From positions 62,001 through 126,000 of the forward strand of contig NZ_JABWQX020000001.1 of NCBI RefSeq assembly GCF_014268655.2: a DNA stretch of 64,000 nt, read 5' to 3'. Origin of the DNA: Pseudomonas marvdashtae (GTDB lineage Bacteria; Pseudomonadota; Gammaproteobacteria; Pseudomonadales; Pseudomonadaceae). This document shows, piece after piece, positions 1-64,000 of the stretch; positions within the stretch are counted from its first letter, which is position 1, and every line of letters begins with the position of its first letter. The position numbers and the translations under genes are program-made. Below the pieces are notes generated by a model. That model was not told the DNA's origin. It worked only from the letters and a program-made list of their open reading frames with translations, and searched no databases.

Positions 1-1209
1 ACGATTCTTGTTCTGTTCATGACCATTCCTGGCCTGGCGCTGTTCTACGGCGGCATGGTTCGGTCGAAAAACATTCTTTCCGTGATGATGCAGTGCTTCG
101 CCATTACCGGTCTGATCAGCGTCCTGTGGGTCATCTATGGCTACAGCATCGCGTTCGACACCACCGGCATGGAGCAGGGCGTCGTCAACTTCAACTCCTT
201 CATCGGCGGCTTGGGCAAGGCATTCCTGGCGGGCGTCACTCCGGCTAGCATCACCGGCCCGGCGGCGTTGTTCCCTGAAGCGGTGTTCATCACCTTCCAG
301 ATGACTTTCGCGATCATCACTCCAGCCCTGATCGTCGGCGCTTTCGCCGAGCGGATGAAGTTCTCCGCCATGCTGATCTTCATGGGCGTGTGGTTCACCC
401 TGGTGTATGCGCCGATTGCGCACATGGTCTGGTCCGGCAACGGCGGCCTGATGTGGGACTGGGGTGTGCTGGACTTCGCCGGCGGCACCGTGGTGCACAT
501 CAACGCCGGTATCGCCGGCCTGGTAGCCTGCCTGGTATTGGGCAAGCGCAAAGGCTTCCCGACTACGCCAATGGCGCCGCATAACCTGGGTTACACCCTG
601 ATGGGCGCGGCCATGCTGTGGGTGGGCTGGTTCGGTTTCAACGCCGGTTCCGCCGTCGCGGCCAACGGCACCGCCGGCATGGCGATGCTGGTAACCCAGA
701 TCGCCACCGCTGCCGCAGCGCTGGGCTGGATGTTCGCCGAGTGGATCACCCACGGCAAGCCAAGCGCACTGGGCATCGCCTCGGGTGTGGTGGCGGGCCT
801 GGTCGCGATCACGCCTGCAGCTGGCACCGTGGGCCCGATGGGCGCCCTGGTCATCGGCCTGGCGGCGGGCGTGGTGTGCTTCTTCTGCGCGACCACCCTC
901 AAGCGCAAGCTCGGTTATGACGATTCCCTGGACGCCTTTGGCGTGCACGGTATCGGCGGTATCCTCGGCGCGATCCTGACCGGTGTGTTCGCGGCGCCGG
1001 CCCTGGGTGGCTTCGGCACCGTGACCGATATCGGTGCGCAAGTGTGGATTCAATTCAAGGGCGTAGGCTTCACTGTGGTCTACACCGGCATCGTCACCTT
1101 CATCATTCTCAAGGTACTGGACGCCGTCATGGGTCTGCGTGTCTCCGAGGAAGAAGAAGCCGTGGGCCTGGACTTGGCCCAGCACAACGAGCGTGGTTAC
1201 AACCTGTAA
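1..1209 (+). CDS. amtB: AmtB ammonium transporter (5' end missing)
   Basis: Ammonium channel of the inner membrane, Amt/Mep/Rh family. The reading frame is open from base 1, so the signal sequence and first membrane helix lie outside the window; 402 codons are visible. The protein is strongly hydrophobic throughout. Both histidines of the conducting pore (twin-His motif) are present: visible codon 166 in the context FAGGTVVHIN, and visible codon 316 in DAFGVHGIGG. In this genus glnK normally precedes amtB; that part is not visible. A strong terminator follows directly. Confidence 0.96.
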   Translation, partial: TILVLFMTIPGLALFYGGMVRSKNILSVMMQCFAITGLISVLWVIYGYSIAFDTTGMEQGVVNFNSFIGGLGKAFLAGVTPASITGPAALFPEAVFITFQMTFAIITPALIVGAFAERMKFSAMLIFMGVWFTLVYAPIAHMVWSGNGGLMWDWGVLDFAGGTVVHINAGIAGLVACLVLGKRKGFPTTPMAPHNLGYTLMGAAMLWVGWFGFNAGSAVAANGTAGMAMLVTQIATAAAALGWMFAEWITHGKPSALGIASGVVAGLVAITPAAGTVGPMGALVIGLAAGVVCFFCATTLKRKLGYDDSLDAFGVHGIGGILGAILTGVFAAPALGGFGTVTDIGAQVWIQFKGVGFTVVYTGIVTFIILKVLDAVMGLRVSEEEEAVGLDLAQHNERGYNL

Positions 1210-1218
1210 TCGACAGCT

Positions 1219-1251
1219 AAAAAAAATGCCCGGTTCGCCGGGCATTTTTTT
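1219..1251 (+). terminator. Rho-independent terminator of amtB
   Basis: An 8-bp stem (ATGCCCGG / CCGGGCAT) closed by a TTCG tetraloop, preceded by an A run and followed by seven T. It lies 10 bases after the amtB stop codon. Confidence 0.93.
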
Positions 1252-1368
1252 GTCTGGAGTTTGTCATTGCTCACAAGGCGTGCTGGTTTTTCCGACGCCT
1301 TTTGTTGCGTATGCGACTTGAGTTTTTCTACCGCCAAAGACTTACATGGAGGCAGGAATATTAGGCCC

Positions 1369-1396
1369 TTTGTTTTTTCCCAGAGCGCGCTAGAAT
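1369..1396 (+). promoter_or_regulatory. Candidate sigma-70 promoter for the YjbQ gene
   Basis: TTTGTT (1369-1374) and TAGAAT (1391-1396) are separated by 16 bases. The -10 box covers the in-frame ATG at 1395, which argues for translation starting at the next ATG, 1422. Confidence 0.4.
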
Positions 1397-1421
1397 GCGC
1401 GCCGAACGTGCGGAGATCTGT

Positions 1422-1847
1422 ATGTGGCAACAGACGCTGATAACCCTGCGGGCAAGGCCCCGGGGCTTTCATCTGGTGACGGACGAGTTGCTCGCCGGCC
1501 TGCCTGAACTCAAGGCATGTCGTGTCGGTCTGTTGCATCTGTGGCTGCAGCATACCTCGGCCTCGTTGACCATCAACGAGAACGCCGATCCGGCGGTACG
1601 TCGAGACTTCGAACGATTTTTCAATCGGCTGATCCCACAAGGAACCGCCGACTATGAGCACAACGACGAAGGCCTGGACGACCTCCCGGCGCACTTCAAG
1701 GCCAGCGTGCTGGGATGTCAGCTCAGTCTTCCGGTGACGGCGGGACGGTTGGCGTTGGGTACCTGGCAAGGTGTTTATCTGGGCGAGCACCGTGATCATG
1801 GCGGTGCCCGTAAAGTCCTCGCCACCTTGCACGGTGAAGGGGCATGA
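1422..1847 (+). CDS. YjbQ / UPF0047 family protein
   Basis: A 141-residue protein of the YjbQ/UPF0047 family. Some members show weak thiamine-phosphate synthase activity, but the physiological role is not settled. Family signatures are the [15 protein letters not shown] stretch near residue 40, [12 protein letters not shown] near residue 80 and [16 protein letters not shown] near the C-terminus; their His, Asp and Glu residues form the metal/phosphate site in solved structures. An earlier in-frame ATG at 1395 lies in the likely -10 box. The ATG at 1422 has GGAG six bases upstream and gives the usual family length. Confidence 0.85.
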
Positions 1848-1888
1848 CCGCTGATTGCCGGCGGATGTTGAATTTTTTCTGGCAGCCT

Positions 1889-1916
1889 TCGACAGATGGC
1901 GAAGCTGGGCTATAAC
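1889..1916 (+). promoter_or_regulatory. Candidate sigma-70 promoter for sutA
   Basis: TCGACA (1889-1894) and TATAAC (1911-1916) with a 16-base spacer, 33 bases before the sutA start codon. The -35 box matches consensus at five of six positions. Confidence 0.5.
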
Positions 1917-1948
1917 TAATCTGCTTTTCGCAAGTCATGAGGTAGAAC

Positions 1949-2272
1949 ATGAGCGACGATGATCTGGAAAACGACGACCTCGAAGTAGGTGACGAAGACG
2001 AGGCCGAAGAAGGCCTGGAAGCGGCGGCTGAAGACGTCGTTGAAGACGACGGTGCCGATGTCCCGGTTCCGACCGCCAAAGGCAAGGCCAAGGCGGCGGT
2101 ATCGATTGACGAGTTGCCGAGCGTAGAGGCCAAGAACAAGGAGCGTGACGCGCTCGCCAAGGCCATGGAGGAATTCCTGGCCAGGGGCGGAAAGGTGCAG
2201 GAAGTGGAGGCCAACGTGGTCGCTGATCCGCCCAAGAAGCCTGACAACAAGTACGGTAGCCGCCCTATCTGA
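1949..2272 (+). CDS. sutA: SutA, RNA polymerase-binding regulator
   Basis: A 107-residue protein matching SutA, a Pseudomonas protein that binds RNA polymerase and raises transcription of ribosomal and housekeeping genes during slow growth. The first ~55 residues are almost entirely Asp, Glu and Ala with a short Lys/Ala patch and should be disordered. They are followed by a predicted helix (ELPSVEAKNKERDALAKAM) and the highly conserved tail NVVADPPKKPDNKYGSRPI. The gene is monocistronic, with its own promoter and terminator. The identification rests on recalled family sequence. Confidence 0.9.
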   Translation: MSDDDLENDDLEVGDEDEAEEGLEAAAEDVVEDDGADVPVPTAKGKAKAAVSIDELPSVEAKNKERDALAKAMEEFLARGGKVQEVEANVVADPPKKPDNKYGSRPI

Positions 2273-2292
2273 GTATCTGCCCTTGCTTGCTG

Positions 2293-2321
2293 AAAAAGCC
2301 CGCCGTCGCTGCGGGCTTTTT
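2293..2321 (+). terminator. Terminator of sutA
   Basis: Stem GCCCGC / GCGGGC with A and T flanks (AAAAAGCCCGC ... GCGGGCTTTTT), 20 bases after the sutA stop. Confidence 0.88.
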
Positions 2322-2373
2322 CATGGACTGAAGTTTTCGGGCAGACTGCTACAGAAGTGGACCCAGCGCGGGT

Positions 2374-3078
2374 TCAGCGCTGGCTATGCCACCCTGCCAG
2401 TAATCCCGGCAGTTCGGTCAGGCTGCGGATCTCCGCGTCCGGGGCGTGATCGGCGTCCCAGGCTTTGCCCGCCGGGTTGAACCACACGGCGCGCAGGCCG
2501 GCTTGTTGGGCGCCGGAGATGTCATCACCCGGATGATCGCCGACATGCACGGACGTCTGCGCCGTGGCGCCACCCCGTTGCAGGGCCTCGTGAAACAGCC
2601 GCGCGTCTGGCTTGGCGATGCCGATGTCTTCGGCGCACAGGGCGAACTTGAAGTAGTCCGCCAGCCCCAGGCGACGCACGTCGGCGTTGCCGTTAGTGAC
2701 GACGCCAAGAGCGAAATGATTGGCCAGGATTTCCAGGGTCGGCTGCACGTCGGGGAAGACCTCCAGCTGATGCCGTGCATGCAGGAACGCCTCGAAACCC
2801 TGGTCTGCCAGCTCCGAGGCACGCCACTGGTCGTAACCGGCATCTTGCAGCGCCCGGAACAGTACTCGCCGACGCAGTGCGCTGATGCGGTGCTTGAGGT
2901 CCGGTTCTTCGCTGAGTACTTGCGTGCGGATCGCCCACAAGCGCTCCACCGGAAAATCGCCCAGGTCCGGCGCGTTGTCGGTCAGCCACTGGCGCAGGAC
3001 CGCTTCGGCGCTGGCGATCACCGGGGCGGTGTCCCATAGCGTGTCGTCCAGGTCGAAAGTGATGAGCTCGATGGTCAT
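2374..3078 (-). CDS. yigB: HAD-family phosphatase, YigB-like
   Basis: A 234-residue haloacid dehalogenase superfamily hydrolase. Motif I is DLDDTLWDT near residue 9 (nucleophile Asp and acid/base Asp), motif II is VVTNGN near residue 125, and motifs III/IV are [13 protein letters not shown] and [12 protein letters not shown]. An alpha-helical cap lies between motifs I and II. In Escherichia coli the gene after xerC is yigB, which dephosphorylates a riboflavin precursor; order and length match, so that role is likely but inferred. The start codon overlaps the xerC stop by four bases, so the two are translationally coupled. It is the last gene of the lptM-lysA-dapF operon. Confidence 0.85.
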
Positions 3079-3974
3079 GATTCGTCGCCCTTGATGCGTT
3101 TGGCCCGGGGATGGGCATTGTCATAGACCGTCGCCAGGTGCTGGAAATCCAGGTGGGTATAGATCTGGGTGGTCTTGATGTCCGAGTGGCCGAGCAGTTC
3201 CTGGACGGCACGCAGATCCTGGGAGGATTCCAACAGGTGGCTGGCGAATGAATGCCTGAGCATGTGTGGGTGCAGGTTCTGCCCCAGTTCACGCTCGCCG
3301 GCGGCCTTGACGCGGAGTTGGATGGCCCGCGGGCCGAGGCGCCGGCCCTGCAAGCCAACAAAAACCGCGTCGTCGGCCGGGTTGGTCAGCGCCCGCAGCG
3401 GCAGCCACAGCTCCAGGGCTTCGCGGGCCTTGCGGCCGATGGGCAGCAGGCGCGTCTTGCTGCCCTTGCCGAGCACCTGGACCATGCCATCGGCCAGGTC
3501 CAGTTGATCCAGGTTCAGCCCCGTCAGCTCTGAAAGCCGCAACCCGGAGGAATAGAACAGCTCGAGAATTGCCTGGTCCCGTCGCGCCATGAAGTCATCC
3601 TCGACGGCACCTTCCAGTAGCTGCAGGGCGCGGTCGGTATCGAGGGTCTTCGGCAGGCGGCGTTCGCCCTTGGGCGGTGCCAAGCCGGTGGCAGGGTCGT
3701 GATCGCACAGGCCTTCGCGATTGAGGTACTGATACAAACCGCGCACCGCCGATAGCAGCCGTGCCAGGCTGCGGGACGATTGCCCCTGTTGATGCAAGCG
3801 AGCGATCAGGCTGCGCAGGCGTTGGATATCCAGGGCTGACCAATTGCCGATGTTCTGTTTCTGGCACCAGCCCTGCACTTTCTCCAGGTCGCGGCGATAG
3901 GCCGACAACGTATGAGGCGACACCTGGCGCTCACTGCGCAGGTGTTCGCAGTAGGCCTCCAGTTGCCGCTCCAT
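3075..3974 (-). CDS. xerC: XerC site-specific tyrosine recombinase
   Basis: A 299-residue recombinase that, with XerD, resolves chromosome dimers at dif. The N-terminal SAM-like core-binding domain covers about residues 1-90. The catalytic domain carries the Arg of [10 protein letters not shown], the Lys in VLGKGSKTR, the [15 protein letters not shown]is/Arg motif, and the nucleophile Tyr in [14 protein letters not shown] near residue 274. Family length is 298-300. It lies one base after the DUF484 gene, as in E. coli (dapF-yigA-xerC-yigB). Confidence 0.95.
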
Positions 3975-3975
3975 C

Positions 3976-4701
3976 TCAGCGTACCGAACGCAGCGAACCG
4001 GCCACCCGTGGGAGCACCCGGCCGGTCACTTCGGCGATGTAGCTCAGGAACAGCGTGCCCACCGAGCTTTTATAGTGCTGCGGATCGCGGCTGGCGATGG
4101 CCAGCACGCCGTGCACGCCCTGGTGGGCGATGGCGACGACGGCAGTGGAGCCGATCTGCTTGCGTTGTTCTTCGCCAAACAGGAAGTCCAGCTCATGCTC
4201 GCGCAGGCTGCCGCTGACGCTTTTGTCTTCCGTGAGCAGGCCGCCGATGGCCGTCTGCGCTTCAGCGTGGGTCACCCACCGGCCCACCGGCATGGCGTTG
4301 TCGCCAAACAGGATCAGGCTGACAAAAGGCACCTGGAAATCCTGCCGCAGGCTGTCCTCGACACCCATCACCACGTCTTCGAGGGTGCTGGCGTCCATCA
4401 AGGTCAGGATCAGGCGACGGGTCTTGTCGAAGAGTCGGTCATTGTCGCGAGCAACGTCCATCAGGTGCGAAAGGCGATGGCGCATTTCGATATTGCGCTC
4501 GCGCAGGATTTTCATCTGGTGCTCGACCAGCGACACGGTGTCGCCGCGCCGATGGGGGATGCGCATCGTTGCGAGCAGATCTTCATGCTCGACGAAGAAG
4601 TCCGGATGAGCCTCCAGATACGCGGCCACTGCCGCGGCTTCAGGGTTCTGGCTCGGGGATTCGTCGGGCTGCGGGGCTGGAACCTGTGGCTTGTCGGTCA
4701 T
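3976..4701 (-). CDS. DUF484 family protein (YigA-like)
   Basis: A 241-residue cytosolic protein of the DUF484 family. The first ~20 residues are Pro/Gln-rich, followed by the family hallmark [28 protein letters not shown], a helical linker ([12 protein letters not shown]) and a GAF-like C-terminal domain containing [13 protein letters not shown]. No ligand or function is established. Its constant position between dapF and xerC in gammaproteobacteria suggests a link to cell-wall precursor supply or chromosome dimer resolution, but this is only inference. Confidence 0.88.
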
Positions 4702-4714
4702 GGGTTTGACTCAC

Positions 4715-5545
4715 TCAAAGACGAACTTGTCCTTCGTATACGCGTACGGCCGGGCCGGTCATCAGCACCGGTTGGCCTGGGCCTGCCCATTCGATGGACA
4801 AACGCCCGCCGGGCAGGTCGATCAGCAGCGGTGAATCCATCCAGCCTTGGCTGATCGCGGCGACGGCGGCGGCGCAGGCGCCGGTGCCGCAAGCCTGGGT
4901 TTCCCCGGCCCCGCGTTCCCAGACGCGCAGTTGCGCGCGGTGGCGGTCGATGACCTGCAGGAAGCCCACGTTGACCCGGGCAGGGAAACGCGGGTGATGC
5001 TCGATCTTCGGCCCCAGCTCATGCACTGGCGCGCTGTTGATATCGTCTACGCGCAGTACGGCATGAGGGTTGCCCATGGACACCGCCGCCAATTCCACCG
5101 AGGTACCGTCGACGTCCACCTGATAGCTCAGGGCCTGGCTCGGTGCCTGGAAGGGAATGTCCGCCGGTACCAGGCGTGGAGCGCCCATGTTGACGCCGAT
5201 CTGGCCGTCGCTGCGAACATCCAGTTCGATGATGCCGCTTTTGGTCTCGACGCGAATCTGCCGCTTGGCGGTCAGGCGCTTGTCCAGCACGAAGCGGGCG
5301 AAGCAGCGCGCACCGTTGCCGCATTGCTCGACTTCCGAACCGTCGGCGTTGAAGATCCGATAACGGAAATCCACGTCCGGGTTATTCGGCGCTTCGACGA
5401 TCAGCAATTGATCGAAGCCGATACCGGTGTGCCGGTCACCCCATTGCTTGGCGTGCTTGGGCAGGATGTGCGCGTGCTGGCTGACCAGGTCGAGGACCAT
5501 GAAGTCATTGCCCAGGCCGTGCATCTTGGTAAAACGCAGCAGCAT
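4715..5545 (-). CDS. dapF: Diaminopimelate epimerase
   Basis: A 276-residue cofactor-independent racemase converting LL- to meso-diaminopimelate for lysine and peptidoglycan synthesis. Both catalytic cysteines are present: in [20 protein letters not shown] near residue 75 and in [15 protein letters not shown] near residue 219. The start is placed at 5545 ([15 protein letters not shown]), which gives family length; the frame stays open further upstream but overlaps lysA. It begins five bases after the lysA stop and is cotranscribed with it. Confidence 0.96.
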
Positions 5546-5549
5546 GGTT

Positions 5550-6797
5550 TTACTCCGGCAGCAGGCTTTCGCCAGCAAACAACTCGGCTACCGTCTCGCG
5601 GCGACGCACTTCGAATGCCTGATCACCGTCCACCAGCACCTCGGCGCAGCGGCCGCGGGTGTTGTAGTTGGAACTCATGACAAACCCATAGGCACCGGCC
5701 GAATGCACGGCCAGCAGGTCGCCTTCTTCCAGCGCCAGCTCCCGACCCTTGGCCAGGAAATCGCCGGTTTCACAAATCGGTCCGACGATGTCGTAGTTGC
5801 GGGATGCGGTTTCGCGAGGGCGCACGGCGGTGACGTCCATCCAGGCCTGGTACAGCGCCGGGCGGATCAGGTCGTTCATGGCCGCGTCGACGATGGCGAA
5901 ATCCTTGTGTTCGGTGTGCTTGAGGTACTCGACCTGGGTCAACAACACGCCGGCGTTGGCGACGATGTAGCGACCCGGTTCGAACATCAACGCCAGGTCG
6001 CGGCCTTCGAGGCGCTCACGCACGGTCTTGATGTAGTCGGCCACGAGTGGCGGCTCTTCGTCGCGATAGCGCACGCCGACACCGCCGCCCAGGTCGATGT
6101 GACGCAGGTAGATGCCGCAATCACCGAGGCGATCGACCAGGGCCAGCAGGCGGTCGAGGGCGTCGATGAACGGTTCGAGGGTGGTCAGCTGCGAGCCGAT
6201 ATGGCAATCGACGCCCAACACTTCCAGGTTCGGCAGTTGGGCAGCGCGCACGTACACATCTTCGGCATCGGCAATGGCGATGCCGAACTTGTTTTCCTTC
6301 AGGCCGGTGGAAATGTACGGATGGGTTCCGGCATCGACGTCTGGATTCACGCGCAGGGAAATCGGCGCGCGGACACCCAGTTCAGCGGCAACAACCTGCA
6401 GGCGCTCCAGCTCATCGGTGGATTCGATGTTGAAGCAGTGCACGCCGACTTCAAGGGCACGGCGCATGTCTTCGCGGGTCTTGCCGACACCGGAGAAGAC
6501 AATCTTGTCGGGGCTGCCGCCAGCGGCCAGAACGCGTTCCAGCTCGCCGCCGGAGACAATGTCGAAGCCGGCGCCAAGGCGAGCCAGGACGTTGAGCACG
6601 CCCAGGTTCGAGTTGGCTTTCACCGCGAAGCACACCAGGTGCGGCATGCCTGTCAGCGCATCGGCGAACGTGCGGTACTGGGCTTCGATATGGGCACGGG
6701 AATAGACGTAGGTCGGCGTGCCGAAACGCTCGGCGATCGCGGACAGGGCAACCCCTTCCGCGAACAGCTCCCCGCCACGGTAGTTAAAAGCGTCCAT
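5550..6797 (-). CDS. lysA: Diaminopimelate decarboxylase
   Basis: A 415-residue PLP enzyme of the alanine-racemase fold that makes L-lysine from meso-diaminopimelate. The PLP lysine is in [13 protein letters not shown] near residue 60. Downstream are the HIGSQ motif, the glycine-rich phosphate loop [12 protein letters not shown], and the dimer-supplied cysteine in GPICETGDF near residue 343. The start ATG lies nine bases after the lptM stop. Its product is also the last step before lysine, so the operon supplies both wall precursor and amino acid. Confidence 0.97.
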
Positions 6798-6806
6798 GGC
6801 GGTCCC

Positions 6807-6986
6807 TTAGTAGGTAGTTTGAGTGTCGTGCGAATGTGACTTGGATTGCGACGACTTGGCCTGTTCTGCCTGTTCTTCAGGAGACTTGCTGTCATCAGGC
6901 AGGTACAGCGGACCTTTTTGACCACAGGCTGTCACGAGGCAGGCAACCGCGACGAGCGCAGCAAGGGAAGAGATCAGGCGCTTCAT
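6807..6986 (-). CDS. lptM: LptM (YifL/LppL) small outer-membrane lipoprotein
   Basis: A 59-residue lipoprotein. The signal peptide [21 protein letters not shown] ends in a lipobox whose Cys is residue 21, followed at once by the family signature [10 protein letters not shown]; the rest is a Ser/Gln/His-rich disordered tail. In E. coli, LptM (YifL) assists maturation of the LPS translocon LptDE; in Pseudomonas it is often called LppL. Gene order (just before the lysA/dapF genes) is conserved. It is the first gene of the operon. Confidence 0.92.
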
Positions 6987-7020
6987 GGCGAAATCCTTGA
7001 AAATGCTTTAATTGCGCCGG

Positions 7021-7049
7021 AGTATACCGGCCACCCGTCAGCTTGCCTA
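7021..7049 (-). promoter_or_regulatory. Candidate promoter for the lptM-lysA-dapF operon
   Basis: On the minus strand, TAGGCA (7049-7044) and TATACT (7026-7021) with a 17-base spacer, about 35 bases before the lptM start. The -35 box matches consensus at four of six positions. Confidence 0.5.
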
Positions 7050-7170
7050 TGCAACGGGGCGCCCGTCCGGCGGCGCTGCTGTCGTCAATCGGTATATCCT
7101 TTGCAATCATCGGGAAGCGTCCGTATCTTGCGGCGCTTGAGCATGAGCAGACATTTTCGAGGTTGCCGCA

Positions 7171-7503
7171 ATGAGTTTGACTGAAGCCCGTTTCCACGAC
7201 CTGGTCGATGCGACCCAGCAAACGCTGGAGGATGTGTTCGATGACAGTGGCCTGGACATCGACCTGGAAAGCTCCGCCGGTGTGCTGACCGTCAAGTTCG
7301 AAAACGGCAGCCAGCTGATCTTCAGTCGGCAGGAGCCGTTGCGGCAGTTGTGGCTGGCGGCGGTCTCCGGCGGCTTTCATTTCGATTACGACGAGGAAAG
7401 CGAGCGCTGGATGTGCGACAAGAGCGAAGAGCAGTTGGGCGAGATGCTCGAGCGTATCGTCATGCAGCAGGCTGGCGCGGAACTCGATTTCGAAGGCCTG
7501 TGA
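7171..7503 (+). CDS. cyaY: CyaY, bacterial frataxin
   Basis: A 110-residue frataxin homologue that binds iron and tunes the IscS cysteine desulfurase in Fe-S cluster assembly. The N-terminal helix is rich in acidic residues (EDVFDDSGLDIDLE), forming the iron-binding ridge. The conserved beta-sheet core includes VLTVKFENGSQLIFSRQEPLRQLWLA and the GGFHFDY turn. Length is typical. It is divergent from the lptM operon, the usual gammaproteobacterial arrangement. Confidence 0.94.
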   Translation: MSLTEARFHDLVDATQQTLEDVFDDSGLDIDLESSAGVLTVKFENGSQLIFSRQEPLRQLWLAAVSGGFHFDYDEESERWMCDKSEEQLGEMLERIVMQQAGAELDFEGL

Positions 7504-7507
7504 TTTC

Positions 7508-7738
7508 GTGACTCAGCCAACCCCGGCGCGGCCACCCAAGCCGCTCTATAGCAACGTGAGCCCCGCCGTCCCGTCGCCTTGCACCAGCGTGTGCAAGCTG
7601 GATGAGCACAAAGTCTGCCTCGGTTGTTTCCGGCACGTGGAGGATATCCGTGAATGGCGCTCGGCTGATGACGAGCGTCGGCGGGTGATCTGTGCCGAGG
7701 CGGCCAAGCGCAAATCCCTTGGGTTGTATATTTATTGA
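7508..7738 (+). CDS. DUF1289 family small cysteine-rich protein
   Basis: A 76-residue protein starting at GTG (7508), four bases after the cyaY stop. The family motif is a set of four cysteines in SPCTSVCKLDEHKVCLGCFR, followed by HVEDIREW; the cysteines could hold zinc or an Fe-S cluster. The function is unknown. Close spacing with cyaY suggests one transcript, ended by the terminator at 7783. Confidence 0.85.
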   Translation: MTQPTPARPPKPLYSNVSPAVPSPCTSVCKLDEHKVCLGCFRHVEDIREWRSADDERRRVICAEAAKRKSLGLYIY

Positions 7739-7782
7739 GCTGTGGTAGTGTCCAGCAACGCCTCAACTCATCGAGGCCCGTG

Positions 7783-7820
7783 AAAACCCCGTCGTTATGT
7801 GGCGGGGTTTTGCTTTTTTC
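7783..7820 (+). terminator. Terminator after the DUF1289 gene
   Basis: AAAACCCCG (7783-7791) pairs with CGGGGTTTT (7803-7811), followed by a T-rich tract. It separates cyaY-DUF1289 from rnk. Confidence 0.85.
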
Positions 7821-7848
7821 GTGCAGAAGAAAGGAGTCTGCCTGGATC

Positions 7849-8259
7849 ATGACCGCACCTTCCATCACCCTTACTCGCCTGGATGTACAACGTCTGGAGC
7901 GCTTGATCGACAGCCTGGATGAAACGCTTCCGGGTGTGATCGCGTTGCAAACCGAACTGGATCGTGCCGATACACTAGTCGGCCACGATGAAGTGCCCGC
8001 CGATGTCGTGACCATGAACTCGCGTGTGCACTGCCGCGAGGAAAGCAGCGGCAAGGATTACCACCTGACGTTGGTTTATCCACAGGGCGCCAACGCCGAC
8101 GAGGGCAAGATTTCGATTCTGGCTCCGGTGGGTAGTGCCCTGCTGGGGCTGAAGGTAGGCCAGCATATCGACTGGCCGGCGCCGGGTGGCAAGACGCTGA
8201 AGCTGACGCTGCTGGAAGTCGAGTCGCAGCCGATCAATGGCGGCGACTGCGCGTTCTGA
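7849..8259 (+). CDS. rnk: Rnk, regulator of nucleoside diphosphate kinase
   Basis: A 136-residue protein of the Rnk/GreA-GreB C-terminal family. It binds RNA polymerase near the secondary channel and was first found as a regulator of nucleoside diphosphate kinase and alginate production in Pseudomonas. A short N-terminal coiled coil (TRLDVQRLERLIDSL) precedes a GreA/B-type domain ending in VGSALLGLKVGQHIDWPAPGG. The ATG at 7849 has AGGAG 13 bases upstream and gives exactly family length; the open frame extends upstream through the terminator and is ignored there. Confidence 0.92.
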   Translation: MTAPSITLTRLDVQRLERLIDSLDETLPGVIALQTELDRADTLVGHDEVPADVVTMNSRVHCREESSGKDYHLTLVYPQGANADEGKISILAPVGSALLGLKVGQHIDWPAPGGKTLKLTLLEVESQPINGGDCAF

Positions 8260-8266
8260 ATCGGTC

Positions 8267-11110
8267 TCAGACCTGATTCAATGCCTCGTTCAACGCCCGC
8301 TCCAGGTCGGCCTTGTAGCGCAAGAACAAGATACTTGAGCAGGCGCCGTCGCCCACCAGGCCCGAGAGGTCCAGGTCGGTGATGTAGCAACGATAGCGTT
8401 CGGCCTCGCGGCGCTGGCCGACGATCTCCCTGGCGACCACGCGGAACAGTTGGTCGCCATGCTCCAACTCTGAAAACTCCCGTTGATCGCAATAAAGGGT
8501 GACGTGCACCTGCCCGTGCGCCGCTTTGCCGATGATCGCTTGTACGTCATAAAAAGGCTTGTTGACCGGTGTCTGCGGCGCTTGCCGCGCTTCGACACGT
8601 CGGGCGCGTCCGGTGCCCGAAGGCAGTAGCTGGTAATGCAGGATCTCCAGCGTCGGGGGCTGGGAAGCATCCATTGGCAGCAACGCGTCGCGGCGATAGA
8701 GCACCGATTGCAGGAAGCGTTGCAGCGGCACCAGCAGGCTTTGTTCATCGTGATAAGGCAAGCGCTGCTGCCATAAGGCGTTGAGTTCATCGAGCACGTA
8801 CAGCTCGGCTTCTTCCTCATGGACCCGGTAGAACACCTGGATGCACTCGGGCTGGCCCATGGGCAGGATGAGGGCCACGTCGTGATCTTCCAGCGCCATC
8901 GAGTCCAGGTGCAGCGGGCTGTAGGCGGTCAGTTCTTCGCCCAGGTAATCCATCAGTGCTGACAGACTGCCCAGCGCCACGTGATTGACTTGGCCCGGAA
9001 CCAGCTCCAACACGTGAAAGTGCTGCTGGACCTTGAGCAGATAGCGATAGTTGAGCTTGCTCAGCAGCAGGGTCTGGGCGGTCTCGATGACTTCTTCGAC
9101 CCGTCGCGCGATGAATTGCGCACGGTTGTGACAGAAGCAGCGTACCTGCAAGCGTGGCTGGGGTTGTGCGGCAGGCAGGTCATTGAGGTAATCGCGCAAG
9201 CAGTCGAGCAGGGCGTGTTCGCCGTCGAAACGGGTGACCAGCACTTCGTTCCAGCTATTGAGCGTGACCTGGTCGAGGGTCAGCACGAGGTTTTCCCGAA
9301 CCCCGGCATAGCTCAGGGAATCGGTGCGCTCGGTGGTCATCAGGATGTTCAGGTCGCGGTGATGCTTGAGCGGGTCGACACCGACGTTGACCAGAATCAG
9401 CACTTCACTGGGTACGCTGGCGCGTAGCAGCGGTTCTTCGTCCACCGTGGCCAGGGGCAGGGCGATGGATTGTTGCAGGCTGCCCAGCAGGTTGAACAGT
9501 TCGAACTCGCTCAGGTCGCTGTCGCCGGGGTGCAGCGCCAGGCGTGTGCTGCTGTCGATCACGCCGTTGCGATGGCACCAGGTGAGCAATTCGAGCAGTT
9601 CGCGGCTGCGCTTGATCGGCGCGAAATTTTCCCATTCCAGGGCGTTCAGGCTGCCGTTGTACAAGCCCCACTGGTTCTGTCCCGGCTCTTTCTTGTTCGG
9701 TGCCTGCACCAGCGTGAGGGTATCTTCGGCCAAGTCCGGGGCAATGCCTGGGTTGATGAACTCGACTTTGTCGGCCTTGCGCTCGAACGCCGCATACAGC
9801 CGCCGGCCAAGGACGTTGAGGTCGCGCTTGTTGATCAGGCTGACGGTTTTCTCGGTGCGGGCGAACTGCGTCAGGAAGCGATAACTGTAGGTCAGCTCAT
9901 TCACCAGCGCTCGTCGCTCATGGCTGACCTGGCGCACTTTCCACTGGCTGCGGCTGTCCAGCAGCGCCAACTGCCGCTGGTCCCAGCCCCATTCACGGGC
10001 CAGTCGCTCCAGCAGGTTGCGTTGCCAGCCGCTGCTGCGAGCTTGGCCGGTGAGCTTGCGATTGACTTTCAGGTACAGCGCTCGGCGTATCAGCTCCAGG
10101 CGCTCCGGTTCGCCGCGGGCGATGAGGTATTCCTCAAGGCGGCGGTAAACCACCATGTACGGGTCGAGCTCGTCCAGGTCCAGGCGATTGGCGAACACCG
10201 CCTGCTTGAAACGCAGGCTCAGGCAGCGCACGTCGGGGTGCTCGCTGGCGTAGACCTCGGTCAGCAGCAGTTTGAGCACCGATTTGTAGGGCGATTCGAT
10301 GCCCTTGAACAGCTGCCAGAGCCCGGCGCCGATGAATTCTCCAGGCGGGATGTAGGCCAGATGCCCCAGATCCAGCGTTTCGTCCGTGCGAATGAAGCGC
10401 TTGGAGACCAGCGTATGGGTGTATTGCTCGTAGTTTTCCTCTTCGTAGACCGGCACCAGCCACCAGATCGGCGTACGGCCAGCTAGCCAGATCGCCGTGC
10501 GGTAGAACTCGTCCAGCAACAAATAGTGTTGGGTGGTGCCGCAGTCGTCCGAACTGAGTTGGTTGTCCCGCTCGCCGCGGACGAACCGTGCCGGGTCGAT
10601 GAGGAAAAAATGGGCTTCGGCGCCTTGGGTAGCGGCCCAGATTTCCAGGAGCTGGCATTTTTTGCGCAGCTCGGCCAATTCATCGTCGCTCAGGTCCGGC
10701 CCGTGGCATACCCATACGTCCATGTCGCTCTGGTCGGCCTGGGCCAGGGTGCCGAGGCTGCCCATCAGGAACAGGCCGAGAATGGGTCGCGGTGGGTTGC
10801 TGCCGTGGCGCGGCTTGTAGGAAAACGAACGGGTCAGCCGTTGCGCCTCGGTGAGGACGTTGGCGTCGGGCTCGTAATTGGACATGCCGGCGGGCGTGCT
10901 GCCCGAGACGTAGCCGGGCAGCAGCGGATGATTGACGTGGAAAAACAGCGGGAGCAGCGTCAGCACGCCTTGCTGGCGGGTCGACAATCCTTCCAGGGCA
11001 CGCTCCATCCGGCCGGTATTGAGCTTGAGAAAACGCGCGCGCAATTGGCTCAGGACCTTGCGGTCGATTCCCTCGTCCAGATCGGGGCGTATCTCGTGGT
11101 TACGGGTCAT
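8267..11110 (-). CDS. cyaA: Class I adenylate cyclase
   Basis: A 947-residue class I (enterobacterial-type) adenylate cyclase making cAMP in the cytosol. The N-terminal catalytic domain has the nucleotidyltransferase signature MGSLGTLAQADQSDMDVWVC around residues 112-132, with the metal-binding Asp pair. The C-terminal half is the regulatory domain. In P. aeruginosa the class III enzyme CyaB dominates virulence-linked cAMP while CyaA gives a basal supply. It is convergent with rnk with only seven bases between, so read-through or antisense effects are possible. Confidence 0.96.
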   Translation of the reverse strand: MTRNHEIRPDLDEGIDRKVLSQLRARFLKLNTGRMERALEGLSTRQQGVLTLLPLFFHVNHPLLPGYVSGSTPAGMSNYEPDANVLTEAQRLTRSFSYKPRHGSNPPRPILGLFLMGSLGTLAQADQSDMDVWVCHGPDLSDDELAELRKKCQLLEIWAATQGAEAHFFLIDPARFVRGERDNQLSSDDCGTTQHYLLLDEFYRTAIWLAGRTPIWWLVPVYEEENYEQYTHTLVSKRFIRTDETLDLGHLAYIPPGEFIGAGLWQLFKGIESPYKSVLKLLLTEVYASEHPDVRCLSLRFKQAVFANRLDLDELDPYMVVYRRLEEYLIARGEPERLELIRRALYLKVNRKLTGQARSSGWQRNLLERLAREWGWDQRQLALLDSRSQWKVRQVSHERRALVNELTYSYRFLTQFARTEKTVSLINKRDLNVLGRRLYAAFERKADKVEFINPGIAPDLAEDTLTLVQAPNKKEPGQNQWGLYNGSLNALEWENFAPIKRSRELLELLTWCHRNGVIDSSTRLALHPGDSDLSEFELFNLLGSLQQSIALPLATVDEEPLLRASVPSEVLILVNVGVDPLKHHRDLNILMTTERTDSLSYAGVRENLVLTLDQVTLNSWNEVLVTRFDGEHALLDCLRDYLNDLPAAQPQPRLQVRCFCHNRAQFIARRVEEVIETAQTLLLSKLNYRYLLKVQQHFHVLELVPGQVNHVALGSLSALMDYLGEELTAYSPLHLDSMALEDHDVALILPMGQPECIQVFYRVHEEEAELYVLDELNALWQQRLPYHDEQSLLVPLQRFLQSVLYRRDALLPMDASQPPTLEILHYQLLPSGTGRARRVEARQAPQTPVNKPFYDVQAIIGKAAHGQVHVTLYCDQREFSELEHGDQLFRVVAREIVGQRREAERYRCYITDLDLSGLVGDGACSSILFLRYKADLERALNEALNQV

Positions 11111-11244
11111 GTCAGCTCAAACCGGCTCGCGGCGTCGACGTGGGAAAACACAGGTGATGGCAGGTTAGCGCCCGGTCCCCGGAATTCTTAAGCTGAAAAA
11201 TGATGTGGCGTCAGAATTTTTTACGAGCGAAGCCTAAGCGCCTG

Positions 11245-11272
11245 CGGAAATCCCGATGCAAAGGGATTTCCG
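11245..11272. other. 10-bp inverted repeat between cyaA and the TIGR02647 gene
   Basis: CGGAAATCCC and GGGATTTCCG separated by eight bases. It lies 18 bases after the stop of the minus-strand gene at 11291 and about 135 bases before the cyaA start. No T run follows on either strand, so it is not a classic terminator, although it may act as one or as a regulatory site. Confidence 0.6.
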
Positions 11273-11290
11273 TGGGCGAGGGGAAAAAGT

Positions 11291-11536
11291 TCAGGCGGTT
11301 TCTTCGGCGCGGAGTATCGTCAAGACCGTTTGCACATTTTGCGCGGCATCACGTCCCAGGCTGGTCAGATAACCGCCATCGGGTTGGTCTATCAGGTCTT
11401 TTTCAAACAGGCGCTTGGCAGCGGCGATGGCTTTGGGGGCAGCGGTCTGATGAATTTTCAGGCCTTCCTGGGAACTGTCCAGGTTGAAGAGTGCAAGGAT
11501 TTCCAGTTCGGCAACCAGCTCAGGGGTAAGCGACAT
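11291..11536 (-). CDS. TIGR02647 family protein
   Basis: An 81-residue helical protein of the TIGR02647 family, of unknown function. Sequence features: SLTPELVAELEILALFNLDSSQEGLKIH, then an Ala/Lys-rich helix and a winged-helix-like end with GYLTSLGRDAAQNVQTVLTIL, suggesting a small regulator. The start at 11536 has GGAGT seven bases upstream; the frame extends another 28 codons without a ribosome site. It may be cotranscribed with cyaA if the hairpin at 11245 is not a terminator. Confidence 0.8.
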   Translation of the reverse strand: MSLTPELVAELEILALFNLDSSQEGLKIHQTAAPKAIAAAKRLFEKDLIDQPDGGYLTSLGRDAAQNVQTVLTILRAEETA

Positions 11537-11660
11537 AAGGACTCCAGACTTTCTAGGAATTGGGTCGACAGCGCCACTAAGGTGAGCGCACTCGGCCGAG
11601 CTGTCCAGTATCAGTGTCATGCTTTTTTTGTTTTTTTGTAGTGAGTCCAGGCAGGTTCCT

Positions 11661-11772
11661 TGTGGCGAGGGGATTTATCCCCGCTGGACTGCGCAGCAGG
11701 CCCAGAATCGTAATGAGTCCACTTTTTTTGGGCCGCTTCGCGCCCCGGCGGGGATAAATCCCCTCGCCACAG
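11661..11772. repeat. REP pair (inverted copies)
   Basis: TGTGGCGAGGGGATTTATCC...GCTGGACTGCGCAGCAGGCC and, after 30 bases, the inverted copy ending in GGGATAAATCCCCTCGCCACA. The arms could fold into one long hairpin. It is one of at least five REP-rich intergenic spots in the window. Confidence 0.9.
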
Positions 11773-11806
11773 GAGGCTTGCCACAGAAGCAACTTTGCCT
11801 GTCGGT

Positions 11807-12091
11807 TCAGCTCTTTTCCGGCGGCAACTCAGGCAATGCGCGCAAGGCAGTTTCGTACCATTCGGTATTGAACGGGCGGTCTTCTTCCAGGATCGCGTCG
11901 ATTTCCACCGCCAACACATGGGCCATCAGGTTGAGGATATCGTCGCGCTCATAACCCACCAGGGTCAACTTGTTGAACGTGGCCTTGGCCGCTGGCGGGT
12001 TGTCGCTTTCGATCTGGTTCTCGATGGCCTGGATCAGTGTGTTCTCGACGAACTCTTCTTCGTCGTGGTCGATATCGGTTGGCTCGCTCAT
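11807..12091 (-). CDS. Small acidic conserved protein of unknown function
   Basis: A 94-residue, strongly acidic cytosolic protein (MSEPTDIDHDEEEFVENTLIQ...). I do not recognise the family. Predicted helices run from residue 12 to 75, including KLTLVGYERDDILNLMAHVLAVEIDAIL, with a Pro/Glu-rich tail. The ATG at 12091 has CAGGAG upstream, so it is probably translated; an ATG 13 codons earlier lacks one. It is bounded by a REP pair downstream and the divergent GST gene upstream. Confidence 0.7.
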   Translation of the reverse strand: MSEPTDIDHDEEEFVENTLIQAIENQIESDNPPAAKATFNKLTLVGYERDDILNLMAHVLAVEIDAILEEDRPFNTEWYETALRALPELPPEKS

Positions 12092-12215
12092 GGCAGGCTC
12101 CTGTAGGAAAGGCCGCCAGTTTACCTGCATTCAGCGGCGTGATGCGCCTGGCACGAAACGCGCCGGCAGTCTATAACGCAAGGCTGCCAACCCCGCACGG
12201 CCTGGAGGCTATGTC

Positions 12216-12875
12216 ATGCTCAAGCTCTATGGTTTTTCCGTCAGCAATTATTACAACATGGTCAAGCTGGCGCTGCTGGAGAAGGGGCTTCCCTTCGAAG
12301 AGGTTCAGTTCTACGGCGGCCAGACCCCTGAAGCGCTGGCCATCAGCCCTCGGGGCAAGGTGCCGGTGCTCAAGACCGAACAGGGATTTATCAACGAGAC
12401 CAGCGTAATCCTGGAATACATCGAGCAGACCCAGCCGGGCAAGGCCCTGTTGCCCGCCGATCCATTCGAGCGCGCCCAGGCGTTGGCGTTGTGCCGGGAA
12501 ATAGAGCTGTACATCGAGCTGCCCGGGCGTGCCTGTTACCCCGAGGCGTTTTTCGGCATGTCGGTGCCCGACGCGATCAAGGAAAAATCCAAGGGCGAGC
12601 TGTTGTTTGGGTTTGCTTCGCTCGGCCGGCACGGCAAGTTCGCCCCCTACGTGGCGGGCGACAGCTTGAGCATCGCTGATCTGTATTTTTACTACAGCCT
12701 TTCGCTGGTCTTGCAGGTGGGCAAGAAGGTGTTCGATGTCGACCTGCTGGCGGATATGCCCGCTGCCAGGGCCTTGATGGAGCTGTTGGGAGAGAATCCG
12801 CACGTGCAACGGATCGCAGCGGATCGGGACGCAGAGATGCCAGCGTTCTTGGCGAAGATTTCCGCCCGGAAGTGA
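12216..12875 (+). CDS. Glutathione S-transferase
   Basis: A 219-residue GST. The N-terminal thioredoxin-fold domain (residues 1-78) starts MLKLYGFSVSNYYNMVKLALLEKGLPFEEV, with Ser/Tyr at the active-site position and the glutathione loop GKVPVLKTEQGFINETSVILEYI. The C-terminal helical domain carries the structural AGDSLSIADLYFYY motif near residue 150. The substrate cannot be told from sequence. The gene stands alone between a divergent small protein and convergent argH. Confidence 0.88.
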   Translation: MLKLYGFSVSNYYNMVKLALLEKGLPFEEVQFYGGQTPEALAISPRGKVPVLKTEQGFINETSVILEYIEQTQPGKALLPADPFERAQALALCREIELYIELPGRACYPEAFFGMSVPDAIKEKSKGELLFGFASLGRHGKFAPYVAGDSLSIADLYFYYSLSLVLQVGKKVFDVDLLADMPAARALMELLGENPHVQRIAADRDAEMPAFLAKISARK

Positions 12876-12910
12876 TTTCTTGCTGTTCTGAAGGATCCGG
12901 CAAGACAAAC

Positions 12911-12976
12911 CCGCCCCAACCAGACCTTTGTTCACCAAAGGTCCAATGTGAGGGCGGGCTTGCCCGCAAGCTTTCA
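12911..12976. repeat. Hairpins between GST and argH (REP-like, likely bidirectional terminator)
   Basis: Two nested or adjacent structures are seen: GACCTTTG / CAAAGGTC around a short loop (12923-12942) inside CCGCCC / GGGCGG arms, followed by GGGCGGGCTTGCCCGC, a REP-like core. They fill the space between two convergent genes. Confidence 0.6.
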
Positions 12977-12980
12977 GGCG

Positions 12981-14375
12981 TTAGCGGCTGGCGAGCAGCG
13001 CCTGGCCTCGAACGACTGCGGCTTTCACCTGGGCGGGTGCGGTACCACCGATGTGGTCACGGGCGTTGACCGAACCTTCCAGGGCCAACACCGCAAACAC
13101 GTCCTGCTCGATCTGATCGCTGAACTGGCGCAGCTCGTCCAGGCTCATCTCCGCCAAGTCCTTGCCGTTGTCCACGCCGTACTTCACGGCGTGGCCGACG
13201 ATTTCATGGCAATCACGGAACGGCAGGCCACGGCGCACCAGGTAGTCAGCCAGGTCGGTGGCGGTGGAGAACCCGCGCAGGGCCGCTTCACGCATGATCG
13301 CATGCTTGGGCTTGATGGCCGGGATCATATCGGCAAAGGCTCGCAGCGAATCGCGCAGCGTATCGGCGGCGTCGAACAGCGGTTCCTTGTCTTCCTGGTT
13401 GTCCTTGTTGTAGGCCAACGGCTGGCCTTTCATCAGGGTCAGCAGGCCCATCAGCGCGCCGAACACTCGGCCGCTCTTGCCCCTTACCAGTTCCGGCACG
13501 TCGGGGTTTTTCTTTTGCGGCATGATCGAGCTGCCGGTGCAGAAGCGATCAGGCAAATCGATGAACTGGAATTGTGCGCTGGTCCAGAGCACCAGCTCTT
13601 CGGAGAACCGCGACAGATGCATCATGGCGATGCTCGCCGCGGCGCAGAATTCGATGGCGAAATCGCGGTCCGAGACATTATCCAGCGAGTTGCCGCCCAC
13701 GGCGTCGAAGCCCAGCAGCTGCGCGGTGTATTCACGGTCGATCGGGTAGGTCGTGCCGGCCAGCGCGGCGCTGCCCAGGGGCATGCGGTTGGTGCGCTTG
13801 CGGCAATCCTGCAGGCGCTCATAGTCGCGGCTGAGCATTTCGAACCAGGCGAGCATGTGATGCCCAAACGTTACAGGTTGTGCGGTTTGCAGGTGCGTGA
13901 AGCCCGGCATGATGCTCTCGGCCTCGCGCTCGGCTTGCTCCAGCAGCCCTTTTTGCAGGCGAGTGATCTCAGCCAGGATCAGGTCGATTTCATCGCGCAA
14001 CCACAGGCGGATGTCGGTGGCGACCTGGTCGTTGCGGCTGCGACCGGTATGCAGCTTCTTGCCGGTTACGCCGATGCGGTCGGTCAGGCGCGCCTCGATG
14101 TTCATGTGCACGTCTTCAAGGTCGACACGCCAGTCGAACTGGCCGGCCTCGATTTCGCCCTGGATGGTCTTCAGGCCATCGATGATGCTGTCGCGCTCGG
14201 CATCGGTGAGCACGCCGACCTTGGCCAGCATGGTGGCGTGGGCGATCGAGCCCATGATGTCGTGGCGATACAGGCGCTGGTCGAAGTTGACGGAGGCGGT
14301 GAAGCGGGCGACGAAGGCGTCGACGGGTTCACTGAAGCGGCCGCCCCAGGACTGATTGGTCTTGTCAGTGCTCAT
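12981..14375 (-). CDS. argH: Argininosuccinate lyase
   Basis: A 464-residue enzyme of the fumarase/aspartase superfamily that splits argininosuccinate into arginine and fumarate. The signature loop [12 protein letters not shown] lies near residue 282 and holds the catalytic Ser. Other conserved stretches are [15 protein letters not shown] near residue 112 and [16 protein letters not shown] near residue 155, with the catalytic His. Length is standard. It is divergent from algR, as in other pseudomonads. Confidence 0.97.
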
Positions 14376-14830
14376 GAATTCGCTCGTGATCGGCTGGAAA
14401 AAATTAGCGGTTGAAGGCTGCGGCGGATGATAACAGGGTTGCCGGGGCTGGCGCTGGCACTGGTCGGCAGGTTTTTTGCCGGCTTCCAGCGGGTTTTTTG
14501 CACAAGGTTATTTTTCGATTGAGCAATATCGTCTTGGCAACCGTCTACAGTGGACGGTAGGGGTTTTGCTTTTTCATCCAGGACGCATCGGACGCACCCA
14601 TAAAGAAGGGGGGTACTCATATTGGTCAGATCGAGCGATCACAATCCCTGTGGCGACGCTGTGCGACAACAGGCCTCGAGCATCGGTCGGCAAGCGCTGG
14701 TAAAGATAGGCAACCGCCTCGCGGCACTTTTTGGCCCTCGAACGAGTCTTAGCGTGGATCGCGGTGACGGATGTCACTTCCCCTGTCTACGCTATCCTTG
14801 TGCGAGACTCACGCAGGAATCCAGCGCAAT
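14376..14830. other. 455-base region between argH and algR with no recognisable gene
   Basis: In P. aeruginosa the algZ/fimS sensor kinase gene lies here. Nothing resembling a histidine kinase can be read in any frame, and the space is too short for one. It contains a T-rich stretch (14470-14515), a hairpin ACCGTC / GACGGT (14540-14558) followed by a T-rich run on the plus strand, a CRP/Vfr-type palindrome at 14764 and a candidate -10 (TATCCT, 14793-14798). Confidence 0.75.
14764..14777. promoter_or_regulatory. Candidate Vfr/CRP binding site before algR
   Basis: GTGA-CGGATG-TCAC is a perfect palindromic pair of the CRP-family half-sites with six-base spacing, centred 60 bases before the algR start. 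In P. aeruginosa, Vfr-cAMP activates the algZ-algR promoter, so a site here is plausible. Confidence 0.5.
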
Positions 14831-15577
14831 ATGAATGTCCTGATCGTTGACGACGAACCACTGGCCCGCGAGCGCCTGAGCCGTACGCTCGGTGAACTCG
14901 AGGGTTACAGTGTCCTGGAGCCGAGCGCCACCAATGGCGAAGAGGCATTGGCCCTTATCGACAGCCACAAACCGGATATCGTGCTGCTCGACATTCGCAT
15001 GCCTGGCTTGGACGGCTTGCAGGTCGCGGCAAAGCTGTGCGAACGAGAGTCACCGCCGGCGGTGGTGTTCTGTACCACTCGGGACGATTTTCCTCCTGAG
15101 GTGTTGCAGGCCGGTGCCGTGGGTTATTTGATCAAGCCGGTTTCTGCCGAGGCGCTGGAAGAGGCGCTGCGCAAGGCAGAGCGGCCTAACCGCACGCAAC
15201 TGGCAGCGCTCACGCGTCCGGCTGCGGAAAGCGGCAGCGGTCCGCGCAGCCACATCAGCGCGCGGACTCGCAAGGGGATCGAGCTGATCCCCTTGAACCA
15301 GGTGGTCTATTTCATCGCGGACCATAAATACGTGACCTTGCGCCATGAAAGCGGCGAAGTGCTGCTGGACGAGCCACTCAAGGCACTTGAGGATGAGTTC
15401 GGTGAGCGATTCGTGCGCATCCACCGCAATGCCTTGGTGGCTCGTGAACGTATCGAACGTTTGCAGCGCACCCCCCTGGGACATTTCCAGCTTTATCTAA
15501 AGGGGCTCAACGGCGATGCGTTGATTGTCAGCCGACGACATGTGGCGGGCGTCCGCAAAATGATGCAGCAGCTCTAG
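14831..15577 (+). CDS. algR: AlgR, LytTR-type response regulator
   Basis: A 248-residue regulator. The receiver domain (residues 1-120) has the acidic pocket DDEP at 7-8, the phospho-acceptor Asp54 in LLDIRMPG and the switch Lys in YLIKPVSAEAL. A linker leads to a LytTR DNA-binding domain (about 140-245) with HKYVTLRHESGEVLLDEPLKALEDEF and the FVRIHRNALV element. In P. aeruginosa it controls alginate, type IV pili twitching and rhamnolipid genes. The start at 14831 gives the known length; an open frame upstream is not used. Its usual partner kinase gene is not adjacent. Confidence 0.95.
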   Translation: MNVLIVDDEPLARERLSRTLGELEGYSVLEPSATNGEEALALIDSHKPDIVLLDIRMPGLDGLQVAAKLCERESPPAVVFCTTRDDFPPEVLQAGAVGYLIKPVSAEALEEALRKAERPNRTQLAALTRPAAESGSGPRSHISARTRKGIELIPLNQVVYFIADHKYVTLRHESGEVLLDEPLKALEDEFGERFVRIHRNALVARERIERLQRTPLGHFQLYLKGLNGDALIVSRRHVAGVRKMMQQL

Positions 15578-15702
15578 TATCTTTCCAAAGCGATGCGTTT
15601 TCGGGACCGGCGGCCAGGGAGGCATCAGCGTCGTGATTCAAGTCAAAGCGGATTTGGTTGAGCTGTTATTATCTGCCGTATCTTTTAAGTACGGATTGAT
15701 CC

Positions 15703-16644
15703 ATGTCCCCTCGCGAGATCCGCATCGCCACCCGTAAAAGTGCCCTGGCCCTCTGGCAGGCCGAATACGTCAAAGCCCGCCTCGAGAGCGCCCATCCAGG
15801 CCTGACCGTGACGCTGGTGCCCATGGTCAGTCGCGGCGACAAGCTGCTGGACTCGCCGCTGTCGAAAATCGGTGGCAAGGGCCTGTTCGTCAAGGAGCTT
15901 GAGACCGCCTTGTTGGACAACGAAGCCGACATTGCCGTGCATTCCATGAAAGATGTGCCCATGGACTTCCCTGAAGGCCTGGGCCTTTTCTGTATTTGCG
16001 AGCGGGAAGATCCGCGCGATGCATTCGTCTCCAATACATTTCCCAGCCTGGAAGCGCTGCCTGCCGGGAGCGTGGTGGGCACGTCCAGCCTGCGTCGCCA
16101 GGCGCAATTGCTGAGCCGTCGTCCCGACCTGCAGATCCGTTTCCTGCGAGGCAACGTCAACACGCGCCTGGCCAAGCTCGATGCCGGCGAGTATGACGCG
16201 ATCATCTTGGCCGCCGCCGGCTTGATACGCCTGGGCTTCGAGGACCGCATCACCTCAGCCATCAGCGTCGATGACAGCCTGCCCGCCGGTGGACAGGGTG
16301 CGGTGGGTATCGAGTGCCGCGGCGCGGACAGCGAAATCCATGCCCTGCTGGCGCCGCTGCACCATGAAGACACCGCGGTGCGAGTCTTCGCTGAGCGAGC
16401 CCTGAACAAGCATCTGAACGGCGGTTGCCAGGTACCGATTGCCTGCTACGCCGTGCTTGAAGGAGAACAGGTCTGGTTGCGCGGCCTGGTGGGCGATCCG
16501 AGCGGTGAGCAACTGCTCAGCGCCGAGGCACGGGCGCCGCGCCGCGACGCCGAAGCTTTGGGTGTGCGGGTCGCCGAAGACCTGTTGAGCCAGGGCGCCG
16601 ACGAAATCCTCAAGAAAGTCTACGGCGAGGCAGGCCACGCGTGA
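15703..16644 (+). CDS. hemC: Porphobilinogen deaminase (hydroxymethylbilane synthase)
   Basis: A 313-residue enzyme joining four porphobilinogens into hydroxymethylbilane in haem synthesis. The dipyrromethane cofactor Cys is residue 242 in [13 protein letters not shown]. The substrate-binding arginines are in [24 protein letters not shown] and [10 protein letters not shown], and the catalytic Asp is in SMKDVP. The start has no strong Shine-Dalgarno; a weak hairpin (CCGTA / TACGG, 15676-15694) ends just before it. The stop overlaps hemD by four bases. Confidence 0.97.
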
Positions 16645-18554
16645 CGGGGTGGCGGCTGCTGCTCACCCGGCCGGCGGACGAGTCTTCGGCCCTGGCGGCT
16701 GTGTTGGCGCAAGCGGGAGTCTATAGCAGCAGCCTGCCGTTATTGGATATCGAGCCGATCCCCGTGTCCGAGTCCGGGCTCGCCATGCTCAAGGCGCTGG
16801 ATCAGTATTGTGCGGTGATTGTGGTCAGCAAACCCGCCGCGCGTCTGTGCGTGGAGCTGTTGCGCCAACACGGGGCGCATCCGCCGCAGCTGCCATGGTT
16901 CAGCGTAGGGGCTGCGACGGGGCAAATTCTTGCCGACGCCGGCCTTAGCGTTTCTTATCCTGATAATGGCGATGACAGCGAAGCCTTGCTTGAACTTGCA
17001 GCGTTGCGGAAGGCTATCGAACGGCCCGAGCCCCGTGTCTTGATCGTGCGTGGTGAAGGCGGGCGCGGCTTGCTGGCGGAGCGTTTGCGCGAGCAAGGTG
17101 CTAGTGTCGATTATCTGGAGCTGTACCGGCGCGGCCTGCCGCATTACCACGAAGGTGAGTTGCCGGCGAAGGTTGAAGCGGAACGCCTGAACGCGCTGGT
17201 GGTCAGCAGTGGGCAGAGCTTCGAGCATCTACACCGGCTTGCCGGTGAAGCGTGGCCCGCCCTGGCGCGGCTACCATTGTTTGTTCCAAGCCCCAGGGTC
17301 GCCGAGTTGGCGCGTGCCGCCGGGGCCCGGACAGTTGTGGATTGCCGTGGCGCCAGCGCCGCGGCTTTGCTGGCGGCTTTACGGGAACAGTCCGTGCCGT
17401 TTTCTAATGCAAAGGATGGATACGTGAGCGAAACAGCCTTGCCAAAAGATCAAGACCAGCCAGCGATCGAAGCTTCGATTGAAACGCCGGCCCCTATGGC
17501 GCCGCGTCGCGGCAACGGGCTGGCAATTGTCGCGTTGTTGTTGGGCGCCGCTGGCGTAGCCGTGGGTGGTTGGGGCATCTGGCAAGTGCGTCACTTGCAA
17601 GCCAACACCCAACAGCAATCCGCCCAGGTCCAGGCGCTCAATGACCAGGCTCAGAGCCTGAAGCTCAATGATCAACGCCTGAGTGAGCGCCTGGAGCAAC
17701 TGCCACCGGCCCAAGAGCTGGAAGAGCGGCGGCGCCAGGTCGCCCAGCTGCAAGGCGACCAGCAACGCCTCAATCAGCGCCTGGAAACCGTGCTCGGTGC
17801 CAGCCGCAAGGATTGGCGCCTGGCCGAAGCCGAGCATTTGTTGCGCCTGGCCAGCCTGCGTCTTTCCGCCCTGCAGGACATCAGCAGCGCTCAGGCGCTG
17901 GTTCAGGGCGCGGACGAAATCCTGCGCGAACAGAACGACCCGGGCTCGTTCGCTGCTCGCGAGCAGTTGGCCAAGACCCTTGCCGCGCTGCGCAGTACCG
18001 AACAACCGGATCGCACCGGGCTGTTCCTGCAACTGGGCGCCCTGCGTGACCAGGTGCTGCAGCTTTCGGAGGTGGCTCCCGAATATAAGGATCGCGGTGA
18101 ATCGCTGTTGGGCCTGACTGCCGATGGCGATGGCGCCAGCCGGTGGGCGCAGTGGTGGGATCGAATCTCGCGTTACATCCGCATCGATTTCAATGCCGAC
18201 GAAAACGTCCGCCCGCTCCTGGCCGGGCAGAGCCTGATGCAGGTGCGCCTGGCCTTGAGCCTGGCGCTGGAGCAGGCGCAATGGGCCGCCCTCAACGGCC
18301 AGGCAGCGGTGTATACCCAGGCGCTGGCCGAAGCTCGTGACGTGCTCAAGAACAATTTCAATCAGGACAACCCGCAGAGCAAAGTCATGCTTGAGCGAGT
18401 CGTTGAACTGAGCAAGTCGCCAGTGACGGTGGTCACGCCGGACCTGACCGGCACCCTGAGCGCCGTCCAGGCCTATCTTGAACGCCGCAATGTGAATGCC
18501 GAGGAATCGGTCAAGCCGATGCCCAAGGCGGGCGAGCAGGAGACCACGCCATGA
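16641..18554 (+). CDS. hemD: Fused HemD (uroporphyrinogen-III synthase) - HemX membrane protein
   Basis: A single 637-codon frame. Residues 1-261 are HemD, which cyclises hydroxymethylbilane to uroporphyrinogen III, with the start [26 protein letters not shown], and [15 protein letters not shown]. From residue 262 ([10 protein letters not shown]) the sequence is HemX: a soluble N-tail, one membrane span ([20 protein letters not shown]), then a coiled coil rich in Gln/Leu and a periplasmic domain. HemX is normally a separate gene. The GTG at 17424 in this same frame still has AAGGA eight bases before it, so HemX may also be made on its own. Confidence 0.9.
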
Positions 18555-19798
18555 AACGCCTCTACGTGATTCTGTTCGTCGTCATTGCCGTTGCCGCCGT
18601 GCTCGGCATGGCGATTGCCGAGCATTCGGGTTACGTGCTGGTGGCGTACAAGAATTTCCGTTACGAAGCCGGACTCTGGGTCACCCTGGCGTTGGTGGCG
18701 GTGCTCTGGCTGGTGTGGCGGGGCGTGAGTGCGTTGATCGGGCTGGTAACCACTTCCACCGGAGTGGTCAACCCATGGTCGCGACGCAACCGCAGCCGTC
18801 GCGTGCAAGTGGCGATCGAACACGGCCAGTTGGATTTGGCCGAAGGGCGCTGGGCCAGCGCCCAGCGACATTTGCATCGTGCCGCCGAAGCCGAGCGCCA
18901 ACCCCTGCTGTATTACCTCGGTGCCGCCCGTGCGGCCAATGAGCAAGGCCTCTACGAGCAAAGCGACAGTCTGCTGGAGCGTGCCCTGGAGCGCCAGCCC
19001 CAGGCTGAGCTGGCCATTGCTTTGACGCATGCGCAACTGCAGACGGATCGGGGCGACACCGACGGTGCGCTGAGCACGCTGCAAGCCATGCACGAACGTC
19101 ATCCCCATAACGCCCAGACCTTGCGCCAACTCCAGCGACTGCACCAGCAACGCGGGGATTGGTCGGCGGTGATCCGGCTGTTGCCGGAGTTGCGCAAGGA
19201 CAAGGTCCTGCCAGCGGCCGAACTGGCGGAACTGGAGCGTCGGGCTTGGGGCGAGAACCTCACCCTGGCGGCTCAACGCGAAACCGATGGCAGCGTCGGC
19301 TTGCAATCGCTCAGCCGCGCCTGGCAACAGCTGACCTCCGCCCAGCGCCAGGAGCCGGCACTGGTATTGGCCTACGCCGAGCAACTTCGGCAACTGGGAG
19401 CCCAAGTGGAAGCCGAAGAGGTGTTGCGGGCCGCGCTCAAGCGCCATTACGACAGCCACCTGGCGCGTTTGTACGGTTTGGTTCGTGGTGGTGATCCGAT
19501 CCGGCAACTGCAAGCGGCCGAGGGTTGGCTCAAGGACCATCCGAACGATCCGAGCCTGCTCCTGACGTTGGGGCGCCTGTGCCTGCAAAACAGTTTGTGG
19601 GGCAAGGCCAGGGATTATCTCGAAAGCAGCCTGCGGGCCCAGCGCAATCCCGAGGCGTGTGCGGAGCTGGCCCGGTTGCTGGCACAGCTGGGGGATGCCG
19701 AGCGCAGTAATCAGTTGTTCCAGGAGGGCTTGGGATTGCTGGATGAACGCTTGCTGGCGGCACCCTTGCCGGTTTCGTCCCAAGTCCTGGGCACTTGA
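18551..19798 (+). CDS. hemY: HemY, TPR membrane protein of the haem operon
   Basis: A 415-residue inner-membrane protein. Two N-terminal membrane spans (about residues 3-24 and 40-62) form the HemY_N domain, followed by a long run of tetratricopeptide-like helices (ALTHAQLQTDRGDTDGALSTLQAM; LLTLGRLCLQNSLWGKARDYLESSL). It is not the protoporphyrinogen oxidase also called HemY. Its role in haem synthesis is thought to be organisational. The start overlaps the hemD-X stop by four bases. Confidence 0.92.
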   Translation: MKRLYVILFVVIAVAAVLGMAIAEHSGYVLVAYKNFRYEAGLWVTLALVAVLWLVWRGVSALIGLVTTSTGVVNPWSRRNRSRRVQVAIEHGQLDLAEGRWASAQRHLHRAAEAERQPLLYYLGAARAANEQGLYEQSDSLLERALERQPQAELAIALTHAQLQTDRGDTDGALSTLQAMHERHPHNAQTLRQLQRLHQQRGDWSAVIRLLPELRKDKVLPAAELAELERRAWGENLTLAAQRETDGSVGLQSLSRAWQQLTSAQRQEPALVLAYAEQLRQLGAQVEAEEVLRAALKRHYDSHLARLYGLVRGGDPIRQLQAAEGWLKDHPNDPSLLLTLGRLCLQNSLWGKARDYLESSLRAQRNPEACAELARLLAQLGDAERSNQLFQEGLGLLDERLLAAPLPVSSQVLGT

Positions 19799-20035
19799 GA
19801 CGGATGTTGTTTGTGGCGAAGGCACTGTTAGCGTTAGCGGGGAAGCGTGAATTTCGTCCGATTTAGGGGCTCCCGGCGTGCCTTCAGCAAAGTCCTACGG
19901 CTGATGACGCTATGTCCCATGATGTCTGTCGGGAATTCCCTACACTCCTGGCGAACTCTCCGCAACAGCCTGCCTTGAAAGGCCTGAGGGCTTTCCTCTA
20001 CCGTAACAGCTTGTCTCTCCTGTTACGGAACCGCC

Positions 20036-20578
20036 ATGTCTTTGGCCAGCTCACGCTTCTTGTTTCTCATGGCTTCCATCGCAGCAGCCTTGGCTTTGGG
20101 CGTTTCCAGTTATCTGGAATACGCGGTCGGCCTTTCCCCCTGCAGCCTGTGCATTCTGCAGCGGTTATGCCTGATGCTGTTCCTGATTAATTGCCTTGGT
20201 GCATGCGTACATGGCCCAGGGCGAAGGGGTAGCATGGTTTATGCAGCAACGGCCGTGATTTTCGCGTCGGCAGGGCTGGCCCTGGCGTGGCGAAATGTTC
20301 TGGCGCAGACCGATTCCGATGAGCTTTTGCCTGACTGCATTACCCACTTGAGGGGGGCAGATTCCTGGTGGCACGCCATGCGTCACGTTGCCAATGGTGC
20401 GTCCGACTGCACGAACATCACCTGGACGTTGTTCGATCTGAGCGTTCCCGAATGGAGCCTGCTGTTTTTTCTCGCTGTATCTGTTTCGATGACCTACCTG
20501 CTGTTGCGCCTGGCCTGGAATGCCCTGCTACGGCCCTTTAGCGGCAAGACGTCGCAGTTGGTCCGGGCGCTGGATTAA
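20036..20578 (+). CDS. dsbB: DsbB-family disulfide bond formation protein
   Basis: A 180-residue inner-membrane quinone reductase that re-oxidises DsbA. There are four membrane helices. The first redox pair is SPCSLC at residues 36-39 just after helix 1. The second pair is in the periplasmic loop (LLPDC near residue 101 and GASDC near 123), with a quinone-site Arg next to the first pair. Pseudomonads carry two DsbB paralogues; this copy lies between hemY and algQ and is often called DsbH or DsbB2. Confidence 0.9.
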   Translation: MSLASSRFLFLMASIAAALALGVSSYLEYAVGLSPCSLCILQRLCLMLFLINCLGACVHGPGRRGSMVYAATAVIFASAGLALAWRNVLAQTDSDELLPDCITHLRGADSWWHAMRHVANGASDCTNITWTLFDLSVPEWSLLFFLAVSVSMTYLLLRLAWNALLRPFSGKTSQLVRALD

Positions 20579-20623
20579 ACACTTGTATGAACTTTATCTC
20601 CTGCGTACCTTGAAGCAGCTGTC

Positions 20624-20647
20624 GTGCGGGCATAATCTGGCCCGCAC
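20624..20647. promoter_or_regulatory. Palindrome overlapping a candidate -10 upstream of algQ
   Basis: GTGCGGGC-ATAATCTG-GCCCGCAC is a perfect 8-bp inverted repeat whose centre includes CATAAT (20631-20636), with CTTGAA 16 bases upstream. It could be an operator over the -10 box or an RNA hairpin. Confidence 0.4.
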
Positions 20648-20754
20648 GTATCATTGGAATCATGCCACTCGATCATGTTGTGTCTGGCTTGCCCCTGGTC
20701 ATACAGGCGTGTTTCAGACTGCGAGGGGCATGACTCAGAAGGGAAGAAATCACC

Positions 20755-21213
20755 ATGCTCGAAAGTTGTCAGAATGCTCAGGAACGCTGGGGTGGAGTGC
20801 ATCTGCTAATCGACCGCTGGTTGCAGGAGCGTCACGAACTGGTTCGAGCCTATGATGCTCTTGGCGACAAGCCTGAAGCACTGAGTGAAAGTCGCAAGCC
20901 GCTGCAAGAATTTTGCGGTGTGCTGGTGGACTATGTATCAGCTGGTCATTTCGAGATTTACGAGCAACTGACGGGCGAGGCCAAGGCCTTCAACGACAAG
21001 CGTGGCCTGGAACTGGCCGATACGATTTATCCACGCATCGACGTCATCACCGAGAAGCTGTTGGCTTTCAATGACCTCTGCGATGAAGGCAAATGCGTAG
21101 CGGAAAAATTCAAGGAACTGGGCGGCTTGCTGCATGAGCGTTTCGAACTGGAAGACTGCCTGATCGAAGTGCTGCACAACGCCCACAAGGAAGAGGCTGC
21201 GGTCCAGGCTTGA
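20755..21213 (+). CDS. algQ: AlgQ / Rsd, anti-sigma-70 factor
   Basis: A 152-residue all-helical protein of the Rsd/AlgQ family that binds region 4 of sigma-70 and shifts RNA polymerase towards alternative sigma factors in stationary phase. Conserved features are the N-terminal [21 protein letters not shown] helix, the [22 protein letters not shown] helix and [25 protein letters not shown]. In Pseudomonas it was found as a regulator of alginate and virulence genes. It has its own terminator. Confidence 0.95.
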
Positions 21214-21231
21214 GGGAATCGCGGTAACAGG

Positions 21232-21258
21232 AAACGGTGCGCATTGCGCACCGTTTTT
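21232..21258. terminator. Bidirectional terminator between algQ and the FKBP gene
   Basis: AAACGGTGCGC and GCGCACCGTTTTT form a long stem around ATT. The A run on the other arm lets it serve the convergent gene on the minus strand as well. Confidence 0.9.
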
Positions 21259-21269
21259 CGTTTCAAGCT

Positions 21270-21935
21270 TCAGGTCGTCGCGCCGAGCAACTCGATTTCA
21301 AACACCAGTGGCGTGAACGGCGGAATCAGGTCCCCGGCACCTTCGGCGCCATAGGCCAGGGTGGAAGGAATCACCAACCGCCACTTCGCGCCCACCGGCA
21401 TCTGTGGCAGCGCACTGCGCCAACCATCAATCACGCTGTCGAGATTGAACCACTGCGCTTGATGGTTGGAATCGAATACGGTGCCGTCAGGCAATTTACC
21501 GACATACCGCACCTGGACCTTGCCGTGGAGTCCGGCTTTCGCGCCGCTGCCTGACTTGAGTTCGGTCAGCAGAATGCCGTCCGGCAGTTGCTGGACGCCT
21601 GGCCGGTTTTTTTCCTCGCTGAGAAATTTCTGCTCTGTCTTCAGCGCCATTGCTTCTTGCGGTGTTGCCGACTGCGCCGTCAATTGCGCCTGGTGTTCGG
21701 CCAGGATTCGTTCGATGCGTTCATCCTTCAAGGCCAATGGCTTGCCGAGGTAGGCTTGTTGCAGACCTTCGACCAGAGCCTGTATCTGGAGGTCGGGCAC
21801 GTCTTGGCGCAGGCGTTCGCCCAGGCTTGCGCCGAGACTGTAGGCCAGGTCGCGGGCATCGTTTGCGTTGGTTTTTTCGGCGGCCTGAGCCGTGGAGCAA
21901 ACCATGCAAAGGAGTAAAAAAAGGTGACGCGACAT
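21270..21935 (-). CDS. Periplasmic FKBP-type peptidyl-prolyl isomerase
   Basis: A 221-residue FkpA-like isomerase. A signal peptide (MSRHLFLLLCMVCSTAQA) is followed by a helical dimerisation domain (residues 22-110: AYSLGASLGERLR..., LAEHQAQLTAQSATPQEA) and a C-terminal FKBP domain with QVRYVGKLPDGTVFDSN, the active-site VIDGWRSALPQMPVGAKWRLVIPSTLAYG and the FTPLVFEIELL strand. It should act as a proline isomerase/chaperone on exported proteins. Confidence 0.92.
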   Translation of the reverse strand: MSRHLFLLLCMVCSTAQAAEKTNANDARDLAYSLGASLGERLRQDVPDLQIQALVEGLQQAYLGKPLALKDERIERILAEHQAQLTAQSATPQEAMALKTEQKFLSEEKNRPGVQQLPDGILLTELKSGSGAKAGLHGKVQVRYVGKLPDGTVFDSNHQAQWFNLDSVIDGWRSALPQMPVGAKWRLVIPSTLAYGAEGAGDLIPPFTPLVFEIELLGATT

Positions 21936-22128
21936 GTGTACTTTCTCCGGCCTCGATTCGAGGGATTATGCCAGTGCCGATATCAATAAAAGCGAGTTGC
22001 CCAGGCGACGGCGCAGAAGATTTTTTGTCTCGTGCAACGCAACGCCATGAGTAGTGTCAACATGCCCTAGCGGCGGTTGCAGCAGAGGTCTAGTATGAGC
22101 CGCACTCACGTCAGTCAGGAGGTAAACC

Positions 22129-23295
22129 ATGTCGGCCACCAAGAAGCCTGTAAATACTCCGTTGCACTTGCTCCAACAACTCTCGGGCAGCTTGCTCGAA
22201 CATCTGGAAAATGCCTGCTCCCAAGCCCTGGCTGATGCTGAAAAACTGCTCGCCAAACTGGAAAAGCAACGCGGTAAGGCGCAGGAAAAACTGCACAAGT
22301 CGCGCACCAAGCTGCAAGACGCTGCAACCGCCGGCAAGGCCAAGGCACAAGCCAAGGCCAAGGACGGCGTGAAAGAACTCGAAAACCTGCTCGATGCCTT
22401 GAAGGATCGTCAATCCGAAACCCGCGCGTACATCCTCCAGCTCAAACGTGATGCCCAGGAAAGCCTGAAGCTGGCCCAAGGTGTCGGTCGCGTCCAGGAA
22501 GCTGCGAGCAAGGCGCTGAGTCTTCGTGCTGCCAAGCCTGCCGCTGTATCGGCCAAAAAACCGGCCGCTAAACCTGTCGCGGCAAAACCCGCAGCCAAGG
22601 TGGTTGCCAAGCCGGCCGTCAAGGCTGTGGCAAAAGCGCCTGGCAAGCCGGCGGCCAAACCTGCCGCGAAAAAAACCGCTGCCGCCAGCGCTGTGAAACC
22701 TGTCGCGAAAACGGCCTCCACCAAGGTTGCCGCCAAGCCTGCGGCAAAAACCGCGGCCGCCAAACCTGCTGCCGTCAAGCCTGCTGCAAAAGCAACCGCC
22801 AAACCGGTTGCCAAGCCTGCCGCTAAGACCGTCGCCGCCAAACCCGCTGCGACGAAAACTGCTGCTGCCAAACCTGCTGCCAAACCTGCTGCCAAAGCAA
22901 CTGCAAAACCTGCCGCTGCCAAACCGGCAACCAAGCCTGCGGCAACCAAGACTGCTGCTGCGAAACCCGCCGCGGCCAAGTCAGTTGCCAAGCCTGCGGC
23001 CAAGCCAACTGCTGCCAAGGCTGCGGCCAAGGCTGCGGCTAAACCCGCTGCCAAGCCTGCTGCGAAACCCGCCGCGACCAAGCCGGCCGCTGCAAAACCT
23101 GCTGCCAAGCCCGCTGCGAAGCCGGCCGTGAAGAAGCCCGTTGCGGCAAAACCGGCGGCTGCTCCAGCTGCCAAGCCTGCGGCTCCAGCAACCACGCCAG
23201 CAGCGACACCCGCTCCTGCGGCGAGCACGCCAGCACCGGCGCTGAATCCAAGCGTCGCCACGGCATCGAGCACCACGACACCCAGCGCTTCTTAA
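22129..23295 (+). CDS. algP: AlgP, histone H1-like KPAA-repeat protein
   Basis: A 388-residue protein. Residues 1-130 are a conserved helical domain (LHLLQQLSGSLLEHLENACSQAL, then Lys-rich helices). From about residue 135 to 345 the sequence is nearly pure repeats of the type KPAAK/KPAAAK, giving a very basic, disordered tail like eukaryotic histone H1; the final ~40 residues are Ala/Pro/Thr/Ser-rich. In P. aeruginosa AlgP (AlgR3) is a DNA-binding regulator of alginate genes. The ATG has a perfect AGGAGG. The repeat DNA invites length change between strains. Confidence 0.93.
   Translation: MSATKKPVNTPLHLLQQLSGSLLEHLENACSQALADAEKLLAKLEKQRGKAQEKLHKSRTKLQDAATAGKAKAQAKAKDGVKELENLLDALKDRQSETRAYILQLKRDAQESLKLAQGVGRVQEAASKALSLRAAKPAAVSAKKPAAKPVAAKPAAKVVAKPAVKAVAKAPGKPAAKPAAKKTAAASAVKPVAKTASTKVAAKPAAKTAAAKPAAVKPAAKATAKPVAKPAAKTVAAKPAATKTAAAKPAAKPAAKATAKPAAAKPATKPAATKTAAAKPAAAKSVAKPAAKPTAAKAAAKAAAKPAAKPAAKPAATKPAAAKPAAKPAAKPAVKKPVAAKPAAAPAAKPAAPATTPAATPAPAASTPAPALNPSVATASSTTTPSAS
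22540..23170 (+). repeat. Tandem codon-level repeat encoding KPAA units in algP
   Basis: About 630 bases of degenerate 12-15 base units (AAACCTGCTGCC, AAGCCTGCGGCC and similar). Codons vary between units, so the DNA repeat is imperfect while the protein repeat is nearly exact. Confidence 0.9.
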
Positions 23296-23756
23296 GTACC
23301 CGATACCGCGACGCGCAGCTGATGCAGCGCGTCGTGGTTGGCTAGGTCGGTGCTCGCCGCCAGCCTGGGCAGCCATTGCGCTGCATCTCGCTGTTGTCCT
23401 TCTGGCCAGTCCTCGGCCGCTGCCTCCAATCGTTCGAGCAATTGCCGTTCGGCTTCCAGTTCCAGCCTCTTGACCTGTTCGCGAAGATCACTCAGCCCTG
23501 TGTCCCGGAGGGCGTGCTCTTTCCATCGGGTACGCAACGTGCGCAACGGTTGGACGACCGCTGCGTCCCAAGGCTCGGCCAGCTGTCGCAGCTGTTGCAG
23601 CCGCTGTTCGTTGCACACCACACCGCGTCGTTCCAGCCACAGCCCACAAAGCATCAGGCAGACGTTCCCGCCGCACGCCTGCAGCGCCAGGCATGCAGGC
23701 TCCACGCCAGGCTTGGCGTAAAGGTTGACCGCAAAGCTCCATAGATCAGAGGACAT
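23292..23756 (-). CDS. TIGR02444 family protein
   Basis: A 154-residue protein of the TIGR02444 family, of unknown function, found beside the ABC-F gene in many gammaproteobacteria. The start reads DLWSFAVNLYAKPGVEPACLALQ..GGNVCLMLCGLWLERRG, which is the family hallmark; the rest is helical and Leu/Gln/Arg-rich. Its 3' end overlaps that of algP by four bases on the opposite strand. It is divergent from yheS with 50 bases between. Confidence 0.87.
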   Translation of the reverse strand: MSSDLWSFAVNLYAKPGVEPACLALQACGGNVCLMLCGLWLERRGVVCNEQRLQQLRQLAEPWDAAVVQPLRTLRTRWKEHALRDTGLSDLREQVKRLELEAERQLLERLEAAAEDWPEGQQRDAAQWLPRLAASTDLANHDALHQLRVAVSGT

Positions 23757-23806
23757 CGTGCTACTCGCGCCAGTTGCGAGCGAAGCTGGTAGACTCCGCC
23801 GCCATT

Positions 23807-25717
23807 ATGATTCGACTTCAGAACCTGACTTTACAGCGTGGCCCGCAACGTCTGCTAGAAGACGCCGAGCTGACCCTGCACGCCGGCCACAAAGCCGGCC
23901 TCATCGGCGCCAACGGCGCCGGCAAATCAAGCCTGTTCGCTTTGTTGCGCGGCGAGTTGCACCCCGATTCCGGCGATTGCTTCCTGCCGGCCGATTGGCG
24001 CATCGCCCATATGCGTCAGGAGGTCGATACGCTCGAACGCCTGGCGGTGGATTATGTGCTCGACGGCGACTTGCGTCTGCGTCAGGTTCAGCGCGACCTT
24101 GAAGCCGCCGAAGCGGCCCATGATGGCGCCGCCCAGGCCCGCCTGCATTCCGAGCTCGATAGCGCCGATGGCTACACCGCCGATGCCCGTGCGCGGAAGT
24201 TGCTGGCCGGGCTGGGTTTTACCAACGAGCAGATGGATCGCCAGGTCGGCGATTTCTCCGGCGGCTGGCGGATGCGCCTGAACCTCGCACAAGCCCTCAT
24301 GTGCCCGTCGGACTTGCTGCTGCTCGATGAGCCGACCAACCACTTGGACCTCGACGCCATCATTTGGCTTGAGGACTGGCTCAAGAATTATCCTGGCACG
24401 CTGCTGCTGATTTCCCACGACCGCGACTTCCTCGACGCTGTGGTGGATCACGTGGCGCACGTCGACCAGCGCAAGATCACCTTGTACCGCGGCGGTTACA
24501 GTGCCTTCGAGCGTGCCCGCGCCGAGCGCCTGGCGCAGCAGCAGCAGGCGTACGAGAAGCAGCAGGCGCAGCGTGCGCACATGGAGAGCTACATCGCGCG
24601 TTTCAAGGCCCAGGCCACCAAGGCCCGCCAGGCCCAGAGCCGGATCAAGGCCCTGGAGCGGATGGAAGAGCTGTCGGCGGCCCATGTCGATTCGCCGTTC
24701 GATTTTGTCTTCCGCGAATCGTCCAAGATATCCAGTCCGCTGATCGATCTGTCCGACGCGCGATTGGGCTATGGTGACAAAACCGTTCTGGAGAAGGTCA
24801 AGTTGCAATTGACCCCCGGTGCGCGAATCGGTCTGCTGGGGCCTAACGGTGCGGGCAAATCGACCCTGATCAAAAACCTTTCCGGTGAGCTGCAGCCGTT
24901 GGCCGGACGCCTGACGCGGGGTGAAAACACCGTGGTCGGTTATTTCGCCCAGCATCAATTGGATTCCCTGGATGCCAAGGCCAGCCCGCTGCTGCATCTG
25001 CAACGCCTGGCGCCGACCGAACGCGAGCAGACACTGCGGGATTTCCTTGGCGGTTTTGACTTCCGCGGCGCGCGGATCGACGAACCGGTGCTGAACTTCT
25101 CCGGTGGCGAGAAGGCTCGACTGGCGCTGGCGTTGATCGCCTGGGACCGACCCAACCTGCTACTGCTCGACGAACCGACCAACCACCTGGACCTGGAAAT
25201 GCGCCTGGCCCTGACCATGGCGTTGCAGGAATTCAGCGGCGCGGTGCTGGTGGTGTCCCACGATCGGCACTTGCTCAAGAGCACCACGGACAACTTTTTC
25301 CTGGTGGCCGACGGCAAAGTCGAAGAGTTCGATGGCGACCTCGAAGACTATGCGCGCTGGCTGGTGGAATATCGCCAGCGCAACGCACCGGTCAGCAACA
25401 CGCCGGTGAACCCCGACAAGACCGACAAGAAAGCCCAGCGCCAAGCCGCCGCGGCGTTGCGTCAACAATTGGCACCGCACAAGCGCGAGGCCGACAAGCT
25501 CGAAGCCGAGCTGGGCAAGCTGCATGAAAAACTGCAGAAAATCGAAACCAGCCTTGGCGATAGCGGTCTTTACGAGGCAGCACGCAAGGATGAGCTGCGT
25601 GATCTGCTGGCTGAACAGGCCCGGCTGAAGGTCAAGGAAGCGGAACTTGAGGAGGCGTGGATGCTAGCCCTGGAATTGCTCGAAAACCTGCAAGCGGAGC
25701 TGGAGGCGTTGTCCTGA
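23807..25717 (+). CDS. yheS: ABC-F family ATPase, YheS type
   Basis: A 636-residue soluble ABC-F protein with two ATPase domains and no membrane segments, the class that acts on the ribosome. First domain: Walker A GANGAGKSS near residue 35, signature FSGGWRMRL, Walker B LLLLDEPTNHLDL. Linker: the long Arg/Gln-rich P-site tRNA interaction helix pair (RAERLAQQQQAYEKQQAQ). Second domain: GPNGAGKST near residue 346, FSGGEKARLAL, LLLLDEPTNHLDL. A C-terminal coiled coil follows. The start at 23807 (MIRLQNLTLQRG) matches the family; upstream codons are ignored. Confidence 0.93.
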   Translation: MIRLQNLTLQRGPQRLLEDAELTLHAGHKAGLIGANGAGKSSLFALLRGELHPDSGDCFLPADWRIAHMRQEVDTLERLAVDYVLDGDLRLRQVQRDLEAAEAAHDGAAQARLHSELDSADGYTADARARKLLAGLGFTNEQMDRQVGDFSGGWRMRLNLAQALMCPSDLLLLDEPTNHLDLDAIIWLEDWLKNYPGTLLLISHDRDFLDAVVDHVAHVDQRKITLYRGGYSAFERARAERLAQQQQAYEKQQAQRAHMESYIARFKAQATKARQAQSRIKALERMEELSAAHVDSPFDFVFRESSKISSPLIDLSDARLGYGDKTVLEKVKLQLTPGARIGLLGPNGAGKSTLIKNLSGELQPLAGRLTRGENTVVGYFAQHQLDSLDAKASPLLHLQRLAPTEREQTLRDFLGGFDFRGARIDEPVLNFSGGEKARLALALIAWDRPNLLLLDEPTNHLDLEMRLALTMALQEFSGAVLVVSHDRHLLKSTTDNFFLVADGKVEEFDGDLEDYARWLVEYRQRNAPVSNTPVNPDKTDKKAQRQAAAALRQQLAPHKREADKLEAELGKLHEKLQKIETSLGDSGLYEAARKDELRDLLAEQARLKVKEAELEEAWMLALELLENLQAELEALS

Positions 25718-26298
25718 TGGAAGCGTTGTCCTTGCCCATACCCGTCATGTGGATCGAGCCGATCTGGCTCGGCGTGCAAATCCTGCTGATCCTGTTGTCA
25801 GGATATGTTGCCCAACGTTTCGTGGCGCGCGCGCTGACGGGCCTTGGCGAACGCTACCCATTGCCGACCCAGTTGGTGATCATCCTGCGCGGTGTGCTGC
25901 GCTGGCTGATCATGGGCAGCGCGGTGCTGGTGGCCCTGGAGCGCCTGGGCGTGTCTGCCACGGTGCTGTGGACCGCGTTGTCGGGGTTCGTCGCGGTGGC
26001 GGCGGTGGCGTTCTTCGCGATCTGGAGCGTGCTGTCGAACCTGCTGTGCGCCATCCTGATCTACACCGTCGGGCCGTTCCGCCTCGGTGATGTGGTCGAG
26101 CTGGTAGAGTCCACCGACAAACCCGGCATCAAGGGGCGGGTCGTGGCCATCAATCTGCTCTACACCACACTGATCGAACCCGAAGAACTGGGTACCGGTA
26201 GTTCCATGGTGCAAGTGCCCAATAGTCTGTTCTTCCAGCGTTCGGTCCGCCGCTGGCGTGGCAGCGAGGCCTTTCCGGTCGGCGGTTTCGTCGAGTAG
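25717..26298 (+). CDS. Small MscS-type mechanosensitive channel domain protein
   Basis: A 193-residue inner-membrane protein. Three membrane helices (about 15-35, 50-72, 75-105) lead into the pore-lining segment and the short beta domain of the MscS family (GPFRLGDVVELVE...GIKGRVVAINLLYTTLIEPE...VQVPNSLFFQRSVRRW). It lacks the large cytoplasmic vestibule of full MscS (E. coli MscS is 286 residues), so channel activity is uncertain. Its ATG overlaps the yheS stop (TGATG), so the two are translationally coupled. Confidence 0.82.
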   Translation: MEALSLPIPVMWIEPIWLGVQILLILLSGYVAQRFVARALTGLGERYPLPTQLVIILRGVLRWLIMGSAVLVALERLGVSATVLWTALSGFVAVAAVAFFAIWSVLSNLLCAILIYTVGPFRLGDVVELVESTDKPGIKGRVVAINLLYTTLIEPEELGTGSSMVQVPNSLFFQRSVRRWRGSEAFPVGGFVE

Positions 26299-26391
26299 AC
26301 CGATTCCCTTGGGTTTCTGAAAAAAACGGTGGTGATCCGCACGGCGGCGCATTAGCTTATTCGTTTCGACGAGTCTGAGCCGAGGTGTGCG

Positions 26392-27024
26392 ATGTTGCTG
26401 GAAACGTGGCTGGCGTTCTTCGCCGCTTGTTGGGTTATCAGCCTTTCGCCGGGCGCGGGTGCGATTGCATCGATGTCCAGCGGCCTGCAATACGGCTTCT
26501 GGCGCGGATACTGGAACGCCCTGGGCTTGCAATTGGGCCTGGCGCTGCAAATCGTGATCGTCGCGGCGGGTGTTGGCGCGATCCTCACCGCGTCCGCCAC
26601 CGCGTTCTACGCGATCAAATGGTTTGGCGTTGCGTACTTGGTCTATCTGGGCGTCAAGCAGTGGCGGGCCATTCCCGCTGACCTCAGCGACGATGCGGCC
26701 GTGCGGCCCATCGGCAAGCCGCTGGCGCTGGTGTTCCGAGGCTTCCTGGTGAACATCAGCAACCCCAAGGCCTTGGTGTTCATGCTTGCGGTGCTGCCGC
26801 AGTTCATCGATCCCCACGTACCCTTGATCAAGCAATACCTGATCCTGGGCCTGACCATGATCTGCGTCGACCTCGTCGTCATGGCCGGGTACACCGGACT
26901 GGCGTCCAAGGTCCTGCGCCTGTTGCGCACGCCGAAACAGCAACGGCGGATGAACCGAACCTTTGCCGGACTGTTCATCGGCGCAGCGGGTCTGCTGGCG
27001 ACGATTCGCAAGGCTTCGGTGTAG
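26392..27024 (+). CDS. LysE/RhtB family amino-acid exporter
   Basis: A 210-residue inner-membrane protein with about six helices. Family signatures are WVISLSPGAGAIASMSSGLQYGFWRG near residue 14 and the GFLVNISNPKALVFMLAVLPQFIDP motif near residue 118. Members export basic or neutral amino acids such as homoserine and lysine; the substrate here is unknown. It stands alone, followed by a REP pair. Confidence 0.88.
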   Translation: MLLETWLAFFAACWVISLSPGAGAIASMSSGLQYGFWRGYWNALGLQLGLALQIVIVAAGVGAILTASATAFYAIKWFGVAYLVYLGVKQWRAIPADLSDDAAVRPIGKPLALVFRGFLVNISNPKALVFMLAVLPQFIDPHVPLIKQYLILGLTMICVDLVVMAGYTGLASKVLRLLRTPKQQRRMNRTFAGLFIGAAGLLATIRKASV

Positions 27025-27050
27025 ACCAACCAACTGTGGCGAGAGCGCCT

Positions 27051-27159
27051 TGTGGCGAGGGGATTTATCCCCGCTCGAGTGCGCAGCGCTCGCAAGATCT
27101 TGGGGCTGCGTCGCCCGAGGCGTCGGACCAGCCCAGCGGGAGCAAGCTCCCTCGCCACG
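27051..27159. repeat. REP pair (divergent copies)
   Basis: TGTGGCGAGGGGATTTATCCCCGCTCGAGTGCGCAGCGC followed, after a GC-rich middle, by the inverted copy GCCCAGCGGGAGCAAGCTCCCTCGCCAC. The right arm has the alternative core GAGCAAGCTC. It lies between convergent genes. Confidence 0.85.
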
Positions 27160-27184
27160 AAAAGCAGTTATCTGGCAATGCGAT

Positions 27185-27928
27185 TCAGCGCAGGATCACC
27201 GGAACGGTATCCCTCGGCAGGTTATTACGCTGCACCGGCTCGCCAGCCTGTTCATGGCTCGGGCCGCCGAGCTGCTCGCTCATCTGCCGCGCCACGTCCT
27301 CTCCCAGGGCCTTGGACACCTCACGTACCACCCGCGGACGATTGAGGCTTATACGCACGTCCCGATGGTTCAACAGCTTGGTATCCTGGCCTTCGCCCAT
27401 GGCGGTGAAAGCCGAGGTGATTTCAAAGGTCTTGGTATTGATCAAGCTGAAATCGGCCACCAGCGTCAGCGCAAGCACAGCCGAGTAACTGTCTGCAGTG
27501 CCGAGTTCGTTGATGTCACGGGTGAAGTCGATGTCCGACACGGTGCCGAACAGCACGTAGTCGGCGCCCTTGAAGTTACCCGCCTTGATTCGCTTGATCA
27601 CGTCGTAGACGTCGCCCTTGGACGATGCGGTATACGGCGTGCCTTGCACCAGCTGGAACATCCCGCTGCGCAGGATTTCACCCTTGATGTCACCGGTAAA
27701 CTTGCGCAGTTCACCTTGCTCGATGTAGCTGCTGGTGGCTTCCATCTCGTCGTAGCTCGACGAAGCGCTGGCGCTGTAGCCGTTCGCCTGGAAATTGCTC
27801 TGGGCCGAAACCGTATGGATGTATTCCTCCACGCGTTCCTGATACGCCAGGTCAGTCACCGCCACTTTTGGGGCCGCCTGCGCGCTGAATGCGCAAGCCA
27901 GGGCCATTATGCCGATCCATGTGCGCAT
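27185..27928 (-). CDS. Periplasmic LpoB/CsgG-like protein
   Basis: A 247-residue exported protein. The signal peptide MRTWIGIMALACAFSAQA has an AQA cut site and no lipobox. The mature part contains a CsgG/LpoB-type alpha/beta domain: KVAVTDLAYQ, then a helix with LRKFTGDIKGEILRSGMFQLVQG and the core strands GADYVLFGTVSDIDFTRD, VLALTLVADFSLINTKTFEITSAFTAMG. The first gene to its 5' side is an LpoB-like lipoprotein only three bases away, so both likely act together in the envelope. The function is not known. It is the last gene of the four-gene cluster. Confidence 0.78.
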   Translation of the reverse strand: MRTWIGIMALACAFSAQAAPKVAVTDLAYQERVEEYIHTVSAQSNFQANGYSASASSSYDEMEATSSYIEQGELRKFTGDIKGEILRSGMFQLVQGTPYTASSKGDVYDVIKRIKAGNFKGADYVLFGTVSDIDFTRDINELGTADSYSAVLALTLVADFSLINTKTFEITSAFTAMGEGQDTKLLNHRDVRISLNRPRVVREVSKALGEDVARQMSEQLGGPSHEQAGEPVQRNNLPRDTVPVILR

Positions 27929-27931
27929 GGG

Positions 27932-28519
27932 TTAGCGCTCCGTCGTCTTGCGGATTTCTTTCTCGTCCATCCATTCGGCCAGACCGCTTTCAACGTCGAT
28001 CAATTGCAGGCTGAATTTGTAGAAGACGTCCTTGTAGTCTTCGCTGCGCTTGACGATCGAGCTGATGGAACCCTCGATGCGATATTTGGCGGCGATCATG
28101 TTGCCGGTCTTGGCCACGGTGCTCTTCTTGTACAGGCCGCTCTGGTTTTGCAGCTTGAGCTGGTCGACCTGGCTGTCCATGGCGTTGTTGTCGCTGGCAA
28201 AGCGTGCGGCGCCGGTCTTCATCAGTTGGGTCTTGATGCTGGTGGTGATTTCGCGGGTATCGATGTACTCGCTGGTCTTGTTCTTCACGTCATAGACCTG
28301 GACCACCGGACGGCCCTGCAAGACGCCGGACTGGGCGAGGGAGCGGGTCATGGATTCGGCGATCATCTGCAGGTCGGTGGAGCCGAACTCGTTGGTGACG
28401 GTTTCCACGGCCTTGGTGTCGCCATAGCTGATGTTCTTGTTGCCCAGGACCGGTGAATTGTTGGCGCAGCCGCTAACGAGCAGGGCGACGAGGGCAAGGG
28501 ATGAAATGCGTACAAACAT
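27932..28519 (-). CDS. LpoB-like lipoprotein (penicillin-binding protein activator family)
   Basis: A 195-residue lipoprotein. The signal peptide MFVRISSLALVALLVSGC carries the lipobox with Cys18, followed by the LpoB-family pattern YGDTKAVETVTNEFGSTDLQMIAESMTRSLAQSG, RPVVQVYDVKNKTSEYIDTREITTSIKTQL and AKYRIEGSISSIVKRSEDYKDVFYKFSLQLIDVESGLAEW. E. coli LpoB activates PBP1b from the outer membrane; it has a long disordered linker after the Cys that is nearly absent here. P. aeruginosa uses the unrelated LpoP for PBP1b, so the partner of this protein is unclear. Confidence 0.82.
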   Translation of the reverse strand: MFVRISSLALVALLVSGCANNSPVLGNKNISYGDTKAVETVTNEFGSTDLQMIAESMTRSLAQSGVLQGRPVVQVYDVKNKTSEYIDTREITTSIKTQLMKTGAARFASDNNAMDSQVDQLKLQNQSGLYKKSTVAKTGNMIAAKYRIEGSISSIVKRSEDYKDVFYKFSLQLIDVESGLAEWMDEKEIRKTTER

Positions 28520-28569
28520 GTGGGGTGCTCTCAAATAACTGCAAAAAAGGTTTTTTTGTCCGGCAAGCC

Positions 28570-28938
28570 TTACGGGGTATTGATTTCCAAACGGAAATCC
28601 ACCGCCTTGGGTGTTGGCGCGATGGCCGGCAAGAAGCGCGTCTGTTCACCGTATAGCGTCAGGGTTTTCCAGCTTTCCTCTTCAGCGATCGGGAACCCTT
28701 CCGGCCCCAGCCAGGCAAAGCGGTAGTACAGGGTCTTGTTGTTGTAGCTGGTGTTGCTCAACTGCACGTTGACGGTCATGTAGCCGTTTTCCCGGGCGAC
28801 GCGCATGGCACCGACCACGATATTCTTGGTCTTGCCCATCGCCACGACCTTGCTGGCGGCGCTGCCGGGTTCCGGCGGTGGGGTGGCGCAACCGGCCAGC
28901 AAGGCCAGGACGCCGACGGCGATCAGTTTTAAACGCAT
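28570..28938 (-). CDS. YcfL family lipoprotein
   Basis: A 122-residue lipoprotein of the YcfL (DUF1425) family. The signal MRLKLIAVGVLALLAGC has Cys17 in the lipobox, then a Pro/Ser-rich linker and an immunoglobulin-like beta sandwich (MTVNVQLSNTSYNNKTLYYRFAWLGPEGFPI, KAVDFRLEINTP). In E. coli ycfL lies directly before lpoB, as here, but its function is unknown. It lies 50 bases before the LpoB-like gene. Confidence 0.85.
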   Translation of the reverse strand: MRLKLIAVGVLALLAGCATPPPEPGSAASKVVAMGKTKNIVVGAMRVARENGYMTVNVQLSNTSYNNKTLYYRFAWLGPEGFPIAEEESWKTLTLYGEQTRFLPAIAPTPKAVDFRLEINTP

Positions 28939-28956
28939 GTGAACAAGACTCCGTTC

Positions 28957-30351
28957 TTAAGGTTGCTTGAGAGCGATGGCGGTGGGGTTGGCGCTGGGGA
29001 TCACCTGGGCCGCGAGGCCGCCGGCGAAGACCTGGTTGCCCACCGCCCGCAGGCTGATGACTTGGTAACGCTGGTCGATCTTGACCTTGACCACCGAGCC
29101 GCCTACCGCACTGGGCAGGGTGACTTGGTGCTCGCCCTTCTTCAGGCGCAGGCGCACCACTTGGGTGTAATCCGGCAGGGTGCGCCAGGTCCGGGTGTCG
29201 GCGCCTTCGAGCACGGCCGAGGTGATGCCCACGGCCAGGCCGGCCAGGGGGTTGGTTTCGTTGATCTGTTTTTGCGCCACGCCACGGGTAATCGCCCGCA
29301 CGGAAGTGCGCAGGATGATCCCCGGCATGTCATCGCGCAGGGCCCGGCGCGACATGGCGGTGGTGCTGTTGAGCTGGGTCAGGTCCAGCTGGCGACCGTC
29401 GACGCCGATCTGGGTAAAGGTAGCGGTGGACGTGTCTGGCTTGATCAGCGGGAACGACAACGGCGTGATGACCAGATTTCCACTGATGGGCAAGGGCAGC
29501 GGGATGCGGATTGAATCCCGGGACGGCGCCAGGCCGCTCTGCACCACGATCAGAATATCGCTGTCGTCGTCCTTGGCGGCAGGCTTGTCGAGGTTGAGCA
29601 GCGCCTGCTCCAGCAGCGGTGTGTTGGGGCGCAGTTCGGCGGCTTTGCGATAACCCGGTGCGGCCAGGTCTTTTTCACCCAGGGCTTCGTAGACGAAGCC
29701 GGCCAGGTAATGGCTGAACGCGCTCTGATAACTGTTTTTCAGGCTCACCACTTCAGGGGCGTCCAGGCTCGCCACCGGATAACCTCGCAGGTCCTTGTAT
29801 TCGGTCTTGACCCCTTGCTTCTCGGCGTCCTCCTCGCGCTTGAGATATTCCTTGTCGCGCAAGTCGGCAATCACGGCTTCGCGCTCGTGGGTCTTCTTGA
29901 TCTGCGTCCGGGCGCCGTCGAAATCGTTCACGGCCAGCAAGTTCAAGGCCATCTGCGTGGTGAGCATGACTTTTTCATAGTCGTAGCCCTCGTAGCGCCG
30001 GACTTTGTCGTTGACCAGAAAACTGCCGAACTGCGCCAGGTACTTGGCGGTATCGAGCTTGACGGCGTCTTCCCACTGCCCGACTTGCTGGTCGGCGCTG
30101 CCCCAGGCGGTCTGGCTGCCAGAGAGGTCGCCCTTGGCGCGCAGCAGCTCACCCTTTTCGAAGAAATAGAGCAGGTCTTTGTCTTTGCTGGTGTTGTTTT
30201 TTTCCAGCAGGGTCAACGCCGCGTCGACGTTGCCAGAGGCAAGTTGCTGATTGGTCTGGGCCAGTTCGCTGTCGTAGTTGCGAAACGCCGAGCAGCCGGA
30301 CAGCAAGGTGATCGCGCCGAGGGCGACCGAGAAAAGGGCACGGGATGCCAT
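28957..30351 (-). CDS. COG3014 family lipoprotein
   Basis: A 464-residue lipoprotein (Cys20 in the lipobox of AITLLSGCSAF). The N-terminal half is helical with TPR-like repeats (LASGNVDAALTLLEKN, GELLRAKGDLSGSQTAW, YLAGFVYEALGEKDLAAPGYRKAAEL). The C-terminal half is mostly beta, containing QSGLAPSRDSIRIPLPLPISGNLVITPLSFPL. The family is known as COG3014, without a defined function. The ATG at 30351 has GGGAAGAAG at good spacing; a GTG two codons earlier is less well placed. It is the first gene of the four-gene envelope cluster. Confidence 0.85.
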   Translation of the reverse strand: MASRALFSVALGAITLLSGCSAFRNYDSELAQTNQQLASGNVDAALTLLEKNNTSKDKDLLYFFEKGELLRAKGDLSGSQTAWGSADQQVGQWEDAVKLDTAKYLAQFGSFLVNDKVRRYEGYDYEKVMLTTQMALNLLAVNDFDGARTQIKKTHEREAVIADLRDKEYLKREEDAEKQGVKTEYKDLRGYPVASLDAPEVVSLKNSYQSAFSHYLAGFVYEALGEKDLAAPGYRKAAELRPNTPLLEQALLNLDKPAAKDDDSDILIVVQSGLAPSRDSIRIPLPLPISGNLVITPLSFPLIKPDTSTATFTQIGVDGRQLDLTQLNSTTAMSRRALRDDMPGIILRTSVRAITRGVAQKQINETNPLAGLAVGITSAVLEGADTRTWRTLPDYTQVVRLRLKKGEHQVTLPSAVGGSVVKVKIDQRYQVISLRAVGNQVFAGGLAAQVIPSANPTAIALKQP

Positions 30352-30663
30352 GAACACTTCTTCCCTGAGTATCAGCCGGGTGTGCGGGTCGGGCTGGGGC
30401 GATCCACGGACAGGCGCTTGTGCGCCGTCGGTTCCTCAAATCCAGAGGAGCTGTTATGCCGTCTTCTAATAAGAAGGCGGCGCATTATAAGCAGTGGATT
30501 TGTTTGCGTAGTGGCTTTTTGATTTCTAAATGATGTTTTTGTGATGTCATCTTCAAAGCATGAAGATCCGATGAAAATGCTTGGGCAAAACACATCGGTG
30601 CTTGAGCCAAGCGCATTGGAAGTGAACAATGTGTTACTTCTTATTTCCGATCGAGAGTCATTC
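30352..30663. other. Divergent intergenic region, lipoprotein cluster / FTR1
   Basis: It contains a hairpin-forming palindrome (30458-30481, GCCGTCTTCT / AAGAAGGCGGC), then on the minus strand a perfect TATAAT (30489-30484) that could be the -10 of the lipoprotein cluster; no good -35 is visible. The right half (30490-30660) is AT-richer and should hold the FTR1 promoter. No clear Fur box was seen. Confidence 0.5.
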
Positions 30664-32562
30664 ATGACTGCCCCGTTTCGTTTTCTGGCCTGGTTGGCGT
30701 TGCCCTTGCTTGCGCTGTGCAGTGCCAACTTGCTGGCTGACCCTGTTGAAGGTGCGCCTCAGGCCCTGCATTTGTTGGATTACATCGGGGCGGATTACCC
30801 GGCGACTGTCGAGGCCGGAAAGGTCATCGACGAGGCTGAGTACCGTGAGCAACTTGAATTTACCGGGGCGTTGGAAGGGCTGGTCGGCGCACTGCCGGCC
30901 AAGCCGGAAAAGGCCGAGTTGAGTCAAGGCATCAATTCCTTGCGCAAGGCGATCACCGAGCGCCAGGACGGCGTTGACGTTTCCCACCTGGCGCGGCAGT
31001 TGGGCGCAAGGCTCGCCGTGGCGTATGAAGTCAGCCAGGCGCCGATCATCACCCCGGATCCGACCCGCGGTGCGCCGCTGTACGCCCAGCACTGCTCGGT
31101 CTGCCATGGTGACACCGGCGCTGGCGACGGCCCGGCGGGCGTCGGCCTGGAGCCGCCGCCCGCGAACCTGCGCGACGGTCAACGCCTGGATCGGCTGAGC
31201 CTCTATGCGATCTACAACACATTGGGCATGGGCGTCGAAGGCACCGACATGCCGGCCTTCGCCGACCAGTTCGATGACCGTCAGCGCTGGGACCTGGCGA
31301 CCTACATTGCCAGCTTCAGCGCCGACCCGGCTGCAGCCAAGGGCGAGCAGACCTTCAACCTTGCCGATCTGGCCCGCCAGACCCCGGCCGAAATCCTCGC
31401 CGCCCAGGGGCCTGCGGCAGCGGCGACATTCCGGGCCCAGCGGGCCCAGCCACCACAAGTGCAGCGCGGTCCGGCGCAGTTGCTCGACTATACCGCCGCG
31501 ACATTGGATAAAAGCATCGCGGCGTATCGTGCCGGTGATCATGACCAAGCCTACGACTTATCGGTAGCGGCGTATCTGGAAGGCTTCGAGCTGGTGGAAA
31601 GCTCCCTGGATAACGTCGACGCCAACGTGCGCAAGGACACCGAAAAGGCCTTGATGGCGTTCCGTCAGTCCTTGCAGGATGGCTTGCCAATCGAGCAGGC
31701 CGAACAGCGTCTGGACATGGCCAAGGCCAAGTTGAAGGAATCCGCGGGCCTGCTGGGTGGCGATGGCTTGAGCTGGTCGCTGAGCTACATCTCGGGCTTG
31801 CTGATCTTGTTGCGCGAAGGCCTGGAGGCGATTCTGGTACTGGCGGCTATCCTGGCGTTCCTGCGCAACACCGGGCAGCAATCGGCGGTTCGCAGCGTCA
31901 ACGTCGGTTGGGGCCTGGCACTGCTTGCCGGCCTGGCGACCTGGGGGCTGGCCGCGTATGTGATCGACGTCAGCGGCGCGCAGCGGGAGCTGCTTGAAGG
32001 TGCAACCGCGTTGTTCGCCAGTGTGATGGTGCTGTGGCTGGGCGTGTGGATGCACGACCGACGCCACGCGGCGGCCTGGCAGGATTACATCAAGAGCAGC
32101 CTGGTGGGCGGCGGTGGTCGTTTCGGTTTTGCGATCCTGGCGTTCTTCTCGGTCTATCGGGAGCTGTTCGAAGTGATCCTGTTTTACGAAACCCTATGGC
32201 TGCAGGCCGGTCCTGCCGGGCATGACGCCGTGCTGGCGGGCGGCGCGACGGCGCTGGTCCTGCTGGTAGGGTTGGCCTGGGTGATTTTGCGAGGTTCGGC
32301 GAAACTGCCGCTGGCGCTGTTCTTCAGCATCAACGCTGCACTGCTATGCGCGTTGTCGGTGGTGTTCGCCGGGCATGGGGTGAAGGCCTTGCAGGAAGCC
32401 GGGATCTTCGGCACGCACCCGGTGGCCTTTTTCGACTTCGATTGGCTGGGCATCCATGCCGATGCATATTCACTGGCGGCCCAGGCCGTGGCGATCACGG
32501 CCATCATTGTGTTGTACGGGCGTAGCTGGGTGGCGGAGAAGCGTCGAGTTCAGGTTTCCTGA
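30664..32562 (+). CDS. Cytochrome c - FTR1 family iron permease
   Basis: A 632-residue protein. After a signal peptide (MTAPFRFLAWLALPLLALCSANLLA), a periplasmic helical region encloses a c-type cytochrome domain (CSVCH haem motif near residue 146, distal Met in GTDMPAF near 194). A second helical region leads to an FTR1 permease domain of about seven helices with both REGLE motifs: LREGLEAILVLAAILAF near residue 385 and YRELFEVILFYETL near 499. It probably oxidises Fe(II) and imports Fe(III) across the inner membrane. The ATG at 30664 starts the signal peptide; the frame is open further upstream. Confidence 0.9.
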   Translation: MTAPFRFLAWLALPLLALCSANLLADPVEGAPQALHLLDYIGADYPATVEAGKVIDEAEYREQLEFTGALEGLVGALPAKPEKAELSQGINSLRKAITERQDGVDVSHLARQLGARLAVAYEVSQAPIITPDPTRGAPLYAQHCSVCHGDTGAGDGPAGVGLEPPPANLRDGQRLDRLSLYAIYNTLGMGVEGTDMPAFADQFDDRQRWDLATYIASFSADPAAAKGEQTFNLADLARQTPAEILAAQGPAAAATFRAQRAQPPQVQRGPAQLLDYTAATLDKSIAAYRAGDHDQAYDLSVAAYLEGFELVESSLDNVDANVRKDTEKALMAFRQSLQDGLPIEQAEQRLDMAKAKLKESAGLLGGDGLSWSLSYISGLLILLREGLEAILVLAAILAFLRNTGQQSAVRSVNVGWGLALLAGLATWGLAAYVIDVSGAQRELLEGATALFASVMVLWLGVWMHDRRHAAAWQDYIKSSLVGGGGRFGFAILAFFSVYRELFEVILFYETLWLQAGPAGHDAVLAGGATALVLLVGLAWVILRGSAKLPLALFFSINAALLCALSVVFAGHGVKALQEAGIFGTHPVAFFDFDWLGIHADAYSLAAQAVAITAIIVLYGRSWVAEKRRVQVS

Positions 32563-32586
32563 ACATCAACATGAGGAAACAACACA

Positions 32587-33042
32587 ATGCGTGTATGGAT
32601 CGACGCCGATGCCTGCCCGAAGGCGGCGAAGGAGCTGGTGGTCAAGTTCGCCTTGAAGCGCCAGTTCGAGGTGGTGCTGGTCGCCGGGCAACCGCAGACC
32701 AAGCCGGGCCTGGCGCTGGTGAAGCTGATCGTGGTGCCCAGTGGTCCTGACGCGGCGGATGACTATCTGGTGGAACATGCCGTGCCTGGCGAACTGGTGA
32801 TTTGCAGCGACGTGCCGCTGGCCGACCGTCTCGTGAAGAACGGCGTCGCTGCCCTGGATCCTCGCGGCAAGGAGTTCGACGCGCAGAACATGGGCGATCG
32901 ACTGGCGGTGCGCAACCTGTTCACCGATCTGCGTGAACAAGGCCATATGGGCGGCGGCCCGGCGGCTTACAGCGAACGGGACAAGCAGGGGTTTGCCAAT
33001 GCGCTGGACCGGATACTGACGCGTTTGGCCCGCTTGCCCTGA
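32587..33042 (+). CDS. yaiI: YaiI/YqxD family protein (DUF188)
   Basis: A 151-residue protein of the YaiI/YqxD family, a PIN-like nuclease fold. Family signatures are the start RVWIDADACPKAAKELVVKFA (Asp residues at the putative metal site), VICSDVPLADRLVKNG, and GPAAYSERDKQGFANALDRIL. No substrate is established. It begins 24 bases after the FTR1 gene and has AGGAA upstream, so it may share its transcript. Confidence 0.9.
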   Translation: MRVWIDADACPKAAKELVVKFALKRQFEVVLVAGQPQTKPGLALVKLIVVPSGPDAADDYLVEHAVPGELVICSDVPLADRLVKNGVAALDPRGKEFDAQNMGDRLAVRNLFTDLREQGHMGGGPAAYSERDKQGFANALDRILTRLARLP

Positions 33043-33066
33043 GTCTCCCCACCGGGTCGGATGGTG

Positions 33067-33735
33067 TCAGGCGTCGTTTTCGTGCGTCAGTTCCAACACC
33101 CGGTCCACCAGCTTGTTGATGCCTGAAGCAGCTTCGCTGATGTTCTGCGCCAACATGTAGGCGGGCGTGCTGACCAGTTTGCGCGCGGTGTCTTCAACGA
33201 TGTCGGTGACCAGGCATTCCTCGTGCGTTCCGCCCATCTTAGTCACGGCCGCGGCTGTGTCGGCATCCGTGCCGATGGTGCAGGTTACTCCCGGGCCATA
33301 GATCTTTGCCGCCAGGGCGGGTGAAATGCAGATCAGCCCCACCGGCTTCCCGGCCTCGGCAAAGGCCTCGGTCAGTGCCAGGACTTCTGGCTGGACGCTG
33401 CATCCAGCGCCTTCGACGGCGAAATTGGACAGGTTCTTTGCCGAGCCAAAGCCGCCGGGCACGATCAGCGCATCAAAATCCTCGACCCTGGCTTCGCGCA
33501 GGTCTTTCACGTTGCCCCGGGCGATACGCGCCGACTCCACCAAGACGTTGCGGCTCTCGGGCATCTCTTCGCCGGTCAGGTGATTGATCACATGCAGTTG
33601 GGCAATGTTGGGGGCGAAGCACTGGACCTGCGCGCCACGCTGGTCGAGGCGCAGCAGGGTAATCACGCTTTCGTGGATCTCGGCGCCGTCATACACGCCA
33701 CAGCCGGAAAGGATCACTGCTACTTTTTTGCTCAT
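33067..33735 (-). CDS. elbB: ElbB, DJ-1/PfpI-family glyoxalase
   Basis: A 222-residue protein of the DJ-1/PfpI class-I amidotransferase-like superfamily. The ElbB hallmark is KVAVILSGCGVYDGAEIHESV at the start. The nucleophile elbow region reads GKPVGLICISPALAAKI with Cys at the expected position, and ALIVPGGFGSAKNLSNFA precedes it. E. coli ElbB has weak glyoxalase activity and was linked to isoprenoid synthesis. Length is normal. Confidence 0.9.
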   Translation of the reverse strand: MSKKVAVILSGCGVYDGAEIHESVITLLRLDQRGAQVQCFAPNIAQLHVINHLTGEEMPESRNVLVESARIARGNVKDLREARVEDFDALIVPGGFGSAKNLSNFAVEGAGCSVQPEVLALTEAFAEAGKPVGLICISPALAAKIYGPGVTCTIGTDADTAAAVTKMGGTHEECLVTDIVEDTARKLVSTPAYMLAQNISEAASGINKLVDRVLELTHENDA

Positions 33736-33857
33736 GGGCTTTTCTCCAGATTCATGGCGTTAAATGTCCACTAATTTGTCACTCGTTGCCATAGGTGGAT
33801 CTGGCAGCTACACCTAATCTGCCACTCTCTCCTTGCTGTGCATGCCCGGGTCGCATC

Positions 33858-35093
33858 ATGAATTTCATCCTGTATGCCGTGCCGTTTTTCTTCGTGTTGA
33901 TCGCCGTCGAGTGGCTGGCCGACCGCTGGCGTGGCATGAGTCACTATCGCGTAGCGGATGCCATCAACAGCCTCAGCACCGGTGTGCTGTCGACTACCAC
34001 GGGCTTGCTGGCCAAAGGCCTGGGACTGGTGACCTACGCCTTTGCCTTGGAGCACCTGGCGATCCTTGAGTTGCCGCCCGATCAGGCCTGGGCCTGGGTT
34101 TTCGCCTTTGTGTTCTACGACTTTTGCTATTACTGGCTGCATCGCCTGGGCCACGAGCGCAACGTTCTCTGGGCGGCTCATTCGGTGCACCACCAGAGCG
34201 AGGACTACAACCTCTCCACCGCATTGCGCCAGACCAGCACCGGTTTTTTGCTGAGCTGGATTTTCTACCTGCCGCTGGCGGTGCTGGGCGTGCCGCTGAC
34301 GGTGTTCGTCAGCGTCGCCGCGCTGAACCTGCTGTACCAGTTCTGGGTTCACACCCAGCACATTCCCAAGCTCGGCTGGCTGGAGTGGTGCTTTGTCACG
34401 CCGTCCAATCATCGTGCCCACCATGCACAGAACCCTCTCTACATGGATCGCAACTACGGCGGTGTGTTCATTATTTGGGACCGTCTGTTCGGTACCTTTC
34501 AGGAAGAAGACGATCGCGAGCCGGTGATTTTTGGCGTGACCACGCCGCTGGCGAGCTGGAACCCTCTATGGGCAAACCTGCAGTTCTATGCGCAGTTATG
34601 GGCCGATGCCCGTCGCGCCGAACGCTGGTGGGACAAGCTGCGGATCTGGTTCATGCCCACCGGCTGGCGGCCAGCGGACGTGGCGGCCAGGTACCCGCTG
34701 AACAAGCCCGACCTGAGCCAGTTCCGCAAATTCGACGTGCCTTTGGACGGGCGTCAGCAGTGGTACGTAGCGCTGCAGTTTTGCGTCTATATTGCCCTGG
34801 GCAGTTACTTGATGAACCTGGAAAACAGCCTGCCGGCCAGCGCCCTGGTGCTGGGTTGGGGCGCGGTGGCGTTCGGTCTGTTCGTGTTGGGCGTGGCCCT
34901 GGAGAATCGCCCGTGGGCACTGAAGCTGGAGCTGCTGCGGTTGGCTTTGGCCCTGCCACTGGTGTGGCTGGCGCCGCTGGCCGGGTTATGGCCGGCCAGC
35001 CCGGTGGCTTGGGTCGGGCTGCTTAGCTATAGCCTGGTGAGTGGCATCGGGCTGTACTGCTGCCGCAGCCGGTTTACTCGATTGGCGTCGTAG
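33858..35093 (+). CDS. Sterol desaturase / fatty-acid hydroxylase family membrane protein
   Basis: A 411-residue integral membrane di-iron oxygenase. Eight-histidine motifs are visible: HRLGH near residue 94, HSVHHQSEDYN near 105, and HRAHHAQNP near 187, plus an additional His in WVHTQHIPKLGW. Membrane helices surround the first two clusters, and the C-terminal 100 residues add more hydrophobic segments. Members hydroxylate or desaturate lipids; the substrate is unknown. The start at 33858 gives the typical MNFILYAVPFFFVLIAVEW opening. Its 3' end overlaps the dedA end by 20 bases (convergent). Confidence 0.88.
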   Translation: MNFILYAVPFFFVLIAVEWLADRWRGMSHYRVADAINSLSTGVLSTTTGLLAKGLGLVTYAFALEHLAILELPPDQAWAWVFAFVFYDFCYYWLHRLGHERNVLWAAHSVHHQSEDYNLSTALRQTSTGFLLSWIFYLPLAVLGVPLTVFVSVAALNLLYQFWVHTQHIPKLGWLEWCFVTPSNHRAHHAQNPLYMDRNYGGVFIIWDRLFGTFQEEDDREPVIFGVTTPLASWNPLWANLQFYAQLWADARRAERWWDKLRIWFMPTGWRPADVAARYPLNKPDLSQFRKFDVPLDGRQQWYVALQFCVYIALGSYLMNLENSLPASALVLGWGAVAFGLFVLGVALENRPWALKLELLRLALALPLVWLAPLAGLWPASPVAWVGLLSYSLVSGIGLYCCRSRFTRLAS

Positions 35094-35697
35094 GTTCGCC
35101 GGCCTTGGCTTGTTCGAGGCGCTCGGCCTCAAGGACTTTCTTGGCCAATCGCGCATTCTTGATGCGCCGACGCAGCCACAAGCCCAAGCCCAGCAACAAC
35201 AAGGCACCCAAAACCCACAGCTCGTATTTCTTGATGCTGCCCAGCATGCCTTCGAGCACCGCGCCGAAGTGATAGGCAGCGGCGGCCAGCGCTGTCGCCC
35301 AGATTGCCGCGCCGATGCCGTTAAGCAGCAGGTAGCGGCCCGGCGGATAGCCCGATAGGCCGATCGCAACCGGCATCACCGTGCGCAAACCATAGACGAA
35401 GCGAAAGCTCAGGACCCAGATGTCCGGATGCTTGCGGATGTGCTCCAGCGCGCGATCACCCATCAGTTGCCAGCGCGGCTTGCGTGCCAACAACTTGCGC
35501 CCATGCTTGCGGCCCAGGAAATACCACAGCTGATCGCCCGCGTAGCTTCCGCAAAACGCCACGACCACTACAAGGTTGATGTCCATGTAGCCACGGAACG
35601 CCAGGAAACCTGCGAGCACAAGGATGGTTTCGCCTTCGAAGAACGTCCCGATAAAAAGGGCAAAGTAGCCGAAGTCATGCAGAAATTGTTGGAGCAT
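35074..35697 (-). CDS. DedA family membrane protein
   Basis: A 207-residue inner-membrane protein of the DedA (SNARE-associated/VTT) family. Signatures are FFEGETILVLAGFLAFRGYMD near residue 20 and the FVYGLRTVMPVAIGLSGYPPGRYLLLNGIGAAIWA stretch near 101. DedA members move undecaprenyl phosphate or phospholipids across the membrane and affect resistance to cationic peptides. The C-terminus is Lys/Arg-rich. Confidence 0.9.
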   Translation of the reverse strand: MLQQFLHDFGYFALFIGTFFEGETILVLAGFLAFRGYMDINLVVVVAFCGSYAGDQLWYFLGRKHGRKLLARKPRWQLMGDRALEHIRKHPDIWVLSFRFVYGLRTVMPVAIGLSGYPPGRYLLLNGIGAAIWATALAAAAYHFGAVLEGMLGSIKKYELWVLGALLLLGLGLWLRRRIKNARLAKKVLEAERLEQAKAGEPTTPIE

Positions 35698-35830
35698 CGT
35701 CTGGGTGCTGGCGAAATGAACGCGCAGCCTAACCCTTCGGACACATTCAGGAAAGTATCGAAATGTGTCTCGACGTGAACATTTCCTACAGAAGACAATG
35801 CCTGCGACTACCGGTCGCGCTTTAGCACAA

Positions 35831-36915
<1,085 letters not shown>

Positions 36916-36932
36916 CCTCCCAGGAACTTGCG

Positions 36933-39149
36933 ATGAATACCGAAGGACTCTCTGAAGTTGCCGTAAAAGACGCTCAACCCGTGGTCGAGCAGATCGCCGA
37001 GACCCCGCCGGAGCTGGAGCCCGCTCCCCCGGCCGTCACCGAGCCGGCCCCGGCCCCGGCGATTGCCATCCCGAACCTGGATGACAGCAGCCTGTACATC
37101 CATCGCGAGCTGTCGCAACTGCAATTCAACATCCGCGTGCTGGAACAGGCGCTGGATGAGTCCTATCCGTTGCTGGAGCGGCTGAAGTTCCTGCTGATTT
37201 TTTCCAGCAACCTGGACGAGTTCTTCGAAATCCGCGTCGCCGGCCTGAAGAAGCAGATCACCTTCGCCCGTGAACAGGCCGGCGCCGACGGCCTGCAACC
37301 GCACCAGGCCTTGGCGCGCATCAGCGAACTGGTCCACGGTCACGTGGACCGGCAGTACGCGATTCTCAATGACATCCTGTTGCCGGAGCTGGAAAAGCAT
37401 CAGGTGCGCTTCATCCGTCGCCGCAACTGGAATACCAAGATCAAGACTTGGGTGCGCCGTTATTTCCGCGACGAGATCGCGCCGATCATCACCCCGATCG
37501 GTCTCGACCCGACGCACCCGTTCCCGTTGCTGGTCAACAAGAGCCTGAACTTCATCGTCGAGCTGGAAGGCATCGACGCCTTCGGTCGCGATTCCGGCCT
37601 GGCGATCATTCCAGCGCCGCGCCTGCTGCCGCGCATCATCCGCGTGCCGGAAGACGTCGGCGGCCCAGGCGACAATTATGTGTTCCTGTCGTCAATGATC
37701 CATGCCCATGCCGATGACCTGTTCCAAGGCATGAAGGTCAAGGGTTGCTATCAGTTCCGCCTGACCCGAAACGCCGACCTGTCGGTGGACACCGAGGACG
37801 TCGAAGACCTGGCCCGCGCCCTGCGCGGCGAGCTGTTCTCCCGTCGCTACGGCGATGCGGTGCGCCTGGAAGTGGCCGACACCTGCCCGAAACACCTGTC
37901 CGACTATCTGCTCAAGCAGTTCAACCTGCATGAAACCGAGCTGTACCAGGTCAACGGCCCGGTCAACCTGACCCGACTCTTCAGCATCACCGGCCTGGAC
38001 AGCCATCCGGAACTGCAATACCTGCCGTTCACGCCGCAGATCCCGAAACTGCTGCAGAACAGCGAAAACATTTTCAGCGTGATCAGCAAGCAGGACATTC
38101 TGCTGCTGCACCCTTTCGAGTCGTTCACGCCCGTGGTCGACTTGCTGCGCCAGGCCGCCAAGGATCCCCATGTATTGGCGGTGCGCCAGACGCTGTATCG
38201 CAGCGGCGCCAATTCGGAAATCGTCGATGCCCTGGTGGACGCGGCGCGAAACGGCAAGGAAGTCACGGCGGTGATCGAATTGCGGGCGCGCTTCGACGAG
38301 GAATCCAATCTGCAGCTGGCCAGCCGTCTGCAAGCGGCCGGTGCGGTGGTGATCTATGGCGTGGTCGGCTACAAGACCCATGCCAAGATGATGCTCATCC
38401 TGCGCCGTGAAGCCGGTGAAATCGTGCGTTACGCCCACTTGGGCACCGGCAACTACCACGCCGCCAACGCCCGCCTGTACACCGACTACAGCCTGCTGAC
38501 CTCCGACGATGCCTTGTGCGAAGACGTCGGCAAGTTGTTCAGCCAGTTGATTGGCATGGGCAAGACCTTGCGTATGAAGAAGCTGCTGCACGCACCGTTC
38601 ACCCTGAAAAAAGGCATGCTCGACATGATCGCCCGGGAGACGCAGTTCGCCCTGGAGGGCAAGCCGGCGCACATCATCGCCAAGTTCAATTCGCTGACCG
38701 ATCCGAAGATCATCCGTGCGTTGTACAAGGCCAGCCAGTCGGGCGTGCGTATCGATTTGGTGGTGCGCGGCATGTGCTGCCTGCGACCGGGCATCCCAGG
38801 GGTTTCCCACAACATCCACGTGCGCTCGATCATCGGGCGATTCCTGGAGCATACGCGGGTGTTCTACTTCCTCAACGGCGGCGAGGAGCAGATGTTCCTC
38901 TCAAGCGCTGACTGGATGGAGCGCAACCTCGACAAGCGTGTCGAGACCTGCTTCCCGGTGGAAGGCAAGAAGCTGATCCTGCGGGTCAAGAAAGAGTTGG
39001 AAAGCTACCTCACCGACAATACCCACAGCTGGAGCCTGCAGTCGGATGGCCGCTACATCCGCAACACGCCGACCGGCAACCAGAACCCGCGCAGCGCCCA
39101 GGCGACCTTGCTGGATCGCCTGAGCAGCCCGGTGTTGGCGGTTCGTTAA
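36933..39149 (+). CDS. ppk1: Polyphosphate kinase 1
   Basis: A 738-residue enzyme that polymerises the gamma-phosphate of ATP into polyphosphate at the membrane. The first ~45 residues are a Pro/Ala/Glu-rich extension. The N domain starts at [20 protein letters not shown]. The autophosphorylated His is residue 483 in [15 protein letters not shown]. The C-terminal domains include [22 protein letters not shown] and [21 protein letters not shown]. It is cotranscribed with hemB and convergent with ppx. Confidence 0.97.
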
Positions 39150-39173
39150 ACGCTCGGAGACGCGCTTGGCTTT

Positions 39174-39339
39174 TGTGGCGAGGGAGCTTGCTGTGGCGAG
39201 GGGATTTATCCCCGCTGGGCTGCGCAGCAGCCCCTGAGAGGTTGGGCTCAGTGGATCTGATGCACCGCGCTGCCAGGTTTTAGGGCTGCTTCGCAGCCCA
39301 GCGGGGCGGTGCGACGTTTCGCTAAATCCCCTCGCCACA
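39174..39339. repeat. REP pair between ppk and ppx, with an extra half and a variant arm
   Basis: A truncated copy (TGTGGCGAGGGAGCTTGC) is followed by a full copy (TGTGGCGAGGGGATTTATCC...) and then an inverted copy. The inverted copy has GCGGGG-CGGTGCGACGTTTCGCT-AAATCCCC, that is, about 17 bases in place of the normal AT centre. Confidence 0.88.
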
Positions 39340-39374
39340 ATGGATTGCAGCTAAGCCACGATTCCAGCGAGCAA

Positions 39375-40877
39375 TCAGTGAATGTTCAGCCCAATCCCAA
39401 CCCGGGTCAGCCATTCCGCTTCCTGGGCGAAGTCGGCCTGGGTCAGTTGGTTCTCTTCCAGCCAGCCTTCAGGAAACAGCACGTCCAGTTCATCGCCATC
39501 GGCCCGCAGGACCACCTGAGGCATTTCCTGAGTACCGCGGATGTGGTGGAACAGGATTGCGAAGCGCAGCAACACGCACAGGCGAATCAGCTTGATGCCG
39601 TCATCGCCGAACTCGGCAAATTTATCCTTGGGAATATTGCGCCGGTGACCGCGGACCAATAACGCGAGCATTTGCTGGTCTTCCCGGGAGAAACCCGCCA
39701 GGTCCGAGTGTTCGATCAGGTACGCGCCGTGTTTGTGGTAGTGATAATGGGCGATATCGAGGCCCACCTCATGGACCTTCGCGGCCCAACCCAGCAACTC
39801 GCGCCAGATGCCGTCGTTCAGGTCCCAGTCCTGGGCCACCTGGTCGAAGGCGTGCAGCGCCTTGCGCTCGACTCGGGCTGCCTGTTCCTGATCGACGTGA
39901 TAACGCTCCATGAGCGAGCCCAAGGTGCGCTCGCGGACGTCTTCGTGATGATGGCGGCCCAGTAGGTCATACAGCACGCCTTCACGCAGGGCGCCTTCGC
40001 AGTGGTCCATGCGTTGCAGTTCGAGGGCATCGAAAATCGCCTCGAGAATCGCCAGGCCCGCCGGGAAGATCGCCCTGCGGTCGGGCTTGATGCCTTCGAA
40101 ATCGATTTTGTCCGCATCACCGAGCTTGAACACCTTGCGCTTGAGCCAGGCCAGCCCCTCGGCATTGACCTCGCCGGAACCATGCCCGCCCGCCTTGAGC
40201 GCCAGGCCGATGGCGCGGATGGTCCCTGACGAGCCTATGGCTTCATCCCAGGTAAGGCGGTGCAGGGCGTGTTCGATGCTCATGATCTCCAGGCGCGCCG
40301 CTGTATAAGCCTGTGCATAGCGGGCCGGGGTGATCTTGCCGTCGCGGAAGTAGCGCTGGGTGTAGCTGACGCAGCCCATCTGCAGGCTTTCGCGCAGCAG
40401 CGGCTCGAAGCGCTGGCCGATGATGAACTCGGTACTGCCGCCGCCGATATCCGCCACCAGGCGCTTGCCCGGGGTGTCCGCCAGCGTGTGGGAAACGCCC
40501 AGGTAGATCAGGCGGGCTTCTTCACGGCCGGAAATGACTTCAACTGGATGGCCGAGGATTTCCTCGGCGCGACGGATGAACTCGCCACGGTTGCGCGCCT
40601 CGCGCAGGGCGTTGGTGCCAACGATCCGCACCGCGCCCAGGGGCATGCCGTTGATCAGTTGGGCGAATCGTTTCAGGCAATCAAGCCCGCGCTGCATCGA
40701 TTCTTCGCTGAGCTTTCGCTCTTCATCGATGCCGGCGGCCAGCTGGACCTTCTCGCCGAGTCGCTCAAGAATGCGGATTTCCCCGTTCTGGGCCTTGGCG
40801 ACGACCATGTGAAAGCTGTTGGAACCCAGGTCGATGGCGGCAATCAGGGACAGATTCTTGGCTTGGGATGGCGGCAT
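39375..40877 (-). CDS. ppx: Exopolyphosphatase
   Basis: A 500-residue Ppx/GppA phosphatase of the actin-like ATPase fold that degrades polyphosphate from its ends. The phosphate-binding motifs are [16 protein letters not shown] near residue 12 and [15 protein letters not shown] near 145. A C-terminal HD-like helical domain contains [28 protein letters not shown]. The start at 40877 gives family length; a longer frame runs back through a REP element and is rejected. It faces ppk across a REP pair. Confidence 0.96.
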
Positions 40878-40980
40878 GGTCAAAAAGTCTCGGTCGATAA
40901 CCTTGCCATCCTGCCACGATCGACCGCTTACGCCAACGCACCTGATCCAAACCCTTGAGCCAGAGCAGTGCTGGCGTGGC

Positions 40981-41030
40981 CTCCCAGTGGCGAGGGAGCT
41001 TGCTCCCGCTGGGCTGCGCAGCAGCCCCAA
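40981..41030. repeat. Single REP upstream of ppx
   Basis: CAGTGGCGAGGGAGCTTGCTCCCGCTGGGCTGCGCAGCAGCCCC. One copy with the GAGCTTGCTC core, between the divergently placed ppx start and the end of the ABC transporter operon. Confidence 0.85.
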
Positions 41031-41060
41031 AACCCATTCAGTCCGCGCTTGGCCTCGAGA

Positions 41061-41795
41061 TCAGGCAGGCTCGACCGTTCCGATAAAGTTCGCCAGTTCC
41101 GCCGTCTGCGGATCGGCGAACAGCACCTTGGGATCGCCCACCTCGTGCACCTTGCCCTGATGCATGAACACCAGTTTGTCGCCGACTTCCCGGGCGAAAC
41201 GCATTTCGTGGGTGACCATGATCAGCGTCATGCCTTCCTTGGCCAGTTGTCGCACGACGCTGAGGACTTCGTTGACCAGTTCCGGGTCCAGGGCGGAGGT
41301 GATTTCGTCACACAACAGCACCTTCGGCGACATCGCCAGGGCGCGGGCAATCGCCACCCGTTGCTGCTGGCCGCCGGACAAGCGGTCCGGGAAGGCATCG
41401 AATTTCTCGCCGAGCCCGACCCGTTCCAGCATCTGCCGCGCCAGCTCGGCCGCCTTGGCCTTGGGCACTTTTTGCACAACCTGCGGCGCCAGCATGACGT
41501 TTTCGCCGACCGTCAGGTGCGGGAACAGGTTGAACTGCTGGAACACCATCCCGACTTTCTGCCGCAGGCTGCGCAAATCGGCGCGGGCGGCATCGAGGTA
41601 TTCGCCGTCGACTTCGATCACGCCGTCGTTGATCGATTCCAGCCCATTGAGAGTGCGCAGCAAGGTGGATTTGCCCGAGCCGCTGCGGCCGATGATCGCC
41701 ACCACCTGGCCTTCCTCGACGCTCAGGTCGATGCCTTTGAGTACGTGATGATCGCCGTAGTATTTATGCAGGGCGGTAATTCTAAGCAGAGGCAT
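41061..41795 (-). CDS. Polar amino-acid ABC transporter, ATP-binding protein
   Basis: A 244-residue GlnQ/HisP-type ATPase. Walker A is IGRSGSGKSTLLRTLNGLE near residue 37, the signature is RLSGGQQQRVAIARALA near residue 144, Walker B is VLLCDEITSALDPE, and the switch His is in IMVTHEMRFAREV. It is the last gene of an operon of a binding protein and two permeases; its start overlaps the upstream permease by 14 bases. Confidence 0.93.
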   Translation of the reverse strand: MPLLRITALHKYYGDHHVLKGIDLSVEEGQVVAIIGRSGSGKSTLLRTLNGLESINDGVIEVDGEYLDAARADLRSLRQKVGMVFQQFNLFPHLTVGENVMLAPQVVQKVPKAKAAELARQMLERVGLGEKFDAFPDRLSGGQQQRVAIARALAMSPKVLLCDEITSALDPELVNEVLSVVRQLAKEGMTLIMVTHEMRFAREVGDKLVFMHQGKVHEVGDPKVLFADPQTAELANFIGTVEPA

Positions 41796-42432
41796 GCAGT
41801 CTCCTTTCCAGGTAGCGCGCACTGAGGGACAAGGGGTAGCAGAGCAGGAAGTAACCGAGGGCGACCAGGCCATAGACCATGAACGGCTCGAACGTGGCGT
41901 TGGCCAACATGCCGCCGGTCTTGGTCAGCTCGGTAAAGCCGATGATCGACGTCACCGCCGTGCCTTTGACCACTTGCACGGAAAAGCCCACGGTCGGCGC
42001 CACCGCGATACGCAGGGCTTGAGGCAGGATTACGTAGCGCAACTGCTCCAGTGGGTTGAGGGCCAGGCTCGCGGAGGCTTCCCACTGGCCGTTGGCAATC
42101 GAGTCAACACAACCGCGCCAGATCTCAGCCAGGTAGGCGCTGGTAAACAGCGTCAAGGCGATGGCCGCCGCCATCCACGGTGAAATTTCCACCCCGGCCA
42201 GCGCCACGCCGAAGAACACCAGGAACAGCTGCATCAACAGCGGTGTGCCTTGGAACAGCTCGATGTAGGTACGAGCGATATTACGGGGCAGGGCGCGCTT
42301 GGAGATGCGCATCACCATCACCAGCAAGCCGATCACGCCACCGCCGATAAACGCCACCAGCGACAGCGCCAGGGTCCATTGCAGGCCGGTGAGCAGGTTG
42401 CGCACCACGTCCCAGAAAGTGAAATCGCTCAT
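41782..42432 (-). CDS. Polar amino-acid ABC transporter, permease (second)
   Basis: A 216-residue inner-membrane permease of the HisMQ type with about five helices. The coupling EAA motif region reads QWEASASLALNPLEQLRYVILPQALRIAVAPTVG. The start MSDFTFWDVVRNLL at 42432 overlaps the upstream permease stop by four bases. It forms a heterodimer with the next gene's product. Confidence 0.92.
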   Translation of the reverse strand: MSDFTFWDVVRNLLTGLQWTLALSLVAFIGGGVIGLLVMVMRISKRALPRNIARTYIELFQGTPLLMQLFLVFFGVALAGVEISPWMAAAIALTLFTSAYLAEIWRGCVDSIANGQWEASASLALNPLEQLRYVILPQALRIAVAPTVGFSVQVVKGTAVTSIIGFTELTKTGGMLANATFEPFMVYGLVALGYFLLCYPLSLSARYLERRLHASA

Positions 42433-43097
42433 TGGTTGCTCCTGGCGATGTAGCGACGCCCGACCCAATTGAGGAACTGGCGGATCAGCAGCGCCATGCA
42501 CAGGTAGATCAGCGTCGTCAGCGCATAGGTTTCAAAGGCGCGGAAATTGCGCGATTGAATGAAGTTGGCGGCAAAGCTCAACTCTTCGGTGGCGATCTGC
42601 GAGCAGACGGCGGAGCCGAGCATCACGATGATGATCTGGCTGCTCAACGCGGGCCAGACCTTGCCCAGCGCCGGCAACAGGACTACGTGGCGAAAGGCTT
42701 CGAAGCGGCTCATCGCCAAGGCTGCCGCGGCCTCCAGTTGACCCCGTGGGATGGCCTGGATGCCGGCGCGGATGATCTCGGTGGAATACGCGCCAAGGTT
42801 GATTACCATCGCCAACACCGCGGCCTGCCATTCGGAAATCTGCAAGCCCAGGGACGGCAAGCCGAAGAAGATGAAAAACAGTTGAACCAGGAATGGCGTG
42901 TTGCGGATCAATTCCACGTACGCGCCGAAGATCGCCGCGAACGGACGGATATTCCAGGCCCGCACCACCGCCCCGACGATGCCCAGGCCGACCCCGAGCA
43001 ACGCGCCGATGGCCGTCAGCTCCAGGGTGAACAGCGCGCCGCGCAACAGCAGCTCGGTGTTTTGCACCACCGGCAGGAAATCGAACTGATAAGCCAT
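42429..43097 (-). CDS. Polar amino-acid ABC transporter, permease (first)
   Basis: A 222-residue HisMQ-type permease. The conserved start GALFTLELTAIGALLGVGLGIVGAVVRAW and the RNTPFLVQLFFIFFGLPSLG motif are present, with the EAA-type loop QLEAAAALAMSRFEAFRHVVLLPALGKVWPAL. It lies 21 bases after the binding-protein gene. Confidence 0.93.
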   Translation of the reverse strand: MAYQFDFLPVVQNTELLLRGALFTLELTAIGALLGVGLGIVGAVVRAWNIRPFAAIFGAYVELIRNTPFLVQLFFIFFGLPSLGLQISEWQAAVLAMVINLGAYSTEIIRAGIQAIPRGQLEAAAALAMSRFEAFRHVVLLPALGKVWPALSSQIIIVMLGSAVCSQIATEELSFAANFIQSRNFRAFETYALTTLIYLCMALLIRQFLNWVGRRYIARSNQ

Positions 43098-43118
43098 GCT
43101 CAGCCTCTCAAGCGACGA

Positions 43119-43904
43119 TCAAAGGTCGGCCGGCAGCGGCTGCTTGAGCCAGGTCTGGGAATTTTTCTCCAGGCTGCCATCGGTCTTGGCGGTGGCGAGG
43201 ATCTGGTTGACCTTGTCCAACAGCGCCGGCTCGTTCTTGTTCACGCCCACGTACACCGGTGAATCCTTGAGTTTGACTTTCAACGCCGGGACGCGCTTGG
43301 GGTTGCGTTCGCTGATCGCGACCATGACCACGTTGCCGCTGGCGATCAGGTCCACCTGACCGGCCAGGTAGGCGGCGATGGTCGAGTTGTTGTCTTCGAA
43401 GCGCTTGATGGTGGTGCCTTCGGGGGCGACTTTGCTCAGCTCGATGTCTTCGATGGCGCCACGGGTGACGCTGATGGTCTTGCCCTTGAGGTCATCCAGG
43501 CCATTGATTGCGGCATCAGGCGGGCCGAACACAGCCAGGTAGAACGGCGCATAGGCGCTGGAGAAGTCGATGACTTTTTCTCGCTCCGGGTTCTTGCCCA
43601 GGCTGGATATCACCAGGTCGACTTTGCCAGTGGTCAGGAACGGAATGCGGTTGGTGCTGTTGACCGGGGTCAGTTCAAGCTTGACCTTGAGTTGGTCGGC
43701 CAGCAATTTAGCGGTGTCGATGTCCAGGCCGCGGGGCTTCATGTCCGGCCCTACGGAGCCGAATGGCGGGAAGTCCTGCGGCACCGCGACCTTGAGCGTG
43801 CCGCGCTTGACCACGTCCTCCAGGCCATCGGCGTGGGCAGGCAGCTGGGTGAGCATCAGGCTGGCAAACAGGGCAGTGAGCAGAACGCTGCAACGCTGAA
43901 TCAT
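43119..43904 (-). CDS. Polar amino-acid ABC transporter, periplasmic binding protein
   Basis: A 261-residue binding protein (SBP family 3). The signal peptide MIQRCSVLLTALFASLMLTQLPAHA is followed by the family opening GTLKVAVPQDFPPFGSVGPDMKPRGLDIDTAKLLADQL. The ligand-site Arg/Asp pattern is in GKVDLVISSLGKNPEREKVIDFSSAYAPFYLAVF. The ligand cannot be told. It is the first gene of the transporter operon, divergent from a FadR-type regulator that probably controls it. Confidence 0.92.
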   Translation of the reverse strand: MIQRCSVLLTALFASLMLTQLPAHADGLEDVVKRGTLKVAVPQDFPPFGSVGPDMKPRGLDIDTAKLLADQLKVKLELTPVNSTNRIPFLTTGKVDLVISSLGKNPEREKVIDFSSAYAPFYLAVFGPPDAAINGLDDLKGKTISVTRGAIEDIELSKVAPEGTTIKRFEDNNSTIAAYLAGQVDLIASGNVVMVAISERNPKRVPALKVKLKDSPVYVGVNKNEPALLDKVNQILATAKTDGSLEKNSQTWLKQPLPADL

Positions 43905-44157
43905 GGCGAATCTCCGCAATCGGTGATGTGATTTCTGCGTTCGGACAGAGCACAGGCCATGCCAAGCAGCCGTTTGTCCTCCAAAAGCCACGAGTTTGCT
44001 GGTGGGGCGCGGTCTTACTGGTCTGAACAGTTGCGCAGGGTTTTGCACCTTTATCGGGCGTTGGTATTGACCGCCGAACCCCGCTGGGGCACGACTTGCC
44101 GGGCGCTGTGAATAGCTTTACAACTAGCCGCTCACTGGCCTGGTTCGTCTGAAAAAC

Positions 44158-44865
44158 ATGAATTCCATCTCCCGTGCCGTTCCTGAAGTGGCGCTGCAAG
44201 CCATTCGCAAATTGATCGCCGACCAAGGCTTCGGTCCGGGGGATTCGCTGCCTTCGCAACGGGACCTGGCGCTGCAGTTGGGCGTGAGTCGAGCGTCGTT
44301 GCGCGAGGCGCTTTCGTCGTTGAGTGCGCTGGGGATGATCAGCGTCCAACCGGGCAAAGGGGTGTTCGTGCAATCACCGGCAACGGTGCTCGTCAGTGAC
44401 TCGGCGCCTGGCTGGCCGTTCGCGTCCCAGGTTTCGCCTGTGGATATCTTCCAACTGCGTTATGCCCTGGAGGGGTTTGCGGCCGGTTTGGCGGCGGTGA
44501 CGTTGAGCGCCGATGACCTCGATACGCTGGATGACAATCTCCAAGCCATGCGCCGGGAGTTGAAGGCGGGGGACTTCGACGCCGCAGCGCGGCTGGATTT
44601 CGACTTTCATCGACAGATCCTCCTGGCCAGTGGCAATCAGGCGATGCTGAGCATTCTTACCGCCAGCGCCGAGATCTTCCTGGAAAGTCAGAAGCTACCG
44701 TTCATCAGGGCGGAGCGGGCGATGGAGACCTGGCAGGAGCATCGCAAGATCCTTCGCGCCCTGGCTCGTCGCGCTTCGGGCGCCGCGCAAAAAGCCATGC
44801 AGGAACATGTACGTAACGCTGCCCTGCGTACCGGTATTTCTTTCGTTGCGCCTGCCGCTTCGTGA
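44158..44865 (+). CDS. FadR-type (GntR/FCD) transcriptional regulator
   Basis: A 235-residue regulator. The N-terminal winged helix (residues 1-75) has SLPSQRDLALQLGVSRASLREALSSLSALGMISVQPGKGVFVQ, the GntR pattern. The C-terminal FCD all-helical domain has RLDFDFHRQILLASGNQAMLSIL with the metal-binding Asp/His, and a second His in EHRKILRALARR. Such proteins are usually repressors relieved by a small carboxylate or amino acid. The divergent ABC operon is the obvious target; the 253-base gap holds a GGT-ATTG-ACC palindrome near 44066, but the operator is not certain. Confidence 0.9.
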   Translation: MNSISRAVPEVALQAIRKLIADQGFGPGDSLPSQRDLALQLGVSRASLREALSSLSALGMISVQPGKGVFVQSPATVLVSDSAPGWPFASQVSPVDIFQLRYALEGFAAGLAAVTLSADDLDTLDDNLQAMRRELKAGDFDAAARLDFDFHRQILLASGNQAMLSILTASAEIFLESQKLPFIRAERAMETWQEHRKILRALARRASGAAQKAMQEHVRNAALRTGISFVAPAAS

Positions 44866-44920
44866 GGCGAGCCATACCTAAAGCCATCAAGCGTCATAGC
44901 GAGACTCAATCAACTGCGGC

Positions 44921-44949
44921 TTCCTGAACCCGGGAAGGGCAGCTATGAT
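44921..44949 (+). promoter_or_regulatory. Candidate trxA promoter
   Basis: TTCCTG (44921-44926) and TATGAT (44944-44949) with a 17-base spacer, ending 37 bases before the trxA start. The -35 box is weak. Confidence 0.4.
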
Positions 44950-44986
44950 GGGCCACGTTTTTTTGCTGATGACCCCGGAGATTTCC

Positions 44987-45316
44987 ATGAGCAGCGATCT
45001 GATCAAACACGTTAGCGACGCTAGCTTCGAAGCTGACGTACTCAAGGCCGAAGGCGCGGTACTGGTCGACTATTGGGCTGAGTGGTGCGGTCCTTGCAAA
45101 ATGATCGCTCCGGTCCTGGACGAGATTGCCGAGACCTACAAAGGCAAGCTGACCGTTGCCAAGCTGAACATCGACGAGAACCAGGAAACCCCGGCCAAGC
45201 ACGGCGTGCGCGGTATCCCGACGCTGATGCTGTTCAAGAACGGCAACGTCGAGGCCACCAAGGTCGGCGCGCTGTCGAAGTCACAACTGGCTGCTTTCCT
45301 CGACGCCAACATCTAA
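44987..45316 (+). CDS. trxA: Thioredoxin 1
   Basis: A 109-residue thioredoxin, the general cytosolic disulfide reductant. The active site is WCGPC at residues 33-37, followed by [14 protein letters not shown]; the cis-proline lies in [13 protein letters not shown]. The start at 44987 gives the family [15 protein letters not shown] opening; an ATG 14 codons earlier is unlikely. A strong terminator follows and rho comes next, the conserved gammaproteobacterial order. Confidence 0.97.
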
Positions 45317-45333
45317 GCGCCGAATGCCACTGG

Positions 45334-45362
45334 AAAAGCCCCGCAAATCGCGGGGCTTTTTC
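45334..45362 (+). terminator. Terminator of trxA
   Basis: AAAAGCCCCGC and GCGGGGCTTTTT around AAATC, 17 bases after the trxA stop. Confidence 0.93.
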
Positions 45363-45399
45363 GTTATCCGGGGCTAGACGCTGGCAAACCCAGGTGGTA

Positions 45400-45540
45400 C
45401 ATTCGGCCCCGCACTGGTTTCTCCAGTGCCCCCTGCAAGCCGTCGCCGACGCTCTCCTTTCGAATAAGTACGCGATCCTGTCGCCTTCTCCGCGGCGCGG
45501 CCTCATTAAGCCAAAAGCTTAATTTCCCCCCTCCATAAAT
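45400..45540 (+). promoter_or_regulatory. Structured 5' leader of rho (matches the setting of the Pseudomon-Rho motif)
   Basis: The 240 bases between the trxA terminator and rho are free of genes and show two clear hairpins: GCACTGG-TTTCT-CCAGTGC (45411-45429) and ATTAAGC-CAAAA-GCTTAAT (45505-45523), the latter followed by a pyrimidine run. A conserved RNA called Pseudomon-Rho was reported upstream of rho in Pseudomonas and is thought to help Rho control its own expression. The sequence match to that model was not tested. Confidence 0.55.
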
Positions 45541-45557
45541 GATTACGTCATTCCTAT

Positions 45558-46817
<1,260 letters not shown>

Positions 46818-46835
46818 GTCGAACAGGCCAGCAAG

Positions 46836-46858
46836 AGCCGGGGAAACCCGGCTTTTTG
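46836..46858 (+). terminator. Terminator of rho
   Basis: AGCCGGG-GAAA-CCCGGCTTTTT, a GAAA-loop hairpin with a T run, 18 bases after the rho stop. Confidence 0.93.
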
Positions 46859-46937
46859 CTATCTGTGCATTCACTATTCTGAACGGGCGGCGTTAAACTC
46901 GGGGCCCCCGAACGTCACGGTCACCATGAGGCTTTGC

Positions 46938-48404
46938 ATGCAGTATCGCGACTTGCGCGACTTTATCAGCGGTCTGGAACAGCGCGGCGAGCTCAAGCGC
47001 ATCCAGGTGCCCGTGTCCCCTGTGCTGGAAATGACCGAGGTCTGCGACCGCACCTTGCGCGCAAAAGGCCCGGCGCTGCTGTTCGAGAACCCGACCGGCT
47101 ACGACATTCCAGTATTGGGCAACCTGTTTGGCACGCCGGAGCGCGTGGCCCTGGGCATGGGCGCCGAGGCGGTCAGCGAATTGCGCGAAATCGGCAAGCT
47201 GTTGGCATTCCTCAAGGAACCCGAGCCGCCGAAGGGGCTGAAGGACGCCTGGTCGAAGCTGCCGATTTTCCGCAAGATCATTTCCATGGCGCCGAAAGTC
47301 GTCAAGGACGCAATCTGCCAGGAAGTGGTAATCGAAGGCGACGATGTCGACCTGGCCATGCTTCCGGTGCAGACCTGCTGGCCGGGCGACGTCGGGCCGC
47401 TGATCACCTGGGGCCTGACCGTCACCAAGGGGCCAAACAAGGACCGCCAGAATCTCGGTATCTACCGTCAGCAAGTGATTGGCCGCAACAAGGTCATCAT
47501 GCGTTGGCTGAGTCACCGCGGTGGTGCGCTGGATTACCGCGAATGGTGCGAAAAGCACCCCGGCCAGCCCTTCCCGGTATCGGTGGCCCTGGGTGCAGAC
47601 CCGGCGACCATTCTTGGCGCCGTCACGCCCGTGCCCGACAGCCTCTCCGAATATGCATTCGCCGGCCTGCTGCGGGGCAATCGCACCGAACTGGTGAAAT
47701 GCCGTGGCAACGATCTGCAAGTACCGGCCACGGCCGAGATCATTCTCGAGGGCGTGATCCACCCGGGCGAAATGGCTGACGAAGGTCCTTACGGCGATCA
47801 CACCGGCTATTACAACGAAGTCGACAGCTTCCCGGTGTTCACCGTCGAGCGCATCACCCACCGGATCAAGCCGATTTATCACAGCACCTACACGGGTCGT
47901 CCACCCGATGAGCCGGCGATCCTCGGCCTGGCGCTGAACGAAGTGTTCGTGCCGATCCTGCAGAAGCAATTCCCGGAGATCACCGATTTCTACCTGCCAC
48001 CGGAAGGCTGCTCGTATCGCATGGCCGTGGTGACCATGAAGAAGTCGTATCCAGGGCATGCCAAGCGAGTCATGTTGGGCGTTTGGTCGTTTTTACGACA
48101 ATTCATGTATACCAAGTTCGTTATTGTCACTGACGACGATATCAACGCACGAGACTGGAACGATGTGATCTGGGCCATCACCACGCGCATGGACCCCAAG
48201 CGCGACACGGTAATGATCGAGAACACACCGATCGATTATCTCGACTTCGCCTCGCCGGTGTCCGGCCTGGGGTCGAAGATGGGGCTCGATGCCACGCATA
48301 AATGGCCCGGTGAGACCACGCGTGAATGGGGCCGGGTTATCGTCAAGGATGAAGCCGTTACCCAACGGATCGATGCCATCTGGAATCAGTTAGGAATAGA
48401 TTGA
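46938..48404 (+). CDS. ubiD: UbiD, 4-hydroxy-3-polyprenylbenzoate decarboxylase
   Basis: A 488-residue prenylated-FMN decarboxylase of ubiquinone synthesis. Conserved stretches are the start [45 protein letters not shown] (prFMN and metal binding), and the catalytic Glu-Arg-Glu region around [21 protein letters not shown]. The cofactor comes from UbiX, encoded elsewhere. The start at 46938 fits the family. Its stop codon overlaps the next start (TGATG). Confidence 0.96.
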
Positions 48405-49372
48405 TGCGTGTAACGTTGCAGCCTTCCGGCGCGGTGCTGGAGATACAGCCGGCCGAGCGGATTCTCGATGGCGCCCGGCGCCTGGGCTACGAATGCCCGC
48501 AAAGCTGCCGCAATGGCAACTGTCACGTGTGTGGCGCGTTGCTGGTGGAGGGCCGCGTGGAGCAGGCCGGAGAGGTGCGTGATCACGGTGAGATCTTTAC
48601 GTGCATCGCCGAGCCCCTGGAGGATTGCGTGCTGCTATGGGATGGCGTGCTGGCGCCGGGTGAGTTGCCGGTACGCAGCCTGGCATGCCAGGTTACCGAG
48701 TGCGCCGAAGTGGGCGGCGATGTCTGGCGGGTACGCCTGCGTGCGCCAGCGGGCAAGCCGCCGCGCTACCACGCGGGGCAGTATTTGATGATTGAGCGGG
48801 AGAACGGTGAGAAGTCAGCGTTCTCCCTGGCTTCTGCACCGCATTCGGGGCGCGACCTGCAATTGCATGTATTGGTGCGCGAAAGCAGTGCGCAGAGCCT
48901 TTTGGACCAGCTGCAGCGCAACCCCAACGTGCGCATCGAGATGCCTTTTGGTGACACGCATCTGTCCGAGCTGCCGGATGGCCCGCTGGTCTTGATCGCT
49001 GCCGGGACCGGCATGGCGCAGATGCACAGCCTGATCGAGCACTGCCGCGCGCAGGGGTTCAAGCACCCGGTGCATCTGTATTGGGGTGTGCGGCGTCCGG
49101 AAGATTTCTATGAGATCGAGCATTGGGACGAATGGAAGTCGCTGCCCAATCTGTACCTGCACAAAGTCGTCAGCGATTTGTGCGGCTGGGAAGGGCGCTG
49201 CGGCATGCTCCACGAAGCCGTCTGCGAGGATATCGCTGATCTTTCGGGGGTCTATGTCTACGCCAGCGGTTCGCCGGCGATGATCTACGCCACGCTCGAT
49301 GCGCTCGTGGGCGCTGGAATGGACGCTCATCAGATGCGTGCCGATGTGTTTGCGTATGCGCCGCGGGCTTGA
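48404..49372 (+). CDS. 2Fe-2S ferredoxin - flavin reductase (AscD-like)
   Basis: A 322-residue electron-transfer protein. The N-terminal plant-type ferredoxin domain (1-85) has the cluster cysteines C35, C40, C43 and C67 (CPQSCRNGNCHVC ... FTCIAEPL). A ferredoxin-NADP reductase-like part follows, with FAD motif KSAFSLASAP near residue 145 and the NAD(P) loop LIAAGTGMAQMHSLIEH near 200. It is usually annotated as CDP-6-deoxy-glucoseen reductase from similarity to AscD, but translational coupling to ubiD (one-base overlap) suggests a role in flavin or ubiquinone chemistry. Confidence 0.88.
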   Translation: MRVTLQPSGAVLEIQPAERILDGARRLGYECPQSCRNGNCHVCGALLVEGRVEQAGEVRDHGEIFTCIAEPLEDCVLLWDGVLAPGELPVRSLACQVTECAEVGGDVWRVRLRAPAGKPPRYHAGQYLMIERENGEKSAFSLASAPHSGRDLQLHVLVRESSAQSLLDQLQRNPNVRIEMPFGDTHLSELPDGPLVLIAAGTGMAQMHSLIEHCRAQGFKHPVHLYWGVRRPEDFYEIEHWDEWKSLPNLYLHKVVSDLCGWEGRCGMLHEAVCEDIADLSGVYVYASGSPAMIYATLDALVGAGMDAHQMRADVFAYAPRA

Positions 49373-49406
49373 ACCGCGTTCATCAACCTGGGTTCAATGA
49401 GCTTTT

Positions 49407-49538
49407 TGTGGCGAGGGGATTTATCCCCGCTGGGCTGTGAAGCAGCCCCAAACCAGGCACCTCAGTCTGCCAGGAAGATTGAGTTCACTGTATTAGGGTT
49501 GCTGCGCAGCCCAGCGGGGATAAATCCCCTCGCCACAG
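49407..49538. repeat. REP pair between the ferredoxin reductase and chaC
   Basis: TGTGGCGAGGGGATTTATCCCCGCTGGGCTGTGAAGCAGCCCC and the inverted copy GGGTTGCTGCGCAGCCCAGCGGGGATAAATCCCCTCGCCACA, 50 bases apart, with near-perfect arms. Confidence 0.92.
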
Positions 49539-49727
49539 GAATGGGTACTACCTTCCCGTCGATATAACTTTATATATTTCGTTTCGATATTTAGTCTCGG
49601 GGCTAGATACCGATAACGTATATAGGGTACGCAATGGCATTTAACTTGCCTGAATTCCCCTCACCGTCAATGCCATGACGGCACACCGACCACTTTTCGC
49701 CCCGCGAGGAGCCAACCGCTACCGGCC
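49539..49727. other. AT-rich stretch upstream of chaC
   Basis: The stretch 49556-49650 is clearly richer in A and T than the rest of the window (GATATAACTTTATATATTTCG..., AACGTATATAGGGTACG). It contains the sigma-54-like element at 49635. No gene is seen. Confidence 0.6.
49635..49650 (+). promoter_or_regulatory. Candidate sigma-54 promoter for chaC
   Basis: TGGCAT-TTAAC-TTGCC has the invariant GG and GC exactly ten bases apart, as required for RpoN promoters (TGGCAC-N5-TTGCW). It lies 78 bases before the chaC start. No activator site was identified. Confidence 0.35.
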
Positions 49728-50396
49728 ATGACCGCTATCGAATCCGCCATAACCTGCGCCCTGTACCCGCCACGACTCGAGTTGGGTCCACAGCTGACCC
49801 GCGAACAATTGCTCGCCTCCATGCAGTCGACCATGAGTCTTCATCAAGGCGGCCCGGTCTGGTTGTTCGCCTACGGCTCGTTGATCTGGCGGCCGGAGTG
49901 CACGGCAGCGGAGCGATTGCGCGGTCGGGTCCACGGTTATCATCGTGGATTGTATCTATGGTCCCATGAGCATCGCGGTACGCCGGAACTGCCGGGCTTG
50001 GTGTTCGGGCTGGATCGCGGCGGCTCTTGCAGCGGTTTCGCTTACCGATTGCCACAAGAGAACCTTGAGGATTCGTTGTTTGCCCTGTGGCAGCGCGAAA
50101 TGCCGGTCCCGTCCTACCGCCCGCACTGGCTCACGTGCCGTCTTGAGGATGGCAACCGGGTTCAAGCCTTGGGTTTCGTGTTGGAGCGACACTTGCCCAG
50201 CTATGCCGGCAACCTGCCGGATCATGTGCTGAGCCAAGTGTTCGAAAGTGCCTGCGGGCGTTATGGCACGACTCGCGATTATGTCGAGCAGACCATCCAC
50301 GCCCTGCGCAGCCACGCCATGCCAGACCGGAATCTGGAGGCGCGGCTCAGGCGCTGCAAATCAACGCTGGATCAGACGACCGCTTCGCGGCTCTGA
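49728..50396 (+). CDS. chaC: ChaC-like gamma-glutamylcyclotransferase
   Basis: A 222-residue enzyme of the ChaC/GCG family that cleaves glutathione to 5-oxoproline and Cys-Gly. The substrate loop is [13 protein letters not shown] near residue 45; the catalytic Glu is expected in the segment around [13 protein letters not shown]. The 40-residue N-terminal extension is like that of E. coli ChaC. GAGGAG lies about 15 bases before the ATG. Its 3' end overlaps that of glpT by 25 bases on the other strand. Confidence 0.87.
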
Positions 50397-51721
50397 CTGG
50401 CGATTTGCTTGTGCCACAGGGTGGGCGCGAGGAATGCCATTGCCAATAGGCAGGCACCGATCAACAGTACGAAGCCGCCGTCCCAGCCGAAGTGGTCCAC
50501 GGTGTAGCCCATGGCGGCGCTGGCCGCGACCGAGCCGCCCAGGTAACCGAATAACCCAGTGAAGCCCGCGGCGGTACCGGCGGCTTTCTTCGGCGCCAGC
50601 TCAAGCGCTTGCAAGCCGATCAGCATGACCGGGCCGTAGATCAGGAAGCCGATGGAAACCAGGGCGATCATGTCGACGGTCGGGTTGCCGGCCGGGTTCA
50701 GCCAGTACACCAGGGTCGCCACGGTTACCAACGCCATGAATACCATGCCGGTCAGGCCACGATTGCCACGGAAGATCTTGTCGGACATCCAGCCACACAA
50801 CAGCGTGCCCGGAATACCTGCCCATTCGTAGAAGAAGTAAGCCCAGGAGCTCTTGTCCACCGTGAAGCCCTTGGCTTCCTTGAGGTAGGTCGGCGCCCAG
50901 TCCAGCACGCCGTAGCGCAACAAGTAGACGAAGACGTTGGCCATGGCGATGTACCACAGCATCTTGTTGCGCAGCACGTACTTGACGAAAATTTCCTTGG
51001 CGCTGAATTCGTTCTCGTGGCTGGCGTCGTAGCCTTCAGGGTAGTCGTTCTTGTATTTCTCGATTGGCGGCAGGCCCACCGATTGCGGGGTGTCGCGCAT
51101 GGTCGCGAAGGCAAATACCGCGACGAACAGCGCCACCGTGGCCGGCACATAGAATGCCGCGTGCCAATCATTGAACCAGGCCATGCCCAGCAGGAACAGC
51201 GGGCCGATCAGGCCGCCGCCGACGTTGTGCGCCACGTTCCACACCGACACCACGCCGCCACGTTCCTTCTGCGACCACCAGTGCACCATGGTCCGTCCGC
51301 TCGGCGGCCAGCCCATGCCTTGGGCCCAGCCGTTGATGAACAGGAGGATGAACATGATGGTTACGCTGGACGTTGCCCACGGCGCAAAACCGAAAACGAA
51401 CATCACACCGGCTGACACCAACAAGCCAAATGGCAGGAAGTAGCGTGGATTGGAGCGATCGGACACCAGGCCCATCAAGAATTTCGACAATCCGTAGGCA
51501 ATGGCAATGGCCGACATGGCCAAGCCCAATTGGCCGCGGGTGTAACCCTCGTCGATGAGGTATGGCATGGCCAGGGAGAAGTTTTTGCGCAGCAGGTAGT
51601 AACCCGCATAGCCAATGAAAATCCCGGCGAAAATCTGCCAGCGAAGGCGTCGGTAGGTGCTGTCTATTTTTTCTTCAGGCAGGACTGCCTGGTGTACGGC
51701 TGGTCGGAAGAAGGCAAACAT
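50372..51721 (-). CDS. glpT: Glycerol-3-phosphate transporter
   Basis: A 449-residue major facilitator antiporter exchanging glycerol-3-phosphate for phosphate. There are twelve membrane helices. The family signature [25 protein letters not shown] lies near residue 133, and the substrate Arg is in [20 protein letters not shown] near residue 45. The start [20 protein letters not shown] is typical for GlpT. In Pseudomonas it is also the entry route for fosfomycin. Two GlpR-like palindromes lie upstream. Confidence 0.95.
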
Positions 51722-51768
51722 TCAAGTGCTCCAGTTCTTGTTATAACGGCGGATGCGAATGTTACAGT

Positions 51769-51780
51769 TTCGTTACCGAA
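51769..51780. promoter_or_regulatory. Candidate GlpR operator, promoter-proximal
   Basis: TTCGTTACCGAA has the core pattern TTCG-N4-CGAA of GlpR sites and lies about 50 bases before the glpT start, next to a TATAAC (minus strand, 51743-51738). Confidence 0.4.
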
Positions 51781-51826
51781 AATAGCACCGCTCGTTGTCG
51801 CATAAATAGTGGAAAATTCGATTGAT

Positions 51827-51846
51827 CATGTTCTTAAGCGAACATG
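51827..51846. promoter_or_regulatory. Candidate GlpR operator, upstream
   Basis: CATGTTC-TTAAGC-GAACATG is a perfect 7-bp inverted repeat. Its ATGTTC...GAACAT arms with six-base spacing equal the E. coli GlpR consensus. It lies about 105-125 bases before the glpT start. Confidence 0.55.
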
Positions 51847-51892
51847 TCGCGTGCGTATAAACTGACGGCGCTGTGGGAATCGTCGTACGCAG

Positions 51893-51936
51893 AAAAAAAG
51901 GCCAGAACCGCCTTATCAGCGGTTCTGGCCTTTTTT
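51893..51936. terminator. Bidirectional terminator after the quinone reductase gene
   Basis: A run of seven A, a 12-bp stem GGCCAGAACCGC / GCGGTTCTGGCC and six T. It ends the minus-strand gene at 51949 and shields glpT. Confidence 0.92.
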
Positions 51937-51948
51937 GTCCGTCTGGTT

Positions 51949-52926
51949 TCAACGCACCTGCACAACCACCTTCCCCACAGCCTTGCGCTGCCCAAGGTCA
52001 TTGATCGCCTGGGCGGCGTTGCTCAGTGGGTACACTTGCGATACCAGCGGCTTCAGCTTTCCTTCGGCGAACCAGCCGAACAATTGCTGGAAGTTGGCAG
52101 CGTTGTCTTGGGGCTGGCGCTGGGCAAATGAGCCCCAGAACACGCCGACTACGGCGGCGCCCTTGAGCAGGGCCAGGTTCACCGGCAGTTCGGGGATGCG
52201 TCCGCTGGCGAAGCCGACGACCAGCAACCGGCCGTTCCAGGCGATGGCGCGGATGGCCTGGTCGAACAGGTCTCCGCCCACCGGATCGTAGATCACATCG
52301 GCGCCCTGGCCGTCGGTCAGGCGCTTGATTTCATCCTTGAGGCTGTTTTCGCTGTAGTTGATCAATTCGTCGGCACCGGCGGCCTTGGCCACGGCGAGTT
52401 TCTCCGCGCTGCTGGCGGCGGCAATGACCCTGGCGCCCATGGCCTTGCCGATTTCCACCGCCGCCAGGCCGACTCCGCCGGAGGCGCCGAGCACCAGCAG
52501 GGTTTCACCGGGCTGCAAGTTGGCTCGCTGCTTGAGGGCGTGCATCGAGGTGCCGTAGGTCATGCTGAAGGCGGCAGCGGTGTTGAAGTCCATGGTCGAA
52601 GGAATCGACAATACGTTGTAGCCCGGTACCGCCACCTGCTCGGCGAAGCTGCCCCAACCGGTGAGCGCCATGACCCGGTCGCCGACTTTCAGGTGGCTGA
52701 CCTTTTCTCCCACTTCACGGACGACGCCCGCCGCTTCGCCGCCCGGGGAAAACGGGAAGGGTGGCTTGAACTGGTATTTGCCCTCGATGATCAAGGTGTC
52801 AGGAAAATTCACCCCGGCGGCGTGCACGTCCAGCAGCACTTCATTCTTCTTTATGACTGGACTGGCGACGTCTTCCAGCACCAGCGATTCGGCGGGACCG
52901 AACTCTTTGCACAGCACGGCTTTCAT
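51949..52926 (-). CDS. NADPH:quinone reductase, zinc-independent MDR family
   Basis: A 325-residue medium-chain reductase like QorA. The opening MKAVLCKEFGPAESLVLEDVASP, the catalytic-domain stretch GVNFPDTLIIEGKYQFKPPFPFSPGGEAAG and the Rossmann motif LVLGASGGVGLAAVEIGKAMGA are present. The GHE zinc motif of alcohol dehydrogenases is absent. The function is NADPH-dependent reduction of quinones or enones; the natural substrate is unknown. Confidence 0.9.
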   Translation of the reverse strand: MKAVLCKEFGPAESLVLEDVASPVIKKNEVLLDVHAAGVNFPDTLIIEGKYQFKPPFPFSPGGEAAGVVREVGEKVSHLKVGDRVMALTGWGSFAEQVAVPGYNVLSIPSTMDFNTAAAFSMTYGTSMHALKQRANLQPGETLLVLGASGGVGLAAVEIGKAMGARVIAAASSAEKLAVAKAAGADELINYSENSLKDEIKRLTDGQGADVIYDPVGGDLFDQAIRAIAWNGRLLVVGFASGRIPELPVNLALLKGAAVVGVFWGSFAQRQPQDNAANFQQLFGWFAEGKLKPLVSQVYPLSNAAQAINDLGQRKAVGKVVVQVR

Positions 52927-53076
52927 CAGGGCTATTCCTTTGGGAGTGATGGCCGATAAGTGTAGGTGTGAGAGTCAAGGGGTCAACGAGCATGCCCCGC
53001 CCTGATAGCTGTTCATAAGCTTGTGCTTGGACGGCGGGTCGGTATGCTGGGCCGCAAATCGGATGAGGAGTGGAAT

Positions 53077-53487
53077 GTGAAAGCGTGGATCATGTTGTTG
53101 CTGGCCCTGTCGTTGCCTGTGGCTGCGATGGCCGAAGAAGCCAAAGAGGGCGAGGCGCCGCCGAAGGTCAGCTACATCACCCTGAGCCCACCGTTCGTGG
53201 GCAATTATGGGCTGGACGGTACGACGAAGCTGAAGGTCTACAAGGCCGACGTTGCCTTGCGCGTGACCGGCGATGCCGCCGCTGCAGCGGTGAAGGCAAA
53301 CGAGCCGTTGATTCGCAATCAATTGGTGGCGCTGTTTGCCCAGCAGACCAGCGAGACCATGAATAACCTCGAAGCCAAGGAAAAGCTCCGTCAGGAAGCG
53401 TTGAAGCAGACCCAGCAGGTCATGAACGACGAGACCGGCAAGCCGATGGTTGAAGATCTGTTGTTCAACAACCTGATCATCCAGTAA
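53077..53487 (+). CDS. Orphan FliL-like exported protein
   Basis: A 136-residue protein resembling the periplasmic domain of the flagellar protein FliL, but with a cleavable-looking signal peptide (VKAWIMLLLALSLPVAAMAEE) in place of the usual cytoplasmic tail and anchor. The core reads YITLSPPFVGNYGLDGTTKLKVYKADVALRV and EPLIRNQLVALFAQQTSETMNNLEAKEKLRQEAL, the SPFH-like fold of FliL. The GTG at 53077 has GAGGAG six bases before it. No flagellar gene is near. Confidence 0.83.
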   Translation: MKAWIMLLLALSLPVAAMAEEAKEGEAPPKVSYITLSPPFVGNYGLDGTTKLKVYKADVALRVTGDAAAAAVKANEPLIRNQLVALFAQQTSETMNNLEAKEKLRQEALKQTQQVMNDETGKPMVEDLLFNNLIIQ

Positions 53488-53517
53488 GCCCGATCAAGCG
53501 GGTCAGCCGCCTATCGT

Positions 53518-53970
53518 TCAAGATTTCAATGCAATGACCGCCGCCCACTGTTCGGCCGTCACCGGCATCACCGACAACCGTGAGCCTTTTTGCACCAGCG
53601 GCATCTCGGCCAGGGCGGCCTGCTGTTTTAGATAGTCGAGCTTCAGGACGCGTGAGAACGTCTCGACATGGGCCACGTCGATCGCGGTCCAGGGATTTTT
53701 CTCCAGGCTGGCCTTGGCGTCGAAGTAATGGCCGTCAGGTTCCAGGGCCGTTGGGTCGGGATAGGCGGCCTTGATGATTTTGCCGATCCCGGCGATGCCG
53801 GGCTCGGGGCAGCTGGAGTGGTAGAAAAAAAATGAGTCGCCGACTGTCATGGTTCGCAGAAAGTTGCGCGCCTGATAGTTGCGAACCCCGTCCCAGCGCG
53901 CTTGGCCGAGCTTTTCCAGGCCCTGGATGGACAATTCGTCGGGCTCGGATTTCATCAGCCAATAGGCCAT
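53518..53970 (-). CDS. EVE domain protein
   Basis: A 150-residue single-domain EVE (PUA-like) protein. Family signatures are MAYWLMKSEPDELSIQGLEKLGQARWDGVRNYQARNFL at the start and MTVGDSFFFYHSSCPEPGIAGIGKI near residue 46. The aromatic cage reads modified bases in DNA or RNA; no target is known in Pseudomonas. Confidence 0.92.
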   Translation of the reverse strand: MAYWLMKSEPDELSIQGLEKLGQARWDGVRNYQARNFLRTMTVGDSFFFYHSSCPEPGIAGIGKIIKAAYPDPTALEPDGHYFDAKASLEKNPWTAIDVAHVETFSRVLKLDYLKQQAALAEMPLVQKGSRLSVMPVTAEQWAAVIALKS

Positions 53971-54166
53971 GATTTCTACTCCTGGGGGGTGTTGAGTTAA
54001 AAAAGTTCAGCGATTTTATGACAAACCGACAGTCGGTTGACGCCAGAGTTTGCGTGTGGGTTCAGGTTGCCGCAAAATGCCGGCCTTCCAAGCTTGACGC
54101 TGCTGCACGGCCAATAAGAAAACCGCTGCTGTCATCGTGTGTGATGTGCCTTGAGGGGGGCAATCG

Positions 54167-54313
54167 ATGAAACGCAAACCGGATTTGTTGTGGATACTGG
54201 TCATCCTGTTCGGCCTCGGGGTCGTAACCACGGGTTACGCCCAGAGTTTATGGAGCAACAAGACCGATGCTCCGGTAGAAATCACCCAACCAGCGCCTTC
54301 GCTCAAGCGCTGA
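54167..54313 (+). CDS. Small single-span membrane protein
   Basis: A 48-residue ORF beginning MKRKPDLLWILVILFGLGVVTTGYAQSLW. A positively charged start, one hydrophobic span (about residues 7-27) and a short polar tail ending APSLKR. GAGGGGGG lies seven bases before the ATG, a good ribosome site. It sits 21 bases from the end of convergent fau. I do not recognise a family; the typical topology and ribosome site argue that it is real. Confidence 0.7.
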   Translation: MKRKPDLLWILVILFGLGVVTTGYAQSLWSNKTDAPVEITQPAPSLKR

Positions 54314-54333
54314 GCTTCTTTTCCAGGACGCCG

Positions 54334-54954
54334 CTATTCTCGCGGCGTCTCTCGTGCAAAGTACCAACGCCTGTCGCTGACCGTTCCCTGTAGCGGTACA
54401 TCCCAACTTGCCTGTGCCAATCGTTCGACTTTCTGACACTCGTGGGCCAAGCCCAGTAACGTCGGCTTACGCCATTGTCTGCGTCGCGACAGGTACGCCA
54501 GGCTGCGGTCATAAAAGCCGCCACCCATGCCTAGCCGACCTCCCGCGTCGTCAAATCCGACCAGCGGCAACAATACCAAGTCCAGTGTCCAGACCTTGCG
54601 TTGCCGGGCGATCTTCTTGCGCGGTTCAGGGATACGAAAGCGATTGGGCTGCATTTTCTCGCCGGGATGGATTCGCTGGAAGACCATCTTGGTTTGCGGC
54701 CATGGGCTGAGTACCGGCAGGTAGACGGCCTTGCCCCGGCGTTGGGCAGCGCGCAGTAGCAGGCGCGGATCGATCTCGCCGTCGTTGGGCAGGTACAGGG
54801 CGATGTGTCTGGCGCGGCGAAACAGCGGATGCTGGGCCAGTTGCCGATAAAGCCCGTGAGCGGCTTGCCGCTGTTGGGCAGGTGTCAGGGCGCGACGGGC
54901 CTGGCGCAGCAGGCGTCGAAGTTGCGGGCGAGACAGCAGCGCAGGTTCAGTCAT
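54334..54954 (-). CDS. fau: 5-formyltetrahydrofolate cyclo-ligase
   Basis: A 206-residue enzyme turning 5-formyl-THF into 5,10-methenyl-THF. The ATP-site basic start RPQLRRLLRQARRALTPAQQ and the signature GGRLGMGGGFYDRSLAYL near residue 137 (ATP/Mg loop) are present. The gene (ygfA/fau) follows 6S RNA throughout the gammaproteobacteria and is usually cotranscribed with it. Confidence 0.93.
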   Translation of the reverse strand: MTEPALLSRPQLRRLLRQARRALTPAQQRQAAHGLYRQLAQHPLFRRARHIALYLPNDGEIDPRLLLRAAQRRGKAVYLPVLSPWPQTKMVFQRIHPGEKMQPNRFRIPEPRKKIARQRKVWTLDLVLLPLVGFDDAGGRLGMGGGFYDRSLAYLSRRRQWRKPTLLGLAHECQKVERLAQASWDVPLQGTVSDRRWYFARETPRE

Positions 54955-55032
54955 ATCGATGCTTCACGAGTCGGCGACATCGGACAGCGTAACCGCAAAC
55001 GATGCGACCAGAAATGCCAAACGCCAGAAACG

Positions 55033-55062
55033 ACAATGCCAGTCATGAATGACTGGCATTGT
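55033..55062. other. 13-bp perfect inverted repeat between 6S RNA and fau
   Basis: ACAATGCCAGTCA-TGAA-TGACTGGCATTGT. It lies eleven bases beyond the presumed 3' end of 6S RNA, on its transcript side. No T run follows, so it may be a processing or weak termination hairpin. Confidence 0.6.
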
Positions 55063-55072
55063 TTCGAGAATC

Positions 55073-55251
55073 AGGCTCCCCGGATGAACCGCTGTCGGCT
55101 TAGCCCTTGAACCCGAAAGTTCAAGGTGGAAGTTGCAGGAGGCGTTAAGGCTTTCCGTCAAGCGGACATGCACACCGGCCCCAACGTGCAACCCCCGTGG
55201 TTGTGCGTATCGGCTCAGGGACATCACCAACTGGCAAGCACCCCAGGGAGT
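55073..55251 (-). ncRNA. ssrS: 6S RNA (SsrS)
   Basis: About 179 nt, read on the minus strand. It mimics an open promoter and holds the sigma-70 RNA polymerase in stationary phase. The sequence agrees with recalled Pseudomonas 6S RNA, including CCTGGGGTGCTTGCCAGTTG, GATGTCCCTGAGCCGATACG, TGTGCATGTCCGC and CTTGAACTTTCGGGTTCAAG, a hairpin near the 3' end. A TATACT -10 box is seen at 55263-55258. Its place between zapA and fau is universal in this group. Ends are approximate to about five bases. Confidence 0.93.
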
Positions 55252-55282
55252 GACGTCAGTATACCCCAGGCAGTCGCGCGAA

Positions 55283-55600
55283 TCAGCCCTTGCTGACGTC
55301 CGGATCGGTGGCGAGTACCAGATCCACCCGATCGAGCAGGTCGCGAACCTGTTCACGGGTCGAGCCACTGACCTGTACGTCCGGCGTATCCTGGCGATGC
55401 AGCAGGTCGTGGGTGATGTTCAAGGCGGCCATCACGGCGATGCGATCAGCGCCGATGACTTTGCCGCTGCTGCGGATCTCGCGCATCTTGCCATCCAGGT
55501 AACGGGCGGCGCTCACCAGATTGCTGCGCTCTTCCTGGGGACAGATGATCGAATACTCTTTATCGAGGATCTGCACGGTAACGCTATTGCTTGAACTCAT
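55283..55600 (-). CDS. zapA: ZapA, cell division protein
   Basis: A 105-residue FtsZ-ring associated protein. The N-terminal dimerisation part begins VTVQILDKEYSIICPQEERSNLVSAARYLDGKMREIR, the ZapA hallmark; the C-terminal half is a coiled coil (MAALNITHDLLHRQ...REQVRDLLDRVDLVL). Its start overlaps the stop of the upstream coiled-coil gene by four bases. Confidence 0.93.
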   Translation of the reverse strand: MSSSNSVTVQILDKEYSIICPQEERSNLVSAARYLDGKMREIRSSGKVIGADRIAVMAALNITHDLLHRQDTPDVQVSGSTREQVRDLLDRVDLVLATDPDVSKG

Positions 55601-55806
55601 GAGTCTTGCTCCAGGGCCTTGAGGCGCGAAATCATCGATTCGACCTTACGCCGGGCGATTTCGTTTTTTTCAATGAGGTGCGCGCGTTCCTCGCGCCAGG
55701 TTTTTTCCTGAGCTAATAGGAGTCCGTTTTGGCTCTTAAGTTGCTCGACCCGGTCAATTAGCAACTCGAGTCTGGCCATCAGCGCTTGCAGGTCGGTGTC
55801 TTCCAT
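55597..55806 (-). CDS. TIGR02449 coiled-coil protein (ZapB-like)
   Basis: A 69-residue, almost wholly coiled-coil protein (MEDTDLQALMARLELLIDRVEQLKSQNGLLLAQEKTWREERAHL in parts). TIGR02449 proteins resemble ZapB in size and heptad pattern; the four-base overlap with zapA fits a shared function at the division ring, though this is inference. The ATG at 55806 is preferred to a GTG three codons earlier. Confidence 0.82.
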   Translation of the reverse strand: MEDTDLQALMARLELLIDRVEQLKSQNGLLLAQEKTWREERAHLIEKNEIARRKVESMISRLKALEQDS

Positions 55807-55935
55807 TGTGTCCACTGAAGATTGTGTCTGATGGGGGATAAGGGTCGCACAGCCTTTAATGGTCTTGGCGAGTCTGTCGATGTAGGATACAAGGCCTCCA
55901 TTCTAGACATAGCGCCGTCTGGCGCCTAGCTGCCC

Positions 55936-56490
55936 ATGCCCATTCAGAATTCCCCGTACCAAGCGTTCGCCACACTGCTGAGCACCAGCGGTCATCCTGT
56001 CTCGCCTGCAGAGCTGCATGGCTTGTTGCTCGGTCGCAGTTGCGCCGGCGCCGGTTTCGAAGCCGAAGGTTGGTTGGCCGATGCCGCCGAGCTGCTCGAA
56101 GGCGAGCCGACGGACAACGTGCGCAACGCGCTTATCGGCCTGCAAGAGATGGTCAAGGGTGAGTTGACCAGCGACGACATGACCGTCGTCCTGCTGCTGC
56201 CGACCGACGATGCGCCATTGGCCGAACGCGCCGCTGCGCTGGGCCAGTGGTGCCAGGGTTTCCTTGCGGGCTTCGGCCTGACCCGTCGCGAATACGCGTT
56301 GAGCGAGGAGGCAAAAGAAGTGTTGCAGGACCTGGCGGCGATCTCTCAGGTGCAGGATGCCCTCGAAGAATCCGACGACGGCGAAAGCGACTACATGGAA
56401 GTGATGGAATACCTGCGGGTGGCACCGTTGCTGCTGTTCACCGAGACCAAGAAAACCGATGCAGCGGCCGCCAAGCCGTCCTTGCACTGA
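55936..56490 (+). CDS. UPF0149 (YgfB/YecA) family protein
   Basis: A 184-residue protein of the YgfB/YecA family. The signature opening [31 protein letters not shown] and the [13 protein letters not shown] core are present; it is acidic and helical. In P. aeruginosa the homologue YgfB is reported to influence expression of the beta-lactamase regulator AmpDh3. It is followed after 27 bases by pepP, as in E. coli (ygfB-pepP-ubiH-ubiI), likely as one operon. Confidence 0.88.
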
Positions 56491-56517
56491 TTGCTTGAAA
56501 GGAAACTCCGCCTGCCC

Positions 56518-57852
56518 ATGATTCATATCCCGAAATCGGAATACAGCCGTCGCCGCAAGGCCTTGATGGCGCAGATGGAACCCAACAGCATCGCAATCCT
56601 GCCCGCCGCCGCCGTTGCGATCCGCAACCGCGACGTCGAGCACGTCTACCGCCAGGACAGCGATTTTCAATACCTCAGCGGCTTCCCCGAGCCGCAAGCG
56701 GTCATCGTGCTCATGCCGGGTCGGGCCCATGGCGAGTACGTGCTCTTCTGTCGTGAGCGTAACGCCGAACGTGAATTATGGGATGGCCTGCGCGCCGGCC
56801 AGGAAGGCGCGATCCGTGACTACGGCGCCGACGACGCATTCCCCATCACCGACATCGACGACATTCTGCCGGGCCTGATCGAAGGCCGCGACCGGGTGTA
56901 CTCGGCCATGGGCAGTAACCCGGAGTTCGACCGGCACCTGATGGAATGGATCAACGTGATCCGGTCCAAGGCCCACCTTGGCGCCCAGCCGCCGAACGAA
57001 TTCGTTGCCCTGGATCATTTGCTGCACGACATGCGCCTGTATAAAACGGCTGCGGAAATAAAAGTCATGCGCGAAGCGGCGCGGATTTCCGCCCAGGCGC
57101 ACATCCGCGCTATGCAAGCGGCGCGTCCGGGTCTTTACGAATACAGCCTGGAAGCGGAGCTAGACTATGAGTTTCGCAAGGGCGGCGCAAAAATGCCGGC
57201 CTACGGTTCCATCGTCGCGGCCGGGCGCAACAGCTGCGTGCTGCATTACCAGCAGAACGATGCGCTGCTCAAGGACGGTGACCTGGTGCTGATCGATGCC
57301 GGTTGTGAAATTGACTGCTACGCCAGCGACATCACCCGGACCTGGCCGGTCAGCGGCAAGTTCTCGCCCGAGCAGAAGGCGATCTACGAAATAGTGCTGG
57401 CCGCCCAGGAAGCCGCATTCGCCGAAATCGCGCCGGAGAAACACTGGAACCAGGCCCACGAAGCAACAGTCAGGGTCATTACCGAAGGTCTGGTGCAGCT
57501 CGGGCTGTTGGAGGGCGAGGTGGATGAATTGATCGCCAGTGAAGCGTACCGGGCGTTCTACATGCACCGCGCCGGTCATTGGCTGGGCATGGACGTGCAC
57601 GACGTGGGCGAATACCGGGTCGGCGGCGAGTGGCGAGTGCTGGAGGTCGGAATGACCCTGACGGTGGAACCGGGCATCTACATCGGCCCGAACGACCGCC
57701 GCGTCGCGAAAAAATGGCGCGGCATTGGCGTGCGCATCGAGGATGACGTGGTGGTAACCAAGACCGGTTGTGAAATCCTGACCCGTGGCGTGCCGAAAAC
57801 GGTCGCCGAAATCGAGGCCCTGATGGCCGATGCGCGGACCCAGGCGGCATGA
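56518..57852 (+). CDS. pepP: Xaa-Pro aminopeptidase P
   Basis: A 444-residue pita-bread fold dimanganese peptidase removing the first residue before proline. Metal ligands: both Asp residues in DAGCEIDCYASDITRTWPV near residue 260, His in HRAGHWLGMDVHD near 355, and Glu in VEPGIYI and GVRIEDDVVV. The N-terminal domain begins IHIPKSEYSRRRKALM. The start at 56518 fits the family. Its stop overlaps ubiH by four bases. Confidence 0.96.
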   Translation: MIHIPKSEYSRRRKALMAQMEPNSIAILPAAAVAIRNRDVEHVYRQDSDFQYLSGFPEPQAVIVLMPGRAHGEYVLFCRERNAERELWDGLRAGQEGAIRDYGADDAFPITDIDDILPGLIEGRDRVYSAMGSNPEFDRHLMEWINVIRSKAHLGAQPPNEFVALDHLLHDMRLYKTAAEIKVMREAARISAQAHIRAMQAARPGLYEYSLEAELDYEFRKGGAKMPAYGSIVAAGRNSCVLHYQQNDALLKDGDLVLIDAGCEIDCYASDITRTWPVSGKFSPEQKAIYEIVLAAQEAAFAEIAPEKHWNQAHEATVRVITEGLVQLGLLEGEVDELIASEAYRAFYMHRAGHWLGMDVHDVGEYRVGGEWRVLEVGMTLTVEPGIYIGPNDRRVAKKWRGIGVRIEDDVVVTKTGCEILTRGVPKTVAEIEALMADARTQAA

Positions 57853-59036
57853 GCCGGGTCAATGTGGCAATCATCGGGGGCGGCCTGGTTGGCGCAAGCC
57901 TGGCGCTGGCCTTGCAGGCCGGGGCCAAGGCCCGGGGCTGGACGATCATGCTGATCGAGCCCTTTGCGCCTGGTGATGCCTGGCAGCCAAGCTACGATGC
58001 GCGTTCATCGGCGCTCTCATTCGGCGCGCGGCAAATTTATCAACGCTTGGGCCTGTGGCAGGAAATTTCCCGCCGCGCCGAGCCGATCAAGCAGATTCAC
58101 GTTTCCGACCGTGGGCGGTTTTCCACGGCGCGGTTGTCCGCCATGGAGGAGGGCGTGCCGGCCCTGGGCTACGTGGTGGAAAACGCTTGGCTCGGCCAGT
58201 GCCTGTGGCAAGGCCTGGATAAAGACGTTGTCAGTTGGCGGTGTCCGGCGCAAGTCACCCGAATGGAGCCGCAAGTCGCTGGGTATCGACTGACCCTCGA
58301 CGACGAAACCACCGTGGAATGCGAACTTGCGGTATTGGCCGATGGCGGTCGCTCCGGATTGCGAGAGCAGTTGGGCGTCGGTGTGCGAAATCGACCCTAC
58401 GACCAGAGCGCCTTGATTGCCAACGTCACGCCTGGTGAGGCTCACAACGGCGTGGCGTTCGAGCGCTTCACCGATGACGGCCCGATGGCCTTGTTGCCGT
58501 TGCCGGAAAATCGTTGTGCATTGGTCTGGACGCGCCAGGGCATGGACGCGCAACGGCTGGCGGCCCTCGACGAGCGCAGCTTCCTCGCTGAATTGCAGCA
58601 TGTGTTCGGCTACCGGCTGGGCACGTTGAAACAAGTGGGCGCGCGGCATCTGTATCCGCTGGCGCTGGTGGAGGCCGAGGAGCAAGTCCGATCGCACCTG
58701 GCGATCCTCGGCAATGCTGCCCACAGCCTGCATCCGATTGCCGGACAGGGGTTCAACCTGTCCCTGCGCGATGCCCAGGCCTTGGCCGATGCATTGCTCG
58801 AGAGTGACAGCGCGCCAGGCGATTTTGCTGTATTGCAAGCCTACCGCGAGCGTCAGCGGCTGGACCAGGCCCTCACCGTGGGCTTCTCCGACCAAGTGAC
58901 GCGCCTGTTCAGCAGCGACCTGCCCCTGGTCTCCCTCGGGCGCAACCTCGGTCTGCTGGGGCTTGACCTGCTGCCACCGGCCAAGCGCTGGTTCGCCCGC
59001 CAGGCCATGGGATTGGGGACGCGTCCCGATGCGTGA
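57849..59036 (+). CDS. ubiH: UbiH, 2-octaprenyl-6-methoxyphenol hydroxylase
   Basis: A 395-residue FAD monooxygenase of ubiquinone synthesis. The FAD site is NVAIIGGGLVGASLALAL at the start, the DG motif is LAVLADGGRSGLREQLG near residue 165, and the second FAD motif is LGNAAHSLHPIAGQGFNLSLRDAQALA near residue 288, with Asn where Asp is normal (GDAAH). Operon pepP-ubiH-ubiI is conserved. Confidence 0.94.
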   Translation: MSRVNVAIIGGGLVGASLALALQAGAKARGWTIMLIEPFAPGDAWQPSYDARSSALSFGARQIYQRLGLWQEISRRAEPIKQIHVSDRGRFSTARLSAMEEGVPALGYVVENAWLGQCLWQGLDKDVVSWRCPAQVTRMEPQVAGYRLTLDDETTVECELAVLADGGRSGLREQLGVGVRNRPYDQSALIANVTPGEAHNGVAFERFTDDGPMALLPLPENRCALVWTRQGMDAQRLAALDERSFLAELQHVFGYRLGTLKQVGARHLYPLALVEAEEQVRSHLAILGNAAHSLHPIAGQGFNLSLRDAQALADALLESDSAPGDFAVLQAYRERQRLDQALTVGFSDQVTRLFSSDLPLVSLGRNLGLLGLDLLPPAKRWFARQAMGLGTRPDA

Positions 59037-59091
59037 TCCGGCTCATTCTTTTCACGGGCGACCGATGTCGCCAGCAACACAGGCTTAAAGC

Positions 59092-60315
59092 ATGGAATTG
59101 CGTGCAGATCTGCTGATTGTCGGTGCCGGTATGGTCGGCAGCGCCCTGGCGCTGGCGTTGCAGGGCAGTGGCTTGCAAGTGCTGTTGCTCGACGGCAGTC
59201 CGATGAGCGTCAAGCCCTTTGATCCCCATGCGGCGTTCGAGCCCCGGGTAAGTGCCTTGTCGGCCGCCAGCCAGCGCATCCTCGAGCGTCTGGGCGTCTG
59301 GGACGGCATCACCGCCCGACGTGCGAGCCCTTACTCCGACATGCATGTGTGGGACGGCAGCGGCACTGGGCAGATTCACTTTTCAGCCGCCAGCCTGCAT
59401 GCCGAAGTCCTGGGGCATATCGTTGAAAACCGTGTCGTGCAGGACGCCTTGCTGGACCGATTGCACGATTGCGACCTGGGCCTGCTGGCCAATGCGCGGC
59501 TGGAGCAGATGCGTCGCTCCGGCGATGATTGGCTGCTGACCCTGGCCGATGGCCGCACCTTGCGCGCGCCCCTGGTGATTGCCGCCGACGGGGCGAATTC
59601 CGCCGTGCGTCGACTGACGGGGATCGCCACGCGTGAGTGGGATTACTTGCACCACGCTATCGTCACCAGCGTACGCAGCGCCCGGCCTCATCGTCACACC
59701 GCGTGGCAACGCTTTACCGACGACGGTCCGCTGGCATTCCTGCCGCTGGAACGCGACGGTCAACACGACTGGTGCTCGATCGTCTGGTCGACGACACCGG
59801 GTCAAGCGCAGCGCTTGATGGCGCTTGATGACGGCAGTTTCTGTGCCGAACTGGAGCGGGCTTTCGAGGGCCAGCTAGGCACTGTCTTGAATGCCGACCC
59901 GCGTCTGTGCGTACCGCTGCGGCAACGTCATGCCAAGCGTTACGTGGCCGAAGGGCTGGCGCTGATCGGCGATGCGGCCCACACCATCCATCCGCTGGCC
60001 GGGCAGGGCGTGAACCTGGGGTTTCTCGATGCCGCGGTGCTGGCCGAGGTGCTGTTGCAAGCATCCGGGCGCGGCGAGCGCCTGGCGGACGCCAAGGTAC
60101 TGAGTCGCTACGAGCGGCGGCGCATGCCGCATAACCTCGCATTGATGGCGGCAATGGAAGGCTTCGAGCGATTGTTCCAGGCCGACCCATTGCCGGTGCG
60201 CTGGCTGCGTAATACTGGTCTGAAGCTGGTAAACCGCATGCCCGAGGCCAAGGCCTTGTTCGTGCGCGAGGCGCTGGGGTTGACTGGAGACTTGCCGGAT
60301 CTGGCCAAGGTTTAA
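59092..60315 (+). CDS. ubiI: UbiI, 2-octaprenylphenol hydroxylase (VisC)
   Basis: A 407-residue FAD monooxygenase, paralogue of UbiH. FAD motifs: ADLLIVGAGMVGSALALALQ at the start, APLVIAADGANSAVRRLTG near residue 160, and IGDAAHTIHPLAGQGVNLGFLDAAVLAEVL near residue 293 (canonical GDAAH). UbiI adds the C5 hydroxyl of ubiquinone. It starts 55 bases after ubiH. Confidence 0.93.
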   Translation: MELRADLLIVGAGMVGSALALALQGSGLQVLLLDGSPMSVKPFDPHAAFEPRVSALSAASQRILERLGVWDGITARRASPYSDMHVWDGSGTGQIHFSAASLHAEVLGHIVENRVVQDALLDRLHDCDLGLLANARLEQMRRSGDDWLLTLADGRTLRAPLVIAADGANSAVRRLTGIATREWDYLHHAIVTSVRSARPHRHTAWQRFTDDGPLAFLPLERDGQHDWCSIVWSTTPGQAQRLMALDDGSFCAELERAFEGQLGTVLNADPRLCVPLRQRHAKRYVAEGLALIGDAAHTIHPLAGQGVNLGFLDAAVLAEVLLQASGRGERLADAKVLSRYERRRMPHNLALMAAMEGFERLFQADPLPVRWLRNTGLKLVNRMPEAKALFVREALGLTGDLPDLAKV

Positions 60316-60377
60316 GTCCGGATATCCACTCTTGCAACATTTGGAAATGTGTCTGACCACTGTTCGATTGTGGTGCT

Positions 60378-60398
60378 AAATGTGAGTCCTTATCATTT
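60378..60398. promoter_or_regulatory. Candidate Fur box before fbpA
   Basis: AAATGTGAGTCCTTATCATTT: palindromic AAATG / CATTT ends with an AT-rich centre, of the kind bound by Fur. It lies 30 bases before the fbpA start. Confidence 0.5.
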
Positions 60399-60428
60399 GC
60401 GCTCGTTCACCATCGAGAGACCGCTACC

Positions 60429-61433
60429 ATGTTGGCAACCAGACGCCTGCTGTCCGCCCTCGCACTGACCCTGATTGGCACTTCTGTCGCTCAGGCCGCC
60501 GATGAGGTAGTGGTCTATTCCTCGCGCATCGATGAACTGATCAAACCGGTTTTTGACGCCTACACCAAGAAGACCGGCGTATCGGTGAAGTTCATCACCG
60601 ACAAGGAAGCGCCATTGATGCAGCGGATCAAGGCTGAAGGCGCCAACGCCACTGCCGACCTGCTGCTGACCGTCGATGCCGGCAACCTCTGGCAGGCTGA
60701 GCAGATGGGCATTCTCCAGCCGTTCACCTCCCCGGTGATCGATGCCAACATCCCGCCTCAGTACCGCGCGTCTTCCCACGCCTGGACCGGCCTGAGCCTG
60801 CGGGCGCGGACCATTGCCTACTCGACCGACCGGGTCAAGCCGGGCGAATTGACCACCTACGAGGCGCTTGCCGGTAAAGAGTGGGAAGGCCGCTTGTGCC
60901 TGCGCACCTCGAAAAAGGTCTACAACCAGTCGCTGACCGCCACCCTGATCGAAACCCACGGCGCGGAAAAAACCGAGGAAATCATCAAGGGCTGGGTCAA
61001 GAACCTGTCCACCGATGTGTTTTCCGACGACACCGCATTGCTTGAAGCGATCAACGCCGGCCAATGCGACGTTGGCATCATCAATACCTATTACTACGGT
61101 CGCCTGCACCAGCAGAAGCCAGACTTGAAAGTGAAGCTGTTCTGGCCTAACCAGGCCGACCGAGGCGTGCACATCAACCTCTCGGGCATCGGCCTGACCA
61201 AGCATGCCCCGCATCCGGAAGCCGCGAAGAAACTGGTGGAATGGATGACCACCCCAGAAGCGCAGAATATCTTCGCCGACGTGAACCAGGAATTCCCGGC
61301 TAACCCGAAAGTGGAGCCGTCGAAGGAAGTCGCGGCGTGGGGCAAGTTCAAGGCCGATTCCCTGCCGGTGGAAGTGGCGGGCAAACGCCAGGCCGAAGCC
61401 ATTCGCCTGATGGATCGCGCTGGCTGGAACTGA
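60429..61433 (+). CDS. fbpA: Fe(III) ABC transporter periplasmic binding protein
   Basis: A 334-residue ferric-iron binding protein (FbpA/HitA/FutA type). The signal peptide [23 protein letters not shown] is followed by [27 protein letters not shown], the family opening. The iron-binding tyrosines are in NTYYYGRLH near residue 220. It moves Fe3+ (possibly with citrate) to the permease encoded next. Confidence 0.93.
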
Positions 61434-61460
61434 TACAAGTCCGCTTCAGTTCGTTGATGA

Positions 61461-61494
61461 TATGTGGCGAGGGGGCCTGCTCCCTCGCCACATA
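61461..61494. repeat. REP hairpin between fbpA and fbpB
   Basis: TATGTGGCGAGGG-GGCCTGCT-CCCTCGCCACATA, a perfect 13-bp stem, lies in the gap between the binding-protein and permease genes. It is a short REP with the same TGTGGCGAGG head as the other REPs. Confidence 0.9.
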
Positions 61495-61533
61495 AGCCAT
61501 TTGTCAGCGACGACCTTCAACCGAGAACTCTCC

Positions 61534-63156
61534 TTGACCCACCCCGCCCAACGCCGTTGGTATCCCCTGGTCTTCGCCGTTGCCGGGCTGGTCCTGTTGC
61601 CCCTGAGTGTCTTGCTGCTTTCCTGGCAGAGCGTCGACCAGCAGATATGGTCCCACCTGTGGGATACGCAAATGCCGCGTCTGTTGGGCAACACGTTGAC
61701 GCTGATCGTAGGCGTCGGCATCGGCGTGACAATGTTGGGTGTCAGCCTCGCCTGGCTCACCAGCCTGTGCGAATTCCCCGGCCGCCGTTGGCTGGACTGG
61801 GCGCTGATGCTGCCGTTCGCGATTCCCGCCTATGTGCTGGCGTTTGTCTTCGTTGGCCTGTTGGATTTTGCCGGCCCGGTACAAACGCTGATGCGTGAGT
61901 GGTTCGGCAGCGGCTTGCGCCTGCCCCGGGTACGTTCGACCGGCGGTGTGATCCTGGTGTTGGTGCTGGTTTTCTACCCGTACGTCTACTTGCTTGCGCG
62001 CAGTGCTTTCCTGGCCCAGGGCAAGGGCTTGATGGAAGCCGCCCGGGTGCTCGGCCAATCGCCATGGCAGGCGTTCTGGCGAGTGGCGCTGCCGATGGCC
62101 AGGCCGGCAATCGGTGCCGGCGTGGCCCTGGCCTTGATGGAGACCCTGGCAGATTTCGGGGCGGTGTCGGTGTTCAATTTCGACACCTTTACCACGGCCA
62201 TCTACAAAACCTGGTACGGCTTTTTCAGCCTCTCCAGCGCTGCCCAACTGGCCAGCCTCCTGCTGCTGGCGGTCATGGTGGTGCTTTACGGCGAACGTCG
62301 CGCCCGGGGCGCCCAACGGGCCGGCAACGAGCGACCGCGGGCCAAGGCGCTGTATCATTTGCGAGGGCTCAAGGCGGTGGCGGCCAGCGGCTGGTGTCTT
62401 TTGGTATTCGCCTGCGCGTTTGTCATTCCGGTGCTGCAGTTGGTGGTGTGGTTCTGGCAGCGCGGTCGTTTCGACCTGGACGAGCGTTATGCCGGCTTGA
62501 TCATTCACACCCTCTACCTGGGCGCCCTCGCGGCCCTGGTCACCGTTTGTGTCGCATTATTGCTGGCTTTCGCTCGACGTCTGGCGCCAAGCCGGCCCAT
62601 CCGCGCGGGTGTCGGCCTGGCGAACCTGGGCTATGCCTTGCCCGGATCGGTGCTGGCGGTGTCGATCATGCTTGCGTTCAGCTATCTGGACCGTGAGCTG
62701 GTCATTCCCCTGTCGGTCCTGCTCGGCGGCGCAGGCAAGCCGTTGCTGCTGGGCAGCCTGTCAGCGCTGTTGTTGGCGTATCTGGTGCGTTTCCTGGCCG
62801 TGGCCTACGGTCCTTTAGAAAGCAGCTTGGCGCGTATTCGCCCGTCATTGCCCGAAGCAGCACGTAGTCTCGGGGTCAGTGGGCCGCGACTGTTTTTCAA
62901 CGTGTATCTGCCGTTGCTGCTGCCCGGCACGTTGAGCGCGGCACTGCTGGTGTTCGTCGATGTACTCAAGGAAATGCCGGCGACGCTACTGATGCGCCCG
63001 TTCGGCTGGGACACGCTGGCGGTACGGATCTTTGAAATGACCAGCGAAGGGGAATGGGCGCGGGCTGCATTGCCAGCGCTGACCCTGGTGCTGGTGGGGC
63101 TATTGCCGGTCATCGGATTGATACGGCGTTCGGCCCATCGACGCGTTCTCAACTAA
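61534..63156 (+). CDS. fbpB: Fe(III) ABC transporter permease (two fused halves)
   Basis: A 540-residue inner-membrane permease with about twelve helices in two homologous halves, each with an EAA loop (ARVLGQSPWQAFWRVALPMARPAIGAG near residue 196; ARSLGVSGPRLFFNVYLPLLLPGTLSA near 465). The start is placed at TTG 61534 (LTHPAQRRWYP); an upstream ATG at 61462 would translate the REP. The ATPase gene is not adjacent and must lie elsewhere. Confidence 0.9.
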   Translation: MTHPAQRRWYPLVFAVAGLVLLPLSVLLLSWQSVDQQIWSHLWDTQMPRLLGNTLTLIVGVGIGVTMLGVSLAWLTSLCEFPGRRWLDWALMLPFAIPAYVLAFVFVGLLDFAGPVQTLMREWFGSGLRLPRVRSTGGVILVLVLVFYPYVYLLARSAFLAQGKGLMEAARVLGQSPWQAFWRVALPMARPAIGAGVALALMETLADFGAVSVFNFDTFTTAIYKTWYGFFSLSSAAQLASLLLLAVMVVLYGERRARGAQRAGNERPRAKALYHLRGLKAVAASGWCLLVFACAFVIPVLQLVVWFWQRGRFDLDERYAGLIIHTLYLGALAALVTVCVALLLAFARRLAPSRPIRAGVGLANLGYALPGSVLAVSIMLAFSYLDRELVIPLSVLLGGAGKPLLLGSLSALLLAYLVRFLAVAYGPLESSLARIRPSLPEAARSLGVSGPRLFFNVYLPLLLPGTLSAALLVFVDVLKEMPATLLMRPFGWDTLAVRIFEMTSEGEWARAALPALTLVLVGLLPVIGLIRRSAHRRVLN

Positions 63157-63172
63157 TTGAGAGCACGCCTAG

Positions 63173-63201
63173 GTGTCAGTCCAACAGCATGCGGATACAA
63201 T
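63173..63201 (+). promoter_or_regulatory. Candidate gcvT promoter
   Basis: GTGTCA (63173-63178) and TACAAT (63196-63201) with a 17-base spacer; this predicts a start near 63208 and a 120-base leader. Confidence 0.5.
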
Positions 63202-63207
63202 GCGCGG

Positions 63208-63328
63208 CATTCGGTGCGGTCCGTCTGTCGGATCGGGTAGCTGAGGACGTCAGAAAAATCTGTTTTTCAGGCGTTCGGGCTGTGGCTGTACCCGTCCGCA
63301 CCTTCGCCAAGCCCGGAAGGAGAAACCC
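63208..63328 (+). promoter_or_regulatory. Structured leader of gcvT
   Basis: A 7-bp closing pair GGTGCGG (63213-63219) / CCGCACC (63296-63302) encloses a hairpin CGTC-A-GAAAAA-TCTG-TTTTTC-A-GGCG (63247-63273). The ribosome site AAGGAG is at 63318-63323, 16 bases after the closing pair. I see none of the conserved blocks of the glycine riboswitch. Confidence 0.45.
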
Positions 63329-64000
63329 ATGGGACAGCGTACGCCTCTGTATGACCTTCATCTCGCCCTTGGCGCGAAGATGGTCGATTTTGGCGGTTGG
63401 GATATGCCCTTGCACTATGGCTCGCAGGTAGAGGAGCACCATCAGGTGCGTCGTGACTGCGGCGTGTTCGATGTATCCCACATGACCGTGATCGACGTGG
63501 CTGGTCCCCAGGCCAAGGCCTGGTTGCAGCGCTTGCTCGCCAATGATGTCGATCGCTTGCAGGACACGGGCCGTGCGTTATACAGCGCCATGCTCAACGA
63601 GCGTGGCGGCATCGTCGACGACATGATCATCTACCGGGTCGAGGACGGTTACCGGCTGGTGTTCAATGCTTCCACCCGCGACCAGGACCTGGCCTGGATG
63701 CAGGCGCAACTTGGCGAGTACGCCGTGCAACTGCACGAGCGCCCCGAATTGGCGATGCTGGCCATCCAGGGGCCGCAAGCTCGCCTCAAGATTGCCGAAC
63801 TGGTCACGCAATCTCGCGGCCAGTTGATCCAGCAGCTCAAGCCCTTCGAAGGCCGCGCCGACGGTGACTGGTTCATCGCCCGTACCGGCTACACCGGTGA
63901 AGACGGTTTGGAAATCGTCCTGCCGGCCCATGAAGCCCCGAGTTTTTTCAACGACCTGGTGGGCGCCGGCATTCCGCCCATCGGACTCGGCGCCCGGGAT
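63329..64000 (+). CDS. gcvT: GcvT, glycine cleavage aminomethyltransferase (3' end missing)
   Basis: The first 224 codons of the T-protein, which passes the methylene group of glycine to tetrahydrofolate. The start MGQRTPLYDLHLALGAKMVDFGGWDMPLHYGSQVEEHHQVRRDCGVFDVSHM is typical and includes the folate-binding opening. Also seen are ALYSAMLNERGGIVDDMIIYR near residue 85 and RTGYTGEDGLEIVLP near 190. The frame runs off the end of the window. Confidence 0.96.
   Translation, partial: MGQRTPLYDLHLALGAKMVDFGGWDMPLHYGSQVEEHHQVRRDCGVFDVSHMTVIDVAGPQAKAWLQRLLANDVDRLQDTGRALYSAMLNERGGIVDDMIIYRVEDGYRLVFNASTRDQDLAWMQAQLGEYAVQLHERPELAMLAIQGPQARLKIAELVTQSRGQLIQQLKPFEGRADGDWFIARTGYTGEDGLEIVLPAHEAPSFFNDLVGAGIPPIGLGARD

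Follow-up and report, generated by a model that had tools for sequence, protein, structure and literature searches.

LpoB is a textbook outer-membrane regulator of peptidoglycan synthesis. In E. coli its gene lies in the order hinT-ycfL-lpoB-thiK-nagZ-ycfP, with no COG3014 gene, and a Vibrio locus with the order hinT-COG3014-ycfL-lpoB-thiK-ycfP resembles it down to the flanking hinT, thiK and ycfP genes. LpoB was earlier taken to have evolved recently and to be confined to the enterobacteria (PMC3060616, partial text), and the tether of the E. coli protein is quoted as 145 Å (PMC6220978, partial text). In Pseudomonas, the UB2H-bearing PBP1b is regulated by LpoP, an outer-membrane lipoprotein with a TPR fold and not the LpoB fold (PMC7267771, partial text), and in V. 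cholerae the genetics of lpoB assign this homologue of LpoB to the PBP1B pathway (PMC4063736, partial text).

The window, a 64,000-nucleotide stretch of Pseudomonas marvdashtae DNA, contains four genes transcribed in the order COG3014, YcfL, LpoB family and gene 4, between LysE and FTR1 genes (Table 1). The in-frame ATG of the COG3014 gene coincides with the end given in the original prediction. Because the gaps are 18, 35 (50 when counted from the LpoB ATG) and 3 bases, the four genes look like a single transcription unit. A sigma-70-like promoter was looked for at the locus and not found, and the 6 terminator-like hits there are at the level of shuffled sequence (4.5, sd 2.5). The original prediction that all four products are exported, three with a lipobox and the fourth with a signal ending in AQA, was confirmed from the open reading frames and the sequence: lipoboxes were read as LSGC (Cys22) in the COG3014 protein, LAGC in YcfL and VSGC in the LpoB-family protein, and the signal-like N-terminus of gene 4 ends in AQA.

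Table 1. Genes of the four-gene cluster in the window
Feature	Coordinates	Strand	Remarks
COG3014-family lipoprotein	28957..30357	minus	466 aa; GTG start; likely ATG start 30351
YcfL/DUF1425 lipoprotein	28570..28938	minus	122 aa; lipid Cys17; PF07233
LpoB-family lipoprotein	27932..28534	minus	200 aa; TTG start; in-frame ATG 28519; Cys23
Gene 4, exported non-lipidated protein	27185..27928	minus	247 aa; LpoB/CsgG-type relationship

Distribution and gene order

Among 119 Pseudomonas genomes, all four genes are present in the same 68, on one contig, adjacent and in the same order, and are jointly absent from the other 51, one of which (G229) retains a relic, a piece of LpoB and a short piece of gene 4 being all that is left of the set. 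Some of the 68 sets contain genes that are broken as assembled: COG3014 has one stop in G300 and runs over three frames in G217, and gene 4 runs over two frames in G251. These identical presence sets rule out chance clustering. Of 184 genomes sampled at class level, 39 have COG3014, 41 have LpoB (matches over 80 bits) and 37 have both, a coincidence with a Fisher p of 8e-32, a statistic that ignores relatedness; two of the four LpoB-only genomes proved on profile search to have COG3014 beside LpoB. Among 80 named loci, drawn from several phyla, COG3014 is followed by LpoB in 77, and the remaining 3 stop at contig ends; YcfL is present in 70 and exported CsgG-type genes in 34. The module extends to Geobacter, Brocadia, Omnitrophota and Lentisphaerae. 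A lack of co-occurrence, which would have told against the original prediction, was looked for and not found, and the proposal that they form one system, undescribed in the literature searched, is upheld by the all-or-none pattern in Pseudomonas and by the 80 loci. As a comparative pattern, the COG3014-LpoB module is well supported.

As in E. coli, the YcfL and LpoB homologues of the window lie side by side and in the same order, although the hinT-ycfL-lpoB-thiK neighbourhood is not found there. The window differs from the E. coli locus in the COG3014 gene that precedes ycfL, in a short LpoB tether, in an FGSTDLQ motif, in an added exported gene, and in flanks of LysE and FTR1 instead of hinT and thiK. 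It had been suggested that the E. coli ycfL-lpoB pair is here joined to extra genes. The adjacency of the pair holds good, but the four-gene set is the broader arrangement, and the Vibrio synteny points away from a new joining. Most simply, hinT-ycfL-lpoB-thiK of E. coli would derive from hinT-COG3014-ycfL-lpoB-thiK by loss of COG3014, a direction read from synteny; the trees fit loss and gain alike.

Components of the module

The COG3014 protein gave only sub-cut-off TPR matches in a Pfam scan; these span residues of about 23-260, a predicted N-terminal TPR domain, followed by a predicted beta/long-helix region (265-453) that includes the conserved motif ADxRxWxxLP at residues 386-395. Its AlphaFold2 model has a mean pLDDT of 81.5 and a pTM of 0.83. 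A homology search returned 2622 proteins at E <= 1e-3; among the 120 matches listed, many are called 'COG3014 family protein' by NCBI, and it is by homology to proteins so named that the window protein belongs to COG3014. No description of COG3014, and no experimental data on it, were found in the literature searched.

YcfL matches DUF1425 (E 1e-20, 73.7 bits, cut-off 28.3) in addition to having a lipobox, and is related to the solved structures 3o0l (E 2.7e-6) and 4gio (E 9.1e-5). It was found in 12 of the 184 class-sample genomes and is not a constant part of the module, because it is missing from most of the LpoB-COG3014 genomes there. Clusters without YcfL in other Gammaproteobacteria resemble that of the window in the adjacency of LpoB and COG3014 and in a short tether, but LpoB is upstream of COG3014, and in several an LPP20-like lipoprotein gene follows COG3014 (PF02169 in one scanned).

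Gene 4 has a partial match to PF13036 (21.5 bits, cut-off 22.3; 22.6 by frame-aware genome search) and none to the CsgG profile PF03783 at E <= 1, and its AlphaFold model (pLDDT 44) is not usable. By hhalign, it aligns with the CsgG-type proteins of related loci (probability 94.4, 146 columns) and with the LpoB family (probability 89.7, 64 columns). All seven of the CsgG-type proteins scanned from related loci pass the PF03783 cut-off, and some also weakly match FlgT or FlgO models. Gene 4 differs from CsgG/FlgO/FlgT-type proteins in being short, non-lipidated and without PF03783. We take it to be the counterpart in Pseudomonas of the exported CsgG-type component found with the module in other bacteria.

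The tether of LpoB

Membership of the third gene in the LpoB family is clear, as its product, which has the lipid cysteine, passes the cut-offs of both PF13036 (E 1.5e-41, 142.2 bits, cut-off 22.3) and NCBIfam TIGR02722 (140.1 bits, cut-off 110.55). It does not have the long disordered tether of the E. coli type, with 55 residues from the lipid cysteine to the first strand compared with 83 in E. coli LpoB, and its FGSTDLQ motif starts at residue 50. In the single MAFFT alignment used for all distances (193 unique rows), this distance is 49-56 residues (median 52) in 155 LpoBs adjacent to COG3014 and 55-141 (median 68.5) in 28 with no COG3014 found nearby. The 155 exclude two gene 4 rows (L186_6461 and L035_3940) from 157, and the tether of L008 was taken as 53 and not 61, its cysteine having been mis-picked. 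The 28 come from 36 rows, of which eight with values of 52-56 were left out: in these the locus was cut, COG3014 was slightly further away, or it was on another contig (L075, G084). If they are included, the non-adjacent group ranges over 52-141. L274 (116), whose cysteine was probably mis-picked, was retained in that group. An FGSTDLQ-like motif lies 18-28 residues after the cysteine in 141 of 156 adjacent rows (one of them a gene 4 piece) and in none of 26 long-tether LpoBs, a contrast that is descriptive, the pattern having been written from the adjacent rows.

A short and constant tether in LpoBs next to COG3014, and a longer one in most LpoBs without it, are well supported by the comparison. 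Exceptions are L262, which is hinT-linked and has no COG3014 beside it, yet has a tether of 55; L179 (genome G065), with a tether of 56 and no COG3014 found nearby; and G084, where the short-tether LpoB (L075/L182) and COG3014 are on different contigs. Few lineages, most of them families of Enterobacterales, supply the long-tether proteins, so that the tether contrast amounts to a handful of events; a single origin was not rejected in a tree test (p-AU 0.586).

Possible roles of the module

In P. marvdashtae, PBP1b contains a UB2H domain (E 4.5e-24), and its gene is adjoined by that of an LpoP-like TPR lipoprotein (G000:C2:320847-321563), so labelled from position, lipobox and TPR and not by the P. 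aeruginosa sequence. A homologue is found in 119/119 Pseudomonas, whether the LpoB set is present or not, as against 68/119 for the module, and no gene of the cluster is a TPR lipoprotein gene next to PBP1b. The expectation that PBP1b in Pseudomonas goes with LpoP is borne out, the likeness to the described system being an LpoP-like gene beside a UB2H-bearing PBP1b (PMC7267771, partial text). The LpoB of the window may have a partner other than PBP1b, as originally predicted, but it may also act on a class A PBP, because V. cholerae LpoB, which is of the short-tether type, is placed in the PBP1B pathway by published genetics; the same genetics argue against the notion that a short tether rules out PBP1b work altogether (PMC4063736, partial text).

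From the comparison we infer how the module might work. The reading we favour, held at about even confidence, is that of an ancestral-type LpoB operon, in which a COG3014 TPR lipoprotein, YcfL, an LpoB with a short tether and an exported protein of CsgG type would make up one outer-membrane module. COG3014 (with YcfL) would be the platform that holds LpoB there and points it at its target, either a class A PBP or some other partner in wall synthesis, a job taken over in E. coli by the long disordered linker. Against the need for a platform, a short tether may suffice alone if Vibrio LpoB, whose tether has about 20 residues, acts on PBP1b. LpoA offers a precedent, in that TPR repeats extend an Lpo protein across the periplasm (PMC7267771, partial text). 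In Pseudomonas, where PBP1b has LpoP, the module would serve envelope control as an accessory layer, without being the main activator of PBP1b. More tentatively, one subunit may have been replaced by a linker: in most bacteria that have the family, COG3014 and YcfL would carry the short-tethered LpoB to its wall-synthesis target, and the Enterobacteriaceae would have lost COG3014 and made up for it with a long disordered linker grown within LpoB. If so, the LpoB family would be an ancient wall regulator shared by many phyla, and not one that arose recently in enterobacteria.

It is also conceivable, if rather doubtful, that the module first served the envelope in a way that has nothing to do with PBPs, perhaps as a CsgG-type channel in the outer membrane or a complex for surface assembly, composed of two CsgG/LpoB-fold proteins and two lipoproteins, and that PBP1b activation was gained later in the Vibrio/Enterobacteria lineage. 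The CsgG-type genes of 34 of the 80 loci, with the PF03783 matches of those scanned, are consistent with such a role, as are the LpoP-like gene already present in all 119 Pseudomonas and the occurrence of the module in Brocadia, Omnitrophota and Lentisphaerae, beyond the LpoB/UB2H range of Typas et al. (PMC3060616, partial text). Against it, gene 4 has neither a PF03783 match nor a lipid anchor and its model is unusable, and the V. cholerae genetics link LpoB to PBP1B. Those genetics, and the UB2H domain, fit a short-tether LpoB that activates PBP1b alone, in parallel to LpoP, the other three genes being operon passengers. This is unlikely, as passengers would hardly be expected to stay adjacent across phyla or to be jointly missing from 51 Pseudomonas, and the reach of a short tether, scaled from the 145 Å of E. 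coli (PMC6220978, partial text), is roughly 50-70 Å. That these are ordinary conserved lipoprotein genes with no common function agrees with the lack of experimental data on COG3014, but is highly improbable given the identical presence sets, the common order across phyla and the joint loss with its relic.

The comparison indicates that the LpoB family is much broader than the enterobacteria and usually encoded beside COG3014, and that the E. coli locus looks like a stripped-down version. COG3014 and YcfL, both uncharacterised lipoproteins, thereby gain a concrete place beside LpoB, and short- and long-tether systems can be compared to ask how a lipoprotein of the outer membrane gets to a synthase in the inner one.

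Composition and co-inheritance of the module

The four genes lie consecutively on the minus strand of the window in the order COG3014, YcfL, LpoB and gene 4, and their positions and profile matches agree in all essentials with the four-gene envelope cluster of the original prediction. The LpoB profile match of gene 4, an exported protein, falls around the cut-off of 22.3 bits, with 21.5 bits for the protein and 22.6 bits in a frame-aware genome search. The divergent neighbour (30541-32562) encodes an FTR1 iron permease joined to a cytochrome c domain, and an ORF at 22129-23295 has a repetitive C-terminal part very rich in alanine, proline and lysine, which we take to resemble AlgP-type proteins.

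Genes of the module, with window coordinates
Feature	Position	Strand	Profile evidence
COG3014-family lipoprotein	28957-30357 (likely start 30351)	-	sub-cut-off TPR profile matches only
YcfL/DUF1425	28570-28938	-	firm match
LpoB-family lipoprotein	27932-28534	-	firm match
Gene 4, exported, non-lipidated	27185-27928	-	partial LpoB match at cut-off

Among 119 Pseudomonas genomes, COG3014, YcfL and full-length LpoB are each found in 68 and gene 4 in 69; counting short and weak LpoB matches at E <= 1e-3 raises the LpoB figure to 75. The four share an identical set of 68 genomes, and in every one of these they occupy a single contig in a constant order, the matched stretches never more than 350 bases apart. 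Co-occurrence of the four genes, the test set by the original prediction, thus holds in Pseudomonas. In the 69th gene 4 genome, G229, LpoB residues 126-191 adjoin gene 4 residues 177-196, and no further piece of the four genes was found in the surrounding 11 kb; this operon relic (contig C1, L185:5787-6032) consists of an LpoB piece whose match contains a stop codon, followed directly by the short gene 4 piece. A second, tandem COG3014 copy with 54-63% identity is present in 28 of the 68 carriers, upstream of the cluster copy (for example, L186:2386-5452). In genome G194 (C4:1359802-1361210; L184:7851-9214), three additional C-terminal gene 4 fragments, each a 97 aa ORF, stand in tandem behind the intact gene with a period of 535 bases.

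Distribution beyond Pseudomonas

In a sample of 184 genomes spread evenly over the class, with LpoB counted above 80 bits, 39 matched COG3014, 41 matched LpoB, and 37 matched both. Where COG3014 alone matched, in two genomes, the matches span just 44 and 59 TPR-region residues; a profile search places COG3014 beside LpoB in two of the four LpoB-only genomes. YcfL occurs in 12 of the 184, within the cluster in 11. A scan with a COG3014 alignment, in which each species was represented by a single genome, confirmed 189 relatives, the best 80 of which come from Gammaproteobacteria, Geobacter and other Desulfuromonadales, Brocadia and other Planctomycetes, Omnitrophota, Lentisphaerae/Verrucomicrobia and one CSSED10-310. 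LpoB follows COG3014 in 77 of these best 80 loci, the remaining three stopping at contig ends; CsgG-type exported genes accompany the module in 34, and YcfL is present in 70, in a scan that its query biased toward the YcfL-type set.

Some loci have further features. The order is LpoB-COG3014 in L012, L018, L022 and L025, and an LPP20-like lipoprotein (profile-scanned in L012 only) takes the place of YcfL after COG3014 in the first three. A small gene lies 3' of the module in 22 of the 80 (for example, L119:8563-9045), with a lipobox in 18; the loci shown are Geobacter-type, and the one scanned encodes an Lcl_C-domain protein. A family of small proteins is encoded after the module in 11 of the 80 (for example, L161:8645-9130), the loci shown being Colwellia-like and Pseudoalteromonas, and its one scanned member is a glycine-zipper protein.

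Each of the seven CsgG-type proteins scanned from related loci has a PF03783 match; a profile search with gene 4 gave none. The gene 4 profile aligns with these CsgG-type proteins over 146 columns (probability 94.4), and more weakly with LpoB (64 columns, probability 89.7), suggesting that gene 4 is a divergent Pseudomonas form of their CsgG-type component.

LpoB tether length and the E. coli locus

Tether length was measured as the number of residues from the lipid cysteine to the first strand, LLVDSVNNRT in E. coli, and LpoB was called adjacent when a same-strand COG3014 lay no more than 2.8 kb away. With two gene 4 rows and eight non-adjacent rows (52-56 residues) excluded, adjacent LpoB proteins (n=155) have tethers of 49-56 residues (median 52; window LpoB 55), versus 55-141 (median 68.5; E. 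coli 83) for the 28 with no COG3014 found nearby, of which only L262 (55) and L179 (56) fall below 59. Of 156 adjacent rows, which include one gene 4 piece, 141 have an FGSTDLQ-like motif 18-28 residues past the cysteine; none of 26 long-tether rows has it. This tether pattern, like the co-inheritance of the module, is directly observed. Because the long-tether rows come from few lineages, the contrast represents a small number of events; the tree splits them into two groups, with a single origin not rejected (p-AU 0.586).

The E. coli locus reads hinT-ycfL-lpoB-thiK-nagZ-ycfP, and locus L291, whose LpoB is identical to a Vibrio-named protein and which is assigned to that genus on this basis, reads hinT-COG3014-ycfL-lpoB-thiK-ycfP. 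ycfL-lpoB sits between hinT and thiK in both; of the two loci, only L291 has COG3014. hinT also adjoins COG3014-ycfL-lpoB in L284, L285 and L293. Family f166 contains the closest relatives that E. coli LpoB has in the tree; six of its loci (L254, L256-L260) have hinT-ycfL-lpoB without COG3014, and thiK is present in all five that do not run into a contig end. In two small genomes (L255, L261) hinT lies near lpoB, and no YcfL match was found. Given this hinT/thiK synteny in Vibrio and f166, the E. coli locus would most simply be read as the module minus COG3014. The original interpretation is partly supported: the four genes behave as one system, and the view of an E. coli pair with additions is reversed, E. 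coli appearing instead as the reduced form. The comparative result on the LpoB-COG3014 module is well supported, and contrasts with the older view, given in PMC3060616, that LpoB is recently evolved and restricted to enterobacteria, for which a 100-bit cut-off was used. In family f173 (L276, L277, L280-L283 and L274, L278, L279), several genomes hold a long-tether LpoB, placed between hinT and thiK in the last three loci, plus a COG3014-linked LpoB elsewhere.

Proposed mechanism and the PBP1b pathway

A disordered stretch of 145 Å lets E. coli LpoB reach PBP1B, according to PMC6220978; simple scaling from this value gives about 50-70 Å for short-tether LpoB. The COG3014 model (pLDDT 81.5, pTM 0.83) has an N-terminal TPR domain, also backed by TPR profile matches, and a C-terminal beta/long-helix region. 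We infer that the module is a variant form of LpoB regulation, in which COG3014 and YcfL would form a platform carrying the short-tethered LpoB, so that a COG3014/YcfL/LpoB complex may exist with LpoB positioned by COG3014; in E. coli, the long linker would have taken over the platform role of COG3014.

The PBP1b of P. marvdashtae has a UB2H domain, and a gene for an LpoP-like TPR lipoprotein lies directly downstream. This LpoP-like gene is matched in all 119 Pseudomonas genomes, the 51 module-free ones among them, which makes the module an unlikely candidate for the main PBP1b activator there; its target in Pseudomonas may be PBP1b, another PBP, or neither. V. cholerae LpoB is of the short-tether type, and the nine order-sample genomes of g186 (taken as Vibrio because of L291) have one PF13036 match apiece. 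In V. cholerae, mutations in mrcA and lpoA are synthetically lethal with those in mrcB and lpoB, as reported in PMC4063736; if the lpoB named there is the short-tether gene, short-tether LpoB acts in the PBP1B pathway.
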